The notes beneath the pieces were generated by a model that searched no databases, had not been told where the DNA came from, and saw nothing but the letters and a program-made list of their open reading frames with translations. Positions 1 to 64,000 of a stretch of DNA of 64,000 nt are shown here, one piece after another. Positions within the stretch are counted from its first letter, which is position 1, and each line of letters begins with the position of its first letter. The position numbers and the translations under genes were made by a program. Source of the DNA: Clostridiales bacterium (GTDB taxonomy: Bacteria > Bacillota > Clostridia > Saccharofermentanales > Saccharofermentanaceae); contig JAGCSR010000056.1 in the NCBI GenBank assembly GCA_017964005.1, positions 62,001 through 126,000 on the forward strand, in the 5' to 3' direction.

Positions 1-1
1 C

Positions 2-661
2 AAAGCAGGGCTTAAGTCATTGGTAAAGGATATCCTGTCTCCTGTTAACATCATCTCCGTCATAGCGATACTGTTTGTGTTCGTGCCGTTCTATATGTCG
101 ACATCCGGGCTTTCTCAGGAGAAGGGTCTTACGGCTTCATTCTATGACAGTATTCCCAAGTTTATCCTCTGCTATCTGGCATTGATCCTTTTGGAGGTCG
201 TTCCTGCGGCGGCGATCGTGTTCGCAAGAAGGAAGAAGGATATCGTATTTATCGTATCCGCTGCGACTCTTGGGGTAATACCCCTGATCAAGATCTCCTA
301 TCAGAATGATTTTGCAATGAGGGCTTCCATGCCGGCATTGTTTGTTCTGGCGGTCATGGTCTATGAACTGACGGTCAGGGTTTTCGAGCAGGATAAGGAA
401 AACAATGCCAACAAGGTCAAAGGAAAGACTTCAGATAAGATAAAGATACTGGCTGCCACATTGCTCATAATCGCGATGTCGTTCCCTTCGGCCTTTGAGA
501 TATTCGTTGTAACAGGATCCACTTTGACAGGGGATAAAGGCCCGCAGGAAGTAATAGGATCATTCGGCAACATAAGATCGGCCGAGCTTGCGCCCAACAT
601 CAAAGAACAGTTCTATGTGGAAGATTATGAAGACAAGTTCTTCTTCAAGTATCTTGCTTAA
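2..661 (+). CDS. C-terminal part of a polytopic membrane protein (5' end outside window)
   Basis: The reading frame is open from base 2, so the gene starts upstream of the window and only the last ~219 residues are seen. This part has about five hydrophobic segments separated by short basic loops, and ends in a hydrophilic tail rich in Glu, Asp and Phe. No catalytic motif is visible. It faces the glycosyltransferase gene on the other strand and the two overlap by 17 bp at their 3' ends. A GT-C type glycosyltransferase or another cell-envelope membrane protein would suit the neighbours, but that is inference; I do not recognise the family. Confidence 0.75.
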   Translation, partial: KAGLKSLVKDILSPVNIISVIAILFVFVPFYMSTSGLSQEKGLTASFYDSIPKFILCYLALILLEVVPAAAIVFARRKKDIVFIVSAATLGVIPLIKISYQNDFAMRASMPALFVLAVMVYELTVRVFEQDKENNANKVKGKTSDKIKILAATLLIIAMSFPSAFEIFVVTGSTLTGDKGPQEVIGSFGNIRSAELAPNIKEQFYVEDYEDKFFFKYLA

Positions 662-1595
662 GGTTGTCTTCTGATTTGATATAGATCGGACGGGCCTTGG
701 TCTCGACATAGATCCTTCCGATATATTCACCGATAAGTCCCAAAGCCATCAGCACGAGTCCGCCGATGAAGAGGATGAAGCACAGTAATGACGGGTAACC
801 TGCATTGACTGTCCAGATCCTTCCGATTATAGCTTTTATGAAATAGTAGAGCATATATCCGAAGGCTCCTAGAGCCAATGCCATGCCGGTATAAGTCGCG
901 ACCCTCAAAGGAGCGATGGTGAATGCGACGATCCCGTCCACCGCATATTTGAACAGCTTCCAGAAACTCCACTTGGTCTCGCCTGCGACCCGTTCCACAT
1001 TCTCGTGCTCGACCCATTTGGTCCGGAAACCAACCCAGGCAAAGATACCCTTGGAGAAACGCTGGCGCTCTCCCATGGAAAGGATCGCATCGACGACCGG
1101 ACGCCTCATGAGGCGGAAGTCCCTGGCGCCGTCCGCGATCTCCACATCGCACATCTTGTTGATGAGCTTATAGAACATCCTTGCAAAGAAAGACCTGATC
1201 TTAGGCTCGCCCTTGCGGGTGACCCTTCTTGCGGCGATGATGTCGCATTCGCCGGAATCCAAAGACCTGATCATGTCGGGGATAAGGGAAGGGGGATCCT
1301 GCATATCCGCGTCGAGGATCGCGATATATTCGCCACGGGCGGCTTCCATCCCGGCATACATAGCGGCTTCCTTGCCGAAGTTACGGGAGAAGAATACATA
1401 TCTGACATCTTTATCCGATGAAGCCAGGTCCTTTATGACCTTGGAGGTGTTGTCGCGGGATCCGTCGTTTACGAAAATGAATTCGAAAGTATTGCCGAAG
1501 GCCAGTTCGGACGAGCGGACATCGCAAAGAGCTTCATACAAAAAGGGAAGAGCCGCTTCTTCGTTATAACACGGTATGACCAGGCTTATGAGCAT
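645..1595 (-). CDS. GT2 glycosyltransferase, polyprenyl-phosphate sugar synthase type (CsbB/GtrB/DPM1-like)
   Basis: The 316-residue protein has a family 2 glycosyltransferase domain (about residues 1-230) followed by two transmembrane helices (about 235-258 and 270-295). Motifs visible are VIPCYNEE at the N-terminus, NDGSRDNT and the metal-binding DADMQDPP. Enzymes of this layout load a nucleotide sugar onto undecaprenyl phosphate at the inner membrane face, so that a partner can use it outside. The ATG has an AGGAGGGG ribosome binding site. It is divergent from a YfhO gene 102 bp away; in Bacillus subtilis CsbB and YfhO work together in lipoteichoic acid glycosylation, which suggests the same pairing here. 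The exact sugar cannot be read from the sequence. Confidence 0.9.
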   Translation of the reverse strand: MLISLVIPCYNEEAALPFLYEALCDVRSSELAFGNTFEFIFVNDGSRDNTSKVIKDLASSDKDVRYVFFSRNFGKEAAMYAGMEAARGEYIAILDADMQDPPSLIPDMIRSLDSGECDIIAARRVTRKGEPKIRSFFARMFYKLINKMCDVEIADGARDFRLMRRPVVDAILSMGERQRFSKGIFAWVGFRTKWVEHENVERVAGETKWSFWKLFKYAVDGIVAFTIAPLRVATYTGMALALGAFGYMLYYFIKAIIGRIWTVNAGYPSLLCFILFIGGLVLMALGLIGEYIGRIYVETKARPIYIKSEDNLKQDT

Positions 1596-1618
1596 ATTAA
1601 ATCCGACCCCTCCTTTGA

Positions 1619-1647
1619 TTGAAAGATATGCGATAATTCATTATAAT
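1619..1647 (+). promoter_or_regulatory. Sigma-A type promoter for the first YfhO gene
   Basis: TTGAAA (1619-1624) and a perfect TATAAT (1642-1647) are separated by 17 bp. The expected transcript start is near 1654, about 44 bases before the ATG at 1698, with a GAGGAA ribosome binding site between. Confidence 0.7.
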
Positions 1648-1697
1648 CAAAAAACAGCAGGAATTGTATTAAAAACTGATAACGAGGAACTGGTCGG

Positions 1698-4601
1698 ATG
1701 AAAGAAGTCGGGACACTCAAGGGGACAAAACAGGTCAATATAAAGACCGCACCGTTTATCGCGGCGGGACTTACGCTTATCTGTTACATCTTCTTAAGCC
1801 TTATATGCGAGGTGTTCCCCTTCGGTAAGTTCCTGTTCTCCATAAGCGACATGACCGCCCAGTATGTTCCTTTCCTGGCGCTCTACCATAACAAGATGCA
1901 TGCCTTGGATCCCGCCCGGCTTATCTCGAATCTGACATATTCGTCCCAGTCGGGCCTCGGCAAGAACTTCATGTCCACATTCGGATATTATCTTGCAAGT
2001 CCTTTCAACCTTATCTATCTGCTCCTGGATTCTTCCGCCGTTGAGGCTTATGTTGTCATTGCAACTATCCTGAAGTTGTCTTTGGCTTCGGCTTTTATGT
2101 GTCTCTTCCTGGAAGAACGGGCCGAAGATAAGAAGTCCAAGATGCCCATACTCCTGTCGGTAGTCTATGCATTCTCTTCTTATGCGGTTGCATACGGATT
2201 CCAGATCATGTGGCTCGACGGATATATGCTCTTGCCTCTGCTTTTGTATTTTGCGGAGAGGTTCATGAAGACCCGGAAGTTTACGGGACTTACGATAACC
2301 CTGATAATCCTTTTCGTATCCAACTACTATATCGCTTATATGGTCGGTATCATGAGCTTTCTGTATCTTGCGGCAAGGCTTTATACCGAAGAGTACAAGA
2401 TAAAGGATGCATTGAAGATCCTGGGAAGATTTGTGCTGCATGCGGTCCTTGCTGCAATGACTGTCTGCTTCATGCTGATCCCGACGGGGCTGGATACCAT
2501 AACATCCGCGGATAAGACCGTATATGCTCAGTCCAACGATTTCATAAGATATGACATAACCCAGTTTATCGATCAGATGTTCCTGGGTGAGACCGGAGAC
2601 TTCGGGGATGTCATGCCCTATAATCTCCCCTGGCTGTTCTTATCGATCCTTGTTACTTCACTCATCGTTATCTACCTTGTAAGTCCCGTGTACAAGGGAC
2701 GCGTAAGAAGGGTCCATATAGCGGGACTCGTATTCATGTATCTGTCAACAGCAGTGTCTTTCCTGGATGTTGCCTGGCAGGTCTTCGATGAACCCAACTG
2801 GTTCTCACACAGGCATTCATTCGTGTTCTTCCCTCTGATGCTCGTGATTGCATTAAGGACTATAACATCCATAGCCAAAGTGTCCCGGAAGCATCTGGCA
2901 ATATCCTTCGGCATCATGGCCGTGTTGTTGTTCGTAGCAGGAGCAGTCGGCGATATGAAGAAGTATGACGAGGTCTTCTTATATAACCTTGTGATACTTT
3001 GCATCTATTTTGTGATCTTCTTTCTCATGGGCAAAAAGGAGTGGGGAAAGCAGTTTGCCGATATGCCTAAGATCCTGCCCTTCCTTCTGGCGCTCCTGGT
3101 ATGTTTTGAGACTGTCTATCTGGAACCTATGCTGTCCCATGATCTTGCGTCGTTTACGGTCTACGGCGGGACCGCTGCCGAATATAACGATTCCATCAAG
3201 GCCATGCGCGAAGTCGGGGATGTTGCAGGGATGGTCAAGGAGAAGACAGGGGCAAAAAGGGCCGAGAATGAGAGGATAGAAGCATATACTTCCAGGTTCA
3301 ACGTGAACGAGGGAGAGGCTATGTTCGGCGATTACCACGGCATGTCCTTCTTCAACTCCAATTCCAACAAGTACATGCACAGGTTCTTAAAGCAGCTGGG
3401 ATACACGGTCAACTTCAATTACTTCGCAGCGACCTATAATCACAGTGCTCCTTCGACTGACGCGTTCCTGTCCGTCGGCACCGTTGCGTCCGTTCGGGAC
3501 TATACACTTGCGGGTAAAGCGGGAACGGATTCCTACGGCGCAGGATTCGGCATATATGTAAACAACAATGTCTTAGATCTCGGTTTTGCGGCAGACAGTG
3601 CATGTTATGATTTCGATTTCTATTCGCTCGAACGTGGTGTAGAGGACAAGAACTACTTCGATCTGCAGAATACATGGTACAGATCCATGTTCCCCGAAGA
3701 ATTCACTGAGGACTTCTTTATCAGCCTGTCAGATGAGGATATAGGCGAGCCTGTTCTTACGAACGCCATGACATATGATCCTTCAGATTATAAGACGAAT
3801 GCCGAGATACAGGATGAAGCACAAAAAGCTTCCGGTAAAGATAAAGACGATAAGGACAAAGTATTCGATTCCGATCCTCTCGGTCTCGAAAACACGGTGG
3901 CCGACAAAGCCCTGGCTGCATCGGATGTCTATTACAGACAGTCTGATAAACTTCCCATCGTCATAGAGTATGAGTTAGAGGCACCTACGACCCGCGAGAT
4001 GTATATGAATATGTCGGTTCCTTCTGCCATGAACGACTGCAAGATCTACTGCAACGGCATAGAACTGGCATACGCGACGGACGGGACATTCTATTCCGAG
4101 GTCATAAGGCTGGGATCCTTTGAAGAGGGACAGAAGATTAAGGTATCGATCCTTGCGGACTGCGACAAGTTCACATTGCAGGATATGAATGTCGGATACT
4201 TCGATTATGATGTTTTCGATGAGCAGTTCGATAAGATCGACAGGTCACAGGTTACCCTTAAGGCTTTCGAGGACGGTTATGCCGCATTCGACTGCAATGT
4301 TAAGGCGGGCAATACCGTCATTACGACAATCCCTTACGAGAAGGGATGGACTTTGATGATCGACGGCAAACCTGCCGAGATCCGGCCTTACCAGGATGCG
4401 TTTATAGGATTTGATGTTCCGGAAGGTGCACATACTGCGGAACTTACATTTGTCGCCCCAGGAACATATGCCGGGATCGCGGTGTCCTGTACGGGAGTGA
4501 TACTGCTCATAGCATATGCGGCAGCCGACACCGTTCTTCGTAAAAAGAAGACAACGGCGAAGTCCGACGCGGACGCAAAAGAAGATAACAACAGCAAATA
4601 A
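1698..4601 (+). CDS. YfhO family membrane protein (first of three)
   Basis: This 967-residue protein has about a dozen membrane helices in its N-terminal half (about residues 15-480), a large extracytoplasmic C-terminal region and a final membrane helix near 935, followed by a charged tail. The family signature is near the N-terminus: a DxxxQY element (residues 51-56), then a region with YYLASPFNL. YfhO proteins are thought to transfer sugars from undecaprenyl phosphate carriers to surface polymers such as lipoteichoic acid. The CsbB-like glycosyltransferase gene lies divergently next door, supporting that role. A linker near residues 705-720 is very rich in Lys and Asp. The acceptor polymer is unknown. 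Confidence 0.85.
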   Translation: MKEVGTLKGTKQVNIKTAPFIAAGLTLICYIFLSLICEVFPFGKFLFSISDMTAQYVPFLALYHNKMHALDPARLISNLTYSSQSGLGKNFMSTFGYYLASPFNLIYLLLDSSAVEAYVVIATILKLSLASAFMCLFLEERAEDKKSKMPILLSVVYAFSSYAVAYGFQIMWLDGYMLLPLLLYFAERFMKTRKFTGLTITLIILFVSNYYIAYMVGIMSFLYLAARLYTEEYKIKDALKILGRFVLHAVLAAMTVCFMLIPTGLDTITSADKTVYAQSNDFIRYDITQFIDQMFLGETGDFGDVMPYNLPWLFLSILVTSLIVIYLVSPVYKGRVRRVHIAGLVFMYLSTAVSFLDVAWQVFDEPNWFSHRHSFVFFPLMLVIALRTITSIAKVSRKHLAISFGIMAVLLFVAGAVGDMKKYDEVFLYNLVILCIYFVIFFLMGKKEWGKQFADMPKILPFLLALLVCFETVYLEPMLSHDLASFTVYGGTAAEYNDSIKAMREVGDVAGMVKEKTGAKRAENERIEAYTSRFNVNEGEAMFGDYHGMSFFNSNSNKYMHRFLKQLGYTVNFNYFAATYNHSAPSTDAFLSVGTVASVRDYTLAGKAGTDSYGAGFGIYVNNNVLDLGFAADSACYDFDFYSLERGVEDKNYFDLQNTWYRSMFPEEFTEDFFISLSDEDIGEPVLTNAMTYDPSDYKTNAEIQDEAQKASGKDKDDKDKVFDSDPLGLENTVADKALAASDVYYRQSDKLPIVIEYELEAPTTREMYMNMSVPSAMNDCKIYCNGIELAYATDGTFYSEVIRLGSFEEGQKIKVSILADCDKFTLQDMNVGYFDYDVFDEQFDKIDRSQVTLKAFEDGYAAFDCNVKAGNTVITTIPYEKGWTLMIDGKPAEIRPYQDAFIGFDVPEGAHTAELTFVAPGTYAGIAVSCTGVILLIAYAAADTVLRKKKTTAKSDADAKEDNNSK

Positions 4602-4619
4602 TTGTCAGGAGGAATTAAC

Positions 4620-6407
4620 ATGACTTACAAGGAAACATACGATCTTTGGGCCAATGATCCTTTTTTCGATCAGGCAACCAGGGATGAACTGGCATCCATC
4701 AGGGATAACGAGTCCGAGATAGAGGACCGTTTCTATAAGGACCTCGACTTCGGAACCGCAGGCCTTCGAGGCGTGATCGGCGCCGGCACCAACAGGATGA
4801 ATGTCTATACGGTAGCCAAAGCGACCACCGGTCTTGCCAAGTATATCCTGGATTTGGGACCTGAGAATGTAAAAAGAGGAGTTGTTATCTCATACGATTC
4901 CCGTAATTTCTCGCCGGAGTTCGCGGAGATTACCGCAACGACCCTGGCAGCATACGGTATCCCCAGTTTCCTGTCGGACGAGCTCCGTCCCGTTCCGGTT
5001 GAGAGTTTCTCCGTAAGGTATTTTAATGCAATAGCAGGTGTCATGATCACCGCTTCCCATAACCCCGCTAAGTACAACGGCTACAAGGTCTACGGTGAGG
5101 ACGGCGGACAGGTTCCCCCGGAAGCTGCAGGCAAGATCATGGAATATATCGAGGCCATAGATGATCTTACGACGATGAAGTCAATGTCCCTGGCGGATGC
5201 AAGGGCTCAGGGTCTTGTAAAGGACTTCGGTCCCGAGATCGACGAGGCATACAACAAGATGCTGACCGGACTTGTCATAGACAAGGAATCCATCGACCGC
5301 AACAAAGACATGAGCATCGTATATACACCTCTTCACGGATCAGGCAATAAGCCCGTAAGAAGGATCCTGGAGTCGGTGGGATTTACGAATATCCATGTGG
5401 TCAAAGAACAGGAACTCCCTGACGGCAACTTCCCGACGGTAAAGCTTCCGAACCCCGAAGACCCGGCAGCTCTGGCAATGGCTATCGAGCTTGCGAAGGA
5501 AACAGACGCGTCACTCGTATTCGGTACTGACCCCGACTCAGACAGGATCGGTGTTGCGGCCAGATGCGAAGTTGACGGCCAGGTAACATATAAGTGCTTC
5601 ACCGGCAACCAGATGGGCCTTTTGCTCTTGGATTACGTTCTGTCCTCGAAGAAGAGGCTTGGAACATTGCCGGATAAGTCTTTTGCGGTTACGACCATAG
5701 TGTCCACAAAGCTTGCCGGCGCGGTGTGCGCGGCTTTCGGAGTCGAACTTCAGGAGACCCTTACAGGATTCAAGTTTATCGGCGAGAGGATCAAGAACGA
5801 TGACGAGTTCGGAGACAAGCACTTCCAGTTCGGTTTCGAAGAGAGCTACGGATATCTGTCGGGCCGCGATGTGCGTGATAAGGATGCCGTTGTCGCGGCT
5901 ATGCTCATCTGCGGAATGGCAGCCCAGTCCTTTGACGAGGGCAAGACCCTGGCAGACAGGCTCGAAGATGTATATGCCAAGTACGGGTTCGGTGCCGAGA
6001 AGACACTTAGCTTTACTCTCGAAGGCAAAGAAGGCATCGAGAAGATCGCATCCTGCATGACAGACATGAGGGCTTCCGTCGAAGGCTGCGGCAACATAGA
6101 AGAAGCAGCAAAGCTCCTGCCCGGCCGCGATGTTGTGGCTGTAAGGGATTACAAGACTTCCACAAGATATGAATTTACGGCAAACGGCGTAAAGAAGACC
6201 CCCATCGACCTGCCTGTATCCAATGTTCTCCTTTATGAGCTAGGCGGCGCAAAGGGTATCGACTGGGCTTGCGCGAGACCTTCCGGTACGGAACCCAAGC
6301 TCAAGGTGTACATGGGAGTTTACGATTCAGACAGGGCTCTCGCTTTGGATAACCTTGCCAAGGCTGAGAAGGATATAGTCTCTTTCGTGGAGGATGAACT
6401 CAGATAA
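4620..6407 (+). CDS. Phosphoglucomutase/phosphomannomutase (alpha-D-phosphohexomutase)
   Basis: It interconverts hexose 1- and 6-phosphates, feeding sugar-nucleotide synthesis and glycogen or glycolytic flux. At 595 residues it is the long PgcA-type form. Motifs run in the usual order: the phosphoserine loop TASHNP (about residue 143), the metal-binding DPDSDRIG (about 304), the sugar-binding GFEESYGYL (about 409) and the phosphate-binding ARPSGTEPK (about 560). The ATG at 4620 is chosen because AGGAGG lies 7 bases upstream; an in-frame TTG at 4602 overlaps that site. It starts 18 bp after the YfhO gene, so the two are probably cotranscribed, and it supplies a plausible precursor for envelope glycosylation. 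Confidence 0.95.
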   Translation: MTYKETYDLWANDPFFDQATRDELASIRDNESEIEDRFYKDLDFGTAGLRGVIGAGTNRMNVYTVAKATTGLAKYILDLGPENVKRGVVISYDSRNFSPEFAEITATTLAAYGIPSFLSDELRPVPVESFSVRYFNAIAGVMITASHNPAKYNGYKVYGEDGGQVPPEAAGKIMEYIEAIDDLTTMKSMSLADARAQGLVKDFGPEIDEAYNKMLTGLVIDKESIDRNKDMSIVYTPLHGSGNKPVRRILESVGFTNIHVVKEQELPDGNFPTVKLPNPEDPAALAMAIELAKETDASLVFGTDPDSDRIGVAARCEVDGQVTYKCFTGNQMGLLLLDYVLSSKKRLGTLPDKSFAVTTIVSTKLAGAVCAAFGVELQETLTGFKFIGERIKNDDEFGDKHFQFGFEESYGYLSGRDVRDKDAVVAAMLICGMAAQSFDEGKTLADRLEDVYAKYGFGAEKTLSFTLEGKEGIEKIASCMTDMRASVEGCGNIEEAAKLLPGRDVVAVRDYKTSTRYEFTANGVKKTPIDLPVSNVLLYELGGAKGIDWACARPSGTEPKLKVYMGVYDSDRALALDNLAKAEKDIVSFVEDELR

Positions 6408-7218
6408 GGCCTTTGACCTTCGGAATAACAAAATTGAATACGGCATCCGCAAAACCGTTCTCCTCACAGGATAAGGCAATGTAGGATGCCTTTTCTTTGA
6501 TTTCTTTGTCGGCGTTGCCCACGGCTATACCGTAACGGGCGGATTCGATCATGGACAGGTCGTTCTCCGAATCTCCGATGGCAAAGGTGTTGTCACGGGG
6601 GATCCCGAGGTAGTCGGCAAGCTTGAGGAGGGTTCCGCCTTTGGTGGTCCCTGAAGTCATGATATCCAGAAGAGAAGGACCCGAGAAGACCACTTCAAGA
6701 TCAGGATCCTGCAGGAGTTCGTCCGTCATGGAAGGGTCGGGATTCTGAAGAAGGAATTTGTTGACAGGAGGGATAGGACTTGTCTTATCTATGGGGAACA
6801 GCGGTGCTTTGAGGTCATCGGGGACCCCTTCGTTATAGTGTTCGCAGAACCACCATCTGTCTGACTTTGGCGCGAAGAATATACCTTCCGTGCTGTAAAG
6901 AGTCGCGTCTGCATCGGCGTCCAGCATCTTATACAGGATCTCTTCTGCTTTCTCGGGAGCAAAGTCTGCCGAGAAGATATGTTTTCTCGTTTTATGGTCG
7001 AAAAGAGTCCCGCCGTTGCCGGTAATAAGAGGGACCTCGATCCCGGCCGCGTCCGCAAACTTTCCCACGAGGAAAGAGGACCTTCCGGTGCCGAGGGTAA
7101 GGGCGACTCCCGCGTCCTTCAGGGCTTGGCACGCCCTAAGGTTCTCACCGGGGATATCTTCCCCCGGCATAAGGAGCGTATAATCCATGTCTGCTGCGAA
7201 TAACCAGTTGAATTCCAT
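6400..7218 (-). CDS. HAD superfamily phosphatase, Cof/YbiV-like type
   Basis: A 272-residue HAD hydrolase with a C2-type cap. Motif I is DMDYT near the N-terminus, with a T/S motif II near GTGRSS, a Lys in the cap-core junction (TKGG) and motif IV GDSENDLSM. Enzymes of this group remove phosphate from sugar phosphates, nucleotides or cofactors such as FMN; the substrate cannot be told here. The ATG at 7218 gives the normal short lead-in before DMDYT, although the frame stays open further upstream. That ATG has no Shine-Dalgarno sequence but sits 6 bases after a good -10 box, so it looks leaderless. The 3' end overlaps the phosphoglucomutase gene by 8 bp. Confidence 0.88.
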   Translation of the reverse strand: MEFNWLFAADMDYTLLMPGEDIPGENLRACQALKDAGVALTLGTGRSSFLVGKFADAAGIEVPLITGNGGTLFDHKTRKHIFSADFAPEKAEEILYKMLDADADATLYSTEGIFFAPKSDRWWFCEHYNEGVPDDLKAPLFPIDKTSPIPPVNKFLLQNPDPSMTDELLQDPDLEVVFSGPSLLDIMTSGTTKGGTLLKLADYLGIPRDNTFAIGDSENDLSMIESARYGIAVGNADKEIKEKASYIALSCEENGFADAVFNFVIPKVKGLI

Positions 7219-7224
7219 GGCAAT

Positions 7225-7253
7225 ATGATATTTGAAACAACCCCGATTGACAA
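7225..7253 (-). promoter_or_regulatory. Promoter placing transcript start at the HAD gene ATG (leaderless)
   Basis: Read on the minus strand, TTGTCA (7248-7253) and TATCAT (7225-7230) are 17 bp apart, and each differs from consensus at one base. Only six bases separate the -10 box from the ATG ending at 7218, so the predicted +1 is the A of the start codon. Confidence 0.6.
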
Positions 7254-7323
7254 GAAGGACGATTTTTACCATTCGCTGAACTAAAATTGAGAGATTTTTC
7301 GACAAAATGTGATTATAGTCTGA

Positions 7324-7352
7324 TTGAAATAATATAAGAACATGAGTATTAT
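7324..7352 (+). promoter_or_regulatory. Promoter for the VanW-domain protein gene
   Basis: TTGAAA (7324-7329) and TATTAT (7347-7352) have a 17-bp spacer. The predicted start near 7359 leaves a 40-base leader with an AGAGGG ribosome binding site before the ATG at 7399. It is divergent from the HAD gene promoter. Confidence 0.6.
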
Positions 7353-7398
7353 ATGTTAGGTACGAAATCATATCTATCGGAAAGAGGGTCATGAGTAT

Positions 7399-9417
7399 AT
7401 GAAGAAGAACGGAACGCAGGGCAGCGGTGCACCATCCAGAGGCAATGTAAGGAGCGTGAACAACGTATCACGTTCATACGGCAGCAATGCAGGCACAAGA
7501 CAGGCTCAGCGCTCTTCTTCAAGTTCCGCGTCTTCCAGGAGTACACCCAAGTCCTCATATTCCGGTTCCCGTAAGAAAAAGAAGAAATCAGCCGGCGGCG
7601 CGGTCGCGGCCGTTATCGCTTTCCTGGTAGTCGGCGCAGGTGTTGCCGCTGCAGTCCTGTGGTTCAACGGAACCATCCCTTTCTGGCTTGCAGACAAGGT
7701 TGATGTCGTTATGGCTGATGGTTCCGAAGATACCCTTGTCGTGGCAGATGCTTTCGATGCCATCAATATCGACACTTTCGCTCCCGGAATCGTTATCGAT
7801 AATATCGCAGTAGGCGGAATGACTCTTGAAGAAGGTAAGGCAGCCGTTGCTGCCGCCCAGCCCGAGCGCCCTCTCGATATAAACATCGATCTTGCTCTTG
7901 ACGGCAAGACATTGGACCTTGATCTCAATTCCCTGGGCCTGGAGTCCAATATGGATGAGGTCGTTAACGAGGCATATTCGTATCTTAAGCCCGTTCCCGG
8001 CACCGAAGAGGATCCTGATGCGATCGCATCGATCTACAATGCCATGGAACAGCTCAAGAACAACCCTAAGAGCTATAACACGGCTTATACCGTTAATCCC
8101 GACGGACTTAACGGCATCGTCTCCCAGGTCCTTACACCTTATATCGTTGAAGTTCATGATGCCCAGATCACAGGATTCAATTCCGAGACACGCAAGTTCG
8201 AATATACTCCCGAGAACAAGGGATACAGCATCGATATAGACAAGGCGGCATCCCAGGTCAAGGAGATGCTGGATTCCGCCCAGTATCAGGGTGTTGTAAC
8301 AGTCGATGCCCAGATCACCGAGCCCAAGCTCACCGCAGAATATATCGAGGCTAACTTCGGATTAAGGTCTTCGGCTTATTCGACTACTTCCAACGTTACC
8401 AACCGTAACAAGAATATCGCAAGAGCCTGCCAGAAGATGAACGGCACTGTCGTAAATCCCGGCGAGCAGTTCTCATATAACGGCGTAGTCGGACAGAGAA
8501 CGAAGGCCAACGGTTTCTATGAAGCTACGGTAATTTTGGGCGGCCAGTACGAGAAAGGCATGGGCGGCGGCATCTGCCAGACCAGCACAATGCTCTACGA
8601 TGCAGTCCTTAAGGGTGACCTGAAGGTCGTCGAAAGACATACTCATGCATGGCCCTCTTCTTACGTAGATACCGGACTTGACGCTACAGTCGACTATGGC
8701 AGCCTTGACTTTGTTTTCGAGAATAACTCCGGATACCCCATCGTGGTAATCGCTTACTGGGATTCTTCCAACAGCACCTGCCACGTGGAGCTCTACGGCA
8801 ATAAGCTCCCCGACGGCAAGAAGATCAAGCTTGCAAGCAAGATCACTTCCAAGACCGAGCCTTCCGGAACAGAGTATGTTGCCAATAACGACATGCCGGC
8901 AAACTCCACCAATACTGTCCGTTCCGCACACACGGGTTATGTTGCGGTCACATATCAGGTTTGGTATGATGCCAACGGCAATGAGATCGAGCGCAGAGAG
9001 ATCACCACATCAAGATACAGCGCTCATAAGAGGAAGATCGAAGTCGGAACCAAGTATGCCGACGGCGTTATAGGCAAGATGGATCCTGCTACCGGCAAGG
9101 TTACAAGACCTGACGGATCCGACGGTCCTACGGACACTTCCGATACATCCGATACCACACAGCCTACAGATACACAGGCAACGGATACAACAACAACGAA
9201 GACGAAGCCTACCGATACTTCGGCAACGGAAGCGCCTTCCGATACAACAACAACCACAACGGAGAAGCCTGCGGATACTTCGGCATCCGAGACTCCCGCT
9301 GATACTTCAGCTTCCGAGAAGCCTAAGGACACTGAGAAGCCTAAGGATACCGAACAGCCGCAGGATACCGAGAAGCCTGCTGACGGCGGTGACAACGGCG
9401 GCGGCGAGGGACAGTGA
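7399..9417 (+). CDS. Membrane-anchored VanW-domain surface protein with Thr/Asp-rich tail
   Basis: The 672-residue protein has a basic Ser-rich N-terminus, a single membrane helix (about residues 66-89), a putative peptidoglycan-binding region (about 120-310), a VanW domain (about 320-455, with the GGGICQTSTM stretch), a G5-like region (about 480-550) and a ~100-residue tail of Thr, Asp, Pro, Lys and Glu repeats (from about 573). This matches the YoaR/VanW family of envelope proteins found widely in Clostridia; VanW itself is an accessory vancomycin-cluster protein of unknown activity, so no resistance role is implied. The tail could be glycosylated or span the wall (inference). Own promoter and terminator make it monocistronic. 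Confidence 0.88.
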   Translation: MKKNGTQGSGAPSRGNVRSVNNVSRSYGSNAGTRQAQRSSSSSASSRSTPKSSYSGSRKKKKKSAGGAVAAVIAFLVVGAGVAAAVLWFNGTIPFWLADKVDVVMADGSEDTLVVADAFDAINIDTFAPGIVIDNIAVGGMTLEEGKAAVAAAQPERPLDINIDLALDGKTLDLDLNSLGLESNMDEVVNEAYSYLKPVPGTEEDPDAIASIYNAMEQLKNNPKSYNTAYTVNPDGLNGIVSQVLTPYIVEVHDAQITGFNSETRKFEYTPENKGYSIDIDKAASQVKEMLDSAQYQGVVTVDAQITEPKLTAEYIEANFGLRSSAYSTTSNVTNRNKNIARACQKMNGTVVNPGEQFSYNGVVGQRTKANGFYEATVILGGQYEKGMGGGICQTSTMLYDAVLKGDLKVVERHTHAWPSSYVDTGLDATVDYGSLDFVFENNSGYPIVVIAYWDSSNSTCHVELYGNKLPDGKKIKLASKITSKTEPSGTEYVANNDMPANSTNTVRSAHTGYVAVTYQVWYDANGNEIERREITTSRYSAHKRKIEVGTKYADGVIGKMDPATGKVTRPDGSDGPTDTSDTSDTTQPTDTQATDTTTTKTKPTDTSATEAPSDTTTTTTEKPADTSASETPADTSASEKPKDTEKPKDTEQPQDTEKPADGGDNGGGEGQ

Positions 9418-9445
9418 TCTTCCCGGCGTAAAGTAAGATACCAAG

Positions 9446-9474
9446 GACTGTCTTTTCGAAGACAGTCTTTTTTT
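9446..9474 (+). terminator. Rho-independent terminator after the VanW gene
   Basis: Stem GACTGTCTT/AAGACAGTC (9446-9454 and 9459-9467) with a TTCG tetraloop, followed by seven T residues. Confidence 0.92.
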
Positions 9475-9490
9475 CGGCCGAAAGGTTAAA

Positions 9491-9516
9491 CGACATATGT
9501 CGCTATAACGTCGCTA
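9491..9516. promoter_or_regulatory. Candidate operator upstream of pyruvate:ferredoxin oxidoreductase
   Basis: A perfect 12-bp palindrome CGACATATGTCG (9491-9502) is followed by a repeated GTCGCTA (9499-9505 and 9510-9516), the copies one helical turn (11 bp) apart. It lies about 60-90 bp upstream of the -10 box. A regulator site is inferred; no known box (for example Rex) matches. Confidence 0.35.
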
Positions 9517-9574
9517 ATCGTTAAAACTATGCCGTGTATATGCCATAACTCAATCTTATATTTTTATATATAGG

Positions 9575-9583
9575 TGCTATAAT
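9575..9583 (+). promoter_or_regulatory. Extended -10 promoter of pyruvate:ferredoxin oxidoreductase
   Basis: TG-C-TATAAT (9575-9583) is a perfect extended -10. The -35 region is weak (CTTATA at 9555-9560). The predicted start near 9590 gives a leader of about 56 bases ending in AAAGGAG (9631-9637). Confidence 0.6.
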
Positions 9584-9645
9584 ACTTAAGTTAAAAACAG
9601 TAACGTTTTTTCAGCAAAAAAATCTAATATAAAGGAGAACAATCT

Positions 9646-12600
9646 ATGGCACGTGAACTTAAGAAAATGACCATGGACGGTAATACGGCTGCAGCTTACA
9701 CCTCGTATGCTTTCACTGAGAATGCTGCTATCTACCCTATTACCCCGTCATCGCCAATGGCTGATTACACGGATCAGTGGGCCCAAGAGGGCAGAAAGAA
9801 CATCTTCGGACAGACAGTAAATGTCGTCGAGATGCAGTCTGAAGGAGGTGCAGCCGGTGCGGTTCACGGATCATTGGCTACAGGTGCTCTTACCACAACA
9901 TATACGGCATCCCAGGGTCTCCTCCTCATGATCCCTAACATGTACAAGATCGCAGGTGAGCTTCTCCCTTGCGTATTCCATGTATCTGCAAGAGCTCTTG
10001 CAGCTCATGCTCTCAACATCTTCGGTGACCATGCAGACGTTATGGCTTGCCGTCAGACAGGTTTCGCAATGCTGTGCTCCAACTCCGTTCAGGACGTTGC
10101 TGACCTCGCAGCTGTTGCTCACCTTTCAACCATCAAGAGCAGAGTACCTTTCCTGCACTTCTTCGACGGTTTCCGTACATCCCACGAGATCCAGAAGATC
10201 GAGCTTATGGACTATGCTGATCTTGCTGAGCTCGTAGATTACGATGCAGTTGCAGAATTCAGAAAGAGATCTTTGTCTCCTAACCATCCTACACTTCGTG
10301 GTACAGCCCAGAACCCTGACATCTACTTCCAGGGCAGAGAGGCTTCCAACCCCTTCTATGAAGCTATCCCTGAGATCGTTGAGTACTACATGGGCAAGAT
10401 CAACGAGATCCGCGGCACAGATTACAAGCTTTACAACTACTACGGTGCTCCCGATGCTGAGCGTGTCATCATCGCTATGGGTTCCGTTGACGAGACCATC
10501 GAAGAGACAATCGATTACCTGACAGCTAAGGGTGAGAAGGTCGGACTTGTTAAGGTTCACCTCTATCGTCCTTTCGCAACAGCAAAGTTCCTCGAGGCTA
10601 TCCCTTCTACAGCAAAGGCTATCGCAGTCCTCGACAGAACAAAAGAGCCCGGTTCTTTGGGCGAGCCTCTCTACCTCGACGTTTGCGCAGCATTCGCAGG
10701 CAAGAAGGATGCTCCCGTCATCATCGGCGGCCGTTATGGTATGGGTTCCAAGGATACAGTTCCGAACCACATCTATGCAGTTTATAAGGAACTGGCTAAG
10801 GCTGAGCCTAAGCCCAGATTCACACTGGCTATCAACGACGACGTTACCTACCTCTCACTCGATGCTTCCGAAGCTATCGACGTTGCTAACGAGGGTACGA
10901 TCTCCGCTCGTTTCTGGGGTCTTGGTGCTGACGGTACAGTTGGTGCTAACAAGAACTCCATCAAGATCATCGGTGACCACACAGACATGTATGCTCAGGC
11001 TTACTTCTCTTACGACTCCAAGAAGTCCGGCGGTATCACCATCTCCGATCTGAGATTCGGTAAGACACCTATCCGTTCCACATACCTGGTTAACATGGCT
11101 GACTTCGTTGCATGCCACAACCAGTCCTATGTTTACAAGTACGATATGCTCTCCACTCTGAAGCCCAACGGCACGTTCCTCCTGAACACACAGTGGACAG
11201 CAGAAGAGATCGACGCTAACCTCCCCGGCGAGATGAAGCGTTACATCGCTAACAACAACATCCAGTTCTACACGATCGACGCTGTTGCAAAGGCTAAGGA
11301 GATCGGTCTGGGCGGACGTATCAACACCATCTGCCAGTCTGCATTCTTCAAGCTCTCCAACATCATCCCCGTAGACGAGGCAGTCGGATACATGAAGGCT
11401 GCTGCTAAGAAGTCCTACGGCAAGAAGGGTGACGACATCGTTAACATGAACTATGCTGCTATCGACGCAGGTGTTGATGCAGTCGTTAAGTACGACGTAC
11501 CTGAGTCCTGGAAGACAGCTGCTGACTCCGAGCCCGTCAAGAGAGACGTTCCTGACTTCATCAAGAACATCGTTGACGTTATGAATGCACAGAAGGGTGA
11601 CACTCTCCCTGTATCCGCATTCAAGGGTTACGAAGACGGTACATTCCCTCAGGGCACAGCACAGTATGAGAAGCGCGGCACAGCAGTTGATATCCCTGTA
11701 TGGGATGCAACAAAGTGTATCCAGTGCAACCAGTGCTCTCTCGTATGTCCTCACGCTGCTATCCGTCCTTTCCTCCTCAACGAAGAAGAGGCAGCAGGCG
11801 CAGCATTCGCACTTGCAGATACAAAGCCTAAGGCAAGCGAGTACAAGTTCCGTATGCAGGTTTCCGCTCTCGACTGCTTGGGCTGCGGCGTCTGCGTAAC
11901 AGTATGTCCTGAGAAGGTTCAGGCAATCTCCATGGCTCCTCTCAAGGACAACATGGCTGAAGCTGACAACTGGGAATACTGCACAAAGCTCTCTTATAAG
12001 GAGAACACACTTCCTAAGACAACTGTTAAGGGCTCTCAGATGGAGCAGCCTCTCCTCGAATTCTCCGGCGCTTGCGCAGGATGCGGAGAGACACCTTATG
12101 CTAAGCTCATCACACAGCTCTTCGGTGACAGAATGCAGATCTCCAATGCTACCGGATGTTCTTCCATCTGGGGTGGTTCTGCTCCTTCCATGCCTTACAC
12201 CACTAACCACTTAGGTTACGGTCCTGCATGGGGCAACTCCCTCTTCGAAGATAACGCTGAGCACGGTCTCGGTATGTACTTCGGTTACAAGCAGCTCAGG
12301 AACAGAGCTAAGAACCTTGTTGAAGAGACAGTAGCTTCCACTTCTTCCGAGTCCCTTAAGGCAGCAGCACAGGCTTGGATCGACGGCTTCACAACAGGTG
12401 AAGGTGCTCGTGCATTAGCTGATGCACTCGCTTCCGAGCTCAAGGCTGAAGGTTCCGATGCCGCTAAGAAGGCACTCGAGTATGAGGACTTCTTCATGAA
12501 GAGATCCCAGTGGATCATCGGTGGTGACGGATGGGCTTATGATATCGGTTACGGCGGACTTGACCACGTTCTGGCTTCCGGCGAAGACGTTAACGTTCTC

Positions 12601-13170
12601 GTTCTCGATACAGAGGTTTACTCCAACACAGGCGGACAGGCTTCCAAGTCCACACCTCAGGGTGCTGTTGCTCAGTTCGCAGCAGGCGGTAAGAACATCA
12701 AGAAGAAGGATCTCGGCATGATGGCAATGAGCTACGGCTACGTATACGTTGCACAGTGCGCTATGGGTTCCAACTCCGCTCAGACCATCAAGGCATTCAC
12801 TGAGGCTGAAGCATACCACGGACCTTCCCTGGTTATCTGCTATGCTCCTTGTATCAACCACGGTATCAAGGGCGGTCTCAAGGTTGCTCAGATGAGAGAG
12901 AAGGCTGCTGTTGAGTGCGGTTACTGGCACCTCTACAGATTCAATCCTACTCTCACTGCAGAAGGCAAGAACCCCTTCACACTGGATTCCAAGGATCCTC
13001 AGGGCGGCTATGAGGCATTCAATGCATTCCTCATGGCAGAGGTCAGATATAACTCTCTCCTCAAGAAGTATCCTCAGGATGTTGTTGAGGGCCTCTTCAA
13101 CAAGTGCTATCAGGATTCCGTTGAGCGTCTTGCTTCTTATAAGAGAAAGGCAGCCAACATCGAGATCTGA
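9646..13170 (+). CDS. nifJ: Pyruvate:ferredoxin (flavodoxin) oxidoreductase, single-chain
   Basis: It oxidises pyruvate and CoA to acetyl-CoA and CO2 with reduction of ferredoxin, the central step of energy metabolism in anaerobic Clostridia. The 1,174-residue chain has the normal fused domain order: pyrimidine-binding N-terminal domain, transketolase C-like domain, EKR/gamma domain, a ferredoxin-like segment with two Cys clusters (CIQCNQC at about 692 and CLGCGVC at about 744), and a thiamine diphosphate domain (CAGCGE at about 809 and GGDGWAYDIGYGG at about 959). Codon choice is visibly stricter than in neighbouring genes, as expected for an abundant protein. It is flanked by its own promoter and a strong GC-rich terminator. 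Confidence 0.98.
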   Translation: MARELKKMTMDGNTAAAYTSYAFTENAAIYPITPSSPMADYTDQWAQEGRKNIFGQTVNVVEMQSEGGAAGAVHGSLATGALTTTYTASQGLLLMIPNMYKIAGELLPCVFHVSARALAAHALNIFGDHADVMACRQTGFAMLCSNSVQDVADLAAVAHLSTIKSRVPFLHFFDGFRTSHEIQKIELMDYADLAELVDYDAVAEFRKRSLSPNHPTLRGTAQNPDIYFQGREASNPFYEAIPEIVEYYMGKINEIRGTDYKLYNYYGAPDAERVIIAMGSVDETIEETIDYLTAKGEKVGLVKVHLYRPFATAKFLEAIPSTAKAIAVLDRTKEPGSLGEPLYLDVCAAFAGKKDAPVIIGGRYGMGSKDTVPNHIYAVYKELAKAEPKPRFTLAINDDVTYLSLDASEAIDVANEGTISARFWGLGADGTVGANKNSIKIIGDHTDMYAQAYFSYDSKKSGGITISDLRFGKTPIRSTYLVNMADFVACHNQSYVYKYDMLSTLKPNGTFLLNTQWTAEEIDANLPGEMKRYIANNNIQFYTIDAVAKAKEIGLGGRINTICQSAFFKLSNIIPVDEAVGYMKAAAKKSYGKKGDDIVNMNYAAIDAGVDAVVKYDVPESWKTAADSEPVKRDVPDFIKNIVDVMNAQKGDTLPVSAFKGYEDGTFPQGTAQYEKRGTAVDIPVWDATKCIQCNQCSLVCPHAAIRPFLLNEEEAAGAAFALADTKPKASEYKFRMQVSALDCLGCGVCVTVCPEKVQAISMAPLKDNMAEADNWEYCTKLSYKENTLPKTTVKGSQMEQPLLEFSGACAGCGETPYAKLITQLFGDRMQISNATGCSSIWGGSAPSMPYTTNHLGYGPAWGNSLFEDNAEHGLGMYFGYKQLRNRAKNLVEETVASTSSESLKAAAQAWIDGFTTGEGARALADALASELKAEGSDAAKKALEYEDFFMKRSQWIIGGDGWAYDIGYGGLDHVLASGEDVNVLVLDTEVYSNTGGQASKSTPQGAVAQFAAGGKNIKKKDLGMMAMSYGYVYVAQCAMGSNSAQTIKAFTEAEAYHGPSLVICYAPCINHGIKGGLKVAQMREKAAVECGYWHLYRFNPTLTAEGKNPFTLDSKDPQGGYEAFNAFLMAEVRYNSLLKKYPQDVVEGLFNKCYQDSVERLASYKRKAANIEI

Positions 13171-13197
13171 TCTTACTGGATAAGATACGATTAATTA

Positions 13198-13234
13198 CCC
13201 GCCCGGAGCGTTAGCCCCGGGCGGGTTTATTTAT
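13198..13234 (+). terminator. Terminator after pyruvate:ferredoxin oxidoreductase
   Basis: Stem CCCGCCCGG/CCGGGCGGG (13198-13206 and 13217-13225) followed by the T-rich run TTTATTTAT. It lies between converging genes. Confidence 0.88.
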
Positions 13235-13259
13235 GCATCAGGTTATGGAGAAGAATAGA

Positions 13260-14381
13260 TTACTTAAGGGACATCTTGAAGTAGGGTTTGCCCTTGGCGT
13301 CGTCTTTTTTGTAGCAGTAGAGCATGTCCTTTTCGCGGTCGATCTTAACGGATTTGGATTTCCACAGAGGCTTTAAGGTCTCATCTGTTATCGGAAGATA
13401 AAGGTCAGTAGTCTCATTTGACAGACCTATAAAGAAGGTCTTGGGGTTGTAATCTCCCATCTTCTCTCTTTGGGCATTTGTCATTCCGAAGTATTTAAGG
13501 TTATTCTTTTCCAGCGTCTGGGAAGTCGGATCGCAGTGATAGTATTTATCGCCGACCTTTACGATCGCCCACTCGTGTCCCCATTCCATGTCGTGAGTCA
13601 GGCCGCTGCAGGTCGTGGCATCGATCCCTACCTGCAGGAGCAGGTAAGCGTATGCTCCTGCGATCTCCTGACAGATGCCCATATCTTCCATTATCGCGTG
13701 ATAGGGACCTGTTGTTCTGTCTGAAGGTTCATTCGGGTCTGCTTCCACGGCATCATAATCGTAGTCGATCCTTGTTGCCGTAGCCATATAGAGAGCCAGG
13801 GTCTTCTCCAAGGGAGTGTCGTCTTCTTCCACGGTGCTGTTTATTAGTTCTTCAACTCTCGCTATAAAGGCGTCTATCCTCGGTCCGATCTCTTCTTTGG
13901 GGATCGTGTATTCCAATTTAAAGGTTCCGTCTTTGTTGTCGGCCTGATCCGCTTCCGGATAACCTACATAAGAGTCTGCGACGGGAAGGCAGTACCTTAT
14001 AGCATACCGGCATCTGTCGAAGTTCTCTTTATCTTTCAAGGCTACGGAATCCTGTCCGGTGAGGACCGCGTTGCAGAAGGCAAAATAGTCTTCCTTAAAT
14101 TCTTCGCCGAATGATTCAACATACATATCTGACAGGACATAAGGGTTGAAGTTATATCCCTCATGGGGAGCCTTTGTCTCAAAAGACGGGGCGGCCGTTG
14201 TTTCGGATGTTGAAGAAGTCTCCGGGGCTGAAGTTTCAGATGTCTCAACTGATGATGTTACCGTAGTCGTTTCAGTTGAAGCCGGAGTGGTCACCGCCTC
14301 TTTTGTTTGTGCGTTCGAGCATGATGTCAGGATGAGTGTGAAGATGAGTGCCAGGCTTACCGGCATCGTTTTCTTGTTCAT
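13260..14381 (-). CDS. Lipoprotein with transglutaminase-like (papain-fold) domain
   Basis: The 373-residue protein starts with a lipoprotein signal peptide ending in the lipobox LTSC (Cys at about 21), then a ~45-residue Thr/Ser/Glu linker. The rest is a transglutaminase-like core with the Cys-His-Asp order: Cys in GICQE, His in GHEWAIV and Asp in HCDPTSQ. Such bacterial domains act as proteases, peptidoglycan-linked hydrolases or cross-linkers; which one applies is not shown. The ATG has an AGGGGG ribosome binding site. Two further secreted proteins at the right end of the window use a similar core or related repeats, so this organism appears to export several such proteins. Confidence 0.85.
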   Translation of the reverse strand: MNKKTMPVSLALIFTLILTSCSNAQTKEAVTTPASTETTTVTSSVETSETSAPETSSTSETTAAPSFETKAPHEGYNFNPYVLSDMYVESFGEEFKEDYFAFCNAVLTGQDSVALKDKENFDRCRYAIRYCLPVADSYVGYPEADQADNKDGTFKLEYTIPKEEIGPRIDAFIARVEELINSTVEEDDTPLEKTLALYMATATRIDYDYDAVEADPNEPSDRTTGPYHAIMEDMGICQEIAGAYAYLLLQVGIDATTCSGLTHDMEWGHEWAIVKVGDKYYHCDPTSQTLEKNNLKYFGMTNAQREKMGDYNPKTFFIGLSNETTDLYLPITDETLKPLWKSKSVKIDREKDMLYCYKKDDAKGKPYFKMSLK

Positions 14382-14446
14382 ATGATATCCCCCTTATATC
14401 TTCCCAAAAGATAATCCATACTCATTATATACCAGTAATGAATGCG

Positions 14447-14455
14447 TGATATAAT
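14447..14455 (+). promoter_or_regulatory. Extended -10 promoter for the DnaD-like gene
   Basis: TG-A-TATAAT at 14447-14455 in the 106-bp divergent region. No good -35 box is seen. The start near 14462 leaves ~26 bases before the ATG, with GGAAAGG as ribosome binding site. Confidence 0.5.
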
Positions 14456-14487
14456 AAATACCTGATTACTTTTGGAAAGGATCTTAT

Positions 14488-15543
14488 ATGTCGGACAAAC
14501 GCAATGACAGGCTGCTGTTATCGGATACCGGTATCCCGGATATCTTTATCGCGAGATACGCGTCGTCTTTGTCCGGCGATGCGCTTCTGCTGTATCTTTG
14601 GATCATTATGAAGTTCGGTCAGGACGGATCTTTCGATGACAAGGATGTAAAGAAACTCAATCTTATCCCCGAGAGCGATACCGATAAAGTAATGGCGGAA
14701 CTGGTTACCGCAGGCGTCCTGATCCGAAATGACAGGAAATTCTCACCGGCAGACCTTAAGACTGTCGAAGTTGACGAGTATGTCTCGGCCAGGATGGCAA
14801 AAGGATATGTCAACAGTGACGGCGGCGTAAAGTCCGATGAGAAGCAGAGGAATGTCCTTGCCGACAGTATCAATACAACGTTCTACCAGGGTTTTATGCC
14901 TTATGTCCTCTACAGGCTCGTAGATAAGTGCCTGTATGAATATAAGTTCGAAGGACAGGTTGTCTACAAACTTTTCGAATACGGCAGGGATAACAGGATC
15001 GACAGGGATTATCTTGCGATGGAAAGGACTGCCGCCGACTGGTATAAGAACGGTTATACCACATGTGACAGACTGGAAGTATTCCTTGAGAAGAGCACCA
15101 GGGTAACAAAGCTTACGAAGACTTTGGGCAAGCTCATGCGCAGAAGGATGAACGACAATGATATCTCCCACATCACAAAATGGATTATGGCATATGATAC
15201 AGATGAAGCTATGTTAAGATATGCGTTCAAAGCCAATGAGTATAAGGGCGACATAAGGACTACGGATGTAGAAGACACTCTGTCTGCCTGGTATGAGGCG
15301 GGGGTTACCGATGTCGCATCTGCTGCAGTTTACGAAGAAGAACGGCATAAAGAAAATAAGAGCAAATATTCCAGGAAGAAGGGAAGAGCCGGGTCTTCAT
15401 GGAAGACCGGGGCTGAGGCCGGGATCTCGGAAGAGGCGCAGGAACCGTCCGGCAAGGAGGATAACTCCGCGAAAACCTCAAGTGAAGATCACATCATAGA
15501 CGATATCCTGGATATGTTCGGAGGCAGCGATGGTAACGATTAG
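14488..15543 (+). CDS. DnaD/DnaB-like primosome protein
   Basis: A 351-residue protein with a helical N-terminal region typical of the winged-helix DDBH1 part (about residues 15-100), and two DnaD-like DDBH2 repeats: about 125-200 (YKNGYTT near the end) and about 205-275 (ending WYEAGVT). The last ~75 residues are charged and probably disordered. In low-GC Gram-positives DnaD/DnaB proteins bind origin DNA and bring the helicase loader to DnaA or restart sites. The next gene is a DnaI-type loader overlapping by 14 bp, which strongly supports a replication initiation or restart role. It is not prophage-linked as far as the window shows. Confidence 0.85.
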   Translation: MSDKRNDRLLLSDTGIPDIFIARYASSLSGDALLLYLWIIMKFGQDGSFDDKDVKKLNLIPESDTDKVMAELVTAGVLIRNDRKFSPADLKTVEVDEYVSARMAKGYVNSDGGVKSDEKQRNVLADSINTTFYQGFMPYVLYRLVDKCLYEYKFEGQVVYKLFEYGRDNRIDRDYLAMERTAADWYKNGYTTCDRLEVFLEKSTRVTKLTKTLGKLMRRRMNDNDISHITKWIMAYDTDEAMLRYAFKANEYKGDIRTTDVEDTLSAWYEAGVTDVASAAVYEEERHKENKSKYSRKKGRAGSSWKTGAEAGISEEAQEPSGKEDNSAKTSSEDHIIDDILDMFGGSDGND

Positions 15544-16411
15544 AGAACTTATTGAACTGAGCCTGGCCGAGATCGAGGCTCAAAGAAGGATCGACAAGGA
15601 CAGGAAGGTTTCCCTTTATTACGATAAGTATCCCGAACTTCGGGCCATCGATACCGATCTTGTGGAACTTAGAAAATCCAAGATCATGGCGTCCCTGGAC
15701 GGCAGGGAGGAATATGCCGATAAGATAGGAAGCAGGGAATCAGCTTTGCGTTCCAAAAGGGAGAAGTTCCTTCATGATAACGGCATTCCTTCAGACTTCG
15801 ATTCCGAAGACTATATCTGCGATAAGTGTTCCGACACAGGCTATACTGCGAGCAAAGAAGGAACAGTCAGGGTATGTTCCTGCAAGAACGCTCAACTGGA
15901 AGAGTGTTATGACAGGTCCGGGATGAGAGATTACAGCTCTGTAAGGCTTGATAACTACAGGGCAGATTACCTGGGTGATGCCGAACAGCGCAAAGCGCTT
16001 ATGAGCGGGCTTCTCAGTGCATGCCTCGGGCGCGGGGATAAAGAGGATAAGGATCTTTGGATATACCAGGGAGCCCCTCAGACCGGAAAGACCTTCCTTG
16101 CCGTCTGTGTGGCAAAAGGGATAATCAAGCTCGGCAAGAGCGCATATTACTGTAAATGCGAGGACATCGAGGAAATGGATGAAGACCTGATAGCAGATCT
16201 TAAGCGATATGATGTCCTGGTCATAGATGATTTTGCCTCGGACATCTCCTCAAGGAGGAGGATCGCGTATGTCCTTAATACCGTTTTCGAGGTGAGGAAC
16301 GCGGCAGGGCTTAAGACAGTGATAGTAACGTATGAGAACAAGAACGACCTTATCTCCAATTGTGATGTTCGGCTGGCCGGAAAGCTCAAGAATGCGGGAT
16401 ATATATCGTAA
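15530..16411 (+). CDS. DnaI/DnaC-like replicative helicase loader ATPase
   Basis: This 293-residue protein has a helical N-terminal helicase-binding region, a zinc-binding segment (CDKCSDTGY then CSC, about residues 102-123), and an AAA+ domain with Walker A GAPQTGKT (about 182-189) and Walker B VLVIDDF (about 228-234). That is the layout of DnaI, which opens or delivers the DnaB-family helicase ring. Its ATG lies inside the end of the DnaD-like gene and has a GGAGG site, so translation is coupled. The C-terminus is short compared with some relatives but includes the sensor region. Confidence in the family is high. Confidence 0.88.
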   Translation: MVTIRELIELSLAEIEAQRRIDKDRKVSLYYDKYPELRAIDTDLVELRKSKIMASLDGREEYADKIGSRESALRSKREKFLHDNGIPSDFDSEDYICDKCSDTGYTASKEGTVRVCSCKNAQLEECYDRSGMRDYSSVRLDNYRADYLGDAEQRKALMSGLLSACLGRGDKEDKDLWIYQGAPQTGKTFLAVCVAKGIIKLGKSAYYCKCEDIEEMDEDLIADLKRYDVLVIDDFASDISSRRRIAYVLNTVFEVRNAAGLKTVIVTYENKNDLISNCDVRLAGKLKNAGYIS

Positions 16412-16429
16412 AGGCAAAGACCTGATATC

Positions 16430-17683
16430 ATGAAGAAGAGGGATAAGAAGAAGATTACCGGCGGCAATTCGCCTTTTATACAGGATAAGCCTTTCGATAA
16501 GCGCGACAAGGGGAGCCTTGGCGTGCGCTATGTCGAGCGTCAGGTCAGGCTTCCGTTCCTGGCGGATTCGGATCCGGAGACCGGAGAAGACTACGGCACC
16601 ACTGAGGATATGTACGAGCAGTGGGGACTTACCGACAGCCAGTCGACATTAAAGAGGGGCAAGAGAAGGGCTTTGCTGGGATTCATACTGGCCGTGTCAG
16701 TCTTTATCTTCCTGTTTACTGCGATATTCTTCATACTTCCGAATGTCCTTCCGGGTGTATTCCGGGGAACGAATATCGGTGAGCTGTTCGAAGAACCTGT
16801 TGTCAATTATGAATACAAAGACCCTTCATACCGTGTTATCACCGAATCGAGCGTGAACATCATGAGCGAGCCGGATGTTGAATCACAAAGGATTTCCCAG
16901 GTCCTTTATAACGAACCTGTAAAAGTAACGGGCAATTCCGTCAACGGCTTCATTAATATCAAGACAGCGGACGGGATATCCGGATATATCAAGGATGACA
17001 CGATGATCGCCGACATGTCCTCGGTCGAACCGGATCTTCATGTATATAAGCTTGTTGTATCCGATCTGTCCAAGAATGTTATGACACACGCTTCCAACGG
17101 GACTTTAATATGCCGTGTCATGATGAACACAGTTCTTTACGCTGACGTAAAGAGAGAAGGCGTTTACAGGGTATATCTGCCCGGAGGAGATATGGGCTGG
17201 ATCGGATCTTCCGGTGTTATCGAGACTGAACCCCGTGGCGAAGTAGGAAAGGTTCCTTCCAGATATTTCGTAGGTTCCCTCCTTTTGTTCGTGAATGCCA
17301 CATATCTGGACAACGGCCTTACCATGAACGGTATATCTGTTAACGGCGCCATATATGTAGCCTCCAAGATCAACGGCGTTAAGATGCCCAGGACAGCCGA
17401 AGAGCAGGCTGCGACAGGCGAGGAAGTTACCATAGAATATGACGCCGTCAGCGGAAATATAGATCTGGACTGCATCAAGAAAGGCGACATCGTGTTCTTC
17501 AGAGGAAGCAATACGGGGGAGGGCACCCGGGTCATCGATTCGATCGGGGTGTGTACGGACAAAGGAGCTTTCCTTATGAAATCAACGGCCGGAACCACCT
17601 TAAATCTGCGGACTTTTGAGGCAGATAATGAGATTTTTGACAGAATAATCACGATAAGACGCATTTTTGATACAGTTGATTGA
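16430..17683 (+). CDS. Membrane protein with SH3 domain and degenerate NlpC/P60 domain
   Basis: The 417-residue protein has a charged cytoplasmic N-terminus, one membrane helix (about residues 80-103), two bacterial SH3-like segments (about 125-270) and a C-terminal region that follows the NlpC/P60 pattern (about 278-412: a MPRTAEEQ element and KKGDIVFFRG). In active NlpC/P60 enzymes the nucleophile is in DCSG and the base in HVGIY. Here these positions read SVNG and SIGVC, so both the Cys and the His are missing. It probably binds peptidoglycan without cutting it (inference). It follows the DnaI-like gene by 18 bp and may be cotranscribed; the ribosome binding site is weak. Confidence 0.72.
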   Translation: MKKRDKKKITGGNSPFIQDKPFDKRDKGSLGVRYVERQVRLPFLADSDPETGEDYGTTEDMYEQWGLTDSQSTLKRGKRRALLGFILAVSVFIFLFTAIFFILPNVLPGVFRGTNIGELFEEPVVNYEYKDPSYRVITESSVNIMSEPDVESQRISQVLYNEPVKVTGNSVNGFINIKTADGISGYIKDDTMIADMSSVEPDLHVYKLVVSDLSKNVMTHASNGTLICRVMMNTVLYADVKREGVYRVYLPGGDMGWIGSSGVIETEPRGEVGKVPSRYFVGSLLLFVNATYLDNGLTMNGISVNGAIYVASKINGVKMPRTAEEQAATGEEVTIEYDAVSGNIDLDCIKKGDIVFFRGSNTGEGTRVIDSIGVCTDKGAFLMKSTAGTTLNLRTFEADNEIFDRIITIRRIFDTVD

Positions 17684-17691
17684 TTTTGCGG

Positions 17692-17720
17692 TTGCAACAT
17701 TCGATCTTGTGTGATATTAT
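17692..17720 (+). promoter_or_regulatory. Promoter of rpmB
   Basis: TTGCAA (17692-17697) and TATTAT (17715-17720) with a 17-bp spacer. The predicted start near 17727 leaves a 30-base leader containing AGGAGGT before the ATG at 17757. Confidence 0.65.
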
Positions 17721-17756
17721 CTTCTAGCGTTAAAAAACTATACAGGAGGTGTTAAT

Positions 17757-17954
17757 ATGGCTAAGTGTGATGTTTGTTCCAAAGACATGTTCTTCGGCAG
17801 AAAGATCAGAATTACACGTTCACAGATATCACGTCGTGCGCTCACACAGCAGCAGCCCAATGTCCACAGAGTCAAGGTTGTTGTTGAAGGCACCCCCAAG
17901 ACGATGAATGTCTGCACTCGTTGCCTTCGTTCCGGCAAGGTTAAGAGAGCATGA
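17757..17954 (+). CDS. rpmB: Large ribosomal subunit protein bL28
   Basis: A 65-residue basic protein of the 50S subunit. It is the zinc-type form: CDVC near the N-terminus (residues 4-7) and CTRC near the C-terminus make a four-Cys site. The stretch around residues 14-40 with RSQISRRAL, QQPN and KVVV is typical of the family. It stands alone between a good promoter and a terminator, and has a strong AGGAGGT ribosome binding site. Confidence 0.97.
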   Translation: MAKCDVCSKDMFFGRKIRITRSQISRRALTQQQPNVHRVKVVVEGTPKTMNVCTRCLRSGKVKRA

Positions 17955-17983
17955 TCTTCTGATATATATCGGACAACAACAAG

Positions 17984-18006
17984 GCTCCGCGATGCGGAGC
18001 TTTTTA
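17984..18006 (+). terminator. Terminator after rpmB
   Basis: Stem GCTCCGC/GCGGAGC (17984-17990 and 17994-18000) with a 3-base loop followed by TTTTT. Confidence 0.85.
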
Positions 18007-18013
18007 GTTGCAG

Positions 18014-18038
18014 TAAAAAAGCCCGGCATCTGCCGGGC
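18014..18038 (-). terminator. Terminator after serS
   Basis: On the minus strand an 8-bp stem GCCCGGCA/TGCCGGGC (18021-18038) is followed by seven T residues (18014-18020). It sits back to back with the rpmB terminator. Confidence 0.88.
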
Positions 18039-18062
18039 TTTGAATATCATAAGAATGATCCG

Positions 18063-19346
18063 TCAGGGTAAGGCTATGACGTCCTTGCCGCCCATGTAAG
18101 GCCTTAAAGCCTCGGGAATCCTCACGGACCCGTCAGCGTTCAGATTGTTCTCGAGGAAAGCGATGAGCATTCTCGGGGGAGCGACGCAGGTGTTGTTGAG
18201 AGTATGGGCAAGGTAGTTGCCGTTCTCTCCCTTAATGCGGATCCTAAGTCTTCTTGCCTGGGCATCACCTAAGTTAGAGCAGGACCCTACCTCGAAATAT
18301 TTCTGCTGTCTCGGGGACCATGCCTCGACATCGCAGGATTTGACCTTGAGGTCAGCCAGGTCTCCGGAGCAGCACTCGAGGGTCCTTACGGGGATATCGA
18401 GTGAACGGAAGTAATCCACGGTGTTCTGCCAGAGCTTGTCATACCACATAGGGGATTCTTCGGGGCGGCAGACTACGATCATCTCCTGCTTCTCGAACTG
18501 ATGGATGCGGTAGACTCCGCGTTCTTCGATGCCGTGGGCACCGACTTCTTTTCGAAAACAGGGTGAATAGGATGTCAACGTCTGGGGAAGGTCCTTCTCA
18601 TCGATCATGGTATCGATGAACTTACCGATCATGGAATGCTCGGAGGTTCCGATGAGATAGAGGTCTTCGCCTTCGATCTTGTACATCATGTTCTCCATCT
18701 CGGCGAAGCTCATAACGCCGTCAACGACGGAAGAACGGATCATGTAAGGCGGGATGTAATATGTGAACCCGCGGTCGATCATGAAGTCTCTTGCATAGGA
18801 CAGGCAGGCGGAATGAAGCCTTGCTATGTCGCCCTTAAGATAGTAGAAACCGTTGCCGGATGTATCTCTTGCGGGATCCAGCTCAATACCGTTGAGCTTC
18901 TCCATGATGTCAACATGGTAAGGGATCTCGAAGTCGGGGACCAAAGGCTCGCCGAAACGCTCGATCTCCACATTCTCGGAATCGTCTTTGCCCACCGGAA
19001 CGGAAGGATCGATGATGTTGGGGATGACGAGCATGATCTTGCGGATCTTCTCTTCGTATTCAACTTCTTTGGCGGAAAGGTCTTCCAATTCCTTGGCCAT
19101 GGAAGCAACTTCGGCCTTGGCATTCTCGGCTTCTTCCTTCTGGCCCTGAGCCATGAAGAATCCGATCTGCTTGCTGATCTTGTTGCGCTGTGAGCGCAGA
19201 TATTCGGCGCGTGTCTTCGCTTCCCTGAATTCCTTATCCAGTTCAATAACCTCATCCACCAGGGGGAGTTTGTCATGTTGGAACTTCTTCTTGATGTTGT
19301 CCTTTACGATATCGGGATTTGCGCGAAGAAACTTTATATCGAGCAT
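18063..19346 (-). CDS. serS: Serine--tRNA ligase
   Basis: It charges tRNA-Ser. The 427-residue length is normal. The N-terminal ~110 residues form the long coiled-coil arm that grips the tRNA variable arm, followed by the class II catalytic domain: motif 2 around FRKEVGAHG and motif 3 around LNNTCVAPPR with FLENN. The AMP-side segment reads GDLADLKVKSCDVEAW, which differs from the common TGDxxxxAxxTYDLEVW version, so this belongs to a divergent SerS branch, though all recognisable elements are present. AGGAGG precedes the ATG. No T-box leader is seen in the 44 bp between it and the upstream gene. Confidence 0.96.
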   Translation of the reverse strand: MLDIKFLRANPDIVKDNIKKKFQHDKLPLVDEVIELDKEFREAKTRAEYLRSQRNKISKQIGFFMAQGQKEEAENAKAEVASMAKELEDLSAKEVEYEEKIRKIMLVIPNIIDPSVPVGKDDSENVEIERFGEPLVPDFEIPYHVDIMEKLNGIELDPARDTSGNGFYYLKGDIARLHSACLSYARDFMIDRGFTYYIPPYMIRSSVVDGVMSFAEMENMMYKIEGEDLYLIGTSEHSMIGKFIDTMIDEKDLPQTLTSYSPCFRKEVGAHGIEERGVYRIHQFEKQEMIVVCRPEESPMWYDKLWQNTVDYFRSLDIPVRTLECCSGDLADLKVKSCDVEAWSPRQQKYFEVGSCSNLGDAQARRLRIRIKGENGNYLAHTLNNTCVAPPRMLIAFLENNLNADGSVRIPEALRPYMGGKDVIALP

Positions 19347-19390
19347 TCTTTTGGCCTCCTATGATTAAGTCTTGTCTATTGTATCACTGA

Positions 19391-20800
19391 TCAGTCGTTG
19401 TTGCCCCCGTAATTTCCGGTGGGATATTCCACGGATGCGTTCCAGAGGATATATTCATTGATCCCGTTCTCCTGGATCGCTTTGATCTGGGCATTGATCT
19501 GAGGATATTCGTACTTCATGTAGTTGCCTTCGCCGATGTAAGATGCCGTGAAAGCCTGAACATAGGGTCTTACAGTGCAGTATCCCTGCTGGTTATGGAC
19601 TTTGGCGGACACCTGAAGGGCGTTGAACATGATGTCGTGGGGGTTCTTGTCGGGCTTGTCGAACTTGATCCCGTTAAGGACCGTGCCCAGCGCGTAATGG
19701 GAAGGATAGATCATGGGGCACAGGGAATCTATGCCCGTAAGTCCCAGAGTATCCCAATCCTGTCCCAGGATATCACCGTCAGAAGAACTGGTTACCGCAA
19801 TGCCGAAGATATCTGCCGTTACGGGGATCCCGTATTTGTCCTGGATCCTGATCCTTGCGGTCTGCAGGAACCTGTTTATTGCATCGGCTTTGGAAGGAAC
19901 GGTTCCTTCCTCACCGTAATAAGGCTTTTCTCCTGTGGTGGAACCGCCGGTAGGGAATCTTACATAATCGAACTGGATCTCATCGGCGCCCTTTGCTATT
20001 GCTTCCTCGGCAAGTTCGATGTAATAATCCCAGTTTCTCTTGTCATAAGGACTTGCGAAAGCCTGCTTGCCTTCGTTCTTGAAGTAGAGGAGGTTCCCTG
20101 AACTGTCGCGGATGGCGCGGTCGGGATATTTCTCAACATACTTGATGTCCTTGAAGCAGACGATCCTGGCTATAACATGAAGTCCTGCGTCGTGGCACTT
20201 GGCAACCGCGTCTTCCAGATTATATCTTTTGTCGACGCAGCCGCAGTCAAGAGCCGTGGCATTGTTTGTATTGAAATATACGGCTTCCGATTCCTTGAGG
20301 TCAACGACTATGGAATTGATCTGGGAATTGGATGCGATCTCGATGCACCTGTCAAGTCTGACAGCCTCCCTGGAATAGATCCCACGTACTTCAAAGTGCT
20401 TACAGGGGACGGGGTTCTCGCATACGGGAAGAGGTCCCCAGTAATTGTCTGCAACGCTGTTGGGGGGAAGGTTCTCCTGGACGGTATATGTAGTCGTTGT
20501 GGCAGTAGTCGTCTCACTGGTCTGGAACGTGGTCCTGCTGTCGGAGGATACTGCCGTGTCCTGAGGTTTTGAAGATCCTTTCTTGGAAAGGGATGTTGCA
20601 AGAAGACCTATAACGATGATCTCGGCAATGAAGAAGAGGGCAAGCACACCGATGACGGTATACTGCTTTCTCATAACACGTCTGTATTTTGCGGACTGGG
20701 CGGCTTTGCGCCTGTTCGGAGACGTATTGCGGTACCCGTTCGGAGAACCTTGCGGACCTCGGGGTGCTCTGGGATAATTGCCATACTCGTTGTAACTCAT
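19391..20800 (-). CDS. Membrane-anchored DUF4015 family putative glycoside hydrolase
   Basis: The 469-residue protein has a basic N-terminus, one membrane helix (about residues 47-68), a Thr/Ser linker, and a TIM-barrel-like domain (about 125-465) of the putative glycoside hydrolase family DUF4015. The characteristic stretch DEIQFDYVRFP and the later CPMIYPSHY element are clear. The substrate is unknown, probably a cell-surface polysaccharide. The ATG at 20800 is chosen over an in-frame ATG 36 bases upstream because it lies just 7 bases after a perfect TATAAT; no Shine-Dalgarno sequence precedes it, so the mRNA looks leaderless. serS follows after 44 bp. Confidence 0.85.
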   Translation of the reverse strand: MSYNEYGNYPRAPRGPQGSPNGYRNTSPNRRKAAQSAKYRRVMRKQYTVIGVLALFFIAEIIVIGLLATSLSKKGSSKPQDTAVSSDSRTTFQTSETTTATTTTYTVQENLPPNSVADNYWGPLPVCENPVPCKHFEVRGIYSREAVRLDRCIEIASNSQINSIVVDLKESEAVYFNTNNATALDCGCVDKRYNLEDAVAKCHDAGLHVIARIVCFKDIKYVEKYPDRAIRDSSGNLLYFKNEGKQAFASPYDKRNWDYYIELAEEAIAKGADEIQFDYVRFPTGGSTTGEKPYYGEEGTVPSKADAINRFLQTARIRIQDKYGIPVTADIFGIAVTSSSDGDILGQDWDTLGLTGIDSLCPMIYPSHYALGTVLNGIKFDKPDKNPHDIMFNALQVSAKVHNQQGYCTVRPYVQAFTASYIGEGNYMKYEYPQINAQIKAIQENGINEYILWNASVEYPTGNYGGNND

Positions 20801-20807
20801 GATATAG

Positions 20808-20836
20808 ATTATATAAGCATAAGTAATAAAACGCAA
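20808..20836 (-). promoter_or_regulatory. Promoter placing transcript start at the DUF4015 gene ATG (leaderless)
   Basis: On the minus strand TTGCGT (20831-20836) and a perfect TATAAT (20808-20813) have a 17-bp spacer. The ATG (20798-20800) begins 7 bases past the -10 box, so +1 falls on or one base before the start codon. Confidence 0.6.
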
Positions 20837-20877
20837 AACATAAGTTTACGAGGGTGATGTATATTATCTCGGGTCTG

Positions 20878-20886
20878 TGATAAAAT
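20878..20886 (+). promoter_or_regulatory. Extended -10 promoter for the Nudix/YigZ pair
   Basis: TG-A-TAAAAT at 20878-20886, 30 bases before the ATG at 20917, with AGGAGG between. The -35 box is weak. Confidence 0.45.
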
Positions 20887-20916
20887 CTAGACAGGAATTA
20901 CAGGAGGTTACGGGTT

Positions 20917-21330
20917 ATGATAGTACGCAATTGCGCCGGCGGATTGGTCTTCGCGGGAGACAAGGTCCTCCTGATCCGTAACGACAAGCACGAATGGAGC
21001 TTTCCCAAAGGAGTCTGTAAGACAGGTGACCGGCTGGTCGATATAGCCAAGGCTCGGGTCCTTATCGAGACAGGTGTCGATGCGGAGGTAGTGGCTCCCT
21101 GCGGAAAGACAAGTTATGAATTCTACTCGGCTTCAAGAGGCAAGCCGGTTCACAATAATATATCGTGGTTCGTAATGACATGTCCCTCGGAAGAGTGTAC
21201 TCCCAATGTGTCGGAGGGCATATCGGAAGCCGGGTTCTTCACTGTCGAGGAGGCAATGGAGAATGTTACATACAGTCAGGATAAATCCCTGCTCATGGTG
21301 GCTTTCCAGAAGATGAGGGAGCACGGTTAA
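20917..21330 (+). CDS. Nudix-fold protein with degenerate Nudix box
   Basis: The 137-residue protein follows the Nudix fold: an N-terminal strand with GGLVF, then the WSFPKG lead-in (residues 27-32) to the Nudix box. The expected box is GX5EX7REUXEEXGU. Here the part after GX5 starts with Asp, and REUXEE reads ARVLIE, so the Arg and at least two of the metal-binding Glu residues are lost. It may bind a nucleotide or sugar-nucleotide without hydrolysing it, or use another mechanism (inference). The next gene starts immediately after its stop codon. Confidence 0.8.
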   Translation: MIVRNCAGGLVFAGDKVLLIRNDKHEWSFPKGVCKTGDRLVDIAKARVLIETGVDAEVVAPCGKTSYEFYSASRGKPVHNNISWFVMTCPSEECTPNVSEGISEAGFFTVEEAMENVTYSQDKSLLMVAFQKMREHG

Positions 21331-21966
21331 GTGGCTTATACGCTGTCTTCCCGCGGAGATTCCAGGATCGAGATCAAACAGTCGGTTTTCATAGGATGCG
21401 CCCGAAGGATACAAAGTCCCGAAGACGCATCGGATTTTATTGCAGAGCAAAGGTCTTTGTATCCGGACGCAAGGCACAGCTGCTACGCCTGGGTGCTTTC
21501 CTGCGGAGTCAACATGAGCAAGTACAGTGACGATGGGGAACCTTCGGGAACGGCGGGGATGCCGCTCCTTAATATCATACAGAGCAAGGGACTTACGGAC
21601 TGCGCGGTGTGCGTGACGAGATACTTCGGAGGGATCCTTCTCGGCAAGGGAGGATTGGCCAGAGCATATACCGAAGCGGGGACATCTGCGCTTGCAGGCG
21701 CTTTGCCGGTCGAAGTCGCCCCCGGGACCTTGTTTACCGTTAAGTTAGAATATCCGGACTACGATAAGTTCCTTTTCGAGTGCAATAAAAGGGGATACGA
21801 TCCCAAAGACTCCAGGTTCGGGGACGGAGTCGAGCTTGATGTGCTGACCGAAAGTTCGAAGGAAGAAGAATTCCTGACGTTCGTTACGGACATTACATCC
21901 GGAAGGGCAAAGGGCGAAAAGAGCGGAACGGCGGAACTGGTCTTGAGGACTTTGGAACTGTTCTGA
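21331..21966 (+). CDS. YigZ/IMPACT family protein (UPF0029 + DUF1949)
   Basis: The 211-residue protein has the UPF0029 N-terminal domain (about residues 5-115) with the conserved run SDDGEPSGTAG, and the RYFGG, LGKGGL elements, then a smaller C-terminal DUF1949-like domain. The family is linked to translation control in eukaryotes (IMPACT) and has an unclear role in bacteria. It starts with GTG directly after the Nudix stop codon; GAGGGAG inside the end of the preceding gene is the ribosome binding site, so translation is probably coupled. Confidence 0.92.
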   Translation: MAYTLSSRGDSRIEIKQSVFIGCARRIQSPEDASDFIAEQRSLYPDARHSCYAWVLSCGVNMSKYSDDGEPSGTAGMPLLNIIQSKGLTDCAVCVTRYFGGILLGKGGLARAYTEAGTSALAGALPVEVAPGTLFTVKLEYPDYDKFLFECNKRGYDPKDSRFGDGVELDVLTESSKEEEFLTFVTDITSGRAKGEKSGTAELVLRTLELF

Positions 21967-21989
21967 CTTTCATTTTTCCGGAATTCGAC

Positions 21990-21995
21990 TATAAT
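21990..21995 (+). promoter_or_regulatory. -10 box upstream of the HtrA gene
   Basis: Perfect TATAAT at 21990-21995, just after the YigZ stop codon. No convincing -35 box at 16-18 bp. It gives a ~48-base leader to the chosen start. Confidence 0.4.
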
Positions 21996-22049
21996 TTGCT
22001 TTGGAGAAGGTATATTGCAGGAAGCTGCATGGAAAGGCGGAAAGATATT

Positions 22050-23612
22050 ATGGATGAACAGGATATGAATATATTGAACACCCCGGAAGAAGCCGGTGAG
22101 CAGGGTGCGGCAACTATGCCGGAAGATGAGGTTGTTGAAAGCCCCGCTAAGACGGATGACGGATCCCTGTCTCTTCTTACGGAGCAGGAACCAGTACATC
22201 TTGATACGGAAGACCTGGAGTCGGATATCCGTTATCAGACGGTATCCGTACCTTATCCTCCCAAGCAGCAGAAGAAGGGAGGGGCCGGCAAGTGGATCAT
22301 TATCCTCGGTGCGGCTCTCCTGCTGACGATCGCATATTCCGTAATCCAGACGGTATATATCTATAAGCTCAACACCGGATCGGAAGGGATAAAGTCTTAT
22401 ATCGCGGGCCTTACGGATAAGAAAGGTCAGGAGACGGCGGCGCCTTCGGACAAACCCGAAGACATGTCCGACAAGAAGAACTATGAACCCTGGTTCTCCC
22501 TGGAGGAAGCCACAGCCGACTATAAGGATATGTCAAGGCTTTCCACGGTCGAGATCGCCAAGAAATTAACGCCTTCCACCGTATCCATAGAGATCATGGA
22601 ACCCGTCAACGGCAAGGATACCGCAACATCCGCGGGATCCGGATTCATAATCACCAAGGACGGATATATCGTTACGAATGCCCATGTCGTTGAGGATGTC
22701 ACAAGTCCCGAGATGTCGATCAAGGTAAAGATCCCCGCATTCAAGGATATGTTCGATGCCAAGATCATCGGGATGGATGAACAGACCGATGTAGCTGTTA
22801 TCAAGATCGAATCCGGCGAAGATTTACCTGTCGCGGAACTCGGCAATTCCGATCTCCTCGAACCCGGAGAACTGGTCGTGGTCATCGGGAACGCCCTCGG
22901 AACATTGGACGGGACTGTTACGGCAGGAGTTATCTCAGCCCTTGACAGACAGATACGTAACGGCGGATATACCATTCCCGTAATACAGACGGATGCCGCC
23001 ATCAATTCCGGTAACTCAGGCGGGCCCATGATCAACTCATACGGACAGGTCATCGGCATCACGAATGCCAAGATGGTGTCCGGAACTGCAGAGGGCCTGG
23101 GATTCGGTATTCCCATCAATAAGGTAAAGACAGTCATCGAATCCATCATCAATTACGGAAAGGTGATCAACAGGCCATTCCTCGGCATGACACTGTCGAG
23201 GATAGAAGAAGGGGCATATTACGGCGTTGAACCCGGAGTATATGTTGTCGATATGATCCAGGACGGTCCTGCGGTCAAGTCGGGACTTGAGGTAGGAGAT
23301 CAGGTGCTGTCCTTTGACGGTGTTGAAATATCTTCGCCTTCTGATATTATTGGTATCAGAGATTCACACAATGTCGGAGATAACATTGATGTCGTTATCA
23401 TAAGAGACGGTAAGAAGCAGACGATCGTGTTCACGATCGGTGATTCCGGAGACTACGAAGGTTCGTCGAGCTTATCGGATCTTCCGGGTAATGATGGTAA
23501 CCCTTTCAATAACGGCGGCAGCGAGCCGACCAGGCCGACTGACAGGCCTGACGGCAGTGCCCCTTCCGACGGTGATTCCCCCAGGGGACTCGATATTTTC
23601 GGGCAAGAGTGA
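22050..23612 (+). CDS. HtrA/DegP-family membrane-anchored serine protease
   Basis: The protein (520 residues from ATG 22050) has an acidic cytoplasmic N-terminus, one membrane helix (about residues 76-98), a trypsin-like protease domain (about 165-375) and a single PDZ domain (about 385-475), ending in a Pro/Ser/Asp-rich tail. The triad is visible: His in TNAHVVED, Asp in TDVAVIKI and Ser in GNSGGPM. It fits extracytoplasmic protein quality control. AAAGGCGG precedes ATG 22050; an alternative ATG at 22029 with AGGA is possible and would add seven residues. The small DUF4044-like gene follows. Confidence 0.93.
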   Translation: MDEQDMNILNTPEEAGEQGAATMPEDEVVESPAKTDDGSLSLLTEQEPVHLDTEDLESDIRYQTVSVPYPPKQQKKGGAGKWIIILGAALLLTIAYSVIQTVYIYKLNTGSEGIKSYIAGLTDKKGQETAAPSDKPEDMSDKKNYEPWFSLEEATADYKDMSRLSTVEIAKKLTPSTVSIEIMEPVNGKDTATSAGSGFIITKDGYIVTNAHVVEDVTSPEMSIKVKIPAFKDMFDAKIIGMDEQTDVAVIKIESGEDLPVAELGNSDLLEPGELVVVIGNALGTLDGTVTAGVISALDRQIRNGGYTIPVIQTDAAINSGNSGGPMINSYGQVIGITNAKMVSGTAEGLGFGIPINKVKTVIESIINYGKVINRPFLGMTLSRIEEGAYYGVEPGVYVVDMIQDGPAVKSGLEVGDQVLSFDGVEISSPSDIIGIRDSHNVGDNIDVVIIRDGKKQTIVFTIGDSGDYEGSSSLSDLPGNDGNPFNNGGSEPTRPTDRPDGSAPSDGDSPRGLDIFGQE

Positions 23613-23645
23613 TCTTTAATCTTTACAGTAACCGGAGACATTAAC

Positions 23646-23768
23646 ATGGCAAAAGAAGGCAAGAACAGTACAACAGTTAAGGTCGTATCCATCATCCTGG
23701 TCGCAGCGATGATATTGACGTTTGTATCCGCGTTGATCGCAGCCATTATGGCAATGTCGGGAACCTGA
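23646..23768 (+). CDS. Small single-pass membrane protein, 40 residues (DUF4044-like)
   Basis: This short frame lies between the HtrA gene and a strong terminator. It encodes a hydrophilic Lys-rich start (MAKEGKNSTTVK) and one membrane helix of about 25 residues with Met, Ala and Ile, ending SGT. GGAG lies about 10 bases before the ATG. Length and layout match the DUF4044 family of tiny Firmicutes membrane proteins of unknown function. Its position, 33 bp after htrA and just before the terminator, suggests cotranscription with the protease. Confidence 0.72.
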   Translation: MAKEGKNSTTVKVVSIILVAAMILTFVSALIAAIMAMSGT

Positions 23769-23792
23769 GGATACTTATAACATCGAACTGAC

Positions 23793-23828
23793 AAAAAGGG
23801 ACTGCCCGGAAAGCAGTCCCTTTAACTT
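23793..23828. terminator. Bidirectional terminator between converging genes
   Basis: Stem GGGACTGC/GCAGTCCC (23798-23805 and 23813-23820), preceded by AAAAA and followed by TTTAACTTT, so it can act for the htrA transcript and for the leftward foldase-like transcript. Confidence 0.82.
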
Positions 23829-23846
23829 TGCATTGTTTCTGTCAGA

Positions 23847-25718
23847 TCACGGGATATCGCGGATCTCGGCAAGTCCCGATTCGTCGAACTGGAAAGTATA
23901 GATCTCTTTTTGTTCGTCGATGAATTTCTGGTAGTTGTTCATCCTGATGAAGCTGTTGACCCTGTCATACCATTCGGGATTAGCGGATTCATTCACATAG
24001 TACAGAACATTGAATGTTCCGGCACCGTCATCGATGATGGTCTTGTCTCCGCTCTTACGGTCAGGTGAGAATATCCAGTTGTCTATATTCTCATCGAACT
24101 CGTGGAGATAGGAATATTCGTTATGCATAACGGACAGAGCGCCTGACAGGACATAATCGTTATACGCGTTCTCAATCTCGGAGACCTGGGATTCACGGGT
24201 GATGTAATCGTAGATCTCCTGGGCAAGGCTCTGGGATGCCGTAACATTGACCGAACCGTCATCTTCGGGCTGGGTATATACCGTTACCTGATAGACATTT
24301 CTTACAGGGGTCATCATACGGTCGCGGCTGACGAATACCAGGATGATGGGGAACCCGTCCTCGTCATCGAAGATCACGGAATCTCCGCTTTGTCTTGCGT
24401 CATCGAAAAGCCAATCTCTGAAGTCCTTATGTGATATGTCCTCATATCTCATGTCAGGTACCAGCTGGGAATTCTCCACGGCGATGGCTTCCGCAGTAGC
24501 GCCGGAGAAATACTTAGATGCGATCTCTTCGAACTTGGAAGTGTCCCTGTTCATCTTGGAGATGATCTCTTCGGCGTGGAGTTTTGCGGTCTTGATGAAT
24601 GCTTCGTCACGGGACTCATATGTGAAGCGGAAGAGCTTATAGCTTACAAGGTCATAAGTGTTCCTGTCGGCAAGGTAAGCTTCTTCGGCCTGTTCATTCG
24701 TAGCGGACAGTTCTTCGAGCTTTGCTCCTGATGCGTAATCGTCGGTAAAATATTTCTTGGCGAGGGTGTTCAGCACACACTGTTCATCGACCTGAGCTCC
24801 GTAAACACCGTGGATATATGTGTCGACCGAGACTCCGAGATCGTCGGCATTGCCCTTGATCCAGTTGATATATGCCTGGGCTCTCTCGTAATGTTCCTGT
24901 CCGATGGAAAGGCCTTTGGATGTCGCGTCATCGTAGAGTATGAACATCTGCTGGAAGTCCTTGGCGGTTATATCGCGGAAATAGTCTCTGTATGTTGCGA
25001 AGTCGGGATTCTCCTCACAGGGTGAATCCAGCATCGCGCCGGTTCCGGAAGCGAACATATCAACACCGTAATTGATCAGTTCATAGTGATACATGAAGCT
25101 GAATTCGTCCGAACGGACAGCCTGACCGTGAACTGTAAGGGGGCTGTTGAGGTGTTCGTCGATATCCGCTTCGTAAAAGATCGTAAGTGCAACAGTGATG
25201 AGTACGGCTATAGATGCCAGAACCACGAAAGCCAGTCCGAGGCTTCTCTTCCTGCTCTTTTTGCCTGTATCCTGATCCGGGGTTGAAGATACTTCGTTTG
25301 CGTCTTCTTCCAGGCTTATGGCGACCTCGGGGACTTCGTTCTTTGTGACCTGCTTGCGGGATATTCCGCGAAGCCTTGCTTTCTTAGTCTTGGTATCCGG
25401 AACGATGTCTGTTTTGCCCGTAAGAAGATCAGGGTCGATATCAGTAAGATCGTCTAAGGTTATCTTTTTGTCTTCGGCATCTTCTTCCTGCTCGGCAGGC
25501 TCTTCATCTTCCTTCACCGCAAGACCGGTCTCTTCGGTCTCCGAATATACCGAAGCCGAAGCTTCGTCTTCACCGGAGACATCCTCAGGTTCAGTGGAAG
25601 CATCCGGGGTTTCTTCGGGTTCGGTATCCGAGGCGGGTGCGGGAGCGGCATTCTCCATCTGATCCATGTTGAGATCAGCCTGTCTTACTCCGCGGTTCTT
25701 GTCTTTTCTGCTTTTCAC
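23847..25718 (-). CDS. Membrane-anchored SurA/PrsA-like chaperone-type protein
   Basis: The 623-residue protein has a long acidic cytoplasmic N-terminus (Glu, Asp, Ala, Pro rich, to about residue 140), a KKSRKR stop-transfer cluster, one membrane helix (about 159-182) and a ~440-residue outside domain. That domain resembles the SurA N-terminal chaperone fold followed by parvulin-like segments, but no clear parvulin active-site signature is visible, so isomerase activity is doubtful. It may help fold exported proteins (inference). It starts with GTG at 25718, three bases after the lipid kinase stop; GGAGAGGAG is the ribosome binding site. Confidence 0.65.
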   Translation of the reverse strand: MKSRKDKNRGVRQADLNMDQMENAAPAPASDTEPEETPDASTEPEDVSGEDEASASVYSETEETGLAVKEDEEPAEQEEDAEDKKITLDDLTDIDPDLLTGKTDIVPDTKTKKARLRGISRKQVTKNEVPEVAISLEEDANEVSSTPDQDTGKKSRKRSLGLAFVVLASIAVLITVALTIFYEADIDEHLNSPLTVHGQAVRSDEFSFMYHYELINYGVDMFASGTGAMLDSPCEENPDFATYRDYFRDITAKDFQQMFILYDDATSKGLSIGQEHYERAQAYINWIKGNADDLGVSVDTYIHGVYGAQVDEQCVLNTLAKKYFTDDYASGAKLEELSATNEQAEEAYLADRNTYDLVSYKLFRFTYESRDEAFIKTAKLHAEEIISKMNRDTSKFEEIASKYFSGATAEAIAVENSQLVPDMRYEDISHKDFRDWLFDDARQSGDSVIFDDEDGFPIILVFVSRDRMMTPVRNVYQVTVYTQPEDDGSVNVTASQSLAQEIYDYITRESQVSEIENAYNDYVLSGALSVMHNEYSYLHEFDENIDNWIFSPDRKSGDKTIIDDGAGTFNVLYYVNESANPEWYDRVNSFIRMNNYQKFIDEQKEIYTFQFDESGLAEIRDIP

Positions 25719-25721
25719 GGT

Positions 25722-26633
25722 TTACTCCTCTCCGGGAACTATGAGTTTGATGGCGTCTTTTACGCATTCGATCGTGACGGGAAGGGAAGGACCTTCTTCG
25801 CCGTCAACATCCAGAACGGCAGAGGCGCCGTCAGCGGATGATATGTCGATCGCAGATGTCTGAAAATAGATTACGTTATCGGAAGCCAGATGGTCTGAGA
25901 TCATCATCTTTCCGATCAGGGATATTGCTTCTGTGGCGTCTTCGATCCTCTTGAGGATGAGTACATCGAGCTTACCGTCCCTGATATCCGCATTGGTCAT
26001 AAGATTGCGGAACCCGCCGACAGAAGACGAATTCGATACAAGGAACAGGACGCATTCTGCGTCATCATTGAATTCGGTGCTGTTGAAGTGCAGCTTTATC
26101 GTCCTGCCTGCGCTGGGGAGGTCTCTCATTGCCGCCATCCAGTAAGCGGCAGGTCCGAACACGGTCTTAAGGTCGACAGGGGCTTTATAGGGAACATCCG
26201 TAAGGAGTCCTCCTGCTATGACATTGAGAAAATACATATCGCCTGCCTTGCCGCAGTCGACGTTAACGACTTTCCTGTTCATGAGCATCCTGGCAAATTC
26301 GGACGGCTCTCTGGGCTGGGCCGTAGTAGCGGCAAAGTCGTTCATTGTTCCGGACGACATTATCGCCAGGGGAAGATCTATGGGATTCCTCATCATCCCC
26401 GTAATGACCTCGTTGACCGTGCCGTCTCCGCCGGCAGCCAGGATCATATCGTAGTCGTCGCTGTTGGTATTCGCGGCAAAGTTCGTCGCATCGAACCTGG
26501 AGGAAGTATAGAAGATGTCGGCGCGCTCCAATGCGGACTGCCTGGACAGATATGACAGGATGTCATCTATCTTGGAGCCGGCGGTCTCCCTTCCCGATGA
26601 AGGATTAAGGATGATCTTGATCCTCAGTTTCAT
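25722..26633 (-). CDS. Diacylglycerol kinase-type lipid kinase (DgkB/YegS/BmrU family)
   Basis: The 303-residue protein has the diacylglycerol kinase catalytic domain: NPSSG near the N-terminus, the glycine-rich AAGGDGTVNEVI (about residues 65-76) and GTMNDFA (about 95-101). Family members phosphorylate diacylglycerol or related lipids at the membrane, recycling the diacylglycerol released during lipoteichoic acid synthesis. That would suit the several YfhO genes nearby, but the substrate is not proven. It is followed at 3 bp by the foldase-like gene. The ATG has only a distant AAAGG as ribosome binding site. Confidence 0.9.
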   Translation of the reverse strand: MKLRIKIILNPSSGRETAGSKIDDILSYLSRQSALERADIFYTSSRFDATNFAANTNSDDYDMILAAGGDGTVNEVITGMMRNPIDLPLAIMSSGTMNDFAATTAQPREPSEFARMLMNRKVVNVDCGKAGDMYFLNVIAGGLLTDVPYKAPVDLKTVFGPAAYWMAAMRDLPSAGRTIKLHFNSTEFNDDAECVLFLVSNSSSVGGFRNLMTNADIRDGKLDVLILKRIEDATEAISLIGKMMISDHLASDNVIYFQTSAIDISSADGASAVLDVDGEEGPSLPVTIECVKDAIKLIVPGEE

Positions 26634-26808
26634 AAAGCGATATCAAACCTTTGCACGTATATTAACTGCAAGACATACTCGCAGTCGCTACCACTTTAAC
26701 ATAAAAGAGGGTATAGAATGAGGCAAAGTGTGCTATTATTAACACGTTTGTCTTATTAAATAGGATTTGTAACATAATATTAATCTAAGAAGGGATGTGC
26801 GGGTTAAG

Positions 26809-29574
26809 ATGACCTCTTCCGAACAGAATATAAACGAAAGCGTCACATATGAGGCGCCCCGATTAAAGACCAACAATCTGCCGCAGTATATACTGGCCTA
26901 TCTCTTTCCGTTCCTGACGGTGATCTCGGCTCTTGCCATCAATGAGTGCTATCCTTTCGGCAACAGGACTATGCTTACCGTGGACCTTTACCACCAGTAT
27001 GCTCCGTTCCTTGTGGCATTCCGCAATAAGGTGCTGAGCGGTGATTCCCTTCTCTACAGCTGGTGCGACGGTTGCGGCAATGAGTTCTTCGCGGCATATG
27101 CCAATTACACCGCAAGCCCCCTTAATATCCTGTCGCTCTTTTTTACCCCGAAGACGATGCCTGTCTTTATCGGTCTGGTAACATCCATAAGGGCGGGCCT
27201 TGCTTCGTTGTTCATGACAATGTTCCTCAAGGAAAACGACGAGGGAAGGATCGATAATGTTACCGTAGCCTTTGCATCTGCATATGCCCTTTGCGGCTGG
27301 TTCGTAACGGATTTCTGGAACATCATGTGGGCGGATGCCGTAGTCATGCTGCCCCTCATAATACTGGGACTTCGCAAGCTCTTTATCAAGGGCAAGTGGG
27401 GACTGTTCACCATCAGTCTTGCAGTGAGCCTTATATCCAACTACTACTCCGGATATTTTATCTGCCTGTTCCTGATATTCTTTGCACCGATCTACTGGCT
27501 GATGCTCTATAAGCCGACCAAAGATAAAGAAGATCCTCTGAGGATATCGGTCAAATCATTTTTCATATGCGCCGGAAGGTTTGCGGCAGGGTCTGCTCTG
27601 GCAGGCGCTCTGTCCGCGTTCATCACGGTTCCGACTTACCTTATACTCCAGCACTGTTCCGCTACCGGGGATTCTTTGGAGGCAAACTTCAATCTGCAGA
27701 ATAATCTCTTTGATTTCCTCGGAAGGTTTATGGTATCCGCGAATCCGAACATAAGGGACGGCATGGCGAATGTCAACTGCGGTCTGGTCGCGGTGATCCT
27801 TCTGCCTTTGTTGTTCTTCCTGCCCAAGAAGAGCGGTATCGGATTAAGACACAAGATAGGCTTTGCAGCAGTGCTCCTGATCCTGTACCTGAGCTTTTCG
27901 AACAGGATGCTCAACTTTATCTGGCACGGAATGCATTTCCCGAACCAGATCCCTTACAGGCAGTCGTTCCTCATGTCCTTTGTCATCGTATTCGCCGCAC
28001 ACACGGTCATAAGAAGGCTGAATATGCTGTCGGCAGGCAAGATCATGGGGTCCGTGGGCGGTGCGGCCGTCTTTCTGGTGCTTTTCGAGAAGTTCGGCGA
28101 AGGCAACGAAGGATATATCCAGATCGGACTTACATTGCTGTTCCTGTTCATTCAGGGCGCAGCACTTTACGTTATCGGCAAGAAGCCTGCCAAAAGTCCT
28201 TTGTTCCGCGAGACCCTGATCACAGTTACCATGATGATCGAGATCTTTACGGCATCCGTCGTTACCATCTCTTTGGTGGCGGATAACGAAGGTTTTGTGT
28301 CCTACGATTTCTTCGGGCAGAATAAGGATCAGATCACCGAATATGTCAACGAGCACGAAGGAGCCGATGGGCATAAGACGTTTGAGAGGTCTGAACTTTA
28401 TCCCAACAATATCTGCGATATCCAGTCCATCTATAACGTAAAGGGAATATCCATTTTCTCGTCGACGGCCAGAGAGAACTTCGTCAAATACATGAGAAAC
28501 TACGGGTTCCACAACAACGGCATCAACGGATTCCGTAATGCCGGTCTTACCCGCGTTACCGCTTCCCTGCTCGGTATCCGCAATCTCATCGAGATAAAAG
28601 AGACCCAGACGGTCCCGGCTCTGTTCGATCTTGAGTACGAAGAGGGCACAGTTAAGTCCTACGGCAACCCGGACGCTTTGGCAGTCGGATATATTACCGA
28701 CCGGGCGGTAGTGGATTACTATCCTGAGAATGACACATCAGATGTCTTCGACAAGACTAACGCATGGGTACGCGCCATGGGATCTGATCTTCCCGTATAT
28801 ACGCCTATCACCATGACTCCGGTGGAGGCGCAGGGATTCACGACAAACGATTCCGAGGGCCAGACCCTGCAGTACATTACCGCGGCAGGGGACGACGAGG
28901 AAGTGTCCTTTACGGTTAATATCGACAATGTTCCGGCCGGAAGGGATGTATATGTCTACGTTAATTCCAACAAGGGAGGAACGGTAGCCATAAGCCAGGG
29001 TGAGATCTTCAGGAATTTTGAGATCAGGAGTTATCAAATAATCACCTGCGGAGTTGCCGACGGCAATCCCATCACCCTTACGGTGAACTATTCGGACAAT
29101 CCCGGGACCATAACGGCTTACGCATATTCTTTGGATCCCGAAGGCTACCAGGCCATGCTCGATATCCTGGGAGATGAGGAACTTCAGGTAACCCACTACG
29201 ATTCCACGAGCCTGGAAGGACAGATCACCACGGAAGGCGGATTCCTTTTTCTTACGATCCCTTATTCCGAGGGATGGACATGTACCGTTGACGGTAATCC
29301 CTGCGAGATAACAGATATCGGCGATGCCCTTATGGGAATAGATCTTGGTGCCGGAACACATACAGTCAAGCTTGTCTATGCACCGGCCGGTATTACCGCC
29401 GGTATAGTGATATCTTTCGTATCCCTGATCGCGCTGGTTGCCATCCTGCTTCTTACCAATGTCAAAAAGAAGTCCGTCAGCGATATAGAGCCTGTCATTA
29501 CTTACGAGGAGGTCCCGGCGGAGATAAAGGAGGAAGAGATCCCGTTTGCGCAAGACGGCGGTGAAGGTCAATGA
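26809..29574 (+). CDS. YfhO family membrane protein (second of three)
   Basis: The 921-residue protein follows the YfhO layout: about 12-14 membrane helices in the first ~460 residues, an outside C-terminal region and a last helix near residue 870, then an acidic tail. The N-terminal signature has YPFG, DLYHQYAPF and an ASPLNILS element. ATG 26809 is preferred over an in-frame GTG at 26797, which sits on the AAGGG ribosome binding site. The stop overlaps the next YfhO-like gene by 4 bp (ATGA), so the two are translationally coupled. A role in surface polymer glycosylation is inferred from the family. Confidence 0.83.
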   Translation: MTSSEQNINESVTYEAPRLKTNNLPQYILAYLFPFLTVISALAINECYPFGNRTMLTVDLYHQYAPFLVAFRNKVLSGDSLLYSWCDGCGNEFFAAYANYTASPLNILSLFFTPKTMPVFIGLVTSIRAGLASLFMTMFLKENDEGRIDNVTVAFASAYALCGWFVTDFWNIMWADAVVMLPLIILGLRKLFIKGKWGLFTISLAVSLISNYYSGYFICLFLIFFAPIYWLMLYKPTKDKEDPLRISVKSFFICAGRFAAGSALAGALSAFITVPTYLILQHCSATGDSLEANFNLQNNLFDFLGRFMVSANPNIRDGMANVNCGLVAVILLPLLFFLPKKSGIGLRHKIGFAAVLLILYLSFSNRMLNFIWHGMHFPNQIPYRQSFLMSFVIVFAAHTVIRRLNMLSAGKIMGSVGGAAVFLVLFEKFGEGNEGYIQIGLTLLFLFIQGAALYVIGKKPAKSPLFRETLITVTMMIEIFTASVVTISLVADNEGFVSYDFFGQNKDQITEYVNEHEGADGHKTFERSELYPNNICDIQSIYNVKGISIFSSTARENFVKYMRNYGFHNNGINGFRNAGLTRVTASLLGIRNLIEIKETQTVPALFDLEYEEGTVKSYGNPDALAVGYITDRAVVDYYPENDTSDVFDKTNAWVRAMGSDLPVYTPITMTPVEAQGFTTNDSEGQTLQYITAAGDDEEVSFTVNIDNVPAGRDVYVYVNSNKGGTVAISQGEIFRNFEIRSYQIITCGVADGNPITLTVNYSDNPGTITAYAYSLDPEGYQAMLDILGDEELQVTHYDSTSLEGQITTEGGFLFLTIPYSEGWTCTVDGNPCEITDIGDALMGIDLGAGTHTVKLVYAPAGITAGIVISFVSLIALVAILLLTNVKKKSVSDIEPVITYEEVPAEIKEEEIPFAQDGGEGQ

Positions 29575-31874
29575 GAAGATCTCTGGCATCCAGGAAATAC
29601 TATATAGCGGGATTGATCGCGGTCTTTGCGGTAACTTGTCTTATCGCGTCTTCCGTCGTATTCCTGTGCCGTAATACGGATCCGGGCAAGATCATTCCGA
29701 AGGAACTTACCTCAAGGGGAGGCAAGTTCGATGAGGATATCGTCGGAAGGACGGCGATCGAAGCTTCGGACTGCATTGCGTTCAAGAACGGAACCCTCGA
29801 CTCCGGGGTGCTCCTCGACGACTACATCGATCCGTTCTTCTTCATAGGATCGCTCCTGCCTGAAGGGGCTTTGGAAGCTTTTTTCTATGCGGTTTACATA
29901 TTCAAGTTCGGTCTGGCTGCCTCTGTTATGTACTCATTCTTAAGGAGGAGGCTTGCCCTCAAGAGGACTTTTGCGATCCTCATGGGAATCTCTTATGCCT
30001 TAAGTTCCAGGGTGATATTCGTATCATCCCTTTCTCAGGCTCAGAATGCGGTGATACTGATCCCCGCTGCGCTGTCATTCATCTATGCAGCCGCAAGAAA
30101 GAATGATATCAGGAGTCATGTTCTCGTTGCCGTGTCAACATTCCTTTTGTGCCTGTCAGGTATGTCCGGAACTTTATCGGGGACGCTATTTGTTGCCGCG
30201 GCATCGCTCATAGTATGTTTTGCGGTTATTCCTTCAGGCAGGAAGGCTTTGGCAAGATGGGGGAAGATCCTGGCCTTCGGATTCTGCGGCATCTGCTGTT
30301 CCCTGTGCATGATCATACCCAGGGTCATAAGTTACGGGATCACATATGACTTCAAACAGGTAATAGAGGACCGCAGGGTGTATTATTCGTTCTTCGACAT
30401 GATATCCACCGCGTTCTCAGGTGCCGGGGGATCTTTGGATTACAGCGCGGTCCCGACTCTCTACTTCGGGATATTGCCGCTTATGCTTCTGATCCTGTTC
30501 TTCTTCAACAGGAAGATCCCGGCAAGGCTCAAGTTCTGCGCTCTCCTGCTGATCGCCCTGACCCATATATCCTGCGCGGTCTCCGTAGCTGATCTTACAT
30601 TGACATTCTTCGGCCAGTCTTCGATCGTAACGGATCTTCGCCTTATAGGGCTTTATGCGGTAGTGTTCTTCCTTGCATCCCTTTGCCTTGTCAATCTTGA
30701 GGGATTATCGGATATTGCAGTTCTTGCGGCGGGGATATGCCCGATCCTGGCGTTGATCCTGTTTAACGGTCTTGGCGGCGCGGTCTCCTACAATTTCACG
30801 TCTTTATATCTTCCTGGCGCGGTATGTATAGTGCTGGGCGCTCTGATATACCGCTACAGGAAGGACTTCCTTCCAAGGAAATTCCTGTATCCGTTCCTTG
30901 CGGCCGGGATCGCTCTCATATTCGTTAACACATTCATCATCTACGCGTCCGGGTCCGTTGAACCCGGAGATGTATCCGCTTCTTTCAGAGGCGAGGAGGA
31001 ATATGCGGTAAATGAACTGATCTCTGATGAGGATCTGTCCGTGTTCAATTCGGAAGAGGACATGTATCTGGTCATTCCCGTCACGGGCGCCAACCTTCTG
31101 GAACCTTCGATCCTTCCCGTATATATGGACTCGGTGTCTGCCGCGTCCACCGGGCAGAAGCTTTTCGCCAAAAAGGAGTTTGAGATCATCTCAACGGACG
31201 GCATCAACCGTGAAGAAGACGGATATTTTACGGCCGAGTCCGATTCGGCGGAACTTGTGATCGGGATGGATAATCCGGACGGGAAGGAGCTTTATGTATA
31301 CTGCGGTTTTGACGGTTCCAACTATTTCGAGGAAGATGACGGTTCCGCTGTGTCCTCCATCTATATTGACGGTGCGTTCTTAAAGCAGATCACCCGCAGG
31401 GGAGACCGGATCGAGGTCGTGGTCGGGATAGACGACAGACAGTCTGTTACGGCGCCCATCGAAGTCCTGGCTCTTGACCGGGAGGTTATGGATAAGCTTG
31501 CTGCTAAGTCCGGGGTGATGGGCGGCAAGAGGTTTACCATACCCAAATCGGCCATCGGAATGGGCGAGCAGTATATGCTGACCAATATCCCTTACGATGA
31601 CAGATATGAAGTCTATATCGATAACAGTAAGACGGTGACTTATTCCGTGCAGGATAATCTCGCGGTAAGATTTGAAGGACATAAGGACGGATCTGATGTT
31701 GAGGTCCGTATAACCAGGGGCGCTCAAGGCGGGATCTTAGGCATATCCCTGAGCCTGATCGCCGTCGCCGTGACTGCCTCTATTGCAGTCATCGGAACAT
31801 TGTACGAGAATAAGAAGAAGGGCAGGGTTTCCCTTGCCGCAAAAGAAGAAAGCGGGAATAACACATCATGTTGA
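29571..31874 (+). CDS. Divergent YfhO-like membrane protein (third)
   Basis: The 767-residue protein has about a dozen hydrophobic segments in the first ~470 residues, an outside region (about 470-720) and a final helix near 735. It keeps the general YfhO arrangement but the N-terminal QY signature is not recognisable; only DYIDPFFFIG sits at a comparable place. Coupling to the upstream YfhO gene through ATGA suggests the two act together, perhaps with distinct donor or acceptor. Family assignment is therefore moderate. It overlaps the exonuclease gene by 7 bp. Confidence 0.65.
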   Translation: MRRSLASRKYYIAGLIAVFAVTCLIASSVVFLCRNTDPGKIIPKELTSRGGKFDEDIVGRTAIEASDCIAFKNGTLDSGVLLDDYIDPFFFIGSLLPEGALEAFFYAVYIFKFGLAASVMYSFLRRRLALKRTFAILMGISYALSSRVIFVSSLSQAQNAVILIPAALSFIYAAARKNDIRSHVLVAVSTFLLCLSGMSGTLSGTLFVAAASLIVCFAVIPSGRKALARWGKILAFGFCGICCSLCMIIPRVISYGITYDFKQVIEDRRVYYSFFDMISTAFSGAGGSLDYSAVPTLYFGILPLMLLILFFFNRKIPARLKFCALLLIALTHISCAVSVADLTLTFFGQSSIVTDLRLIGLYAVVFFLASLCLVNLEGLSDIAVLAAGICPILALILFNGLGGAVSYNFTSLYLPGAVCIVLGALIYRYRKDFLPRKFLYPFLAAGIALIFVNTFIIYASGSVEPGDVSASFRGEEEYAVNELISDEDLSVFNSEEDMYLVIPVTGANLLEPSILPVYMDSVSAASTGQKLFAKKEFEIISTDGINREEDGYFTAESDSAELVIGMDNPDGKELYVYCGFDGSNYFEEDDGSAVSSIYIDGAFLKQITRRGDRIEVVVGIDDRQSVTAPIEVLALDREVMDKLAAKSGVMGGKRFTIPKSAIGMGEQYMLTNIPYDDRYEVYIDNSKTVTYSVQDNLAVRFEGHKDGSDVEVRITRGAQGGILGISLSLIAVAVTASIAVIGTLYENKKKGRVSLAAKEESGNNTSC

Positions 31875-32863
31875 GCAAGAAGATGATCGACGGGACTGAG
31901 CTGGTAGTCTTTGATATGGAGTGGAACCAGCCGTTCTCGGGAAAGACCGTGAGCAATGAGATTGCGGTCCTTCCCGGAGAGATAATCGAGATCGGAGCCG
32001 TCAGGTACGAATATTCTGACGGAAGGCTTAACAGGAAGGGAACATTCTCCTGCGACATCAGACCGGTGGTCTATAAGAAACTCCATTACCATGTGATGAA
32101 GATCACCCATAAGACAGATGCCGACCTGAAGAAAGGCATAGGCTTTGAAGAGGCTGCCGCCAGGTTCCGCGAATTCACAGAGGGCGCAGACCTTCTGGTA
32201 GGCTGGGGCAATTCCGATCCCAAGATATTGAAGAACAATCTGAAGTTCTTCGGACTCGATGATCACCTGGGAATGGACTTTTTGGATCTTCAGCCCATTT
32301 TCTCCGTGTTCTGCGGCCAACCCGGTCAGCAGAAGAGCGTTGAGTTTGCGGTAGATTATTATAATATACAGAAGCAGGACATATTCCACAGCGCCACCGC
32401 AGATGCCAGGTACACCGGCGAGGTCTTCGAGGAGATATTCAATCATAACAAGCCTGCGGAAGTAATATCAGCAGTATCAAGTTCATCCGTTAATCCCGAC
32501 ATGCCCACCGAATTCTCGTTCACGGGATCTGATGTGGATGAGGCGGAGGCCTGTTTTGCTGAGGTATCGGATAAGATCCTGATCTGTCCTTTGTGTTCCC
32601 GTAAACTTACCGGAACGATAAACCCCTTCAGGATCAGGAAGTCACAATATGCGCTCTTAAACTGTACAGAACACGGCGATATGTTCTGCCGCGTCCGGGC
32701 CAAAAGGAGGACGGGAGGAAAGTATTACGCAGCCGCCGTAATGAGATTTGCCACTCAGAATGACTACTATCTGGTGGCATCCAAGAAGGAAGAATTTGAC
32801 AAATACGGCTCGAAAGGAGCCCCGATTCCGGTCCCCGAACCCGCTCCTGAGACAGATGAATAA
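31868..32863 (+). CDS. DEDDh-type 3'-5' exonuclease with C-terminal zinc-finger-like segment
   Basis: The 331-residue protein has an exonuclease domain of the DnaQ/KapD type: motif I FDMEWN (Asp and Glu), an ExoII Asp at GNSDPKIL (about residue 115), and ExoIII HSATADA with the general base His and metal Asp (about 176-182). After about residue 235 comes a zinc-ribbon-like segment with CPLC and CTEHGDMFC, not usual for KapD, which might bind nucleic acid. The substrate could be RNA or DNA. Its ATG is inside the end of the YfhO-like gene, so expression is coupled to membrane genes with no obvious functional tie. Confidence 0.82.
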   Translation: MLSKKMIDGTELVVFDMEWNQPFSGKTVSNEIAVLPGEIIEIGAVRYEYSDGRLNRKGTFSCDIRPVVYKKLHYHVMKITHKTDADLKKGIGFEEAAARFREFTEGADLLVGWGNSDPKILKNNLKFFGLDDHLGMDFLDLQPIFSVFCGQPGQQKSVEFAVDYYNIQKQDIFHSATADARYTGEVFEEIFNHNKPAEVISAVSSSSVNPDMPTEFSFTGSDVDEAEACFAEVSDKILICPLCSRKLTGTINPFRIRKSQYALLNCTEHGDMFCRVRAKRRTGGKYYAAAVMRFATQNDYYLVASKKEEFDKYGSKGAPIPVPEPAPETDE

Positions 32864-32926
32864 GACAAATATGAATAGTTTGTAAACAAATTATTGAAAA
32901 AAAGTTAGCAAAATCTGAAATTTTTA

Positions 32927-32955
32927 TTGAAAAATGATTTCACATGTCGTAAAAT
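32927..32955 (+). promoter_or_regulatory. Promoter of the large PilX/GspK-like gene
   Basis: TTGAAA (32927-32932) and TAAAAT (32950-32955) with a 17-bp spacer in a very AT-rich region. The start near 32962 leaves a 68-base leader with AAGGAAGG before the ATG at 33030. Confidence 0.65.
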
Positions 32956-33029
32956 ACACGTAACGAATTAGGATTACCGTGTCTTCGGACGCGGGTGAAC
33001 ATACATTATAAGAAGGAAGGTACACTTCT

Positions 33030-34973
33030 ATGATGAGAATGATCAAGAACAGCCCAAAGGGGCACAGAGCAGATAAGAAGGGTGTTATCCTTGTAACTGT
33101 TCTGTTTATCCTTGCCATGGCGATGATATTCATCTCATGCGCACTGTTGCTGACCAGCGCTACGAGAGGCCGTGTCTATGAAGGGACTGAGAAGTCTCAG
33201 GCAAGACTTACTCTTACATCAGCGATCGAGTCTTTCTACCAGGCTCTCCAGATGCAGGAGATCACGGACGATGCTCTCGAAGCTTATGCTGATGCCAATG
33301 CAACGCTGCAGGTAATCATGGATGATAACACCATCCCGGGTATGTACGCATCAGGTCCTGCCGGCGGAACGGATAATGTTACGAATGCGAAGTTCTACAA
33401 CACCACCGTTGGCGGTAAGGATTATGTTGTTGTTGACTTCACAACAACGATCGGCGACAAGACAGAGAATGCAAGAGCATTCCTGTATGAGAATGAGATC
33501 CCCGAGCCTCCGCAGCTCTTCAATTCCCAGGTTGACTACAACGGCCCTATGGGAAACAACTTCCGTGGCGGTATCGGAAAGCACAATTTCTCTTCGAATC
33601 CTACGGACAATATAGTTGTTTGGAGAGGCGATTACCATTCCAATCAGTCTCAGGGAACTCCTACTTATTCTGATATGCTCTTTATCGGCGGCAACGGCGC
33701 CGGTGCAAAGAAAGCATATTTCGAGAACAATGAGCATATCCTGGGTGATATGATCTTCATGGATAACTACACATTATCCTGGAGTTCTACAGCCGGCAAT
33801 TTCGACGGTGACGTATATTTCCTCGGACCCGGAGGAAAGGCCGGAGCTTTCAGCGATTCATCAGATGCCAGCAGGTCGTATGCGAAGAGCAATTCCGTTT
33901 GGCTGTTTGCGAACAGGACCGGTAATGCCGGATCCGGCGAGAGCCCTAAGATAACATTCAATATGCTTACAGGTTCGAAGGCAACATTGTTCCTCAAGAG
34001 CCCCACAGGCGGATGGGATGCAAGCTTGGCAAGTGCTCTCAGCAGCGGCAACAACTACTCTTCCAAGATGAGTTCATGGCAGACTGCTTACAACAACGGA
34101 ACATACACATCCAAGGTAAACAAGGCTAAGAGATTCTATACAACAGACACCAGTTCTCTTGTTCAGGTCTATCCTACGACAAGCCAGATGAAGTCACAGT
34201 ATGGCATGCCTATATCTGCTTCGGATTGCACAGGATATACATCCACAACTCTCGGTGCCCTTTGCTCCACATACAGCGGGCAGATGATCCCGGCCGGTAA
34301 CTATCTCATTACTGCCGGCGGCGGAAACCACGAGGTTGGCGGTGACAGTGTTGCTGTAACCAAGTTGTTCCTTGACGGATCCGCGGATTATATCTTCTAC
34401 TTCAATACATCAGTAGATATCAACGGTATTATCTTTGCTGTCGTAAATCCTTCTCAGGATCATCACCAGTATTTCATCCTTGGTCCCGGAAAGAGTATGA
34501 CCATCAGCCATGACAACAATAATGCTTCCAAGGTCACATCAGGATTTATGTCTGTATCCAGAACCGGAAGCAGCAGCCCTTCGACATATTCTTCTGCTAT
34601 TGACGGACTGTCTCCGGCTGCCTGCAAGTCTGCATATGACGGAATAAAGAAGCCTACCATCCAGATCTACTGCATGGATAATAACTTCGTCCAGATAAAG
34701 AGACAGAGTGTAGTTGAAGCTTATGTCGGAATGTTCCAGAGCAGTTATAGCAGCCAGACGAGTGAACTCAATGTAATGAATCTGCAAACATCGCAGTTTG
34801 CCTTCTACGGAAGAATAATGGCAACAAAGATCACGAATACTTCCGGTGATTTCGGTATGCCTTACTGCCCTGCTCCCAATGTTCATAACGCTGAGGAGTA
34901 CACAGAGGTTTCTTCCAAGTACAAGGTTGCATCACTCCAGTACTACTACGGAGACGGAACGATTCCGGATTAA
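33030..34973 (+). CDS. Large PilX/GspK-like prepilin-type surface protein, 647 residues
   Basis: The N-terminus has a basic leader ending KKG at residues 16-18, followed at once by a ~25-residue hydrophobic helix (VILVTVLFILAMAMIF), the arrangement of PilX or GspK minor pilins. Position +5 of the mature chain is Thr, not the Glu of ordinary pilins, as in GspK-type tip proteins. The outside ~600 residues are rich in Gly, Ser, Asn, Thr and Tyr, with several GG and NG turns, and resemble no domain I can name. It has its own strong promoter and a strong terminator, about 6 kb before pilB. A tip adhesin or accessory pilin is inferred. Confidence 0.72.
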   Translation: MMRMIKNSPKGHRADKKGVILVTVLFILAMAMIFISCALLLTSATRGRVYEGTEKSQARLTLTSAIESFYQALQMQEITDDALEAYADANATLQVIMDDNTIPGMYASGPAGGTDNVTNAKFYNTTVGGKDYVVVDFTTTIGDKTENARAFLYENEIPEPPQLFNSQVDYNGPMGNNFRGGIGKHNFSSNPTDNIVVWRGDYHSNQSQGTPTYSDMLFIGGNGAGAKKAYFENNEHILGDMIFMDNYTLSWSSTAGNFDGDVYFLGPGGKAGAFSDSSDASRSYAKSNSVWLFANRTGNAGSGESPKITFNMLTGSKATLFLKSPTGGWDASLASALSSGNNYSSKMSSWQTAYNNGTYTSKVNKAKRFYTTDTSSLVQVYPTTSQMKSQYGMPISASDCTGYTSTTLGALCSTYSGQMIPAGNYLITAGGGNHEVGGDSVAVTKLFLDGSADYIFYFNTSVDINGIIFAVVNPSQDHHQYFILGPGKSMTISHDNNNASKVTSGFMSVSRTGSSSPSTYSSAIDGLSPAACKSAYDGIKKPTIQIYCMDNNFVQIKRQSVVEAYVGMFQSSYSSQTSELNVMNLQTSQFAFYGRIMATKITNTSGDFGMPYCPAPNVHNAEEYTEVSSKYKVASLQYYYGDGTIPD

Positions 34974-35006
34974 TGAAGTAGCTGATACTTGTATCTGAAT
35001 CAGATC

Positions 35007-35040
35007 AAAAAAGGGTTGTCCTAGCGGGACAACCCTTTTC
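35007..35040. terminator. Bidirectional terminator after the PilX-like gene
   Basis: Stem AAGGGTTGTCC/GGACAACCCTT (35011-35021 and 35027-35037) with A-run before and T-run after. It can end the rightward PilX-like transcript and the leftward prepilin-peptidase operon. Confidence 0.88.
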
Positions 35041-35063
35041 TCATTATGAATTATGAAGAATGA

Positions 35064-35492
35064 TCATTCCAAAGTGATCAGCCTGACCGCACCGATGACT
35101 TCAATGGCAAGGTCCGGTGCAGTATAAGAAGTGATCCGGATATCAGTAGATGAAGGGTCGATCCCGTATTGTTCCATACTCTCGACCGAAGCTCCGGTGA
35201 TCAGGGAATTGCCGGCAAGACGGGTAAGATCATCATGAAGAGGGTGATCTCCACTGATCATCCTGACAGAAGAACCGGACAACAGGAGGATCGCAACTTT
35301 CTGAGCCGGATCGGAAAGAGCCGTCATAAAAGAAGACAGCAGGGCACGTCCGTGTTCTGTGTCCTCCGAATACCAATCATGTTTGATATGGACTGTCAGG
35401 TCCAGGTAAGATCCCGGATCAAGTGTCTCTTCCTGAGGCAGGAGCTCAAAGTCAACAACGGTTGACGGATCATTGTTTTGACCGCACTTCAT
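35064..35492 (-). CDS. DsrE-like protein resembling the C-terminal domain of YedF
   Basis: The 142-residue protein resembles the C-terminal DsrE-type half of the selenium-metabolism protein YedF: a GRALLSSFMTAL helix, a strand VAILLLSGSSV, then DDLTRL, and a final VIGAVRLITL. The N-terminal SirA/TusA domain of YedF is absent and the Cys pair expected in the CGTC region reads TGAS. So no sulfur or selenium relay residue is visible there. The ATG at 35492 follows AGGAGGG; an in-frame TTG just before is less likely. It is the last gene of a leftward operon, overlapping the DUF6062-like gene by 23 bp. Confidence 0.6.
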   Translation of the reverse strand: MKCGQNNDPSTVVDFELLPQEETLDPGSYLDLTVHIKHDWYSEDTEHGRALLSSFMTALSDPAQKVAILLLSGSSVRMISGDHPLHDDLTRLAGNSLITGASVESMEQYGIDPSSTDIRITSYTAPDLAIEVIGAVRLITLE

Positions 35493-36219
35493 CAAAATCC
35501 CTCCTGTCCGAAGATAAGAATCTCATGGAACGCTGGATGGCATTCTTGCTATTGCCCCAGGGCTTGTCTTTATTCCTGTAGTCGAATTTCAATGTGAACC
35601 ATTCCACATCGTCTTCCAGAGTCTTGAATGCCGAAGCTGCATTGTTTTGGATATCGGAAACGAATTCCTGAGCATCAGACTGCGACATGGAGGTGGCAGC
35701 CCGAAGGAGCAGCGCGGTGTGGGGAAGACAGCAGGTCTTGTTCTTAAACTTTGCCTTGAACTGGTCATCATGCTTATACATCCAGATGATGACATCCGTA
35801 TAATGTCCCATCGCTTCATTTATGTTGTCACATATGGGGCAGGTCGCAACTCTTTTGTCGATAAGATCGGCAGCCTGATTGAGCTTGGCTTTGAAATCCT
35901 TACCTTTAAAGAGTCCTCCTGATGAAGGTGCCGCGGATTTTGCCAATGTGTCGCAAACCTCTGCGTCCATGTCTTTGAGGTGTGTATGGAGCATCAGTCC
36001 TAGACCGAGCCTTCCGGCTTCGCTGTTGTTGAGCATTCCCATGTGGACTGGGCAGAAACCGGTCTTGTTGGTTATGACTCTTGTATCAGGTTCCATGAGC
36101 GATGGTCCCAGATAGTAGTCGAGATAATTCTTCTCGGAATTGTCCCTTAATGTACAAAGGGGACATTCACAGTCTGAATCATATGCGTCATTAACGGGGA
36201 TCATATAGATCTTTTCCAT
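35470..36219 (-). CDS. DUF6062-like cysteine-rich protein
   Basis: The 249-residue protein has no known function. Four Cys/His pairs are visible: CECPLC (about residues 16-21), FCPVH (about 55-59), ATCPICD (about 125-131) and CCLPH (about 167-171), suggesting one or two metal sites. The remainder is mainly helical and soluble, with no signal peptide. I recall this pattern as family DUF6062. The ATG at 36219 has AAGGAG and lies one base after the stop of the preceding gene; an earlier in-frame ATG within that gene is unlikely. Its place in the yebC operon gives no clear functional clue. Confidence 0.68.
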   Translation of the reverse strand: MEKIYMIPVNDAYDSDCECPLCTLRDNSEKNYLDYYLGPSLMEPDTRVITNKTGFCPVHMGMLNNSEAGRLGLGLMLHTHLKDMDAEVCDTLAKSAAPSSGGLFKGKDFKAKLNQAADLIDKRVATCPICDNINEAMGHYTDVIIWMYKHDDQFKAKFKNKTCCLPHTALLLRAATSMSQSDAQEFVSDIQNNAASAFKTLEDDVEWFTLKFDYRNKDKPWGNSKNAIQRSMRFLSSDRRDFDEVRSKQ

Positions 36220-36220
36220 A

Positions 36221-37240
36221 TCAGTCTTCTCCTTTATGCAGCAGGTGTCCTGCTCTGACATTTACACCAACTATGGTAATGGAAGTGAATTCCTCGATCG
36301 CGTGTCCGACCTTTTGCTGGGCCTGCATAAGAGCACTTCTTGCATTGAACCCGTAGTACAGCGCGAGTTCAAGGCTTATCTCGATGCCGTAAGTCCTTTT
36401 CTCCGTCTTAAAGGATTCGACCTTGGCGATGCCTGATACGGACTTAAGAACGATCCTTATAAGATCCAGGAGCGCTTCATCTGAGATAGAGTAAGCTCCC
36501 AGTGAAGAGAAGGTGGGACGTACTACGGTTCTTTCAAAATCCTGGACCTGAGGGACGACTCCGCGCTCTCGGTCGAATCTTTGGCGAAGCTTACTGAACG
36601 GGTCGGAAAAGTATCCCGAGAATTCGTGTTTGACTTCCATGCTGGGGACGGGGATCGTATGCATTCCTTCAGTCATCCTGGTATTGCGTGCGACCTGACG
36701 TTCTTCTTCGGTGGATACGTCTTCGATCCTTATGAGCATGGAAGGCTGGTTGAGCCAGAGGTTATCGCATATCTTGGATAACATCGAATCGGAAGTTCCC
36801 AGTATCATCAGGGCAGCGGGGTTGCACTCGACTAGAGCTCTTCGCATTACGGAAGATCTGGTCTCGTCGGTAAAGATAGCCTGCCTTACGGATTCCATCT
36901 TGGTCGGAGCTTTCTTTGCCGAAGTTCCGGCTACGATCTTGGATCCGTTGATGAGAAGACCGTCATCGATGATGTAATAGATGTTGTTGGCCGAAGCTAC
37001 GGATATGGCCCTGGTACTCTTTCCGGTTCCGGAAGGACCTACGAAAGAGACGACCGCGATATGGGACAGCGCTTCGCGGGTCAGCGCTTCGCTGTCCAAT
37101 ATAAGTTCTATGTCTCTTACCTGTTCCTGTGATGAGGATTGGGCGGCAGACGTTCTGTCAAACCTGTGCAAAGTAGCACGAAGCTCCGGGATCAGAGCCT
37201 TAGGTTTGCCGGTGTTTGTCTTCTGTCCGTTGTCGCTCAC
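36221..37240 (-). CDS. P-loop ATPase fused to an Asp23/Gls24-like domain
   Basis: The 339-residue protein begins with a charged region, then a P-loop domain with Walker A VGPSGTGKST (about residues 68-77) and a later LMILGTSD strand (about 143-150) that may be Walker B-like. The last ~90 residues (from SISDEALLDLI) follow the Asp23/Gls24 alkaline-shock fold, ending in VNVRAGHLL. Asp23-family proteins normally stand alone near the membrane. Such a fusion is uncommon as far as I know. It starts with GTG, 6 bp after yebC, with GGGAG as ribosome binding site. Function unknown; a nucleotide-dependent envelope or shape role is a guess. Confidence 0.7.
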   Translation of the reverse strand: MSDNGQKTNTGKPKALIPELRATLHRFDRTSAAQSSSQEQVRDIELILDSEALTREALSHIAVVSFVGPSGTGKSTRAISVASANNIYYIIDDGLLINGSKIVAGTSAKKAPTKMESVRQAIFTDETRSSVMRRALVECNPAALMILGTSDSMLSKICDNLWLNQPSMLIRIEDVSTEEERQVARNTRMTEGMHTIPVPSMEVKHEFSGYFSDPFSKLRQRFDRERGVVPQVQDFERTVVRPTFSSLGAYSISDEALLDLIRIVLKSVSGIAKVESFKTEKRTYGIEISLELALYYGFNARSALMQAQQKVGHAIEEFTSITIVGVNVRAGHLLHKGED

Positions 37241-37246
37241 CTGATA

Positions 37247-37972
37247 TTATGACTCCCAGTTATGGTAAACCTCTTGGATATCTTCGTTATCGTCCATCAT
37301 ATCCAGCATTTTCTCGAGTTTCTCACAAGTCTCTTCGTCATCGACCTTGGCAGTTGTCGTTGCAACCGGGCCGAGGTTGGAATCGGCGAATGTATAGCCC
37401 TTGGCCTCCAGAGCATCCTTAACCTGGTAATAATCTTCGGGTGCGGTGATGATCTCGTAATATTCATCATCTGCGGAAAAATCAGCGGCGCCGCAATCCA
37501 GAGCATCACCCATGACCGTATCCTCGTCTTCGAAATCTTCTCTTGAGATAACGATGACACCCTTCTCTTCGAACAGGAAGGATACGCTTCCTCCGACACC
37601 CAGGTTTCCGCCGTTCTTATCGAAAATGTGTCTTACATCGGCTGCTGTCCTGTTACGGTTATTGGTGAGGGCTCTTACCATGATGGCAACTCCGCCGGGA
37701 CCGTAACCTTCATAAGTGATCTCTTCGTAGTCGTCACCTTCGCCTGCGCCCGCAGCCTTCTTGATGGCACGGTTGATGTTATCGTTAGGCATGTTCGCGG
37801 CCTTAGCTTTGGAAATAACGTCTTTGAGCCTGGAGTTGCCTGCGGGATCGGGGCCTCCGGCTTTGACCGCAACCGCGATCTCCTTGGCGAGCTTCGTATA
37901 GACTGCGCCTTTTGCTGCGTCAGCAGCTTCCTTCTTACGTTTGATGTTACTCCATTTTGAATGACCGGACAT
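37247..37972 (-). CDS. yebC: YebC/PmpR family protein
   Basis: The 241-residue protein is a full-length YebC: the N-terminal MSGHSKWSNIKRKK, NMPNDNINRAIKKA (about residue 60) and the GPGG turn with ALTNNRNRT (about 92-110) are all present. YebC proteins act as DNA-binding regulators in some bacteria, and recent work links the family to relief of ribosome stalling at proline-rich sequences. It follows the prepilin peptidase gene by 14 bp and has a GGAGG site, so it is probably in the same operon. Confidence 0.97.
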   Translation of the reverse strand: MSGHSKWSNIKRKKEAADAAKGAVYTKLAKEIAVAVKAGGPDPAGNSRLKDVISKAKAANMPNDNINRAIKKAAGAGEGDDYEEITYEGYGPGGVAIMVRALTNNRNRTAADVRHIFDKNGGNLGVGGSVSFLFEEKGVIVISREDFEDEDTVMGDALDCGAADFSADDEYYEIITAPEDYYQVKDALEAKGYTFADSNLGPVATTTAKVDDEETCEKLEKMLDMMDDNEDIQEVYHNWES

Positions 37973-37986
37973 AAAAGACCTCCGTT

Positions 37987-38841
37987 TTATTGAAATATCT
38001 TAACGAGACAGAATCTTACTGCCATGTAAGCCAGGAAAATAATGAATGCGGTGATCGCAGAATACTTGCGTCTCTTGTCGGAACGCATAAAGCACATTAA
38101 TGATGCGTAGACACAGGCGGTGATCACTGTTCTTACGTACTCGTTGCCTGCTGAGAAGAAGAAACCGTAATAAGGGATCGAAAGCATTACGATGTCGATA
38201 AGAAGCTCGGCTTTGCCGTATTTTCTCTTGAATGCCAGACACAGCAATGCCGTAAGTCCTACGGACAGCGCGATCTTACCCAAGGTGATGACTGTCTGTT
38301 CAAAAGACAGGATAACAGTGTCGGCATTATACCCGTAGAATCCCAGGATATAGGGAAGAATGCTGGCTATGATCTTCAATATGACCGAAGTTACCGCAAA
38401 TCCCGTAAAACATTTGCCTGTATCGTAGAGGATCATCATCGACGAGATGGCAACGGAACAGGCTGCAATGAACATCAGGAAGTAAATTGTGTAGAAGATC
38501 AGGGAGAGATTGTCGGGCCATAAGATTATCGGTGCCGAATACTCGGCGGAGATAATTGCCGCAATACAGAATGTAAGCCCCGTAAAACTCTCGATCTTTG
38601 CGTACCTGGACGCAATGGGGGCGCCGCAATAGCGGCACTTACCGCGGAGGAACAGCCAGCTGAATACGGGGACGAGATCCAATGCGCCCAAAGTGTGGCC
38701 GCAGGTCATGCACATCGAATGACCCCGGGATACGCTGCGTCCTGCAGGGATCCTGTATATGATGACGTTAAGGAAGCTTCCGATGATAAATCCCAGGAGC
38801 GTGAAGAATACTATGAAGAAACCGTATATAAACCCCGTCAA
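37987..38841 (-). CDS. Type IV prepilin peptidase family protein, atypical active site
   Basis: This 284-residue membrane protein has the A24 peptidase layout: the GSFLNVIIYRIP start (residues 21-32), two Cys pairs C44/C47 and C69/C72 of the cytoplasmic domain, then about six membrane helices. It should remove prepilin leaders and methylate Phe1. The second catalytic motif GxGD is not visible: the aligned place reads G-K-A-E at 209-212. Asp140 (YDTG) may be the first catalytic residue. So either Glu substitutes, the alignment is off, or another peptidase does the work. It begins with TTG, with GGAGGG eight bases upstream, and is divergent from pilB. Confidence 0.8.
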   Translation of the reverse strand: MTGFIYGFFIVFFTLLGFIIGSFLNVIIYRIPAGRSVSRGHSMCMTCGHTLGALDLVPVFSWLFLRGKCRYCGAPIASRYAKIESFTGLTFCIAAIISAEYSAPIILWPDNLSLIFYTIYFLMFIAACSVAISSMMILYDTGKCFTGFAVTSVILKIIASILPYILGFYGYNADTVILSFEQTVITLGKIALSVGLTALLCLAFKRKYGKAELLIDIVMLSIPYYGFFFSAGNEYVRTVITACVYASLMCFMRSDKRRKYSAITAFIIFLAYMAVRFCLVKIFQ

Positions 38842-38955
38842 GACAAATGCCCTCCATTTATATTTAACAATTTAATATACCATATTATAATGAGAATGTG
38901 TAACAAATTGTGTCCTTGACGGACCGGTGAAGGCGATGTTCAGGGGGTCTGATCC

Positions 38956-38992
38956 TTGTCATATTCCTATCATTTTTGTCACGATATTGTCA
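38956..38992. promoter_or_regulatory. Three TTGTCA boxes upstream of the pilB promoter
   Basis: Direct copies start at 38956, 38976 and 38987, with spacings of 20 and 11 bp, close to two and one turns of DNA. They lie about 70-105 bp before the predicted pilB transcript start, a place typical of activator sites. No regulator is identified. Confidence 0.35.
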
Positions 38993-39024
38993 ACCGTGAA
39001 AATTTATGCAAACTGCCAAAATAC

Positions 39025-39053
39025 TTGATTTTTAATCGGAATCGCTATATAGT
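39025..39053 (+). promoter_or_regulatory. Promoter of the pilB-pilO operon
   Basis: TTGATT (39025-39030) and TATAGT (39048-39053) with a 17-bp spacer. The predicted start is G39060. Confidence 0.6.
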
Positions 39054-39058
39054 TTTAT

Positions 39059-39108
39059 AGAATATGCTCGCCAGGAGTCTGTCTTGCGTGCCTGCAAATG
39101 CATATTCT
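39059..39108 (+). promoter_or_regulatory. 5' leader hairpin of the pilB operon
   Basis: AGAATATGC (39059-39067) pairs perfectly with GCATATTCT (39100-39108). Inside, CAGG and CCTG can form a second short stem. The predicted transcript start falls at the foot of the hairpin, so the mRNA would begin with this structure, leaving about 42 bases to the ATG. It could protect the 5' end or act as a sensor; no known riboswitch consensus, including c-di-GMP types, is recognised. Confidence 0.45.
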
Positions 39109-39150
39109 CGTTTTAAACCATGACCTGTGGGGCCTTAAACGGAGGGTTAA

Positions 39151-40815
39151 ATGAAAAGATTAGGAGATATCCTCGTCGAGAGCGGGTTCTTAAACGCAAC
39201 GGAACTTGCAGAAGCTCTTTCTCAGCAAAAAGAGACCGGAAAGAGATTAGGTGAAGTAATCGTAGAGAGCGGACTTCTGTCCGAATTCGATATCTTAAGA
39301 GCCGTATCGTCTCAGTTCAATTACCCTATTATCGATCTGACCAGCCTGGAGATAGACCCTAAGGCGACGGCACTTCTCGATGAGAAGTTCTGTTCCGAGC
39401 ACGCGGTGCTCCCGATCGGATTCGACGGTGACAGCCTGGTTGTCGCGATCGATGACCCCATGGACTTTACAATAGAAGAAGAACTCCAGTTCCGTACCGG
39501 ATATCAGGTAATCCTGATGCTGGCTACCAGATCTTCCATTCTTGATGCCGTTAAGGTTAATTACGGTAAGGAGATTGCCCAGAAGGCTGCAGAGGAACTT
39601 GGTGTTGAACTTGAAGCCGAGGTATCTGCTGCGGATGCCGAGATGGCAGAAGCCATTAACTCCGCTCCTGTCGTTAAGCTCGTTAACTCCATGATCGACT
39701 ACGCTATCAGAGCCGGATCTTCGGATATTCACGTTGAGCCTTTGGAGGACAGAGTCAGAGTCCGTATCCGTATCGACGGCGTTATGCAGGAGGTCATGAG
39801 CAACCCGATCTCCGCAAAGGATGCGATCACCACGAGAATCAAGATCTTGGGCGGTATGAACATCGCAGAGAAGCGTATCCCTCAGGACGGACGTATCAGG
39901 ACCGAGATCAACGGCGAACCTGTCGACATGCGTGTATCCATCCTTCCTTGTATCACAGGTGAGAAGACGGTTATCCGTATCCTTGCGAAGAATGACGGTA
40001 ACCTCAACAGAAAATATCTCGGTATCTCAGATCATAATAATGAACTTATCAATAAGATCATCAAGGTACCTCAGGGAATCTGCCTGATCTCGGGACCTAC
40101 CGGATCCGGTAAGACCACCACACTTTATACACTCCTTTCAGAGAAGAATACTCCCGAGACAAATATCATCACGGTTGAAGACCCTGTCGAGATCAGGATC
40201 CCCGGTATCAACCAGGTTCAGGTTAATACCAAAGCGGGAATGACATTCGCCAGCGGTCTTCGTTCTATCCTGCGTCAGGACCCCGACATCGTTCTCGTCG
40301 GTGAGATCCGTGACGGTGAGACCGCAGAGATAGCAATGCGTGCCGCCATCACGGGACACTTGGTTTTCAGTACCATCCATACCAACGATGCCGTATCGTC
40401 CATCAACAGACTTATCGATATGGGTCTGGAGCCCTATATGGTCTGCTCCGCTCTTGTCGGAGTCGTATCACAGCGTCTTGTCAGACGTATCTGCACCAAT
40501 TGCCGTGAAGCTTATGAGCCCGGCGAGGACGATATCGTTCTGCTGAGACTTGAGCCCGGTCAGAAGATCTACCGCGGCAAAGACTGTTCAGAGTGTAATG
40601 ACAGCGGATATAAGGGAAGAATCGCTATCCATGAGATCGTCGTAATGACGAGAGCCATGAAGGTTCTTATCGAGAAGCGTGCAAGTGAAGAAGATATGAG
40701 AAACCTGGCTGTTTCCGAAGGAACACAGATGCTTCAGGATTCTGCAAGAGCTTTGGTTCTGGAGGGTATCACCACCGTCTTCGAACTTAACAGAGTTGCT
40801 TACACAATAGATTAA
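39151..40815 (+). CDS. pilB: Type IV pilus extension ATPase PilB (with N-terminal MshEN domains)
   Basis: The 554-residue ATPase powers pilin assembly from the cytoplasmic face. Residues 1-140 contain two MshEN-type repeats, RLGDILVESGFL (3-14) and RLGEVIVESGLL (32-43), each followed by a Leu-rich helix; this pattern binds c-di-GMP in MshE and other PilB proteins. The catalytic part has Walker A GPTGSGKTT (about 315), the Asp box, Walker B QDPDIVLVGEIRD (about 377) and a His box around HLVFSTIHTND. A CTNC...CSEC zinc site lies near 450-490, as in other PilB/GspE proteins. It is the first gene of pilB-T-C-M-N-O. Confidence 0.97.
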   Translation: MKRLGDILVESGFLNATELAEALSQQKETGKRLGEVIVESGLLSEFDILRAVSSQFNYPIIDLTSLEIDPKATALLDEKFCSEHAVLPIGFDGDSLVVAIDDPMDFTIEEELQFRTGYQVILMLATRSSILDAVKVNYGKEIAQKAAEELGVELEAEVSAADAEMAEAINSAPVVKLVNSMIDYAIRAGSSDIHVEPLEDRVRVRIRIDGVMQEVMSNPISAKDAITTRIKILGGMNIAEKRIPQDGRIRTEINGEPVDMRVSILPCITGEKTVIRILAKNDGNLNRKYLGISDHNNELINKIIKVPQGICLISGPTGSGKTTTLYTLLSEKNTPETNIITVEDPVEIRIPGINQVQVNTKAGMTFASGLRSILRQDPDIVLVGEIRDGETAEIAMRAAITGHLVFSTIHTNDAVSSINRLIDMGLEPYMVCSALVGVVSQRLVRRICTNCREAYEPGEDDIVLLRLEPGQKIYRGKDCSECNDSGYKGRIAIHEIVVMTRAMKVLIEKRASEEDMRNLAVSEGTQMLQDSARALVLEGITTVFELNRVAYTID

Positions 40816-40838
40816 TATACAGAGGAGGAGTTATTAAA

Positions 40839-41954
40839 GTGGAAGGATTTAGTTTATCAATGGAATCCGTTTTGTCCGAAGCGGTGAGAATGGGCGCATC
40901 CGATACCCATATCACGGTCGGGCTCCCGCCGATGATCCGTATCGACGGTACCCTGATGCCGTTGGGTAATCAGCCTTTGACTGCTGCAGATACCGAATAT
41001 CTGTGCAAGTCAATGATCAACAAGTCCAGACAGCAGTATTTGAACGAGAGAGGCGAGATCGACTTCTCTTATGTTGTTGAGGACTACAGCCGTTTCAGAT
41101 GTAACATCTACAAGCAGCGCGGTACCTATGCGCTTGCTGCAAGATCCATCTCGAATTCCATTCCTACATGCGAACAGTTAGGTCTTCCTGATATCTTCAA
41201 GGAATTCGTTATGAAGCCGAGAGGACTTATCCTCGTTACCGGCCCTACGGGTTCAGGTAAGTCCACGACACTTGCTGCCATGATCGGTCACGTTAACGGC
41301 AACAAGAAGTGCCATGTTCTTACACTTGAGGAACCTATCGAGTATCTCCATGATCACGGAGAAGCCATGATCAACCAAAGAGAGATCCACGAGGATACGC
41401 TGTCATTCGCTAACGCTCTGAGAGCTGCCCTCCGTGAGGACCCTGACATTATCCTCGTCGGAGAGATGCGTGACCTTGATACTATCAGTACCGCTATTAC
41501 CGCAGCCGAGACAGGACACTTGGTTTTGTCAACACTCCATACCTCATCCGCTTCCGATACGGTTAACCGTATCATCGACGTTTTCCCTCCTCACCAGCAG
41601 GATCAGGTAAGAGTTCAGTTGTCCACCGTTCTGGTTGCCGTTATCTGTCAGACCCTCGTTCCGAGGATCGGCGGCGGCCGTTGCGCAGCATTTGAGATCA
41701 TGATCGCAAATGACGCTATCCGTAACAACATCCGTGAAGGTAAGACATATCAGATAGACAGTACTTTGGCTACATCCCTCCAGCAGGGCATGTGTCCTTT
41801 GGACTTCTATCTTGCCGAGCTTATCAAGAGAGGCATTATCTCAAGAGATACGGGACTCCAGAGATGCCGTATCCCCGATGACCTCAAGCGTTATATCAAC
41901 AACGTCGGCGGAGCTACCAACTCGCCGTTGTTCAACGATCTTGATTTCGCTTAA
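40839..41954 (+). CDS. pilT: Type IV pilus retraction ATPase PilT
   Basis: The 371-residue ATPase drives pilus retraction, needed for twitching and DNA uptake in other bacteria. Visible are SDTHITVG near the N-terminus, Walker A GPTGSGKST (about 135), Walker B EDPDIILVGEMRD (about 199), the His box HLVLSTLHT and the AIRNNIREGK motif near residue 289, which is diagnostic for PilT rather than PilB. Translation begins at GTG 40839 after GAGGAGGAG. Having a PilT argues for dynamic pili rather than a static pseudopilus. Confidence 0.96.
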   Translation: MEGFSLSMESVLSEAVRMGASDTHITVGLPPMIRIDGTLMPLGNQPLTAADTEYLCKSMINKSRQQYLNERGEIDFSYVVEDYSRFRCNIYKQRGTYALAARSISNSIPTCEQLGLPDIFKEFVMKPRGLILVTGPTGSGKSTTLAAMIGHVNGNKKCHVLTLEEPIEYLHDHGEAMINQREIHEDTLSFANALRAALREDPDIILVGEMRDLDTISTAITAAETGHLVLSTLHTSSASDTVNRIIDVFPPHQQDQVRVQLSTVLVAVICQTLVPRIGGGRCAAFEIMIANDAIRNNIREGKTYQIDSTLATSLQQGMCPLDFYLAELIKRGIISRDTGLQRCRIPDDLKRYINNVGGATNSPLFNDLDFA

Positions 41955-41996
41955 TGCGCAACCAATATCAAAGTCTTATAAGGAGGAAATAAGTAT

Positions 41997-43199
41997 ATGG
42001 CCAATTTTAAATATACGGTCATTGACAGTGCCGGTAAAACGTCTGAAGGCCTGATCGAAGCCGAGAATATCGGTGAAGCGTCACGTAAGCTTAAGTCAGA
42101 CGGCAAGTATATAGCATCGCTTAAACTTGACCGAGGCACATTCGGGAACATCCAGATCGGCAGCCCCAAGCTCAAGACTCAGGAACTCGTTGTTATCACA
42201 AGACAGTTGTCTTCACTCCTGTCGGCAGGTATCACTGTAGTCCGTGCTCTTGACATGCTTTATCAGCAGCTCGAGACTCAGAAGGCAAAGAAGTGTATCG
42301 GTGAGATCTATGAAGCTGTACAGGGCGGTAAGTCTCTTTCTGAAGCTTTTGCTGACCAGAGGGGTGTTGTTCCCAACATCATGATCCAGATGATATCCGC
42401 CGGTGAGGAATCCGGTCGTTTGGATGAAGTTATGTACAGACTTGCTGAACACTTCCAGAAGGATTCCAAGATCAAGAACAAGATCTCTTCAGCAATGGTT
42501 TATCCTAAGATGCTTGCTATCGTTACGGTTTTGGTTTCCGTCGGATTGTTGACATTCCTTGTTCCGGGTATTGCTAATACTATTGCTGAATTGGGCGGTG
42601 AGCTTCCCGGACTTACCAAGGCTATCATGGCTATCAGTAACTCGTTGGTACATTACTGGTATATATATGTAGCTGTAATCGGTGTCTCGGTATATTCGTT
42701 CAAACTGTGGCGCAACTCGGAGAAGGGCGCATATCAGTGGGATACTATTATGCTTAAGGCACCTGTTGTCGGCAAGATGACAAGAATGAATGCTTCTGCC
42801 AGATTTACAAGAACAGTCTCCACACTTCTTCGAAGCGGTATCTCTGTTCTTACCTCTGTCGAGATTACCGAGAAGTCTCTCGATAATGTCGTTCTTGAGA
42901 AGAAACTCGCAGATGCCAGGATCGAGATTAGGAAGGGTACTGCTCTTTCCAAATCCATCAGAGGAATTACCGAGTTCCCTCCAATGATCTACGCTATGGT
43001 ATCGATCGGTGAGGAATCCGGTACATTGGACAGCATACTTGATAAGGCTGCAGACTTCTTCGAGGACGAAGCAGATGCTGCAACCTCCAAGTTTGTTGCG
43101 ACACTCGAGCCTGTCATGATCATCATCATGGCTATCATAGTCGGTTTGGTTGTCGGCGGTATCGCAATGCCTATATTCAACATGGCATCTTACATCTGA
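41997..43199 (+). CDS. pilC: Type IV pilus inner-membrane platform protein PilC
   Basis: The 400-residue protein has the two repeated GspF domains of PilC (about residues 65-190 and 270-390), each with the helical SLSEAF or ALSKSI stretch and a GEESG element (GEESGRLDEV near 140 and GEESGTLDSI near 343), and three membrane helices (about 165-190, 215-235 and 370-393). It forms the platform on which the PilB and PilT rings act. It is separated from pilT by 42 bp and carries AAGGAGG before the ATG. Confidence 0.97.
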   Translation: MANFKYTVIDSAGKTSEGLIEAENIGEASRKLKSDGKYIASLKLDRGTFGNIQIGSPKLKTQELVVITRQLSSLLSAGITVVRALDMLYQQLETQKAKKCIGEIYEAVQGGKSLSEAFADQRGVVPNIMIQMISAGEESGRLDEVMYRLAEHFQKDSKIKNKISSAMVYPKMLAIVTVLVSVGLLTFLVPGIANTIAELGGELPGLTKAIMAISNSLVHYWYIYVAVIGVSVYSFKLWRNSEKGAYQWDTIMLKAPVVGKMTRMNASARFTRTVSTLLRSGISVLTSVEITEKSLDNVVLEKKLADARIEIRKGTALSKSIRGITEFPPMIYAMVSIGEESGTLDSILDKAADFFEDEADAATSKFVATLEPVMIIIMAIIVGLVVGGIAMPIFNMASYI

Positions 43200-43220
43200 T
43201 CAGAAGAAAGGAGATAATAA

Positions 43221-44336
43221 ATGGATTTTTCATCATTTGGAAAAGGCGGCACAGAATTAGTTCTTGACTGTTCAAGTTCTGATCTGAAAGTCGTTCAGGG
43301 ATCTTACAATCCCAAGACCGGAAAGATCGTAATCGATAAATCCGGTATAGTACCGTTGGAGGGCGACTCCATTTCTGACGGTGCCATCTCGGATTCCTTC
43401 GGTATCGTAATGGCATTGAAGCATGCTTTCGCTAAACTCGATATCAGGGCTAAGAGTGTTACTCTTACGACAGAGGGAGCTTTCCTCCACTCAAGAGATC
43501 TTGAGCTTCCTGTCGTAAAGGAAGACCAGCTCAAGGATATGGTTAAATATGAGGTTATGGGTCAGGGTTCCAACCGTGATCTTTCCATAGACTACATTGT
43601 TTACGGAACGACACAGGACGAAGAGACCAACGCCGATAAGCTTAAGGTCAGAGCTACTGCTGTTCCCGTAGAAGTCATCGCTGACTTCAGAGAACTCTTA
43701 AAGCAGTTGGATCTGGCTCCCGATGCAATGGATGTTAACCCCAATGCCATCAGGAAGCTCTTTGCAAGCACGATCATCAACGGCAATCACAGCACGGCTC
43801 AGTCCACATTGATGCTCCTTGAGCTGTCAACAAAGACAACGACGGTTACGATCCTTGATAAGGGATTCCCGGTATTGAGCAGAAGACTTCAGTTCGGTCA
43901 CCAGAATATCCGTCAGGTAGCTGATTCCGTAAGAAAGCTTCAGGGCGGTGAAGTCGGTCAGTCCTCCCTTGCGAGAAGACTTAACATCTCCAAGTCAGAC
44001 AACGATTCTTCCGTACCGATCGAGGATATCGATGTATGGAATGAGACCGTTGCCGAGCAGCCTGCACTGCAGAGTGCTGTAAATGCTTACTTTAAGAGCC
44101 TCGTGGATGCGGTATCCCGTACGGCTCAGTTCTCGATATCGAAGTTCCGCATCGATGCTATCAGCACCTGCTTCATCTACGGATCAGGTTCCGGATATAA
44201 GAAAATCGATAAGGAACTTTCACGCCAGCTCGGTACTCAGGTTGAGATCCTCAATACCCTGAGCAACGTTGAGGGCAGAAATTTTGAGCTTCCTCAGTTC
44301 GTTAACTGCTGCGGTGCTCTTATAAGAGAAGACTAA
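43221..44336 (+). CDS. pilM: Type IV pilus assembly protein PilM (actin-like ATPase)
   Basis: The 371-residue protein is of the PilM/FtsA-like actin fold. It begins with a strand carrying LVLDCSSSDLKVV and keeps the ELPVVKEDQLKDMVKYE segment (about residues 94-110), the DVNPNAIRKL run near 173 and the phosphate-binding turn near 329 (FIYGSGSGYK). PilM sits in the cytoplasm and binds the N-terminal tail of PilN, joining the platform to the alignment subcomplex. Gene order pilM-pilN-pilO is the standard one. Confidence 0.92.
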   Translation: MDFSSFGKGGTELVLDCSSSDLKVVQGSYNPKTGKIVIDKSGIVPLEGDSISDGAISDSFGIVMALKHAFAKLDIRAKSVTLTTEGAFLHSRDLELPVVKEDQLKDMVKYEVMGQGSNRDLSIDYIVYGTTQDEETNADKLKVRATAVPVEVIADFRELLKQLDLAPDAMDVNPNAIRKLFASTIINGNHSTAQSTLMLLELSTKTTTVTILDKGFPVLSRRLQFGHQNIRQVADSVRKLQGGEVGQSSLARRLNISKSDNDSSVPIEDIDVWNETVAEQPALQSAVNAYFKSLVDAVSRTAQFSISKFRIDAISTCFIYGSGSGYKKIDKELSRQLGTQVEILNTLSNVEGRNFELPQFVNCCGALIRED

Positions 44337-44351
44337 GGAGGGAGTTAAAAG

Positions 44352-45320
44352 ATGGCTATTAACAAAAGACTGTTAGCCAAGAGGGATATGAACTTCTTCG
44401 CGGAATTTACCGCAAATGCCGCGAAGATGAGAAGAATGTTCGGTTATGCTGTTGTTATCGGTGTAATCGTCGTCGGTGTCCTTCTTGCTATCGTAGGATA
44501 TGACCTTGTACGTAATGCACTTATCAAGGCCGAGATCACTTCTTTGGAACTTATTCTCAATTCCGAGGAGTATGCGCATCTCGAAGAGAGAGCTCAGGAA
44601 CTTGCAAGAGAATTGGAAGAGAAGCAGAATATCTACTATGCTTTGACACAGATGAGAAAGCAGGTTGATACAACGAATTCCGCTCCTGTCGATCTCCCTG
44701 ATATATTGAAAGCAAGCATCCCCAGTGATACTTATGTAGAGCACTATGCGATCACTTCCAATGAAGCTGCGATTTCCGGTGCATCTTTCTCATATTACAG
44801 CGTAGTCGATATGGTACATAAGCTTAATGAGTCGGATGTATTTACCACTGTACCCAAGCTTCATATTGCAACTGTCGATCCTACTTCTATTGCAGGTGTA
44901 AGTGATTTTATCCAGACAAAACCGAGTGCTGACGGAAAGACCAGTGTTACGACTTTTAACCTGATCGACAATTATTATCAATTCGAGATCCAGGGAACTC
45001 TCCTCGGAGAAGTCTATATCTCCATCGGACGTTATGCTAACGGTGATGTTGCTACGAGCCTTTCCGGTATCGAGACCATCCCGGTCAAGATCGGCAATCC
45101 TTATGAGATCGCAGATGTTGCAACATATACAACAGGCGGTATTACATATAACCTTGCTAAGATCACCGTAAACGGCATTGCTGCAGATCAGAACAGCGTT
45201 GACGGCGCTAAGGCCAACAACAAGATCGCAGGAACTGCTTATAACAACATCGAGATCGGCTTGTATTATGATAAGCCTGTCGAGACGACGGAATCATCTG
45301 AGGGAGGTGAAGGTAAATGA
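44352..45320 (+). CDS. pilN: Type IV pilus assembly protein PilN-like
   Basis: A 322-residue bitopic protein: an N-terminal cytoplasmic tail starting MAINKRLLAKRDMNFF (in the place of the usual INLLP PilM-binding motif), one membrane helix (about 34-55), a coiled-coil stretch (about 60-100, ELARELEEKQNIYYAL) and an outside domain that is longer than the ~200 residues usual for PilN. It has a C-terminal Glu/Gly-rich end. Its stop overlaps pilO by 4 bp (ATGA). Identity rests on architecture and position more than on sequence. Confidence 0.85.
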   Translation: MAINKRLLAKRDMNFFAEFTANAAKMRRMFGYAVVIGVIVVGVLLAIVGYDLVRNALIKAEITSLELILNSEEYAHLEERAQELARELEEKQNIYYALTQMRKQVDTTNSAPVDLPDILKASIPSDTYVEHYAITSNEAAISGASFSYYSVVDMVHKLNESDVFTTVPKLHIATVDPTSIAGVSDFIQTKPSADGKTSVTTFNLIDNYYQFEIQGTLLGEVYISIGRYANGDVATSLSGIETIPVKIGNPYEIADVATYTTGGITYNLAKITVNGIAADQNSVDGAKANNKIAGTAYNNIEIGLYYDKPVETTESSEGGEGK

Positions 45321-46411
45321 ACAACCTGACAACTAGAGAGAAGGCCATGGCCTTCGGTATACTTCTTATCCTTGTCATATTCCTCGTATACTTCTTCGGT
45401 ATCCGTATCCTTAACGACAACTACAAGCAGTATCAGCAGGATCTCAAGACCTTGCAGGATAAGAAAAAGTTCTTAGATGAACTTAAAGAAGAGAATGCCA
45501 ACACGGAAGAAGAGATCAAGCTCCTCAACGCAAATATCGAGAAGATCGAGCTGTCCTTCATCGACAAGCTCGAGACAGAGAATATCGAACAGTACCTGTT
45601 TGATGTTTTCGAGAAGAACAACTGTCCTTACATGTCTAATGTTGATGTAGAAGACATCACCATGACACCTATCGTTCTCGCAGACGGTTCTTCATCAGAG
45701 AATGCGGTTCTCAGAAGGAGCATTAAGATCACATATGTAACGACTGACGGATTCCTGCCTGCTACTTATAACGGCGATCCTTCATTCTGGAATGAAGACG
45801 GAACACCTAATGAGCAGTTGCTGAAAGATCTTATCAAGTATGTCGAAGACAGATTCGCACGCGCGAAGGCTGACAAGAAGGCTGAGACAGATCCCAATGC
45901 AGCTCCCGGAGATCCTGAGACCGAGATCGTATATTTCGAAGGTTACGACGGATTTATCGATTCCCTGAAGCAGATCGCTGCAGAGAATAAGGACTGCATC
46001 AAGGTTACAGGTATCGAGGCGGAAAGCACACACGGATATCTGAAGCTTACGGCTACCGTTGACTTCTTCGGCGCTACATTCAGCAACAGGGTATCTGTTG
46101 ATAATAACAAGGCTGCATATACCTGGTGGTGCGGTAATACAAATATCGATACCAAGGGCGGCTTCATCGGCAGACCTTACTATGTTAAGAATCCTGACAG
46201 CAAGTGGAACCACACAGCTGCATACGGCAAGGATGTAATCGGATTCTTCGACAGACCGTTTACACACTATGTCATCAATGCTTACTTCTCGAAGGTTCTC
46301 ATGGATCTTAACAGCATGGATCCTGTTACCGGCGGTGCAGCTACGATCAACGGCCAGAATCAGGATGCAGCCAATAATCCGGATGACTTCCAGCAGGTCT
46401 CTAACGACTGA
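45317..46411 (+). CDS. pilO: Type IV pilus assembly protein PilO-like
   Basis: A 364-residue bitopic protein with one membrane helix (about residues 12-32), a strong coiled coil (about 36-95) and a larger outside domain. Genuine PilO proteins are about 200 residues; this one has roughly 150 extra outside residues with a Lys/Glu-rich insert near 180-200. It pairs with the PilN-like protein in the same operon. It ends the pilB operon as judged from the promoter of the following pilin gene. Confidence 0.82.
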   Translation: MNNLTTREKAMAFGILLILVIFLVYFFGIRILNDNYKQYQQDLKTLQDKKKFLDELKEENANTEEEIKLLNANIEKIELSFIDKLETENIEQYLFDVFEKNNCPYMSNVDVEDITMTPIVLADGSSSENAVLRRSIKITYVTTDGFLPATYNGDPSFWNEDGTPNEQLLKDLIKYVEDRFARAKADKKAETDPNAAPGDPETEIVYFEGYDGFIDSLKQIAAENKDCIKVTGIEAESTHGYLKLTATVDFFGATFSNRVSVDNNKAAYTWWCGNTNIDTKGGFIGRPYYVKNPDSKWNHTAAYGKDVIGFFDRPFTHYVINAYFSKVLMDLNSMDPVTGGAATINGQNQDAANNPDDFQQVSND

Positions 46412-46465
46412 TCAGAAAGGAGTATTTGACCCCGTTTTCAAAATTGTGGCAAAAATTTGAAGAAA

Positions 46466-46494
46466 ATTGAAAAAAAGTGTTGCAATTCTGAAAT
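46466..46494. promoter_or_regulatory. Element shared with the PilX-like gene promoter
   Basis: ATTGAAAAAAAGT (46466-46478), eight bases, then TCTGAAAT (46487-46494). The same two blocks with the same gap occur at 32893-32921, upstream of the 647-residue PilX-like gene. Here the element overlaps the -35 box. It could be a common regulator or UP element. Confidence 0.4.
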
Positions 46495-46507
46495 AAGGTG
46501 ATATACT
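46480..46507 (+). promoter_or_regulatory. Strong promoter of the 66-residue pilin gene
   Basis: TTGCAA (46480-46485), a 16-bp spacer and TATACT (46502-46507) with an upstream TG making an extended -10. The region before it is A-rich. AGGAGG precedes the ATG. Confidence 0.7.
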
Positions 46508-46547
46508 AAGCTTACAAACCAAATAAAAACCTTAGGAGGAAATTACC

Positions 46548-46748
46548 ATGAAGAAGATTTCTAAGTCCAAGAAGGGTTTCACCCTCATCGAGATGGTTCT
46601 CGTCATCGCTATTATCGTTATCCTCGCAGCAGTTCTTGCTATGAGCATCGGTACATACCTGACAAAGGCTAAGGCAGCAGCTTCCTCTGTTTCCTTGCAC
46701 AACTACTCCATCTCTTCTGTAAACGCTGCAGTTGACGCTGAGCTCTAA
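46548..46748 (+). CDS. Very short type IV prepilin, 66 residues (probable major pilin)
   Basis: The prepilin has a 10-residue basic leader ending KKG, cut before Phe to give F-T-L-I-E with Glu at +5, then the standard hydrophobic N-terminal helix and only about 28 more residues. The mature chain would be 56 residues, a lone alpha-helix without the usual globular head. It has its own strong promoter, excellent ribosome binding site and a very stable terminator, and regular codon use, all fitting high expression. Short pilins of about 60 residues are known in Geobacter, where a second chain supplies the head; only three aromatic residues are present here. Confidence 0.9.
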   Translation: MKKISKSKKGFTLIEMVLVIAIIVILAAVLAMSIGTYLTKAKAAASSVSLHNYSISSVNAAVDAEL

Positions 46749-46770
46749 TAACAGATTAAGGTGAAATACC

Positions 46771-46800
46771 GGGGCGGGATTTGATCCCGCCCCTTTTCTT
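46771..46800 (+). terminator. Terminator after the 66-residue pilin gene
   Basis: Ten-bp stem GGGGCGGGAT/ATCCCGCCCC (46771-46780 and 46784-46793), 3-base loop, then TTTTCTT. It makes the pilin gene monocistronic. Confidence 0.93.
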
Positions 46801-46881
46801 TACTCAAAAATCGTGAATAAGGGAGATCTGCCGGGCAAAAAAAGATTTTGCCTAAAATTTGAACAAATTGTAAATTAGTTG

Positions 46882-46909
46882 TTGAAAAATATTGAAAACC
46901 AAGTATAAT
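46882..46909 (+). promoter_or_regulatory. Promoter of the second pilin operon
   Basis: TTGAAA (46882-46887), 16-bp spacer, TATAAT (46904-46909). The start near 46916 gives a 45-base leader with GGAGGAG before the ATG at 46961. Confidence 0.7.
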
Positions 46910-46960
46910 GTAATTGAAATAAAGATGAATTAGTTTATTCTTTACCATACGGAGGAGCTT

Positions 46961-47176
46961 ATGAAAAGACTATCCAAGACAAAAAGAGGTTTCACAATGG
47001 TTGAGATCTTGATGGTTGTAGCTATTATCATTATACTTGCTGCCGCTGTAGGAATCTCTGCCAACGATATATTGCACAATGCTCACGAAGGTCAGGATTC
47101 AGTCTCCCAGAGATTGGAAGATGATAAGCAGGGGATCTCTGCCAGCGAGCAGAAGCTGCAGGATTACGGTTTCTAA
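46961..47176 (+). CDS. Second very short prepilin, 71 residues
   Basis: Leader of 10 residues ending KRG, then F-T-M-V-E with Glu at +5 and a normal hydrophobic helix. The mature chain is 61 residues. After the helix it becomes strongly charged (HEGQD, RLEDDKQ), unlike the neutral 66-residue pilin, so it is probably not interchangeable with it. It is the first gene of a three-prepilin operon (46961-48403) and may be a minor pilin that pairs with the longer ones. Confidence 0.88.
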   Translation: MKRLSKTKRGFTMVEILMVVAIIIILAAAVGISANDILHNAHEGQDSVSQRLEDDKQGISASEQKLQDYGF

Positions 47177-47186
47177 GGAGGACGAC

Positions 47187-47792
47187 ATGCTTAAGATAGT
47201 AAAGGTTAAGAAAACAAAAAAAGGTTTTACGCTCCTTGAGACTTTGTTGTCCGTTGCTCTTCTCGTTATCATCTCTTCAATGATGATGAACGGTTTTATG
47301 GCATCGATCAATTTCTCTCACAATACATCGGTTTACGCAAAGTCTGCCGGAACGAACTACAGGGATGCTATGTCTGATCTTGCTTACTATGCAACCAAGG
47401 CCGGTACCAACAAGAAAGCGGCATATTCAGCCTTGAACTCACAAGGTGCTGACGGAACGATGACATTTACCGGATCCGGTGTTGCAGGAACAAACCTTAT
47501 CCTGAACAGTGACGGTGAACTCAAGGTAAAGGTATTCTCAAAAACAAGTAATGCCACGGATCTTCATGATAACCTGGGTCTGTCTCAGTACGCTGAGAAT
47601 TACGGCGGCGGTGATGACAGTTATGCAGATAACCGTTATTCCTTCAACTACATTCCCAGCACAAACGCAGACGGTGACGGTGATCATGTAGGCGAGATCA
47701 GGATCTTCAGACAGAATTCCACCGGAAATTATTTCTGGGGTTATAAGAAGGACGATGGTACGGTAGTTATCCTTTCACAGGTTAACAGCTGA
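47187..47792 (+). CDS. Prepilin-type protein, PilV/PilW-like, 201 residues
   Basis: The start at ATG 47187 follows AAGGAGG, 10 bp after the preceding stop; frames opening further upstream are not needed. The leader of 13 residues ends KKG, followed by F-T-L-L-E with Glu at +5 and a hydrophobic helix (to about residue 36). The ~165-residue head is rich in Ser, Gly, Asn, Asp and Tyr. It has the size of a minor pilin and probably helps prime assembly or provides surface properties. Confidence 0.85.
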   Translation: MLKIVKVKKTKKGFTLLETLLSVALLVIISSMMMNGFMASINFSHNTSVYAKSAGTNYRDAMSDLAYYATKAGTNKKAAYSALNSQGADGTMTFTGSGVAGTNLILNSDGELKVKVFSKTSNATDLHDNLGLSQYAENYGGGDDSYADNRYSFNYIPSTNADGDGDHVGEIRIFRQNSTGNYFWGYKKDDGTVVILSQVNS

Positions 47793-47830
47793 CGGATGAT
47801 ACAAGAGATTAATATCGGGAGCGAAGTATT

Positions 47831-48403
47831 ATGAGAAGGATATCCAAGAAGAATAAAAAGGGTTTTACATTACTCGAGATGATGCTTTCCATTGCTATCA
47901 TCGTTATGATCAGCGGACTTTTGGTTACACTGATCGTATGCATCAAGGATTCATTCATGACGGTGTTCAACCAGAATGACTCGGCAGACTATGCAATGCT
48001 CTTTGCAAGAGGCTTCGAGCAGTCATTCCTCGGTAAAGTCGTAAATGAGACATCCGATCCCAGTTATGAGTATCATGTCGGAGTAAACGGCGCCGGATCT
48101 TACCGTCTGTTCTGTAACTCTCACTCGGTATTCGATACTGCTCAGAGCAGGACCCAGAACGGTACTGTTGAGAAATGGGAGATCAAGATGGGTTACAAGT
48201 GGGATGATTCACGTAACATGGTTCTTTACAAGGTCTATGTTTGGGATAACTACTACAATCCCGGAAAACTTGCATATATCTATGAAGGCGGATTCATGAT
48301 CCCTCACTTCAGTGATCAGATCGGTGAGATTACCGTCAGCGGATCTAACATCGTATCCGGTGATACAGACTATAAGGATCATATCAAGTTTAAGCCCGCA
48401 TAA
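47831..48403 (+). CDS. Prepilin-type protein, PilW/GspJ-like, 190 residues
   Basis: The 11-residue leader ends KKG, cut before F-T-L-L-E with Glu at +5, then a hydrophobic helix (to about residue 37). The head of ~150 residues has several aromatic residues (KWEIKMGYKW, VYVWDNYY) and resembles the general shape of GspJ/PilW minor pilins. It is the last gene of the prepilin operon before a strong terminator. GGGAGCG serves as ribosome binding site. Confidence 0.85.
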   Translation: MRRISKKNKKGFTLLEMMLSIAIIVMISGLLVTLIVCIKDSFMTVFNQNDSADYAMLFARGFEQSFLGKVVNETSDPSYEYHVGVNGAGSYRLFCNSHSVFDTAQSRTQNGTVEKWEIKMGYKWDDSRNMVLYKVYVWDNYYNPGKLAYIYEGGFMIPHFSDQIGEITVSGSNIVSGDTDYKDHIKFKPA

Positions 48404-48426
48404 TTAATCAGGATAATCGATCATTC

Positions 48427-48465
48427 AAAAGGGATCATCTTCGGGATGGTCCCTTTTCTGTTTTT
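48427..48465 (+). terminator. Terminator after the prepilin operon
   Basis: Stem AAAAGGGATCATC/GATGGTCCCTTTT (48427-48457, one G-T pair) with a TTCGG loop, followed by CTGTTTTT. Confidence 0.88.
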
Positions 48466-48477
48466 AGTCTCAGGATA

Positions 48478-48486
48478 TGGTAGAAT
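48478..48486 (+). promoter_or_regulatory. Extended -10 promoter for the coaW cluster
   Basis: TG-G-TAGAAT at 48478-48486, about 30 bp before the ATG at 48516, with GAGGAAGGCGG between. The -35 region is weak. Confidence 0.42.
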
Positions 48487-48515
48487 AAACGATATTTGAT
48501 GAGGAAGGCGGCAGT

Positions 48516-49358
48516 ATGGGCATTAAGATCGGACTCGACATCGGCGGATCTACCACAAAGATCGTCGGGATCAGGGATAACGGAATATTCTATACATCCA
48601 TAGTGAGGTCGGATGACCCGGTTGCTTCGGCTGCCGGTGCAGTCGGCAAATTGATCAGTGACAACAACCTCGCCGTATCCGATATTGACTGCATATATCT
48701 TACGGGAGTAGGTTCAGGCTACTCGGACAACCCGATACTCGGGATCAGGACCGTAAAGATCGAAGAGTTCACGGCGATCGCGACCGGAGGACTCTATGTG
48801 TCAGGCAAAGACCATGCCGTGATAGTCAGCATGGGTACCGGCACTGCGATCCTGGAAGCCGTCCGCAAAGACGGCAAGATCTTGGCAAGACATATTATCG
48901 GCTCCGGTGTCGGAGGCGGGACTTTGGTGGGATTATGTAATTCCGCGATCGGGATAGATGATCCGAAGGTCCTTGCTAGACTTGCCGATGAGGGTGATGC
49001 CGGCAAAGCGGATCTTACCATAGCCGATATTACCGATGAGGAGATCCCGGGACTTCCTCTTACCGCCACGGCTTCCAACTTCGGCAAAGCCGCTGACGGG
49101 CTGGACAGGGAAGATATCGCAGCAGCTGTTTTTAATATGGTCCATCAGGTAATAGGATGTCTTGCCGTTGTGAGCGCAAGGTCCTGCGGGATCTCAGATA
49201 TAGTACTGACAGGTCAGCTTACGGGCTTCAATTGGTGCCGCAAGACCGCAGAAGATTTCTCTTCCATGTACGGTGTTGATTTCCAGATACCCGCCAATGC
49301 CGTTTATTCCACTGCTATCGGCGCATACATTGCCGGGAGGGAAGACAGTGAAGCGTGA
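48516..49358 (+). CDS. coaW: Type II pantothenate kinase
   Basis: It phosphorylates pantothenate, the first step of CoA synthesis. The 280-residue protein follows the ASKHA fold: phosphate-1 loop GLDIGGSTTK (residues 6-15), the VSMGTGTA turn (about 107-114), GSGVGGGTLVGL (about 130-141) and TASNFGK (about 187-193). This is the Staphylococcus aureus-type enzyme, which is not inhibited by CoA like type I. It is the first of several tightly packed genes; the next one starts 11 bp before its end. Confidence 0.9.
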   Translation: MGIKIGLDIGGSTTKIVGIRDNGIFYTSIVRSDDPVASAAGAVGKLISDNNLAVSDIDCIYLTGVGSGYSDNPILGIRTVKIEEFTAIATGGLYVSGKDHAVIVSMGTGTAILEAVRKDGKILARHIIGSGVGGGTLVGLCNSAIGIDDPKVLARLADEGDAGKADLTIADITDEEIPGLPLTATASNFGKAADGLDREDIAAAVFNMVHQVIGCLAVVSARSCGISDIVLTGQLTGFNWCRKTAEDFSSMYGVDFQIPANAVYSTAIGAYIAGREDSEA

Positions 49359-50124
49359 CAGAGCCTTCGAACTGGATCTTCTCCGCGGGATCGCCATCGT
49401 CATGATGATATCGATGCACTTTTCCTATGATGTCCGGTATAACTTCGGAGTTCCTGTTTTCGGTTATCTTGAGACCAGCTGGTTCATGGGAATAGTCCAT
49501 CCGATCATCCTTGTGCTGTTTGTCGGTGTGTCGGGCATATGCTGTACTTTCTCGAGGAATAATCTCTTCAGAGGACTGAAGCTCTTAGGCATCGCAGTCG
49601 GGCTTTTTGCCGCTACATTTATTGTTACAAAGTACCTGAATATTTATTGTCTTATCATCTTCAACGTTATCGCGCTTCTTGCAACAGGGATACTGCTCTA
49701 TGCGCTGATCTCCTTCATCGAGAAGAAGTTTAAGGTCAGGTCCGGGATAATAGATCTTATCCTGGTCTTAGTCGGGGCGTATGCCGCATCCCTGGGATTG
49801 ACTATGTCGTATTTTGATTATCAGGTCAACAATATCCTGCTTCTTCCCACAGGGATCAGGATGGAATGTCTTCCTCCCCAGGGCGACTTTATGCCGCTGT
49901 TCCCCTGGATAGGAGTATTCCTGATAGGGTGTTTTGCGGGAAGAAGACTTTATTCCGATAAGAAGACGCTGTTCCCCGGTGCGCCTGCCCCGGTAAGGGC
50001 GATAAGCCGGCCTTTCGAGTTCCTCGGAAGACATTCGCTGATCATATATCTTGTGCATCAGCCGGTAATGTATGTAATACTCCTGGGCATCTTTATGCTG
50101 ATCAGGGCAGTAAGTGGCAAATAA
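49348..50124 (+). CDS. DUF1624/heparan-alpha-glucosaminide N-acetyltransferase-like membrane protein
   Basis: The 258-residue protein has about seven membrane helices. Its N-terminus has the family mark RAFELDLLRGIAIVMM with a nearby His in SMHFSYD, and a late GRHSLIIYLVHQP motif shared with membrane acyltransferases. It may acylate a sugar or polymer at the outer face. GTG at 49348 is the start: GGGAGGGAAG lies just before it and it overlaps coaW by 11 bp; the longer open frame upstream lies within coaW. Its stop overlaps the next ATG by one base. Confidence 0.85.
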   Translation: MKRDRAFELDLLRGIAIVMMISMHFSYDVRYNFGVPVFGYLETSWFMGIVHPIILVLFVGVSGICCTFSRNNLFRGLKLLGIAVGLFAATFIVTKYLNIYCLIIFNVIALLATGILLYALISFIEKKFKVRSGIIDLILVLVGAYAASLGLTMSYFDYQVNNILLLPTGIRMECLPPQGDFMPLFPWIGVFLIGCFAGRRLYSDKKTLFPGAPAPVRAISRPFEFLGRHSLIIYLVHQPVMYVILLGIFMLIRAVSGK

Positions 50125-51302
50125 TGAAGACCTTTCCGAAAAAAAAGACATCTTATGCGGGACAGATAGTCTGGTTTGCAGTGGTCATATCACTGATCGC
50201 GGGATTCGTCGCGCTCCCGCATCTTATCCCGGTAACCTGGGCTGAATATTATCAGGAGAAGATCTTCTGTTATGTATCCTTTGTCCCCGCAGCTATAGCT
50301 ACGATGTTCCACTTCTCACTGACGGAGCTGATCGTAGTGGTTGGCGGGATCATAGCTCTTTTTTTGCTGATCGCGTTCATCGTGACCTTTATCATAAAAG
50401 CTGCAAGAGGCGGACTTATCAGGTTCCTGCTCCGGGTCTTTAAGCCTGTTCTGACTTTTGTCCTTATCATGGTCGTCCTGTTCGACCTTATGCTGGGGAT
50501 CGGTTACAGAAGACCTGATGTGGTCGGATCTCTTGACCTTAAGCATGAGGAATATTCTCATGATGAGTACTATGAGGTCTTGGAGTGGGCCTATAACGGC
50601 ATGATCAGGTCACGTGCCAAGATAGGTCAGGACTGGAGGGGAGTCGGGCATTCCAAAAGGAGCTTCGAGGACAATGTCAGATATGCCAACAGTTTGATAG
50701 ATGCCATATCGGTCAAGTATGATCTTGATCTGTCCTGGAACTATATAAGATCTAAGCCTGTCGCGGGAAGCCATGTATGGAGCATGACGGGGATCGTCGG
50801 AATGTACGATCCTTTCATTGCTGAGGCGAATGTAAATACCGACTACATGGATATTACTTCTTTCCCGATCACGGTCTGTCATGAGATATGCCATGCCAAA
50901 GGCGTTGCCAAGGAAGGAGACTGCAATATTCTGGCATCCCTTGCCTGCATCCATTCGACAGATGATGAGTTCAAATACGCAGGCTACTATTATATCTTTA
51001 CAAACCTTTACCCGGTGGTAAGAGAATATGCCAAACAGACAGGAAAGATATTTGATGACCCGCTGCTTCGTTCTGAAGCAGAGCCCGTGATCATAGATAC
51101 GAATGCTTCGAATGCCTATTGGAAAAGCATCCATGATACAAAGCTTGCAAGATTCATCCACGATATGGGGACCAGGATTAATAACATGTATCTTAAGTCG
51201 AACGGGCAGCAGGGCGGTGTGGAGACATACCACGTTCCTGACAATTTCTATGTGGATTTCTATATGACGAATATCAGGCCGGGGGACAGGAACGATGCTT
51301 AA
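50124..51302 (+). CDS. DUF3810-like membrane metallopeptidase-type protein
   Basis: The 392-residue protein has three N-terminal membrane helices (about residues 12-33, 50-92, and 105-130) and a ~260-residue outside domain. The zinc protease signature HEICH is visible in TVCHEICHAKGVAKEGDCN (about 252-270), with a Glu further on that could be the third ligand. I recall the family as DUF3810. A peptidase role at the cell surface is likely but the substrate is unknown. It is translationally coupled to both neighbours by short overlaps. Confidence 0.83.
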   Translation: MKTFPKKKTSYAGQIVWFAVVISLIAGFVALPHLIPVTWAEYYQEKIFCYVSFVPAAIATMFHFSLTELIVVVGGIIALFLLIAFIVTFIIKAARGGLIRFLLRVFKPVLTFVLIMVVLFDLMLGIGYRRPDVVGSLDLKHEEYSHDEYYEVLEWAYNGMIRSRAKIGQDWRGVGHSKRSFEDNVRYANSLIDAISVKYDLDLSWNYIRSKPVAGSHVWSMTGIVGMYDPFIAEANVNTDYMDITSFPITVCHEICHAKGVAKEGDCNILASLACIHSTDDEFKYAGYYYIFTNLYPVVREYAKQTGKIFDDPLLRSEAEPVIIDTNASNAYWKSIHDTKLARFIHDMGTRINNMYLKSNGQQGGVETYHVPDNFYVDFYMTNIRPGDRNDA

Positions 51303-52701
51303 GGTCATTCTCAAAGGACATGACAAGTATTACGGCACGGCAGATGTCGTAAGGCTGTTTTTTCCGTCCCCGACTGAGGACAGAGCCGGAGGCACGGTGT
51401 GGTGCAAGGACGCTCCGGATATCGTGATAGAAAGTGAACTCCTGCCGTCCGGTGAATGCGTTTGCAGGACGAAGGATAAAGAATACCGGTTTGACGGCGC
51501 ACCGGAAGAAGTGGGCCGGGAGATCAAAAGGTCCCTTTACATGGCCCTGTCTGATATCTGCGGCATCGCGCCTCCCTGGGGATGCCTTACCGGCATAAGG
51601 CCAACTCTTGTCGCGGCACAGACAGGATCTGCCGAAGAACTGTCCCGAAGATATCTGGTGCGGCCGGATAAGGCAAAGCTTGCGGCAGAAACGGCGGCAG
51701 CCGAGATCGGACTGTTGGAAAGGATAGTCCCGCAGGATATTAATATCTATATCGGAGTCCCCTTCTGTCCTTCGCGATGCGAATACTGTTCCTTTGTATC
51801 TTCCGATATCTCGCATCATATGGGAAGGCTCGGAGAATATAAAGAGCATCTGATCAGGGAGATAAAGACATTGTCCCCGAAGATCACAAGGAGGATCGCA
51901 ACCCTTTATATCGGAGGCGGAACTCCCACTGTCTTTTCCGATGAAGATTTTGCGGAACTGATCGATGCAGTATACGGCAATCTTGATATCGATCCTGATT
52001 GCGAGGTCACGGTCGAAGCTGGGCGTCCCGATACGATCACGGATCGAAAACTGTCACATATGGCATCGCACGGGATAAAGAGGATCTGTATAAATCCTCA
52101 GACGATGAATGATGTGACCCTTGCAAAGCTCAACAGAAGACACACAGCGGCCGATACGTTAAGATCTATCGAAGCTGCAAGACAAAACGGATTTGAAGTG
52201 ATCAACTCGGACCTTATAGCAGGGCTTAAGTATGAAACACCGGAAGATTTTATCGATACGGCCGAAAAGATAATCGCCACCGGGATATCCAATATCACCG
52301 TTCATACTCTTTACAAGAAGAGGAGGGCTGCCATGAGCCTTGCAGATGTCATGGCCAGTGCCAAAGAAGTGGACGATGCCGTAACAGCCGTTTACGGAAT
52401 GCTCGAAAAAGCAGGATACAGACCGTACTATATGTACAAGCAGAAGGATACGGGACACGGTCTGGAGAATACGGGATTTGAGAAGGGCGGTACTGCCTGT
52501 CTTTATAATGTTGCCATGATGACGGACGCCCGGGATGTACTGTCCTTCGGCGCAGGCGGAATGAGTAAGCGTGTGTTCGGGCAGGTAGATACGGCCAAGT
52601 ACAGGGTCGAACGTTGTTCCTCGTCCAAAGATGTCCTGGATTATATGATGAGGACGGATGAGATCGCGGCCAAAAAAGCAGAGTTTTTCGAATTATCATA
52701 A
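51295..52701 (+). CDS. hemZ: Radical SAM coproporphyrinogen-III dehydrogenase-type protein HemZ
   Basis: The 468-residue protein has an N-terminal region of about 150 residues, then a radical SAM domain with the 4Fe-4S motif CPSRCEYC (about 161-168) preceded by IYIGVPF, the GGGTPT S-adenosylmethionine-binding turn (about 206) and a HemN-like C-terminal region. HemZ proteins are the anaerobic HemN relatives of Gram-positives. No other heme gene lies in this window, so the real activity here may be different from heme synthesis. It overlaps the DUF3810 gene by 8 bp. Confidence 0.88.
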   Translation: MLKVILKGHDKYYGTADVVRLFFPSPTEDRAGGTVWCKDAPDIVIESELLPSGECVCRTKDKEYRFDGAPEEVGREIKRSLYMALSDICGIAPPWGCLTGIRPTLVAAQTGSAEELSRRYLVRPDKAKLAAETAAAEIGLLERIVPQDINIYIGVPFCPSRCEYCSFVSSDISHHMGRLGEYKEHLIREIKTLSPKITRRIATLYIGGGTPTVFSDEDFAELIDAVYGNLDIDPDCEVTVEAGRPDTITDRKLSHMASHGIKRICINPQTMNDVTLAKLNRRHTAADTLRSIEAARQNGFEVINSDLIAGLKYETPEDFIDTAEKIIATGISNITVHTLYKKRRAAMSLADVMASAKEVDDAVTAVYGMLEKAGYRPYYMYKQKDTGHGLENTGFEKGGTACLYNVAMMTDARDVLSFGAGGMSKRVFGQVDTAKYRVERCSSSKDVLDYMMRTDEIAAKKAEFFELS

Positions 52702-52721
52702 CGGGATGATTGTGGTATCAT
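52693..52721 (+). promoter_or_regulatory. Promoter for degV-fakA-plsY
   Basis: TTATCA (52693-52698) and TATCAT (52716-52721) with a 17-bp spacer and an upstream TG (extended -10). The -35 box overlaps the hemZ end. GGGGAGG lies before the degV ATG. Confidence 0.48.
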
Positions 52722-52766
52722 TGTAAAAGTGGCAATTGTGAGATCATCAGGGGAGGTATTGTATAT

Positions 52767-53669
52767 ATGGGTAAGATCAAGATCTTGACTGATTCCTGTT
52801 CCGATCTGGGTAAAGAGACCCGTCAGATGTATGACATCGATTATTGCCGGATGAACACTCAGTATGATGGCAAGGAGACTCCTGCCAGCTTGGATTGGGA
52901 ATACTACACGCCCAAGTCTTTATATGACATAATGCGTGACGGCAACCGCGTGTTCACGACGCAGGTCCCGCCCGAGGAGTTCGTGAAGGTCTTCGGCAAG
53001 TATGCCTCCGAAGGATATGACATCATCTATATCGGATGCTCTCTCAAGCAGTCCGGTTCGGTAAATATCGGTAAGTCCGTCGCTCAGGATATCATGAAGG
53101 AATATCCGGATATCAAGATATTCTGTATCGATTCCAAGCACGCTTCCACCGGTGAGGGTATGATCGCCATAAGAGCGGCAGAATACCGTGATCAGGGTCT
53201 TGATGCCGAGACTATAGTATCCAAGGTTACGGAAGACATTAAGTATTGTCACGAGTTTTGCACCGTGCATACACTGGACTGCCTCAAGAGGGCGGGAAGG
53301 GTCAAGGCATCCTCCGCATTCTTCGGCAACCTCCTCGGAGTAAAGCCCATCATCATCGCGGATGCCGAGGGCGATCAGACTGCAATTAAGAAGGTCAAGG
53401 GAAGGAAAGCGGCGCTCGACGAGATCGTAACTCTTCTGGCTGATGCAGTGGAGAACTCCGAAGAACAGACCCTGTTCATATCACATGCAGACTGTATTGA
53501 AGAAGCCGAATATGTTAAGAAGCAGATTGAAGAGAAGATCCCCTGCAAGGAGATCAGGATCGAATATATGGGACCCATCATCGGTTCGTCGATAGGACCT
53601 TCCGGAATGGCCGTGTTCGGCTGGGGCAAGGAAATCACTTTTAAGTCCGGAGATAAGTATGAGCAGTAA
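52767..53669 (+). CDS. DegV family fatty acid-binding protein (FakB-type)
   Basis: The 300-residue protein has both DegV lobes: the N-terminal ILTDSCSDL, TTQVPPEEF (about residues 72-80), DSKHASTGEG (about 121-130) and the AGRVKASSAFFGNLLGVKP segment (about 175-193). Members called FakB hold a fatty acid so that FakA can phosphorylate it. The ATG at 52767 follows GGGGAGG; an upstream in-frame TTG is not needed. The gene is followed by fakA with an 11-bp overlap, making the FakB role much more likely. Confidence 0.92.
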   Translation: MGKIKILTDSCSDLGKETRQMYDIDYCRMNTQYDGKETPASLDWEYYTPKSLYDIMRDGNRVFTTQVPPEEFVKVFGKYASEGYDIIYIGCSLKQSGSVNIGKSVAQDIMKEYPDIKIFCIDSKHASTGEGMIAIRAAEYRDQGLDAETIVSKVTEDIKYCHEFCTVHTLDCLKRAGRVKASSAFFGNLLGVKPIIIADAEGDQTAIKKVKGRKAALDEIVTLLADAVENSEEQTLFISHADCIEEAEYVKKQIEEKIPCKEIRIEYMGPIIGSSIGPSGMAVFGWGKEITFKSGDKYEQ

Positions 53670-55305
53670 GGTTCTTGACGGTCCCATGTTTGTGGAACTC
53701 CTGAGGGGAGGAGTTTTGTATCTGAGCGCAAATTGCCAGGAAGTAAATGATCTGAACGTATTCCCGATCCCGGACGGTGATACCGGCGAGAATATGATGA
53801 GGACGATCAACGGCGGATTGAGTTACGCCGAGAAATGCGAAGACGATTCTTTGTCTGCGGTAACCCAGGCCTGCGCCAAGGGAATGATCCTGAATGCCAG
53901 GGGCAATTCCGGAGTTATATTGAGCCAGCTGGCTGCAGGTGTTGCAGACGGATTCGAGAATGTTGACAAAGCAGATCCCGAGCAGATCGCCAACGCCCTT
54001 AAGGCCGGTGTCGACAGGGCATATGGTGCGGTGGTTAATCCCACCGAGGGAACGATGCTCACTGTCGCAAGGGAATCATCGGAATATGTCAATAACAGGA
54101 TCGGCGATGACAGTACCGTCGATTCTCTCCTGGAAGACTGCCTGGCCGAGATGGACAGGTCGCTTCAAAGGACACCCGACCTTCTTGATGTTCTCAAGGA
54201 AGCCGGCGTCATAGACAGCGGCGGAGCAGGACTTGTTTATATCATCCAGGGAGCATACAGCGTCTTAAGAGGAGAGACCCTCTCATCCCACATCGCTGCA
54301 GCCGAGGTTAAGCAGGTCGATATCTCCAAGTTCAATTCCGACAGCGTTATGAGGTTCGGTTACTGCACGGAGTTCCTTCTGCAGCTTCAGAACAGCAAGA
54401 TCTATATAGGGGATTTCTCCGTTGAAGACTTCAAGAAAGAACTGGGAGGGTTCGGCAATTCCATAGTGTGTTTCCAGATGGACTCCATCGTTAAGGTCCA
54501 TATACATACCATGAATCCCGGCGAGGTCCTGAATCACTGCCAGAAGTACGGCGAGTTCCTGACCATGAAGATCGAGAATATGACATTGCAGCATAACTCC
54601 ACTTACCACGAGTCCGATGATGACGCGCCGAAGGAAGAACCTCATGAATATGCGTCCGTTATCGTCGCTACGGGTTACGGTGTATGTGAGGTCATGAGGT
54701 CTTTGGGAGCAGATGTGATCATCGAAGGCGGCCAGGGCAACAATCCCTCTGCCGAGACTTTCCTTGACGCGTTCCGTGCGGCCAACGCGAAAACGGTCTT
54801 CGTATTCCCCAACAATTCAAATATCATCATGACGGCTAAACAGGCTGCAGGGCTTTGCGAGGATTGCGATGTAAGGGTCATCGACAGCCGTGACATAGGC
54901 CAGTGCTATGCTGCCATGACAATGACGAATTACGATCTTGCTGATGCCGATGCGGTTGAAGCAAACTTCAGGGAAGCCATGGACGGAGTCAGGACCGGAA
55001 CCGTAACAAGATCTGTGCGCGATGCCTGCATCAACGGTATCAATATCGCCAAAAATGATTTCATAGGGTTCTCCGGCAAGGAGATGCTGTCTTCCGAGAA
55101 GACTATATGTGATACAACGGCATATCTGCTGCACAAGATGAAGGCCGAGGACTGCGACATCATCATCCTGATCTACGGTAATACCGTAGAAGATGATACC
55201 CGCAGATCCATAGTTTCCCAGACCCGTTCCGTATATCCTTTCGTCGAGGTCTATGAGATCGACGGCGGCAATATAGACGCGGAACTGATCGCGATAGTGG
55301 AATAA
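53659..55305 (+). CDS. fakA: Fatty acid kinase FakA (DhaL/DAK2-DegV-like, YloV)
   Basis: The 548-residue protein has an N-terminal DhaL kinase domain (about residues 8-200; DGDTGENM at about 39-46 and ARGNSGVILSQL at about 79-90), a middle linker and a C-terminal DegV-like domain (about 330-548). FakA phosphorylates fatty acid bound to FakB, giving acyl phosphate. Its neighbours degV and plsY supply the lipid carrier and the enzyme that uses acyl phosphate, so the three genes make a functional set for incorporating exogenous fatty acids. Confidence 0.93.
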   Translation: MSSKVLDGPMFVELLRGGVLYLSANCQEVNDLNVFPIPDGDTGENMMRTINGGLSYAEKCEDDSLSAVTQACAKGMILNARGNSGVILSQLAAGVADGFENVDKADPEQIANALKAGVDRAYGAVVNPTEGTMLTVARESSEYVNNRIGDDSTVDSLLEDCLAEMDRSLQRTPDLLDVLKEAGVIDSGGAGLVYIIQGAYSVLRGETLSSHIAAAEVKQVDISKFNSDSVMRFGYCTEFLLQLQNSKIYIGDFSVEDFKKELGGFGNSIVCFQMDSIVKVHIHTMNPGEVLNHCQKYGEFLTMKIENMTLQHNSTYHESDDDAPKEEPHEYASVIVATGYGVCEVMRSLGADVIIEGGQGNNPSAETFLDAFRAANAKTVFVFPNNSNIIMTAKQAAGLCEDCDVRVIDSRDIGQCYAAMTMTNYDLADADAVEANFREAMDGVRTGTVTRSVRDACINGINIAKNDFIGFSGKEMLSSEKTICDTTAYLLHKMKAEDCDIIILIYGNTVEDDTRRSIVSQTRSVYPFVEVYEIDGGNIDAELIAIVE

Positions 55306-55311
55306 AAGATA

Positions 55312-56007
55312 ATGCCTGAGTGGTTGATAACTGCGTTCCTTTATATCGGGATATGCCTGGCGGCATATCTTATATGCGCTCTGAACCCTGCCGTTATAAT
55401 GGCGCGCCTGATCTACCATGAGGATATCAGGACCAAGGGCAGCGGCAATCCCGGATTTACCAACTTCAAGAGAGTCTACGGCAATAAGGTGGCATGGTTC
55501 GTGTTCGGGCTGGACATAGGCAAGACCATTCTCGTAATGGTGTTCGGCATAATGGCTCTTAAGACAGCAAACCCCGACCATCAGAGCTGCGCGGCGATAA
55601 TAGGTTTTTGCGCCCTTATGGGGCACGTATTCCCCTGCTGGTACAAGTTCCGCGGCGGGAAGGGGTTCCTGGTGTGGGCCACGGCCATCTTCTTCTGTGA
55701 CTGGAAAGCAGGACTAGTTGCGCTGGCGGTTATGGCGGCATTCCTTTTTACAAAATGGTATATGTCTCTTGCCACCATGTGTTTCTGCGCATCGGGAACG
55801 ATTGCGATAATAGCTTTCGATTTTATCTTCGGTCAGGACCCGTCACTGATCCCGCTCATAGCCTTTATCATGCTGGCGGGAACGGCGGTGGTGATATTAA
55901 GGCACAAAGAGAATATCATCAAACTTCGGAACGGCACCGAGTCCAAGTTCTCTTTCAGGGGATCAAAGAAGACGGAAGAGCAGGTGCCTTCTGCCGAAAA
56001 CAGTTGA
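55312..56007 (+). CDS. plsY: Acyl-phosphate glycerol-3-phosphate acyltransferase PlsY
   Basis: The 231-residue membrane protein makes lysophosphatidate from acyl phosphate and glycerol 3-phosphate. The three PlsY motifs are visible: motif 1 GSGNPGFTN (usually GSGNPGATN; Ala to Phe), motif 2 GHVFPCWYKFRGGKG, and the C-terminal RHKENI. The hydrophilic C-terminal tail (~25 residues) is longer than usual. It follows fakA by 6 bp, which places the acyl-phosphate producer and user in one transcript. Confidence 0.93.
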   Translation: MPEWLITAFLYIGICLAAYLICALNPAVIMARLIYHEDIRTKGSGNPGFTNFKRVYGNKVAWFVFGLDIGKTILVMVFGIMALKTANPDHQSCAAIIGFCALMGHVFPCWYKFRGGKGFLVWATAIFFCDWKAGLVALAVMAAFLFTKWYMSLATMCFCASGTIAIIAFDFIFGQDPSLIPLIAFIMLAGTAVVILRHKENIIKLRNGTESKFSFRGSKKTEEQVPSAENS

Positions 56008-56032
56008 TTAACCCATCCAAAGTGATTATCCT
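56004..56032 (+). promoter_or_regulatory. Candidate promoter of the EAL sensor gene
   Basis: TTGATT (56004-56009) and TATCCT (56027-56032), 17-bp spacer, about 47 bp before the ATG at 56079; the GAGAGGGAG ribosome binding site lies between. Confidence 0.42.
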
Positions 56033-56078
56033 ATAAGGACCAGATCGGGTTAAGGTTATCGCGAGAGGGAGTCTTATC

Positions 56079-59000
56079 ATGGGTAAGTCCGGCAGGAAGA
56101 AGATAGCACTGCTCGTAGGGCAGGCAGAGGAGTTTTCTCAGACTCTGTTTATCGACGGTTTCCTGTCAGAAGCTTTCGCAAATGACTGTGACGTATTTAT
56201 ATTCTCCACTTACATCAAATACCAGAATACTCCCCAGAGAGAAGTGGGGGAGATATCTGTTTTCGATATTCCCAATTGGGATGTGTTCGACGCAGCCGTG
56301 GTCCTGGCGGATACCATCCAGACTCCGGGCGCTGTCGAGAAGATAGAAGAAGACCTGCATGACAGATTCGACGGGGAAGTCATCTTCATCGAAAAGGAGA
56401 GCAGGTACTTCAGGACGTACAGGATGGATAATTATACATCCGTCAAAAAGCTCATAGACCACCTTATAGATGTCCACGGGTATTCGGATATCGCTTTCCT
56501 TACCGGGAAATCCTGGCATCCCCATTCCCAGATCAGGCTTAAGGCATATAAGGACTCTCTGGAAGAACACGGAATCACCGTGGATGAGGACAATATCTAT
56601 TACGGTGACTTCTGGTATACATCAGGAGAGAGCCTGGCCGATAATCTTACCTCTTCGGAGAGGGATCTTCCAAGGGCCATAGCCTGCGCCAACGATCTGA
56701 TGGCTATAGGTGTTGCGAACGTCCTTACAAGGAAAGGGATAAGGATCCCGGAGGATGTTGCAGTCATAGGCTATGATACAAACGATGAAGGACAGCACGC
56801 GCCTGTTCCGCTTACATCCGCTCCCGTTCCCATGAAACAGTTCGGGCAGTATGCCGCCGGAGCGGTGATGAAGCTTCTTTCCGGCATAGAACCCCAGCCT
56901 TTTACGGCGGATGTGGATCTTTTTATCGGAGGCAGCTGCGGCTGTGAAAGGGACTCCGCCAAGCCCTACTATTATACGAGAGATAAGTGGGAGACCGCTT
57001 TTTCCAAAGGTGCGGTATTCTCCCTGTTCAATAATATGGATGATGATCTGCTTTCCCAGACGTCATTTACCGGACTCATAAGTACCATCTTCTCTTATGT
57101 TTATCAGATAAGGGATTTCGAGTATTTCTATATCTGCCTTAACAGCGATCTTGCAGACGGCGGGAGTACGGAAAGACCGGTATCCGGGTTTGCGGATACG
57201 ATGATCCCGGTGATAAGATGCGGTCCCGAAGGCTTCAATCAGGATCACCTGGATCTTAAGAGCAGGTTCGCCACAAAGGATATGCTTCCGGAGTATTCCT
57301 CCGACAGGGACCATCCCGCGGTATATTACTTCATGCCTTTGCACTTCGATGATCATGTTTTCGGATATTCCGTCATAAGTTACCCGAGGCCAATATGTGT
57401 TAATGACGAATACAGGGCCTGGCTTAAGAGCGTGTCCAGAGGAATAGAGTATTACAGAAGGTCCGATGAGGTCGTAAGATCCAATGCGATCCTCGAGACC
57501 GGGATCGTAAGGGATAACCTTACGGGATTATTTAACTATCAGGGATTTGTAAAGCAGGCCGAGACTTTTGTTCCTACAGTCAAGAACAACGGCGGATCCG
57601 TCGGGGTCCTTGTCGCTGACATCAAGTATCTGTCAACGATCAACCGGGAATTCGGAAGGGCGGAAGGAGACAAGGCCATAATGACCGTTGCCGGGTTCCT
57701 GGAGAGTACATTCAGGTCCAGGAACAGCATTTGTCTTTGTATGGGCAACGGTGAACTGGTCGGAATTAAGCCCGTAAGCGACAACAATGATTCGGAGGTA
57801 CTGGATCTTCGCGACGAATTCCTGGCCAAGATAGATGAATATAATTCGTCTGCCGAACCGGTTTATGATCTAGATGTATATTGTGCCATAGAGACCGGAT
57901 CTCCAAAGAACGTGGATGATCTCGAGAGGATGGTCAATGTTGCCATATCCAGGAAGAATAATCTCAAGGCCGCGTCGAACAGGATCGACAGCGAGGTTTC
58001 TCTTACCGAGGCCGAGATGGATGAGGCCAGAACGGTTCAGAGTATCCTGGATGACGGAAGGATACCCTATCATTTCCAGCCTATCGTAAGGATGGATACG
58101 GGTAAGATCTACGCTTATGAAGCTCTGATGAGACCTGAAGCCGCCCCCACTATCAATCCTATGACTGTCTTAAGATATGCGGAATACCTCAACAGGCTCT
58201 ATGATGTGGAGAAGGCGACTTTCTACAATGTCTTAAGGATCATCAGCGAAAATAAGGATCTCCTGTCTTCCGACAAAAAGATCTTTATCAACAGTATTCC
58301 CGGACATATGCTGAAGACGGAAGACATGGAGCAGCTCAAGCTCATTCTCACAAGACGCCCGGATTCCATAGTCGTTGAACTTACAGAACACGCCGAGATG
58401 ACGGATGAAGAGCTGGAAGAACTGAAAGAGGAGCTTTCCAAGGCAGGGGTCAAGATAGCCGTAGATGATTACGGCACGGGTTATTCGAATGTCACGAACA
58501 TCTTAAGATATATGCCCGATTACGTAAAGATCGACAGACAGCTCATGTCGGGAATCCAAGACAGTCCCCAAAAGCAGCACTTCGTCAGGGATATAATCGA
58601 ATTCTCCCATGATAACGGGATAATGGCATTGGCCGAAGGTATAGAGACGGAGGAGGAACTTCGGACGGTGATCGAGCTCGGTGCGGATCTGGTACAGGGG
58701 TACTTTATAGCCACTCCTTCAAGCACCATGGTTGACGAGATCGACCCGGAAGTCGCATCCCTGATAGCGAAGAATTCAACGAAGCACAATCTTAAGGGAG
58801 ATATCTACACGGCAGGAGATGAGACCAGGATCGAACTTGAGACTTTGGCAGAAGATCGTATAAGGAAACTCATTATCAACAGCCAGGGTTTGTCTGCAAG
58901 GAATCTTGTGATCATGGGTATGCCGAGTGTTACCGTGCCCTTGGAGATCGTGATTACAGACGGTTATTCCGGAACGGTTACTCTGGAGAATGTAGATATA

Positions 59001-59840
59001 GAACAGAAGAGCAAGGAGGCTCCTTCTATCGATATCTTAGGAGATTCTGAGGTGAAGATAATATTGAAGGGTGCCAACTATCTGGATGGAGGCATCCGTG
59101 TTGCCGAAGGCTCCAAAGTGACTTTCGAGGGCGAAGGATTCCTGTCCGTAAGTTCCGGGAATGAATGTCCATATGCCATAGGCAATGACTTTGCCTCAGG
59201 CCACGGCGATCTTGTGTTCAATCAGGACGGGACCATTACCATAAGGCTTGATGCCAGAGAGTGTGTGGGGATCGGCTCCGGTCTCGGCGGCAAGATCACG
59301 ATAAGGCGCGGAAAGTATCTTATCGGACTTAAGGGCAGGAGCAGCATCGGTCTGGGATGCGATAAGGGGAATGCTGATATCAAGATGTCCGACTGTTATA
59401 TCGATCTGGAGTATCAGGGCCGCTACGGCGTCGGCATCGGATCTCTGTCCGGCACGGCTGACATAGAAGCAAAGGATATCAGGTTCAAAGCTATCCTTAC
59501 CGGCGAGGTCCTTACCGGCGTGGGAAGCCTTCTGGGTGAGACCTGTGACATCAGGATAAGGGATGCCTTCATCAACATATCGGGGAAGGGCGCAAAGTTC
59601 TGCGGCCTGGGTATGTCTTCCGAGTGCTGTGAGGGCGCGGACATCTCGATCGCGAATACCGCAGTATCCATCAGGGCGGAAGGTGCTAAGGTCCTGGCCT
59701 GCGGAAGCTTCCAGATCAATTCCAGACTCAATGTCAAACAGGCTTCGTTTACGGGAAGTATAGCAACGGGTCTTAAGACCGCGATAGGAATAGACAGGAA
59801 ACAATTGAAGCAGAACGAAGTATCATGGGAGTACAAATGA
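56079..59840 (+). CDS. Large c-di-GMP phosphodiesterase-type protein: LacI-like sensor + degenerate GGDEF + EAL + beta-helix-like tail
   Basis: The 1,253-residue protein has no signal peptide or membrane helix. Residues 1-290 match a LacI/GntR-type sugar-sensor domain without a DNA-binding head. After a GAF-like linker comes a GGDEF fold (about 470-635) whose active site reads GNGEL instead of GGDEF, so cyclase activity is unlikely. The EAL domain (about 655-900) keeps the expected residues: YEALMR, FINS, ELTEH, VDDYGTGYS, KIDRQ, EGIET and QGY. From about 930 to 1240 there is a Gly-rich repeat region (GIGSGLG, IGLGC, VGIGS, TGVGS, CGLGM) that looks like a right-handed beta-helix, rare after EAL. 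Hydrolysis of c-di-GMP in response to a small molecule is inferred. Confidence 0.85.
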   Translation: MGKSGRKKIALLVGQAEEFSQTLFIDGFLSEAFANDCDVFIFSTYIKYQNTPQREVGEISVFDIPNWDVFDAAVVLADTIQTPGAVEKIEEDLHDRFDGEVIFIEKESRYFRTYRMDNYTSVKKLIDHLIDVHGYSDIAFLTGKSWHPHSQIRLKAYKDSLEEHGITVDEDNIYYGDFWYTSGESLADNLTSSERDLPRAIACANDLMAIGVANVLTRKGIRIPEDVAVIGYDTNDEGQHAPVPLTSAPVPMKQFGQYAAGAVMKLLSGIEPQPFTADVDLFIGGSCGCERDSAKPYYYTRDKWETAFSKGAVFSLFNNMDDDLLSQTSFTGLISTIFSYVYQIRDFEYFYICLNSDLADGGSTERPVSGFADTMIPVIRCGPEGFNQDHLDLKSRFATKDMLPEYSSDRDHPAVYYFMPLHFDDHVFGYSVISYPRPICVNDEYRAWLKSVSRGIEYYRRSDEVVRSNAILETGIVRDNLTGLFNYQGFVKQAETFVPTVKNNGGSVGVLVADIKYLSTINREFGRAEGDKAIMTVAGFLESTFRSRNSICLCMGNGELVGIKPVSDNNDSEVLDLRDEFLAKIDEYNSSAEPVYDLDVYCAIETGSPKNVDDLERMVNVAISRKNNLKAASNRIDSEVSLTEAEMDEARTVQSILDDGRIPYHFQPIVRMDTGKIYAYEALMRPEAAPTINPMTVLRYAEYLNRLYDVEKATFYNVLRIISENKDLLSSDKKIFINSIPGHMLKTEDMEQLKLILTRRPDSIVVELTEHAEMTDEELEELKEELSKAGVKIAVDDYGTGYSNVTNILRYMPDYVKIDRQLMSGIQDSPQKQHFVRDIIEFSHDNGIMALAEGIETEEELRTVIELGADLVQGYFIATPSSTMVDEIDPEVASLIAKNSTKHNLKGDIYTAGDETRIELETLAEDRIRKLIINSQGLSARNLVIMGMPSVTVPLEIVITDGYSGTVTLENVDIEQKSKEAPSIDILGDSEVKIILKGANYLDGGIRVAEGSKVTFEGEGFLSVSSGNECPYAIGNDFASGHGDLVFNQDGTITIRLDARECVGIGSGLGGKITIRRGKYLIGLKGRSSIGLGCDKGNADIKMSDCYIDLEYQGRYGVGIGSLSGTADIEAKDIRFKAILTGEVLTGVGSLLGETCDIRIRDAFINISGKGAKFCGLGMSSECCEGADISIANTAVSIRAEGAKVLACGSFQINSRLNVKQASFTGSIATGLKTAIGIDRKQLKQNEVSWEYK

Positions 59841-60268
59841 TTATGAAGACTTATGAAGTAACCGGTGAAGATAAGGACATGATCGCAAGAGCCTACGAGA
59901 CTCTCAACAGAGCGAAGATCGAAGGGAATTACTTCCATACGGTCGGATGCTGTCTTAAGACGAAATCCGGCAACTTCTATACCGGAGTCAATTGCGACTG
60001 TATCCACGGATCCTGCGCCGAGTTCATAGCTGTAGGCAATGCGGTAAGCTCGGGCGAACACGATCTTGATACCATCGTATCCGTGCACCCGGACGGCCCT
60101 TCCGGACTTTTCTCCCCCTGCGGCAACTGCCGTCAGATGCTCATGGAATATTCTCCGGATGTTAAGGTAATCCTGGCAGACGATGACGGCAATATCATCA
60201 AGACGGATATCGGTGAGCTCCTGCCCCTGGCATGGAAGAGACTTCCCACCGGAGATCTCATGCATTAA
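59837..60268 (+). CDS. Cytidine deaminase-like zinc protein
   Basis: The protein (143 residues from ATG 59837) has the cytidine deaminase zinc signature: CAEFIAVGNA around residue 59 (Cys ligand, then Glu as proton shuttle) and PCGNCRQ around residue 94. It could deaminate cytidine, deoxycytidine or a related nucleoside; blasticidin-S deaminase has a similar layout. ATG 59837 is chosen because it forms an ATGA overlap with the preceding stop and has GGGAG just upstream. It converges on and overlaps the alpha-amylase gene by 4 bp. Coupling to a c-di-GMP-type protein is curious but unexplained. Confidence 0.85.
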   Translation: MIMKTYEVTGEDKDMIARAYETLNRAKIEGNYFHTVGCCLKTKSGNFYTGVNCDCIHGSCAEFIAVGNAVSSGEHDLDTIVSVHPDGPSGLFSPCGNCRQMLMEYSPDVKVILADDDGNIIKTDIGELLPLAWKRLPTGDLMH

Positions 60269-61605
60269 GCGATTATCGCGCTGTCGTGTCCCTTCACGGT
60301 GACGGTCATGTTGTTGCCGTCTCTTGATACGGATATATCTCCCATTATGACATCATACTTGACGGATCCTTCCGCGTGGAATGTTACCGCAGCATCGTTG
60401 TCGTCGCAGTTTAATATGACAAATGCTTTCCTGCCGTCTAAGTCCCTCTCGAAAACAAACTGCCTGCAGGTTATGACCTGAGGGACATAGGTCCCGCGCC
60501 TCAGCGCCGGCAATTCACGGTAGATCCTTCCGAGTTCCCTTATATGATCTGCAAGATCTGTACCGTATTCTTCCGTCCATCTGTCGGGTGTGAACTCGGG
60601 ACGGAGATTGTCGTCGGACCCGTGCATCTTCTCCGCTTCGATCCCGAATTCCGATCCGTAATAGACGGAGGGGATCCCCGGCATCCCGTAGAGCAGGGTA
60701 TAACAGTTCTTAAGGTCATTCTTATCCTTGAGGACCGTTGCGAGCCTCGATACGTCGTGATTGTCAACGAAGGTATAGAGGTTGATGGAAGAATAGATCC
60801 CGCCGTTGCCGGACTGCCTGTTAATGGAGTGGGCGATCTCAAAGTAGTTCTTGTCGTTATGTGATGACCAGATTCCCTTGAAGCATTCGTAGTTCGTCAC
60901 CGAGTCCATGGCACCTTCGTGAGCCCAGCGGTTGTAGTCGCCGTGAATGATCTCTCCCATCAGCCAGACGTCGGACTTGATGTCCCGGGTCTCCCGCTTC
61001 AATCTTTCTACGAATCCCATATTAAGGCAGTCTGCCGCGTCCAGCCTCAGGCCGTCGATGTCGAATTCGGATATCCACATCTTAACTGCATCCATCAGAT
61101 AGTCGCAGACATGCCAGTTCGCGAGGTTGAGCTTTACCAGGTTGTAGCAGCCGTTCCAGCCTTCATACCAGAACGGGTCTCCCATGGGAGAGTTCCCGCC
61201 GAAGTTCAGATTTGCGAACCAGTCACAGTAGGGGCTTTGCCCCAGGTTTTGCTGTACATCCAGAAATTGCGGGAACTTTCTGCCGGTGTGGTTGAATACT
61301 CCGTCCAATATGACCCGGAACCCTTCCTTATGAAGTTCTTCGCAGACTTTCGCGAAGTCCCCGTTTGTTCCGAGCCTTGTATCGATCTTCTTATAATCTA
61401 CTGTATCGTAACCGTGGCTTTCGGATTCGAACACCGGTCCGAAAAGAACGGTATTGAAGCCCAGATCCTTCAGATGGGGGATCATATCGATGACCTTCAG
61501 GATCCGGTGTTCCGTCTTGCAGCCCTCGTTGACCCTCGGGCCCCCCACAGCTCCTATGGGGTATATGTGATAGATAAGCGCATTGTCATTCCAATTATCA
61601 AGCAT
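60265..61605 (-). CDS. Alpha-amylase family (GH13) glycosidase
   Basis: The 446-residue protein has the GH13 (beta/alpha)8 barrel with all four conserved regions: DGVFNH (region I, about residue 99), DGLRLDAAD (region II with the nucleophile Asp, about 189), GEII (region III acid Glu, about 217) and FVDNHD (region IV, about 279), followed by a C-terminal beta domain. No signal peptide is seen, so it acts in the cytoplasm on maltodextrin, glycogen or a related alpha-glucan. The phosphoglucomutase in the window could use its products. AAGGAGAG precedes the ATG. Confidence 0.92.
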   Translation of the reverse strand: MLDNWNDNALIYHIYPIGAVGGPRVNEGCKTEHRILKVIDMIPHLKDLGFNTVLFGPVFESESHGYDTVDYKKIDTRLGTNGDFAKVCEELHKEGFRVILDGVFNHTGRKFPQFLDVQQNLGQSPYCDWFANLNFGGNSPMGDPFWYEGWNGCYNLVKLNLANWHVCDYLMDAVKMWISEFDIDGLRLDAADCLNMGFVERLKRETRDIKSDVWLMGEIIHGDYNRWAHEGAMDSVTNYECFKGIWSSHNDKNYFEIAHSINRQSGNGGIYSSINLYTFVDNHDVSRLATVLKDKNDLKNCYTLLYGMPGIPSVYYGSEFGIEAEKMHGSDDNLRPEFTPDRWTEEYGTDLADHIRELGRIYRELPALRRGTYVPQVITCRQFVFERDLDGRKAFVILNCDDNDAAVTFHAEGSVKYDVIMGDISVSRDGNNMTVTVKGHDSAIIA

Positions 61606-61747
61606 TATGGTCTCTCCTTACTCTTGATCCGACACATATTCTACCCCAAATCCCCTTTTGTTCATAATCTGCTGTTAAGTTTTGGTGACAAATAAAGATA
61701 TCCCCCTTAAATCAACGATTTTTGTCCATTTTGCCGAGGCTTGTTTG

Positions 61748-61776
61748 TTGTTACATACATAAGTTAGTGTTAAAAT
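61748..61776 (+). promoter_or_regulatory. Promoter of the Thr-rich lipoprotein gene
   Basis: TTGTTA (61748-61753) and TAAAAT (61771-61776) with a 17-bp spacer, about 45 bp before the ATG at 61821. Confidence 0.6.
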
Positions 61777-61820
61777 CGGTTCGTCAGATTAACTAATAAA
61801 ATAAATAAGAGGTGGATAAC

Positions 61821-62417
61821 ATGAAGAGATTAAAGATCACGGCACTCATCGCAGCGCTCTGCCTGGCATTCTGCATGACGGGATGCAATACCGCAGGACA
61901 GAATACTCTCCCTTCCGAGACGACTCCTTCCGAGACAACGACTGAAGCCGCAACCTCCGAGACAGAGACTACAACGACGGCCGAAGAGACAACAACGACG
62001 ACCACGACGGAAGAAGAGACAACTACGACTACTACAACAGAGGAAGAGACTACAACTACTACCACTGCTGAAGAGACAACGACTACAAAGAAGCCCAAAG
62101 AGACTACGACCAAAGCCACAAAAGACACTAAAGATACCAAAGACACCAAGGATACAAAGGCTACCAAGGCAACAAAGGATACAAAGCCTGATGATCACAA
62201 GAAAGCAAAGTATGCAGGCATGAGTGACTTTGAGATCGCCGAGTCTTTCATCGGCAAGAAGGCCAAGGATCTCATCAAGGTCCTCGGTGGCAAGCTTGAA
62301 GTAGTCCAGGCATGTGTCGATGATGTCGGAATGGCTATCATCAAGTATAAGGACTTTACAGTTCAGTGCGAGCAGAAGTCACCTGATGCCGACTGGATCG
62401 TTACTGAAGTATTCTGA
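61821..62417 (+). CDS. Lipoprotein with long Thr-rich repeat linker
   Basis: The 198-residue protein begins with a lipoprotein signal peptide and the lipobox MTGC (Cys at about 22). Residues ~30-125 are low complexity: blocks of Thr with Glu (TTTTTTEEE-like), then Thr-Lys-Asp repeats. The last ~65 residues form a small globular domain beginning YAGMSDFEIAESF and ending DWIVTEVF, which I do not recognise. The ATG has GAGGTGG upstream. The Thr-rich part probably spans the wall and may be glycosylated. The gene precedes two genes for secreted cell-wall-repeat proteins. Confidence 0.85.
   Translation: MKRLKITALIAALCLAFCMTGCNTAGQNTLPSETTPSETTTEAATSETETTTTAEETTTTTTTEEETTTTTTTEEETTTTTTAEETTTTKKPKETTTKATKDTKDTKDTKDTKATKATKDTKPDDHKKAKYAGMSDFEIAESFIGKKAKDLIKVLGGKLEVVQACVDDVGMAIIKYKDFTVQCEQKSPDADWIVTEVF
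61965..62180 (+). repeat. Low-complexity tandem coding repeat (Thr/Glu then Thr/Lys/Asp)
   Basis: About 30-base units encoding runs of Thr followed by two or three Glu occur three or four times, then a shorter 9-base unit encoding Thr-Lys-Asp repeats several times. The region is prone to length change by slippage. Confidence 0.75.
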
Positions 62418-62448
62418 TATATCCCTATAATAACCTGAAGGTGAGACT

Positions 62449-63768
62449 ATGAAAGATCTTAAGACTTTATTCCGTTCCATGACAGCTTTAGCAGTCGCAA
62501 TGCTGGCTATAGGACTCATAACATGTTCTTCTGCCGATTGGGGCAGGACAGTTTGGGCTGATGAGACTGACGTTACAACTGCCGCATCCGATGATGCCGG
62601 CGATGATGATGTCCTTAACGGATTCGTTAACGATAACGGAGAGACATTCTATTACCGGGACGGCAAGAAGGTTACCGGATGGGTGGAAGATGACGGCGAT
62701 AAGTATTATTTCTATAAGTCCTCCAAGTCCGGTTCCGGCGATCCTCATACGAAGGGCGCCCTGGCAACAGGCTGGCAGAACATAGACGGAGCAAAGTTCT
62801 ATTTCTTCAAGTCCGGCAAGACTTCCGGCGGTGCTCCTCACAAGAAGGGTGCAATGGCTACGGGCTGGCAGCTGATCGACAGCGAGAAGTTCTATTTCTA
62901 TACGGAAGATACCGAAGTGTCCGGCAAGACGCGCGCCAAAGGGTCCATGGTGACCGGCTGGCAGACCATTGACGGCGCAAAGTACTATTTCTATAAGTCA
63001 TTCAAGACCGCTTCCGGCAAGCCTCACCGCAAGGGGGCTATGGCTAAGGGCTGGCAGACACTTTCCAAGGAGAAGTACTACTTTTACCCGAGCGCTTCCG
63101 GCAGCCGCAAATCCGGAACCATGGCAACCGGCGGAGTAAACATCTCCGGCAAGGGATATGTTTTCGCGGATTCCGGCAAACTCGTCATGAAGGATATGCG
63201 AGGCTGGTATAAGGTCGGTGAAGATTACTATTTCTGCGACCGTTCCACAGGCAAGATGGTGAAGAACGACACGGCTCACGGCATCTACCTGCGTAATGAC
63301 GGCAAGGCTCAGCTTACGGATTTTGCCAAGGAGAAGATCCCCGTAATGATCAGGGCCCGCGAGATCGTAGCCGAGATCACGAATAAGAACGATACCCTGG
63401 CTCAGAAGAAGTGGAAATGCTATAAGTACATCGCAAAGTTCCCTTATATCTATAAGGATGCTCCTATCGGAGACCATATCAAGAATAAGGATTACGCATG
63501 CTGGGATGCCCACTATGCCAATAACATCCTTAACGCATACGGTGACCAGAAGACCTGCGGCGGCGAGTGCAGTGCCCAGTCGGTTGCTTTGGGCTACCTT
63601 TTCACCGAGCTCAACTTCGGTAAGGTTACATTCAATACTTCATATACCCACGGCTGGATCGAAGTCAACGGTCTGTGCTACGATGCCCTGTTCATCAAGT
63701 CCAGGGGCATGGACTGGTGGGAGATGAAGAGCTACCCTGCAACTCCTTCCTTTACAGCTGTTATCTGA
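62449..63768 (+). CDS. Secreted cell-wall-repeat protein with transglutaminase-like domain
   Basis: The 439-residue protein has a signal peptide (predicted cut near ADE, residue 37), then about seven repeats of the cell wall/choline-binding type (about residues 57-280), many starting GWQ and containing YYFY or FYF, with a basic KGAMAT end. The C-terminal ~150 residues form a transglutaminase-like domain: Cys in GECSAQ, His in YTHGWIEV and Asp in CYDALF. It may cross-link or cleave at the surface while the repeats bind the wall. AAGGTGAG precedes the ATG. A related gene follows after 13 bp. Confidence 0.87.
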   Translation: MKDLKTLFRSMTALAVAMLAIGLITCSSADWGRTVWADETDVTTAASDDAGDDDVLNGFVNDNGETFYYRDGKKVTGWVEDDGDKYYFYKSSKSGSGDPHTKGALATGWQNIDGAKFYFFKSGKTSGGAPHKKGAMATGWQLIDSEKFYFYTEDTEVSGKTRAKGSMVTGWQTIDGAKYYFYKSFKTASGKPHRKGAMAKGWQTLSKEKYYFYPSASGSRKSGTMATGGVNISGKGYVFADSGKLVMKDMRGWYKVGEDYYFCDRSTGKMVKNDTAHGIYLRNDGKAQLTDFAKEKIPVMIRAREIVAEITNKNDTLAQKKWKCYKYIAKFPYIYKDAPIGDHIKNKDYACWDAHYANNILNAYGDQKTCGGECSAQSVALGYLFTELNFGKVTFNTSYTHGWIEVNGLCYDALFIKSRGMDWWEMKSYPATPSFTAVI

Positions 63769-63781
63769 TAAGGGTGCCGGC

Positions 63782-64000
63782 ATGAAGAAGATTAGATCGG
63801 CGGCAGCTTTGGTTTTGATCCTTGCCCTGTCTTTGGGGTTTGCAGGATGCAGACCTGCTTTGGCAAAAGGACTTTTCGAGCAGAACGGCAATACGTGTTT
63901 TTATGATGACGAAGGCAAACTGGTCTACGAGAACATGAAGGGCTGGTATGCCATTGACGGCAAGTATGTCTTCATCGACAGGACTTCCGGCAAACAGGTT
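63782..64000 (+). CDS. Start of a second lipoprotein with cell-wall-type repeats (3' end outside window)
   Basis: 73 codons are seen. The start is a lipoprotein signal peptide ending in FAGC (Cys at about 23), then FYDDEGKLVYENMKGWYAIDG-type sequence. That segment parallels residues ~260-290 of the previous protein (GKLVMKDMRGWY, then a DRSTGK turn matching DRTSGK here), so the two are paralogues and probably share the C-terminal transglutaminase-like domain. AGGGTG precedes the ATG. Confidence 0.82.
   Translation, partial: MKKIRSAAALVLILALSLGFAGCRPALAKGLFEQNGNTCFYDDEGKLVYENMKGWYAIDGKYVFIDRTSGKQV

Follow-up and report, generated by a model that had tools for sequence, protein, structure and literature searches.

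A 56-residue headless single-helix pilin from which retractable surface pili of mostly gut and rumen Saccharofermentans appear to be built

The 64,000-nucleotide stretch of DNA that was analyzed (the window) carries two prepilin genes of 66 and 71 codons (mature chains of 56 and 61 residues) located 3' of a pilB-pilT-pilC-pilM-pilN-pilO-like cluster. A prepilin peptidase gene, pilD (284 aa, 37987 to 38841, reverse strand; Pfam A24_N_bact, 1.5e-30), is followed on the forward strand by genes for a PilB extension ATPase with an MshEN domain (554 aa, 39151 to 40815; Pfam T2SSE 1.4e-131, MshEN 2.9e-21), a PilT retraction ATPase (371 aa, 40839 to 41954; TIGR01420, 466 bits against a cutoff of 319), a PilC platform protein (400 aa, 41997 to 43199; Pfam T2SSF, 2.4e-60), PilM (371 aa, 43221 to 44336; Pfam PilM_2, 7.2e-18), PilN (322 aa, 44352 to 45320; Pfam PilN, 1.3e-7), and a PilO-like protein (364 aa, 45317 to 46411), the last named for its position after pilN, which is kept in relatives, with no family above cutoff. 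With PilB, PilT, PilC, PilM, PilN, and the peptidase all present, the locus belongs with the type IVa machines. The two short prepilins, A (46548 to 46748) and B (46961 to 47176), are followed by two longer ones, C (201 aa, 47187 to 47792; N_methyl 5e-5; conserved) and D (190 aa, 47831 to 48403), all on the forward strand.

Prepilin A reads MKKISKSKKG/FTLIEMVLVIAIIVILAAVLAMSIGTYLTKAKAAASSVSLHNYSISSVNAAVDAEL and prepilin B reads MKRLSKTKRG/FTMVEILMV...QDYGF, with the slash marking leader cleavage. Both match the span and the mature lengths given in the first-pass annotation, and the leaders, Phe1, and Glu5 that it described are borne out by a G-F-x3-E motif in each and by Pfam N_methyl scores of 32.6 bits (A) and 26.6 bits (B) against a cutoff of 21.2, which place them in the type IV pilin superfamily; searches of this kind would miss prepilins with unusual leaders. 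Truncation or frameshifting of a longer pilin is ruled out for both, as the short length is kept across the genus. Nor is A a Flp/Tad pilin, since it scores 18.4 bits with Flp1_like against a cutoff of 33.5 and the Tad-like locus of the genome sits elsewhere (L125:8857-12620, G000:C22), with its own 58-aa Flp1-like pilin. The mature A chain has three aromatic residues in 56 (F, Y, and Y), few for a conductive e-pilin.

Prepilin A is present in 32 of 34 same-genus genomes, with 52 to 80% identity and a similar short length, and its codons 11 to 30 are under purifying selection (pN 0.023, pS 0.433); both observations argue that it is a real gene and not a chance reading frame. The two genomes that lack it, G014 and G026, are 80% and 81% complete. 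In a 15-row alignment of the prepilin, residues 9 to 30 are mostly invariant, as are I34, Y37, A41, A44, S47, H51, N52, and V58; B varies more, although its mature length is 61 in most genomes. The order A-B-C-D recurs in the named loci of Saccharofermentans and in an outlying MAG labeled Clostridiaceae (L090), which has a more distant copy. Record titles of the named genomes with the short pilin mostly give Saccharofermentans, Mageeibacillus, Clostridiales, or Ruminococcaceae bacteria, and many of these genomes come from rumen or gut samples; the genus name Saccharofermentans is used here on the strength of such titles. Across 341 genomes of the class (about 200 genera), no clear A-like short gene from another genus is among the matches listed, except a 77-aa A-like gene on a small contig (L147). 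We note that a Clostridia MAG (L084) has a further prepilin of 67 aa and that three loci (L039, L054, and L068) have the short pilin in extra tandem copies beside A.

Gene A has expression signals of its own, as the first-pass annotation had proposed. A promoter-like site (46480 to 46507, forward strand), TTGCAA-16-TATACT with TG before the -10 element, precedes an AGGAGG Shine-Dalgarno sequence, and the gene is followed by an intrinsic terminator (46771 to 46802, forward strand) whose stem is formed by GGGGCGGGATTTGATCCCGCCCC and TTTTCTTT and which ends in a T-rich tail. Among 130-nt stretches drawn at random from the window, 1.8% have a promoter score of at least 10.8, as this site does. The same arrangement of promoter-like site, strong Shine-Dalgarno sequence, and hairpin terminator surrounds A in nearly all of 25 operon loci, the commonest promoter-like pair being TTGCA(A)...TATAAT/TATACT at 44 to 50 nt from the start, then AGGAGG, and a hairpin with a T-run lies 3' of A in every one of the 25. 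What had gone unmentioned is that B has a separate promoter-like site (TTGAAA-16-TATAAT, 46882 to 46909, forward strand), which would serve a B-C-D unit; TTGAAA-16/17-TATAAT is found in 11 of 15 loci.

Codon usage points the same way as these signals for A. With adaptation weights derived from 17 of the genome's own ribosomal genes, A has the highest codon adaptation index (CAI) of the four pilins at all 16 loci compared (means of 0.756 for A, 0.456 for B, 0.548 for C, and 0.536 for D), and a looser reference set gives the same picture. In the window genome, the CAI of A is 0.798 compared with a ribosomal-protein mean of 0.716; codon bias and terminators are indirect measures of abundance. The earlier suggestion that A is built like a highly expressed major subunit thus stands, on its codon bias and on the conserved promoter, Shine-Dalgarno, and terminator unit. 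There is good support for A as a genuine and conserved pilin, probably expressed at a high level, and we infer, with good support, that it would be abundant in the filament.

The view that A has almost nothing beyond its N-terminal helix agrees with the AlphaFold2 prediction, a single continuous helix over residues 13 to 65 of 66 (mean pLDDT 84; one chain, 15 sequences), assembly being outside what a single-chain model can show. The chain has no C-terminal globular domain of the sort seen in canonical type IVa major pilins. Most of the full-length pilins in the comparison have Pro22, as does Geobacter PilA-N, but it occurs in none of 25 A and none of 13 B sequences. The best PDB matches of the A profile are to Geobacter PilA-N (9egp_A, E 1.6e-10; 7tgg_A, 2.5e-10). 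A Foldseek search with the single-helix model of A gave no match, as expected for one helix.

Prepilins C and D each begin with a type IV leader and an N-terminal helix of their own, lie closely 3' of B in one apparent operon, and have lower codon bias than A; in PDB profile searches, both match mainly the pilin N-terminal helix. The predicted D structure is a helix with seven strands that aligns over 117 residues with Streptococcus sanguinis PilB (Z 8.5, rmsd 3.5) and over 107 residues with XcpW-type pseudopilins (Z 6.7, rmsd 3.1), both above the unrelated structures in the same comparison, which reach Z 4.0. Because middling Z values are common, this is a resemblance and not proof; Foldseek gave no match for D below an E value of 0.001. 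Because of this likeness to GspJ/PilB-type minor pilins, D is probably a tip subunit and not a head for A. The first-pass idea that the 201- or 190-residue protein supplies heads to the short pilin has less support; their own leaders and helices, and the structural matches of D, make both look like minor pilins.

Longer prepilins also occur away from the operon. Orphans of 276 aa with an Asn/Asp-rich stretch (L118:11474-12304, G000:C39) and of 251 aa (L121:9196-9951, G020:C5) are flanked by similar transporter and glycosidase-like genes. At the other extreme is a 50-aa prepilin (L119:9346-9498, G000:C1; mature 39) with prolines at 22 and 23, whose neighbors encode proteins of 1060 aa and of 212 aa, the latter lipoprotein-like.

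An abundant longer major pilin elsewhere in the genome was named at the outset as the finding that would count against A. Among 49 other genomes that are at least 90% complete, 23 have a single PilC-type platform and the remainder two or more; one of the 23 (G002), which may be fragmentary, shows only a PilC of lower score that lies on a different contig. In eight of the 23, which are 97 to 99% complete, the prepilins listed are either short or long (C, D, and orphans), with no open frame of 102 to 166 residues among them and thus no canonical major pilin. One of the eight (G404) has a 101-residue stop-to-stop frame, identified as B because it lies between A and C, as well as a frame of 1566 residues. 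The window's own assembly (2.46 Mb, with the window on contig 30) likewise yielded no longer canonical pilin, but it is 86% complete and might lack a second pilin for that reason. The one-machine genomes thus favor A, whereas roughly half of the genus also carries a second, separate machine with a canonical Pro22 pilin, which counts against it and calls for an amendment of the first-pass interpretation. In two-machine genomes, this second cluster has its own pilC, pilM, pilB, Pro22 pilin, and a giant prepilin; in G017, the Pro22 pilin has 132 aa and a CAI of 0.67, below the 0.848 of A in the same genome. We note that the giant prepilin of G017 (L123:6543-14711, G017:C2) has 2722 aa, of which only the N-terminal motif matches Pfam, that its pilus-like cluster also has a peptidase gene, and that giant frames of 2100 to 3800 aa are found in G001, G005, G007, G012, G030, and G032.

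We consider A likely to be the major subunit, and the fuller reading, in which A builds a type IVa-machine pilus that is headless, or nearly so, and has B, C, D, and the orphan long prepilin as minor subunits, to be the more probable account of the locus. The locus would encode a retractable pilus assembled by PilB, PilT, PilC, PilM, PilN, the PilO-like protein, and PilD. PilD would cut the KKG leader of A to give a 56-residue chain starting F1...E5, and PilB and PilC would stack many copies of it through the nearly invariant helix of residues 1 to 20, leaving the second half of the helix as the outer layer of the filament, with no globular head. Prepilins B (a proposed minor pilin), C, and D, from their own transcription unit and with weaker codon bias, would be minor pilins, of which C and D would carry heads and probably form a tip or priming complex, and an orphan prepilin of about 250 to 300 residues would add a long-stalked head. 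Like the bare shaft, the parts assigned to B, C, D, and the orphan are read from gene content and sequence. The narrower claim, that a monoderm type IVa machine makes a retractable filament from proline-less headless helices alone, with binding left to rare minor subunits, is finely balanced. The chances that the shaft has no heads are likewise roughly even, since the sequence would be compatible with a partner gene located far away.

Such a partner is what a split pilin would have, with A as the N-terminal half and a head, made from another gene, docking on it in equal numbers. The nearest solved relative of A is PilA-N, and Geobacter pili contain both PilA-N and PilA-C (PMC12954529, PMC11046646), but we judge this arrangement unlikely here. 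No PilA-C-like gene lies next to A, where the terminator is followed by another short prepilin, and A has no Pro22. Seventeen orphan copies of A also have no PilA-C-like or conserved codirectional partner beside them; they stand alone, mostly opposite convergent unrelated genes. Orphan second copies of A have CAI values of 0.41 to 0.65, below that of operon A, and at four loci (L043, L045, L047, and L120) a recurring TGAACA...TGTGAAC-like element, unlike the operon promoter, lies 5' of the orphan copy near -35.

It is very unlikely, in our view, that C, D, or the orphan long prepilin makes the shaft, with A as a minor pilin or as one that primes assembly. The heads are on C, D, and the orphan; however, C and D are less codon biased and follow B closely, D matches minor pilins, and C and D vary widely in length with about 30% mean column identity, whereas A is nearly invariant. 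A short secretion-like pseudopilus with A as its piston subunit is highly improbable, for although PilC has GspF as its best NCBIfam match (below cutoff) and D resembles GspJ/XcpW, PilT scores above its family cutoff and A, with its high codon bias, should be present in many copies.

In the prevailing view, pilin heads give type IVa shafts their surface and some of their strength, and the single well-known short pilin, that of Geobacter (PilA-N), proved to depend on a head from a partner. With A as the major subunit, Saccharofermentans would be an experiment of nature on the need for heads, as the whole genus seemingly keeps a retraction machine with neither head nor Pro22 on this pilin, which makes the question directly testable; the genus includes isolates labeled KHP2 and YAD3003 in records. 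No paper on Saccharofermentans pili was found in the literature searched.

Mature type IVa major pilins average 141 +/- 25 residues, with a range of 42 to 297 (PMC11046646), and pilins of very small size are already recognized as a structural class, exemplified by Geobacter (PMC7212644). Prepilin A shares with canonical pilins such as Neisseria gonorrhoeae PilE and Pseudomonas aeruginosa PilA a KKG-type leader, F1, E5, a hydrophobic helix, and a PilB/T/C/M/N machine, but has neither head nor Pro22 and a mature length of 56. The type IV pili of S. sanguinis are likewise from a monoderm and have minor pilins, among them PilB, which D resembles, but their major pilins are full size (the PilE1 chain has 139 residues). 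Closer is Geobacter sulfurreducens PilA-N (geopilin; PDB 2M7G, 6VK9, and 7TGG), which is also short, nearly all helix, and F1/E5, and uses a type IVa machine. It was long thought to self-assemble, but in the cryo-EM filament PilA-N is accompanied by an equal share of PilA-C (PMC12954529), the product of the neighboring gene (PMC11046646), whereas A comes from a monoderm and has no adjoining partner. The Tad/Flp pilins (Caulobacter PilA, 45 mature residues) are bare amphipathic helices that do form filaments (PMC11067988), but with a Tad machine and a Glu-Tyr Flp motif. We propose that a PilB/PilT/PilC/PilM/PilN machine whose major subunit is a bare helix would stand between the Geobacter and Tad cases, plausibly as a distinct type of pilus.
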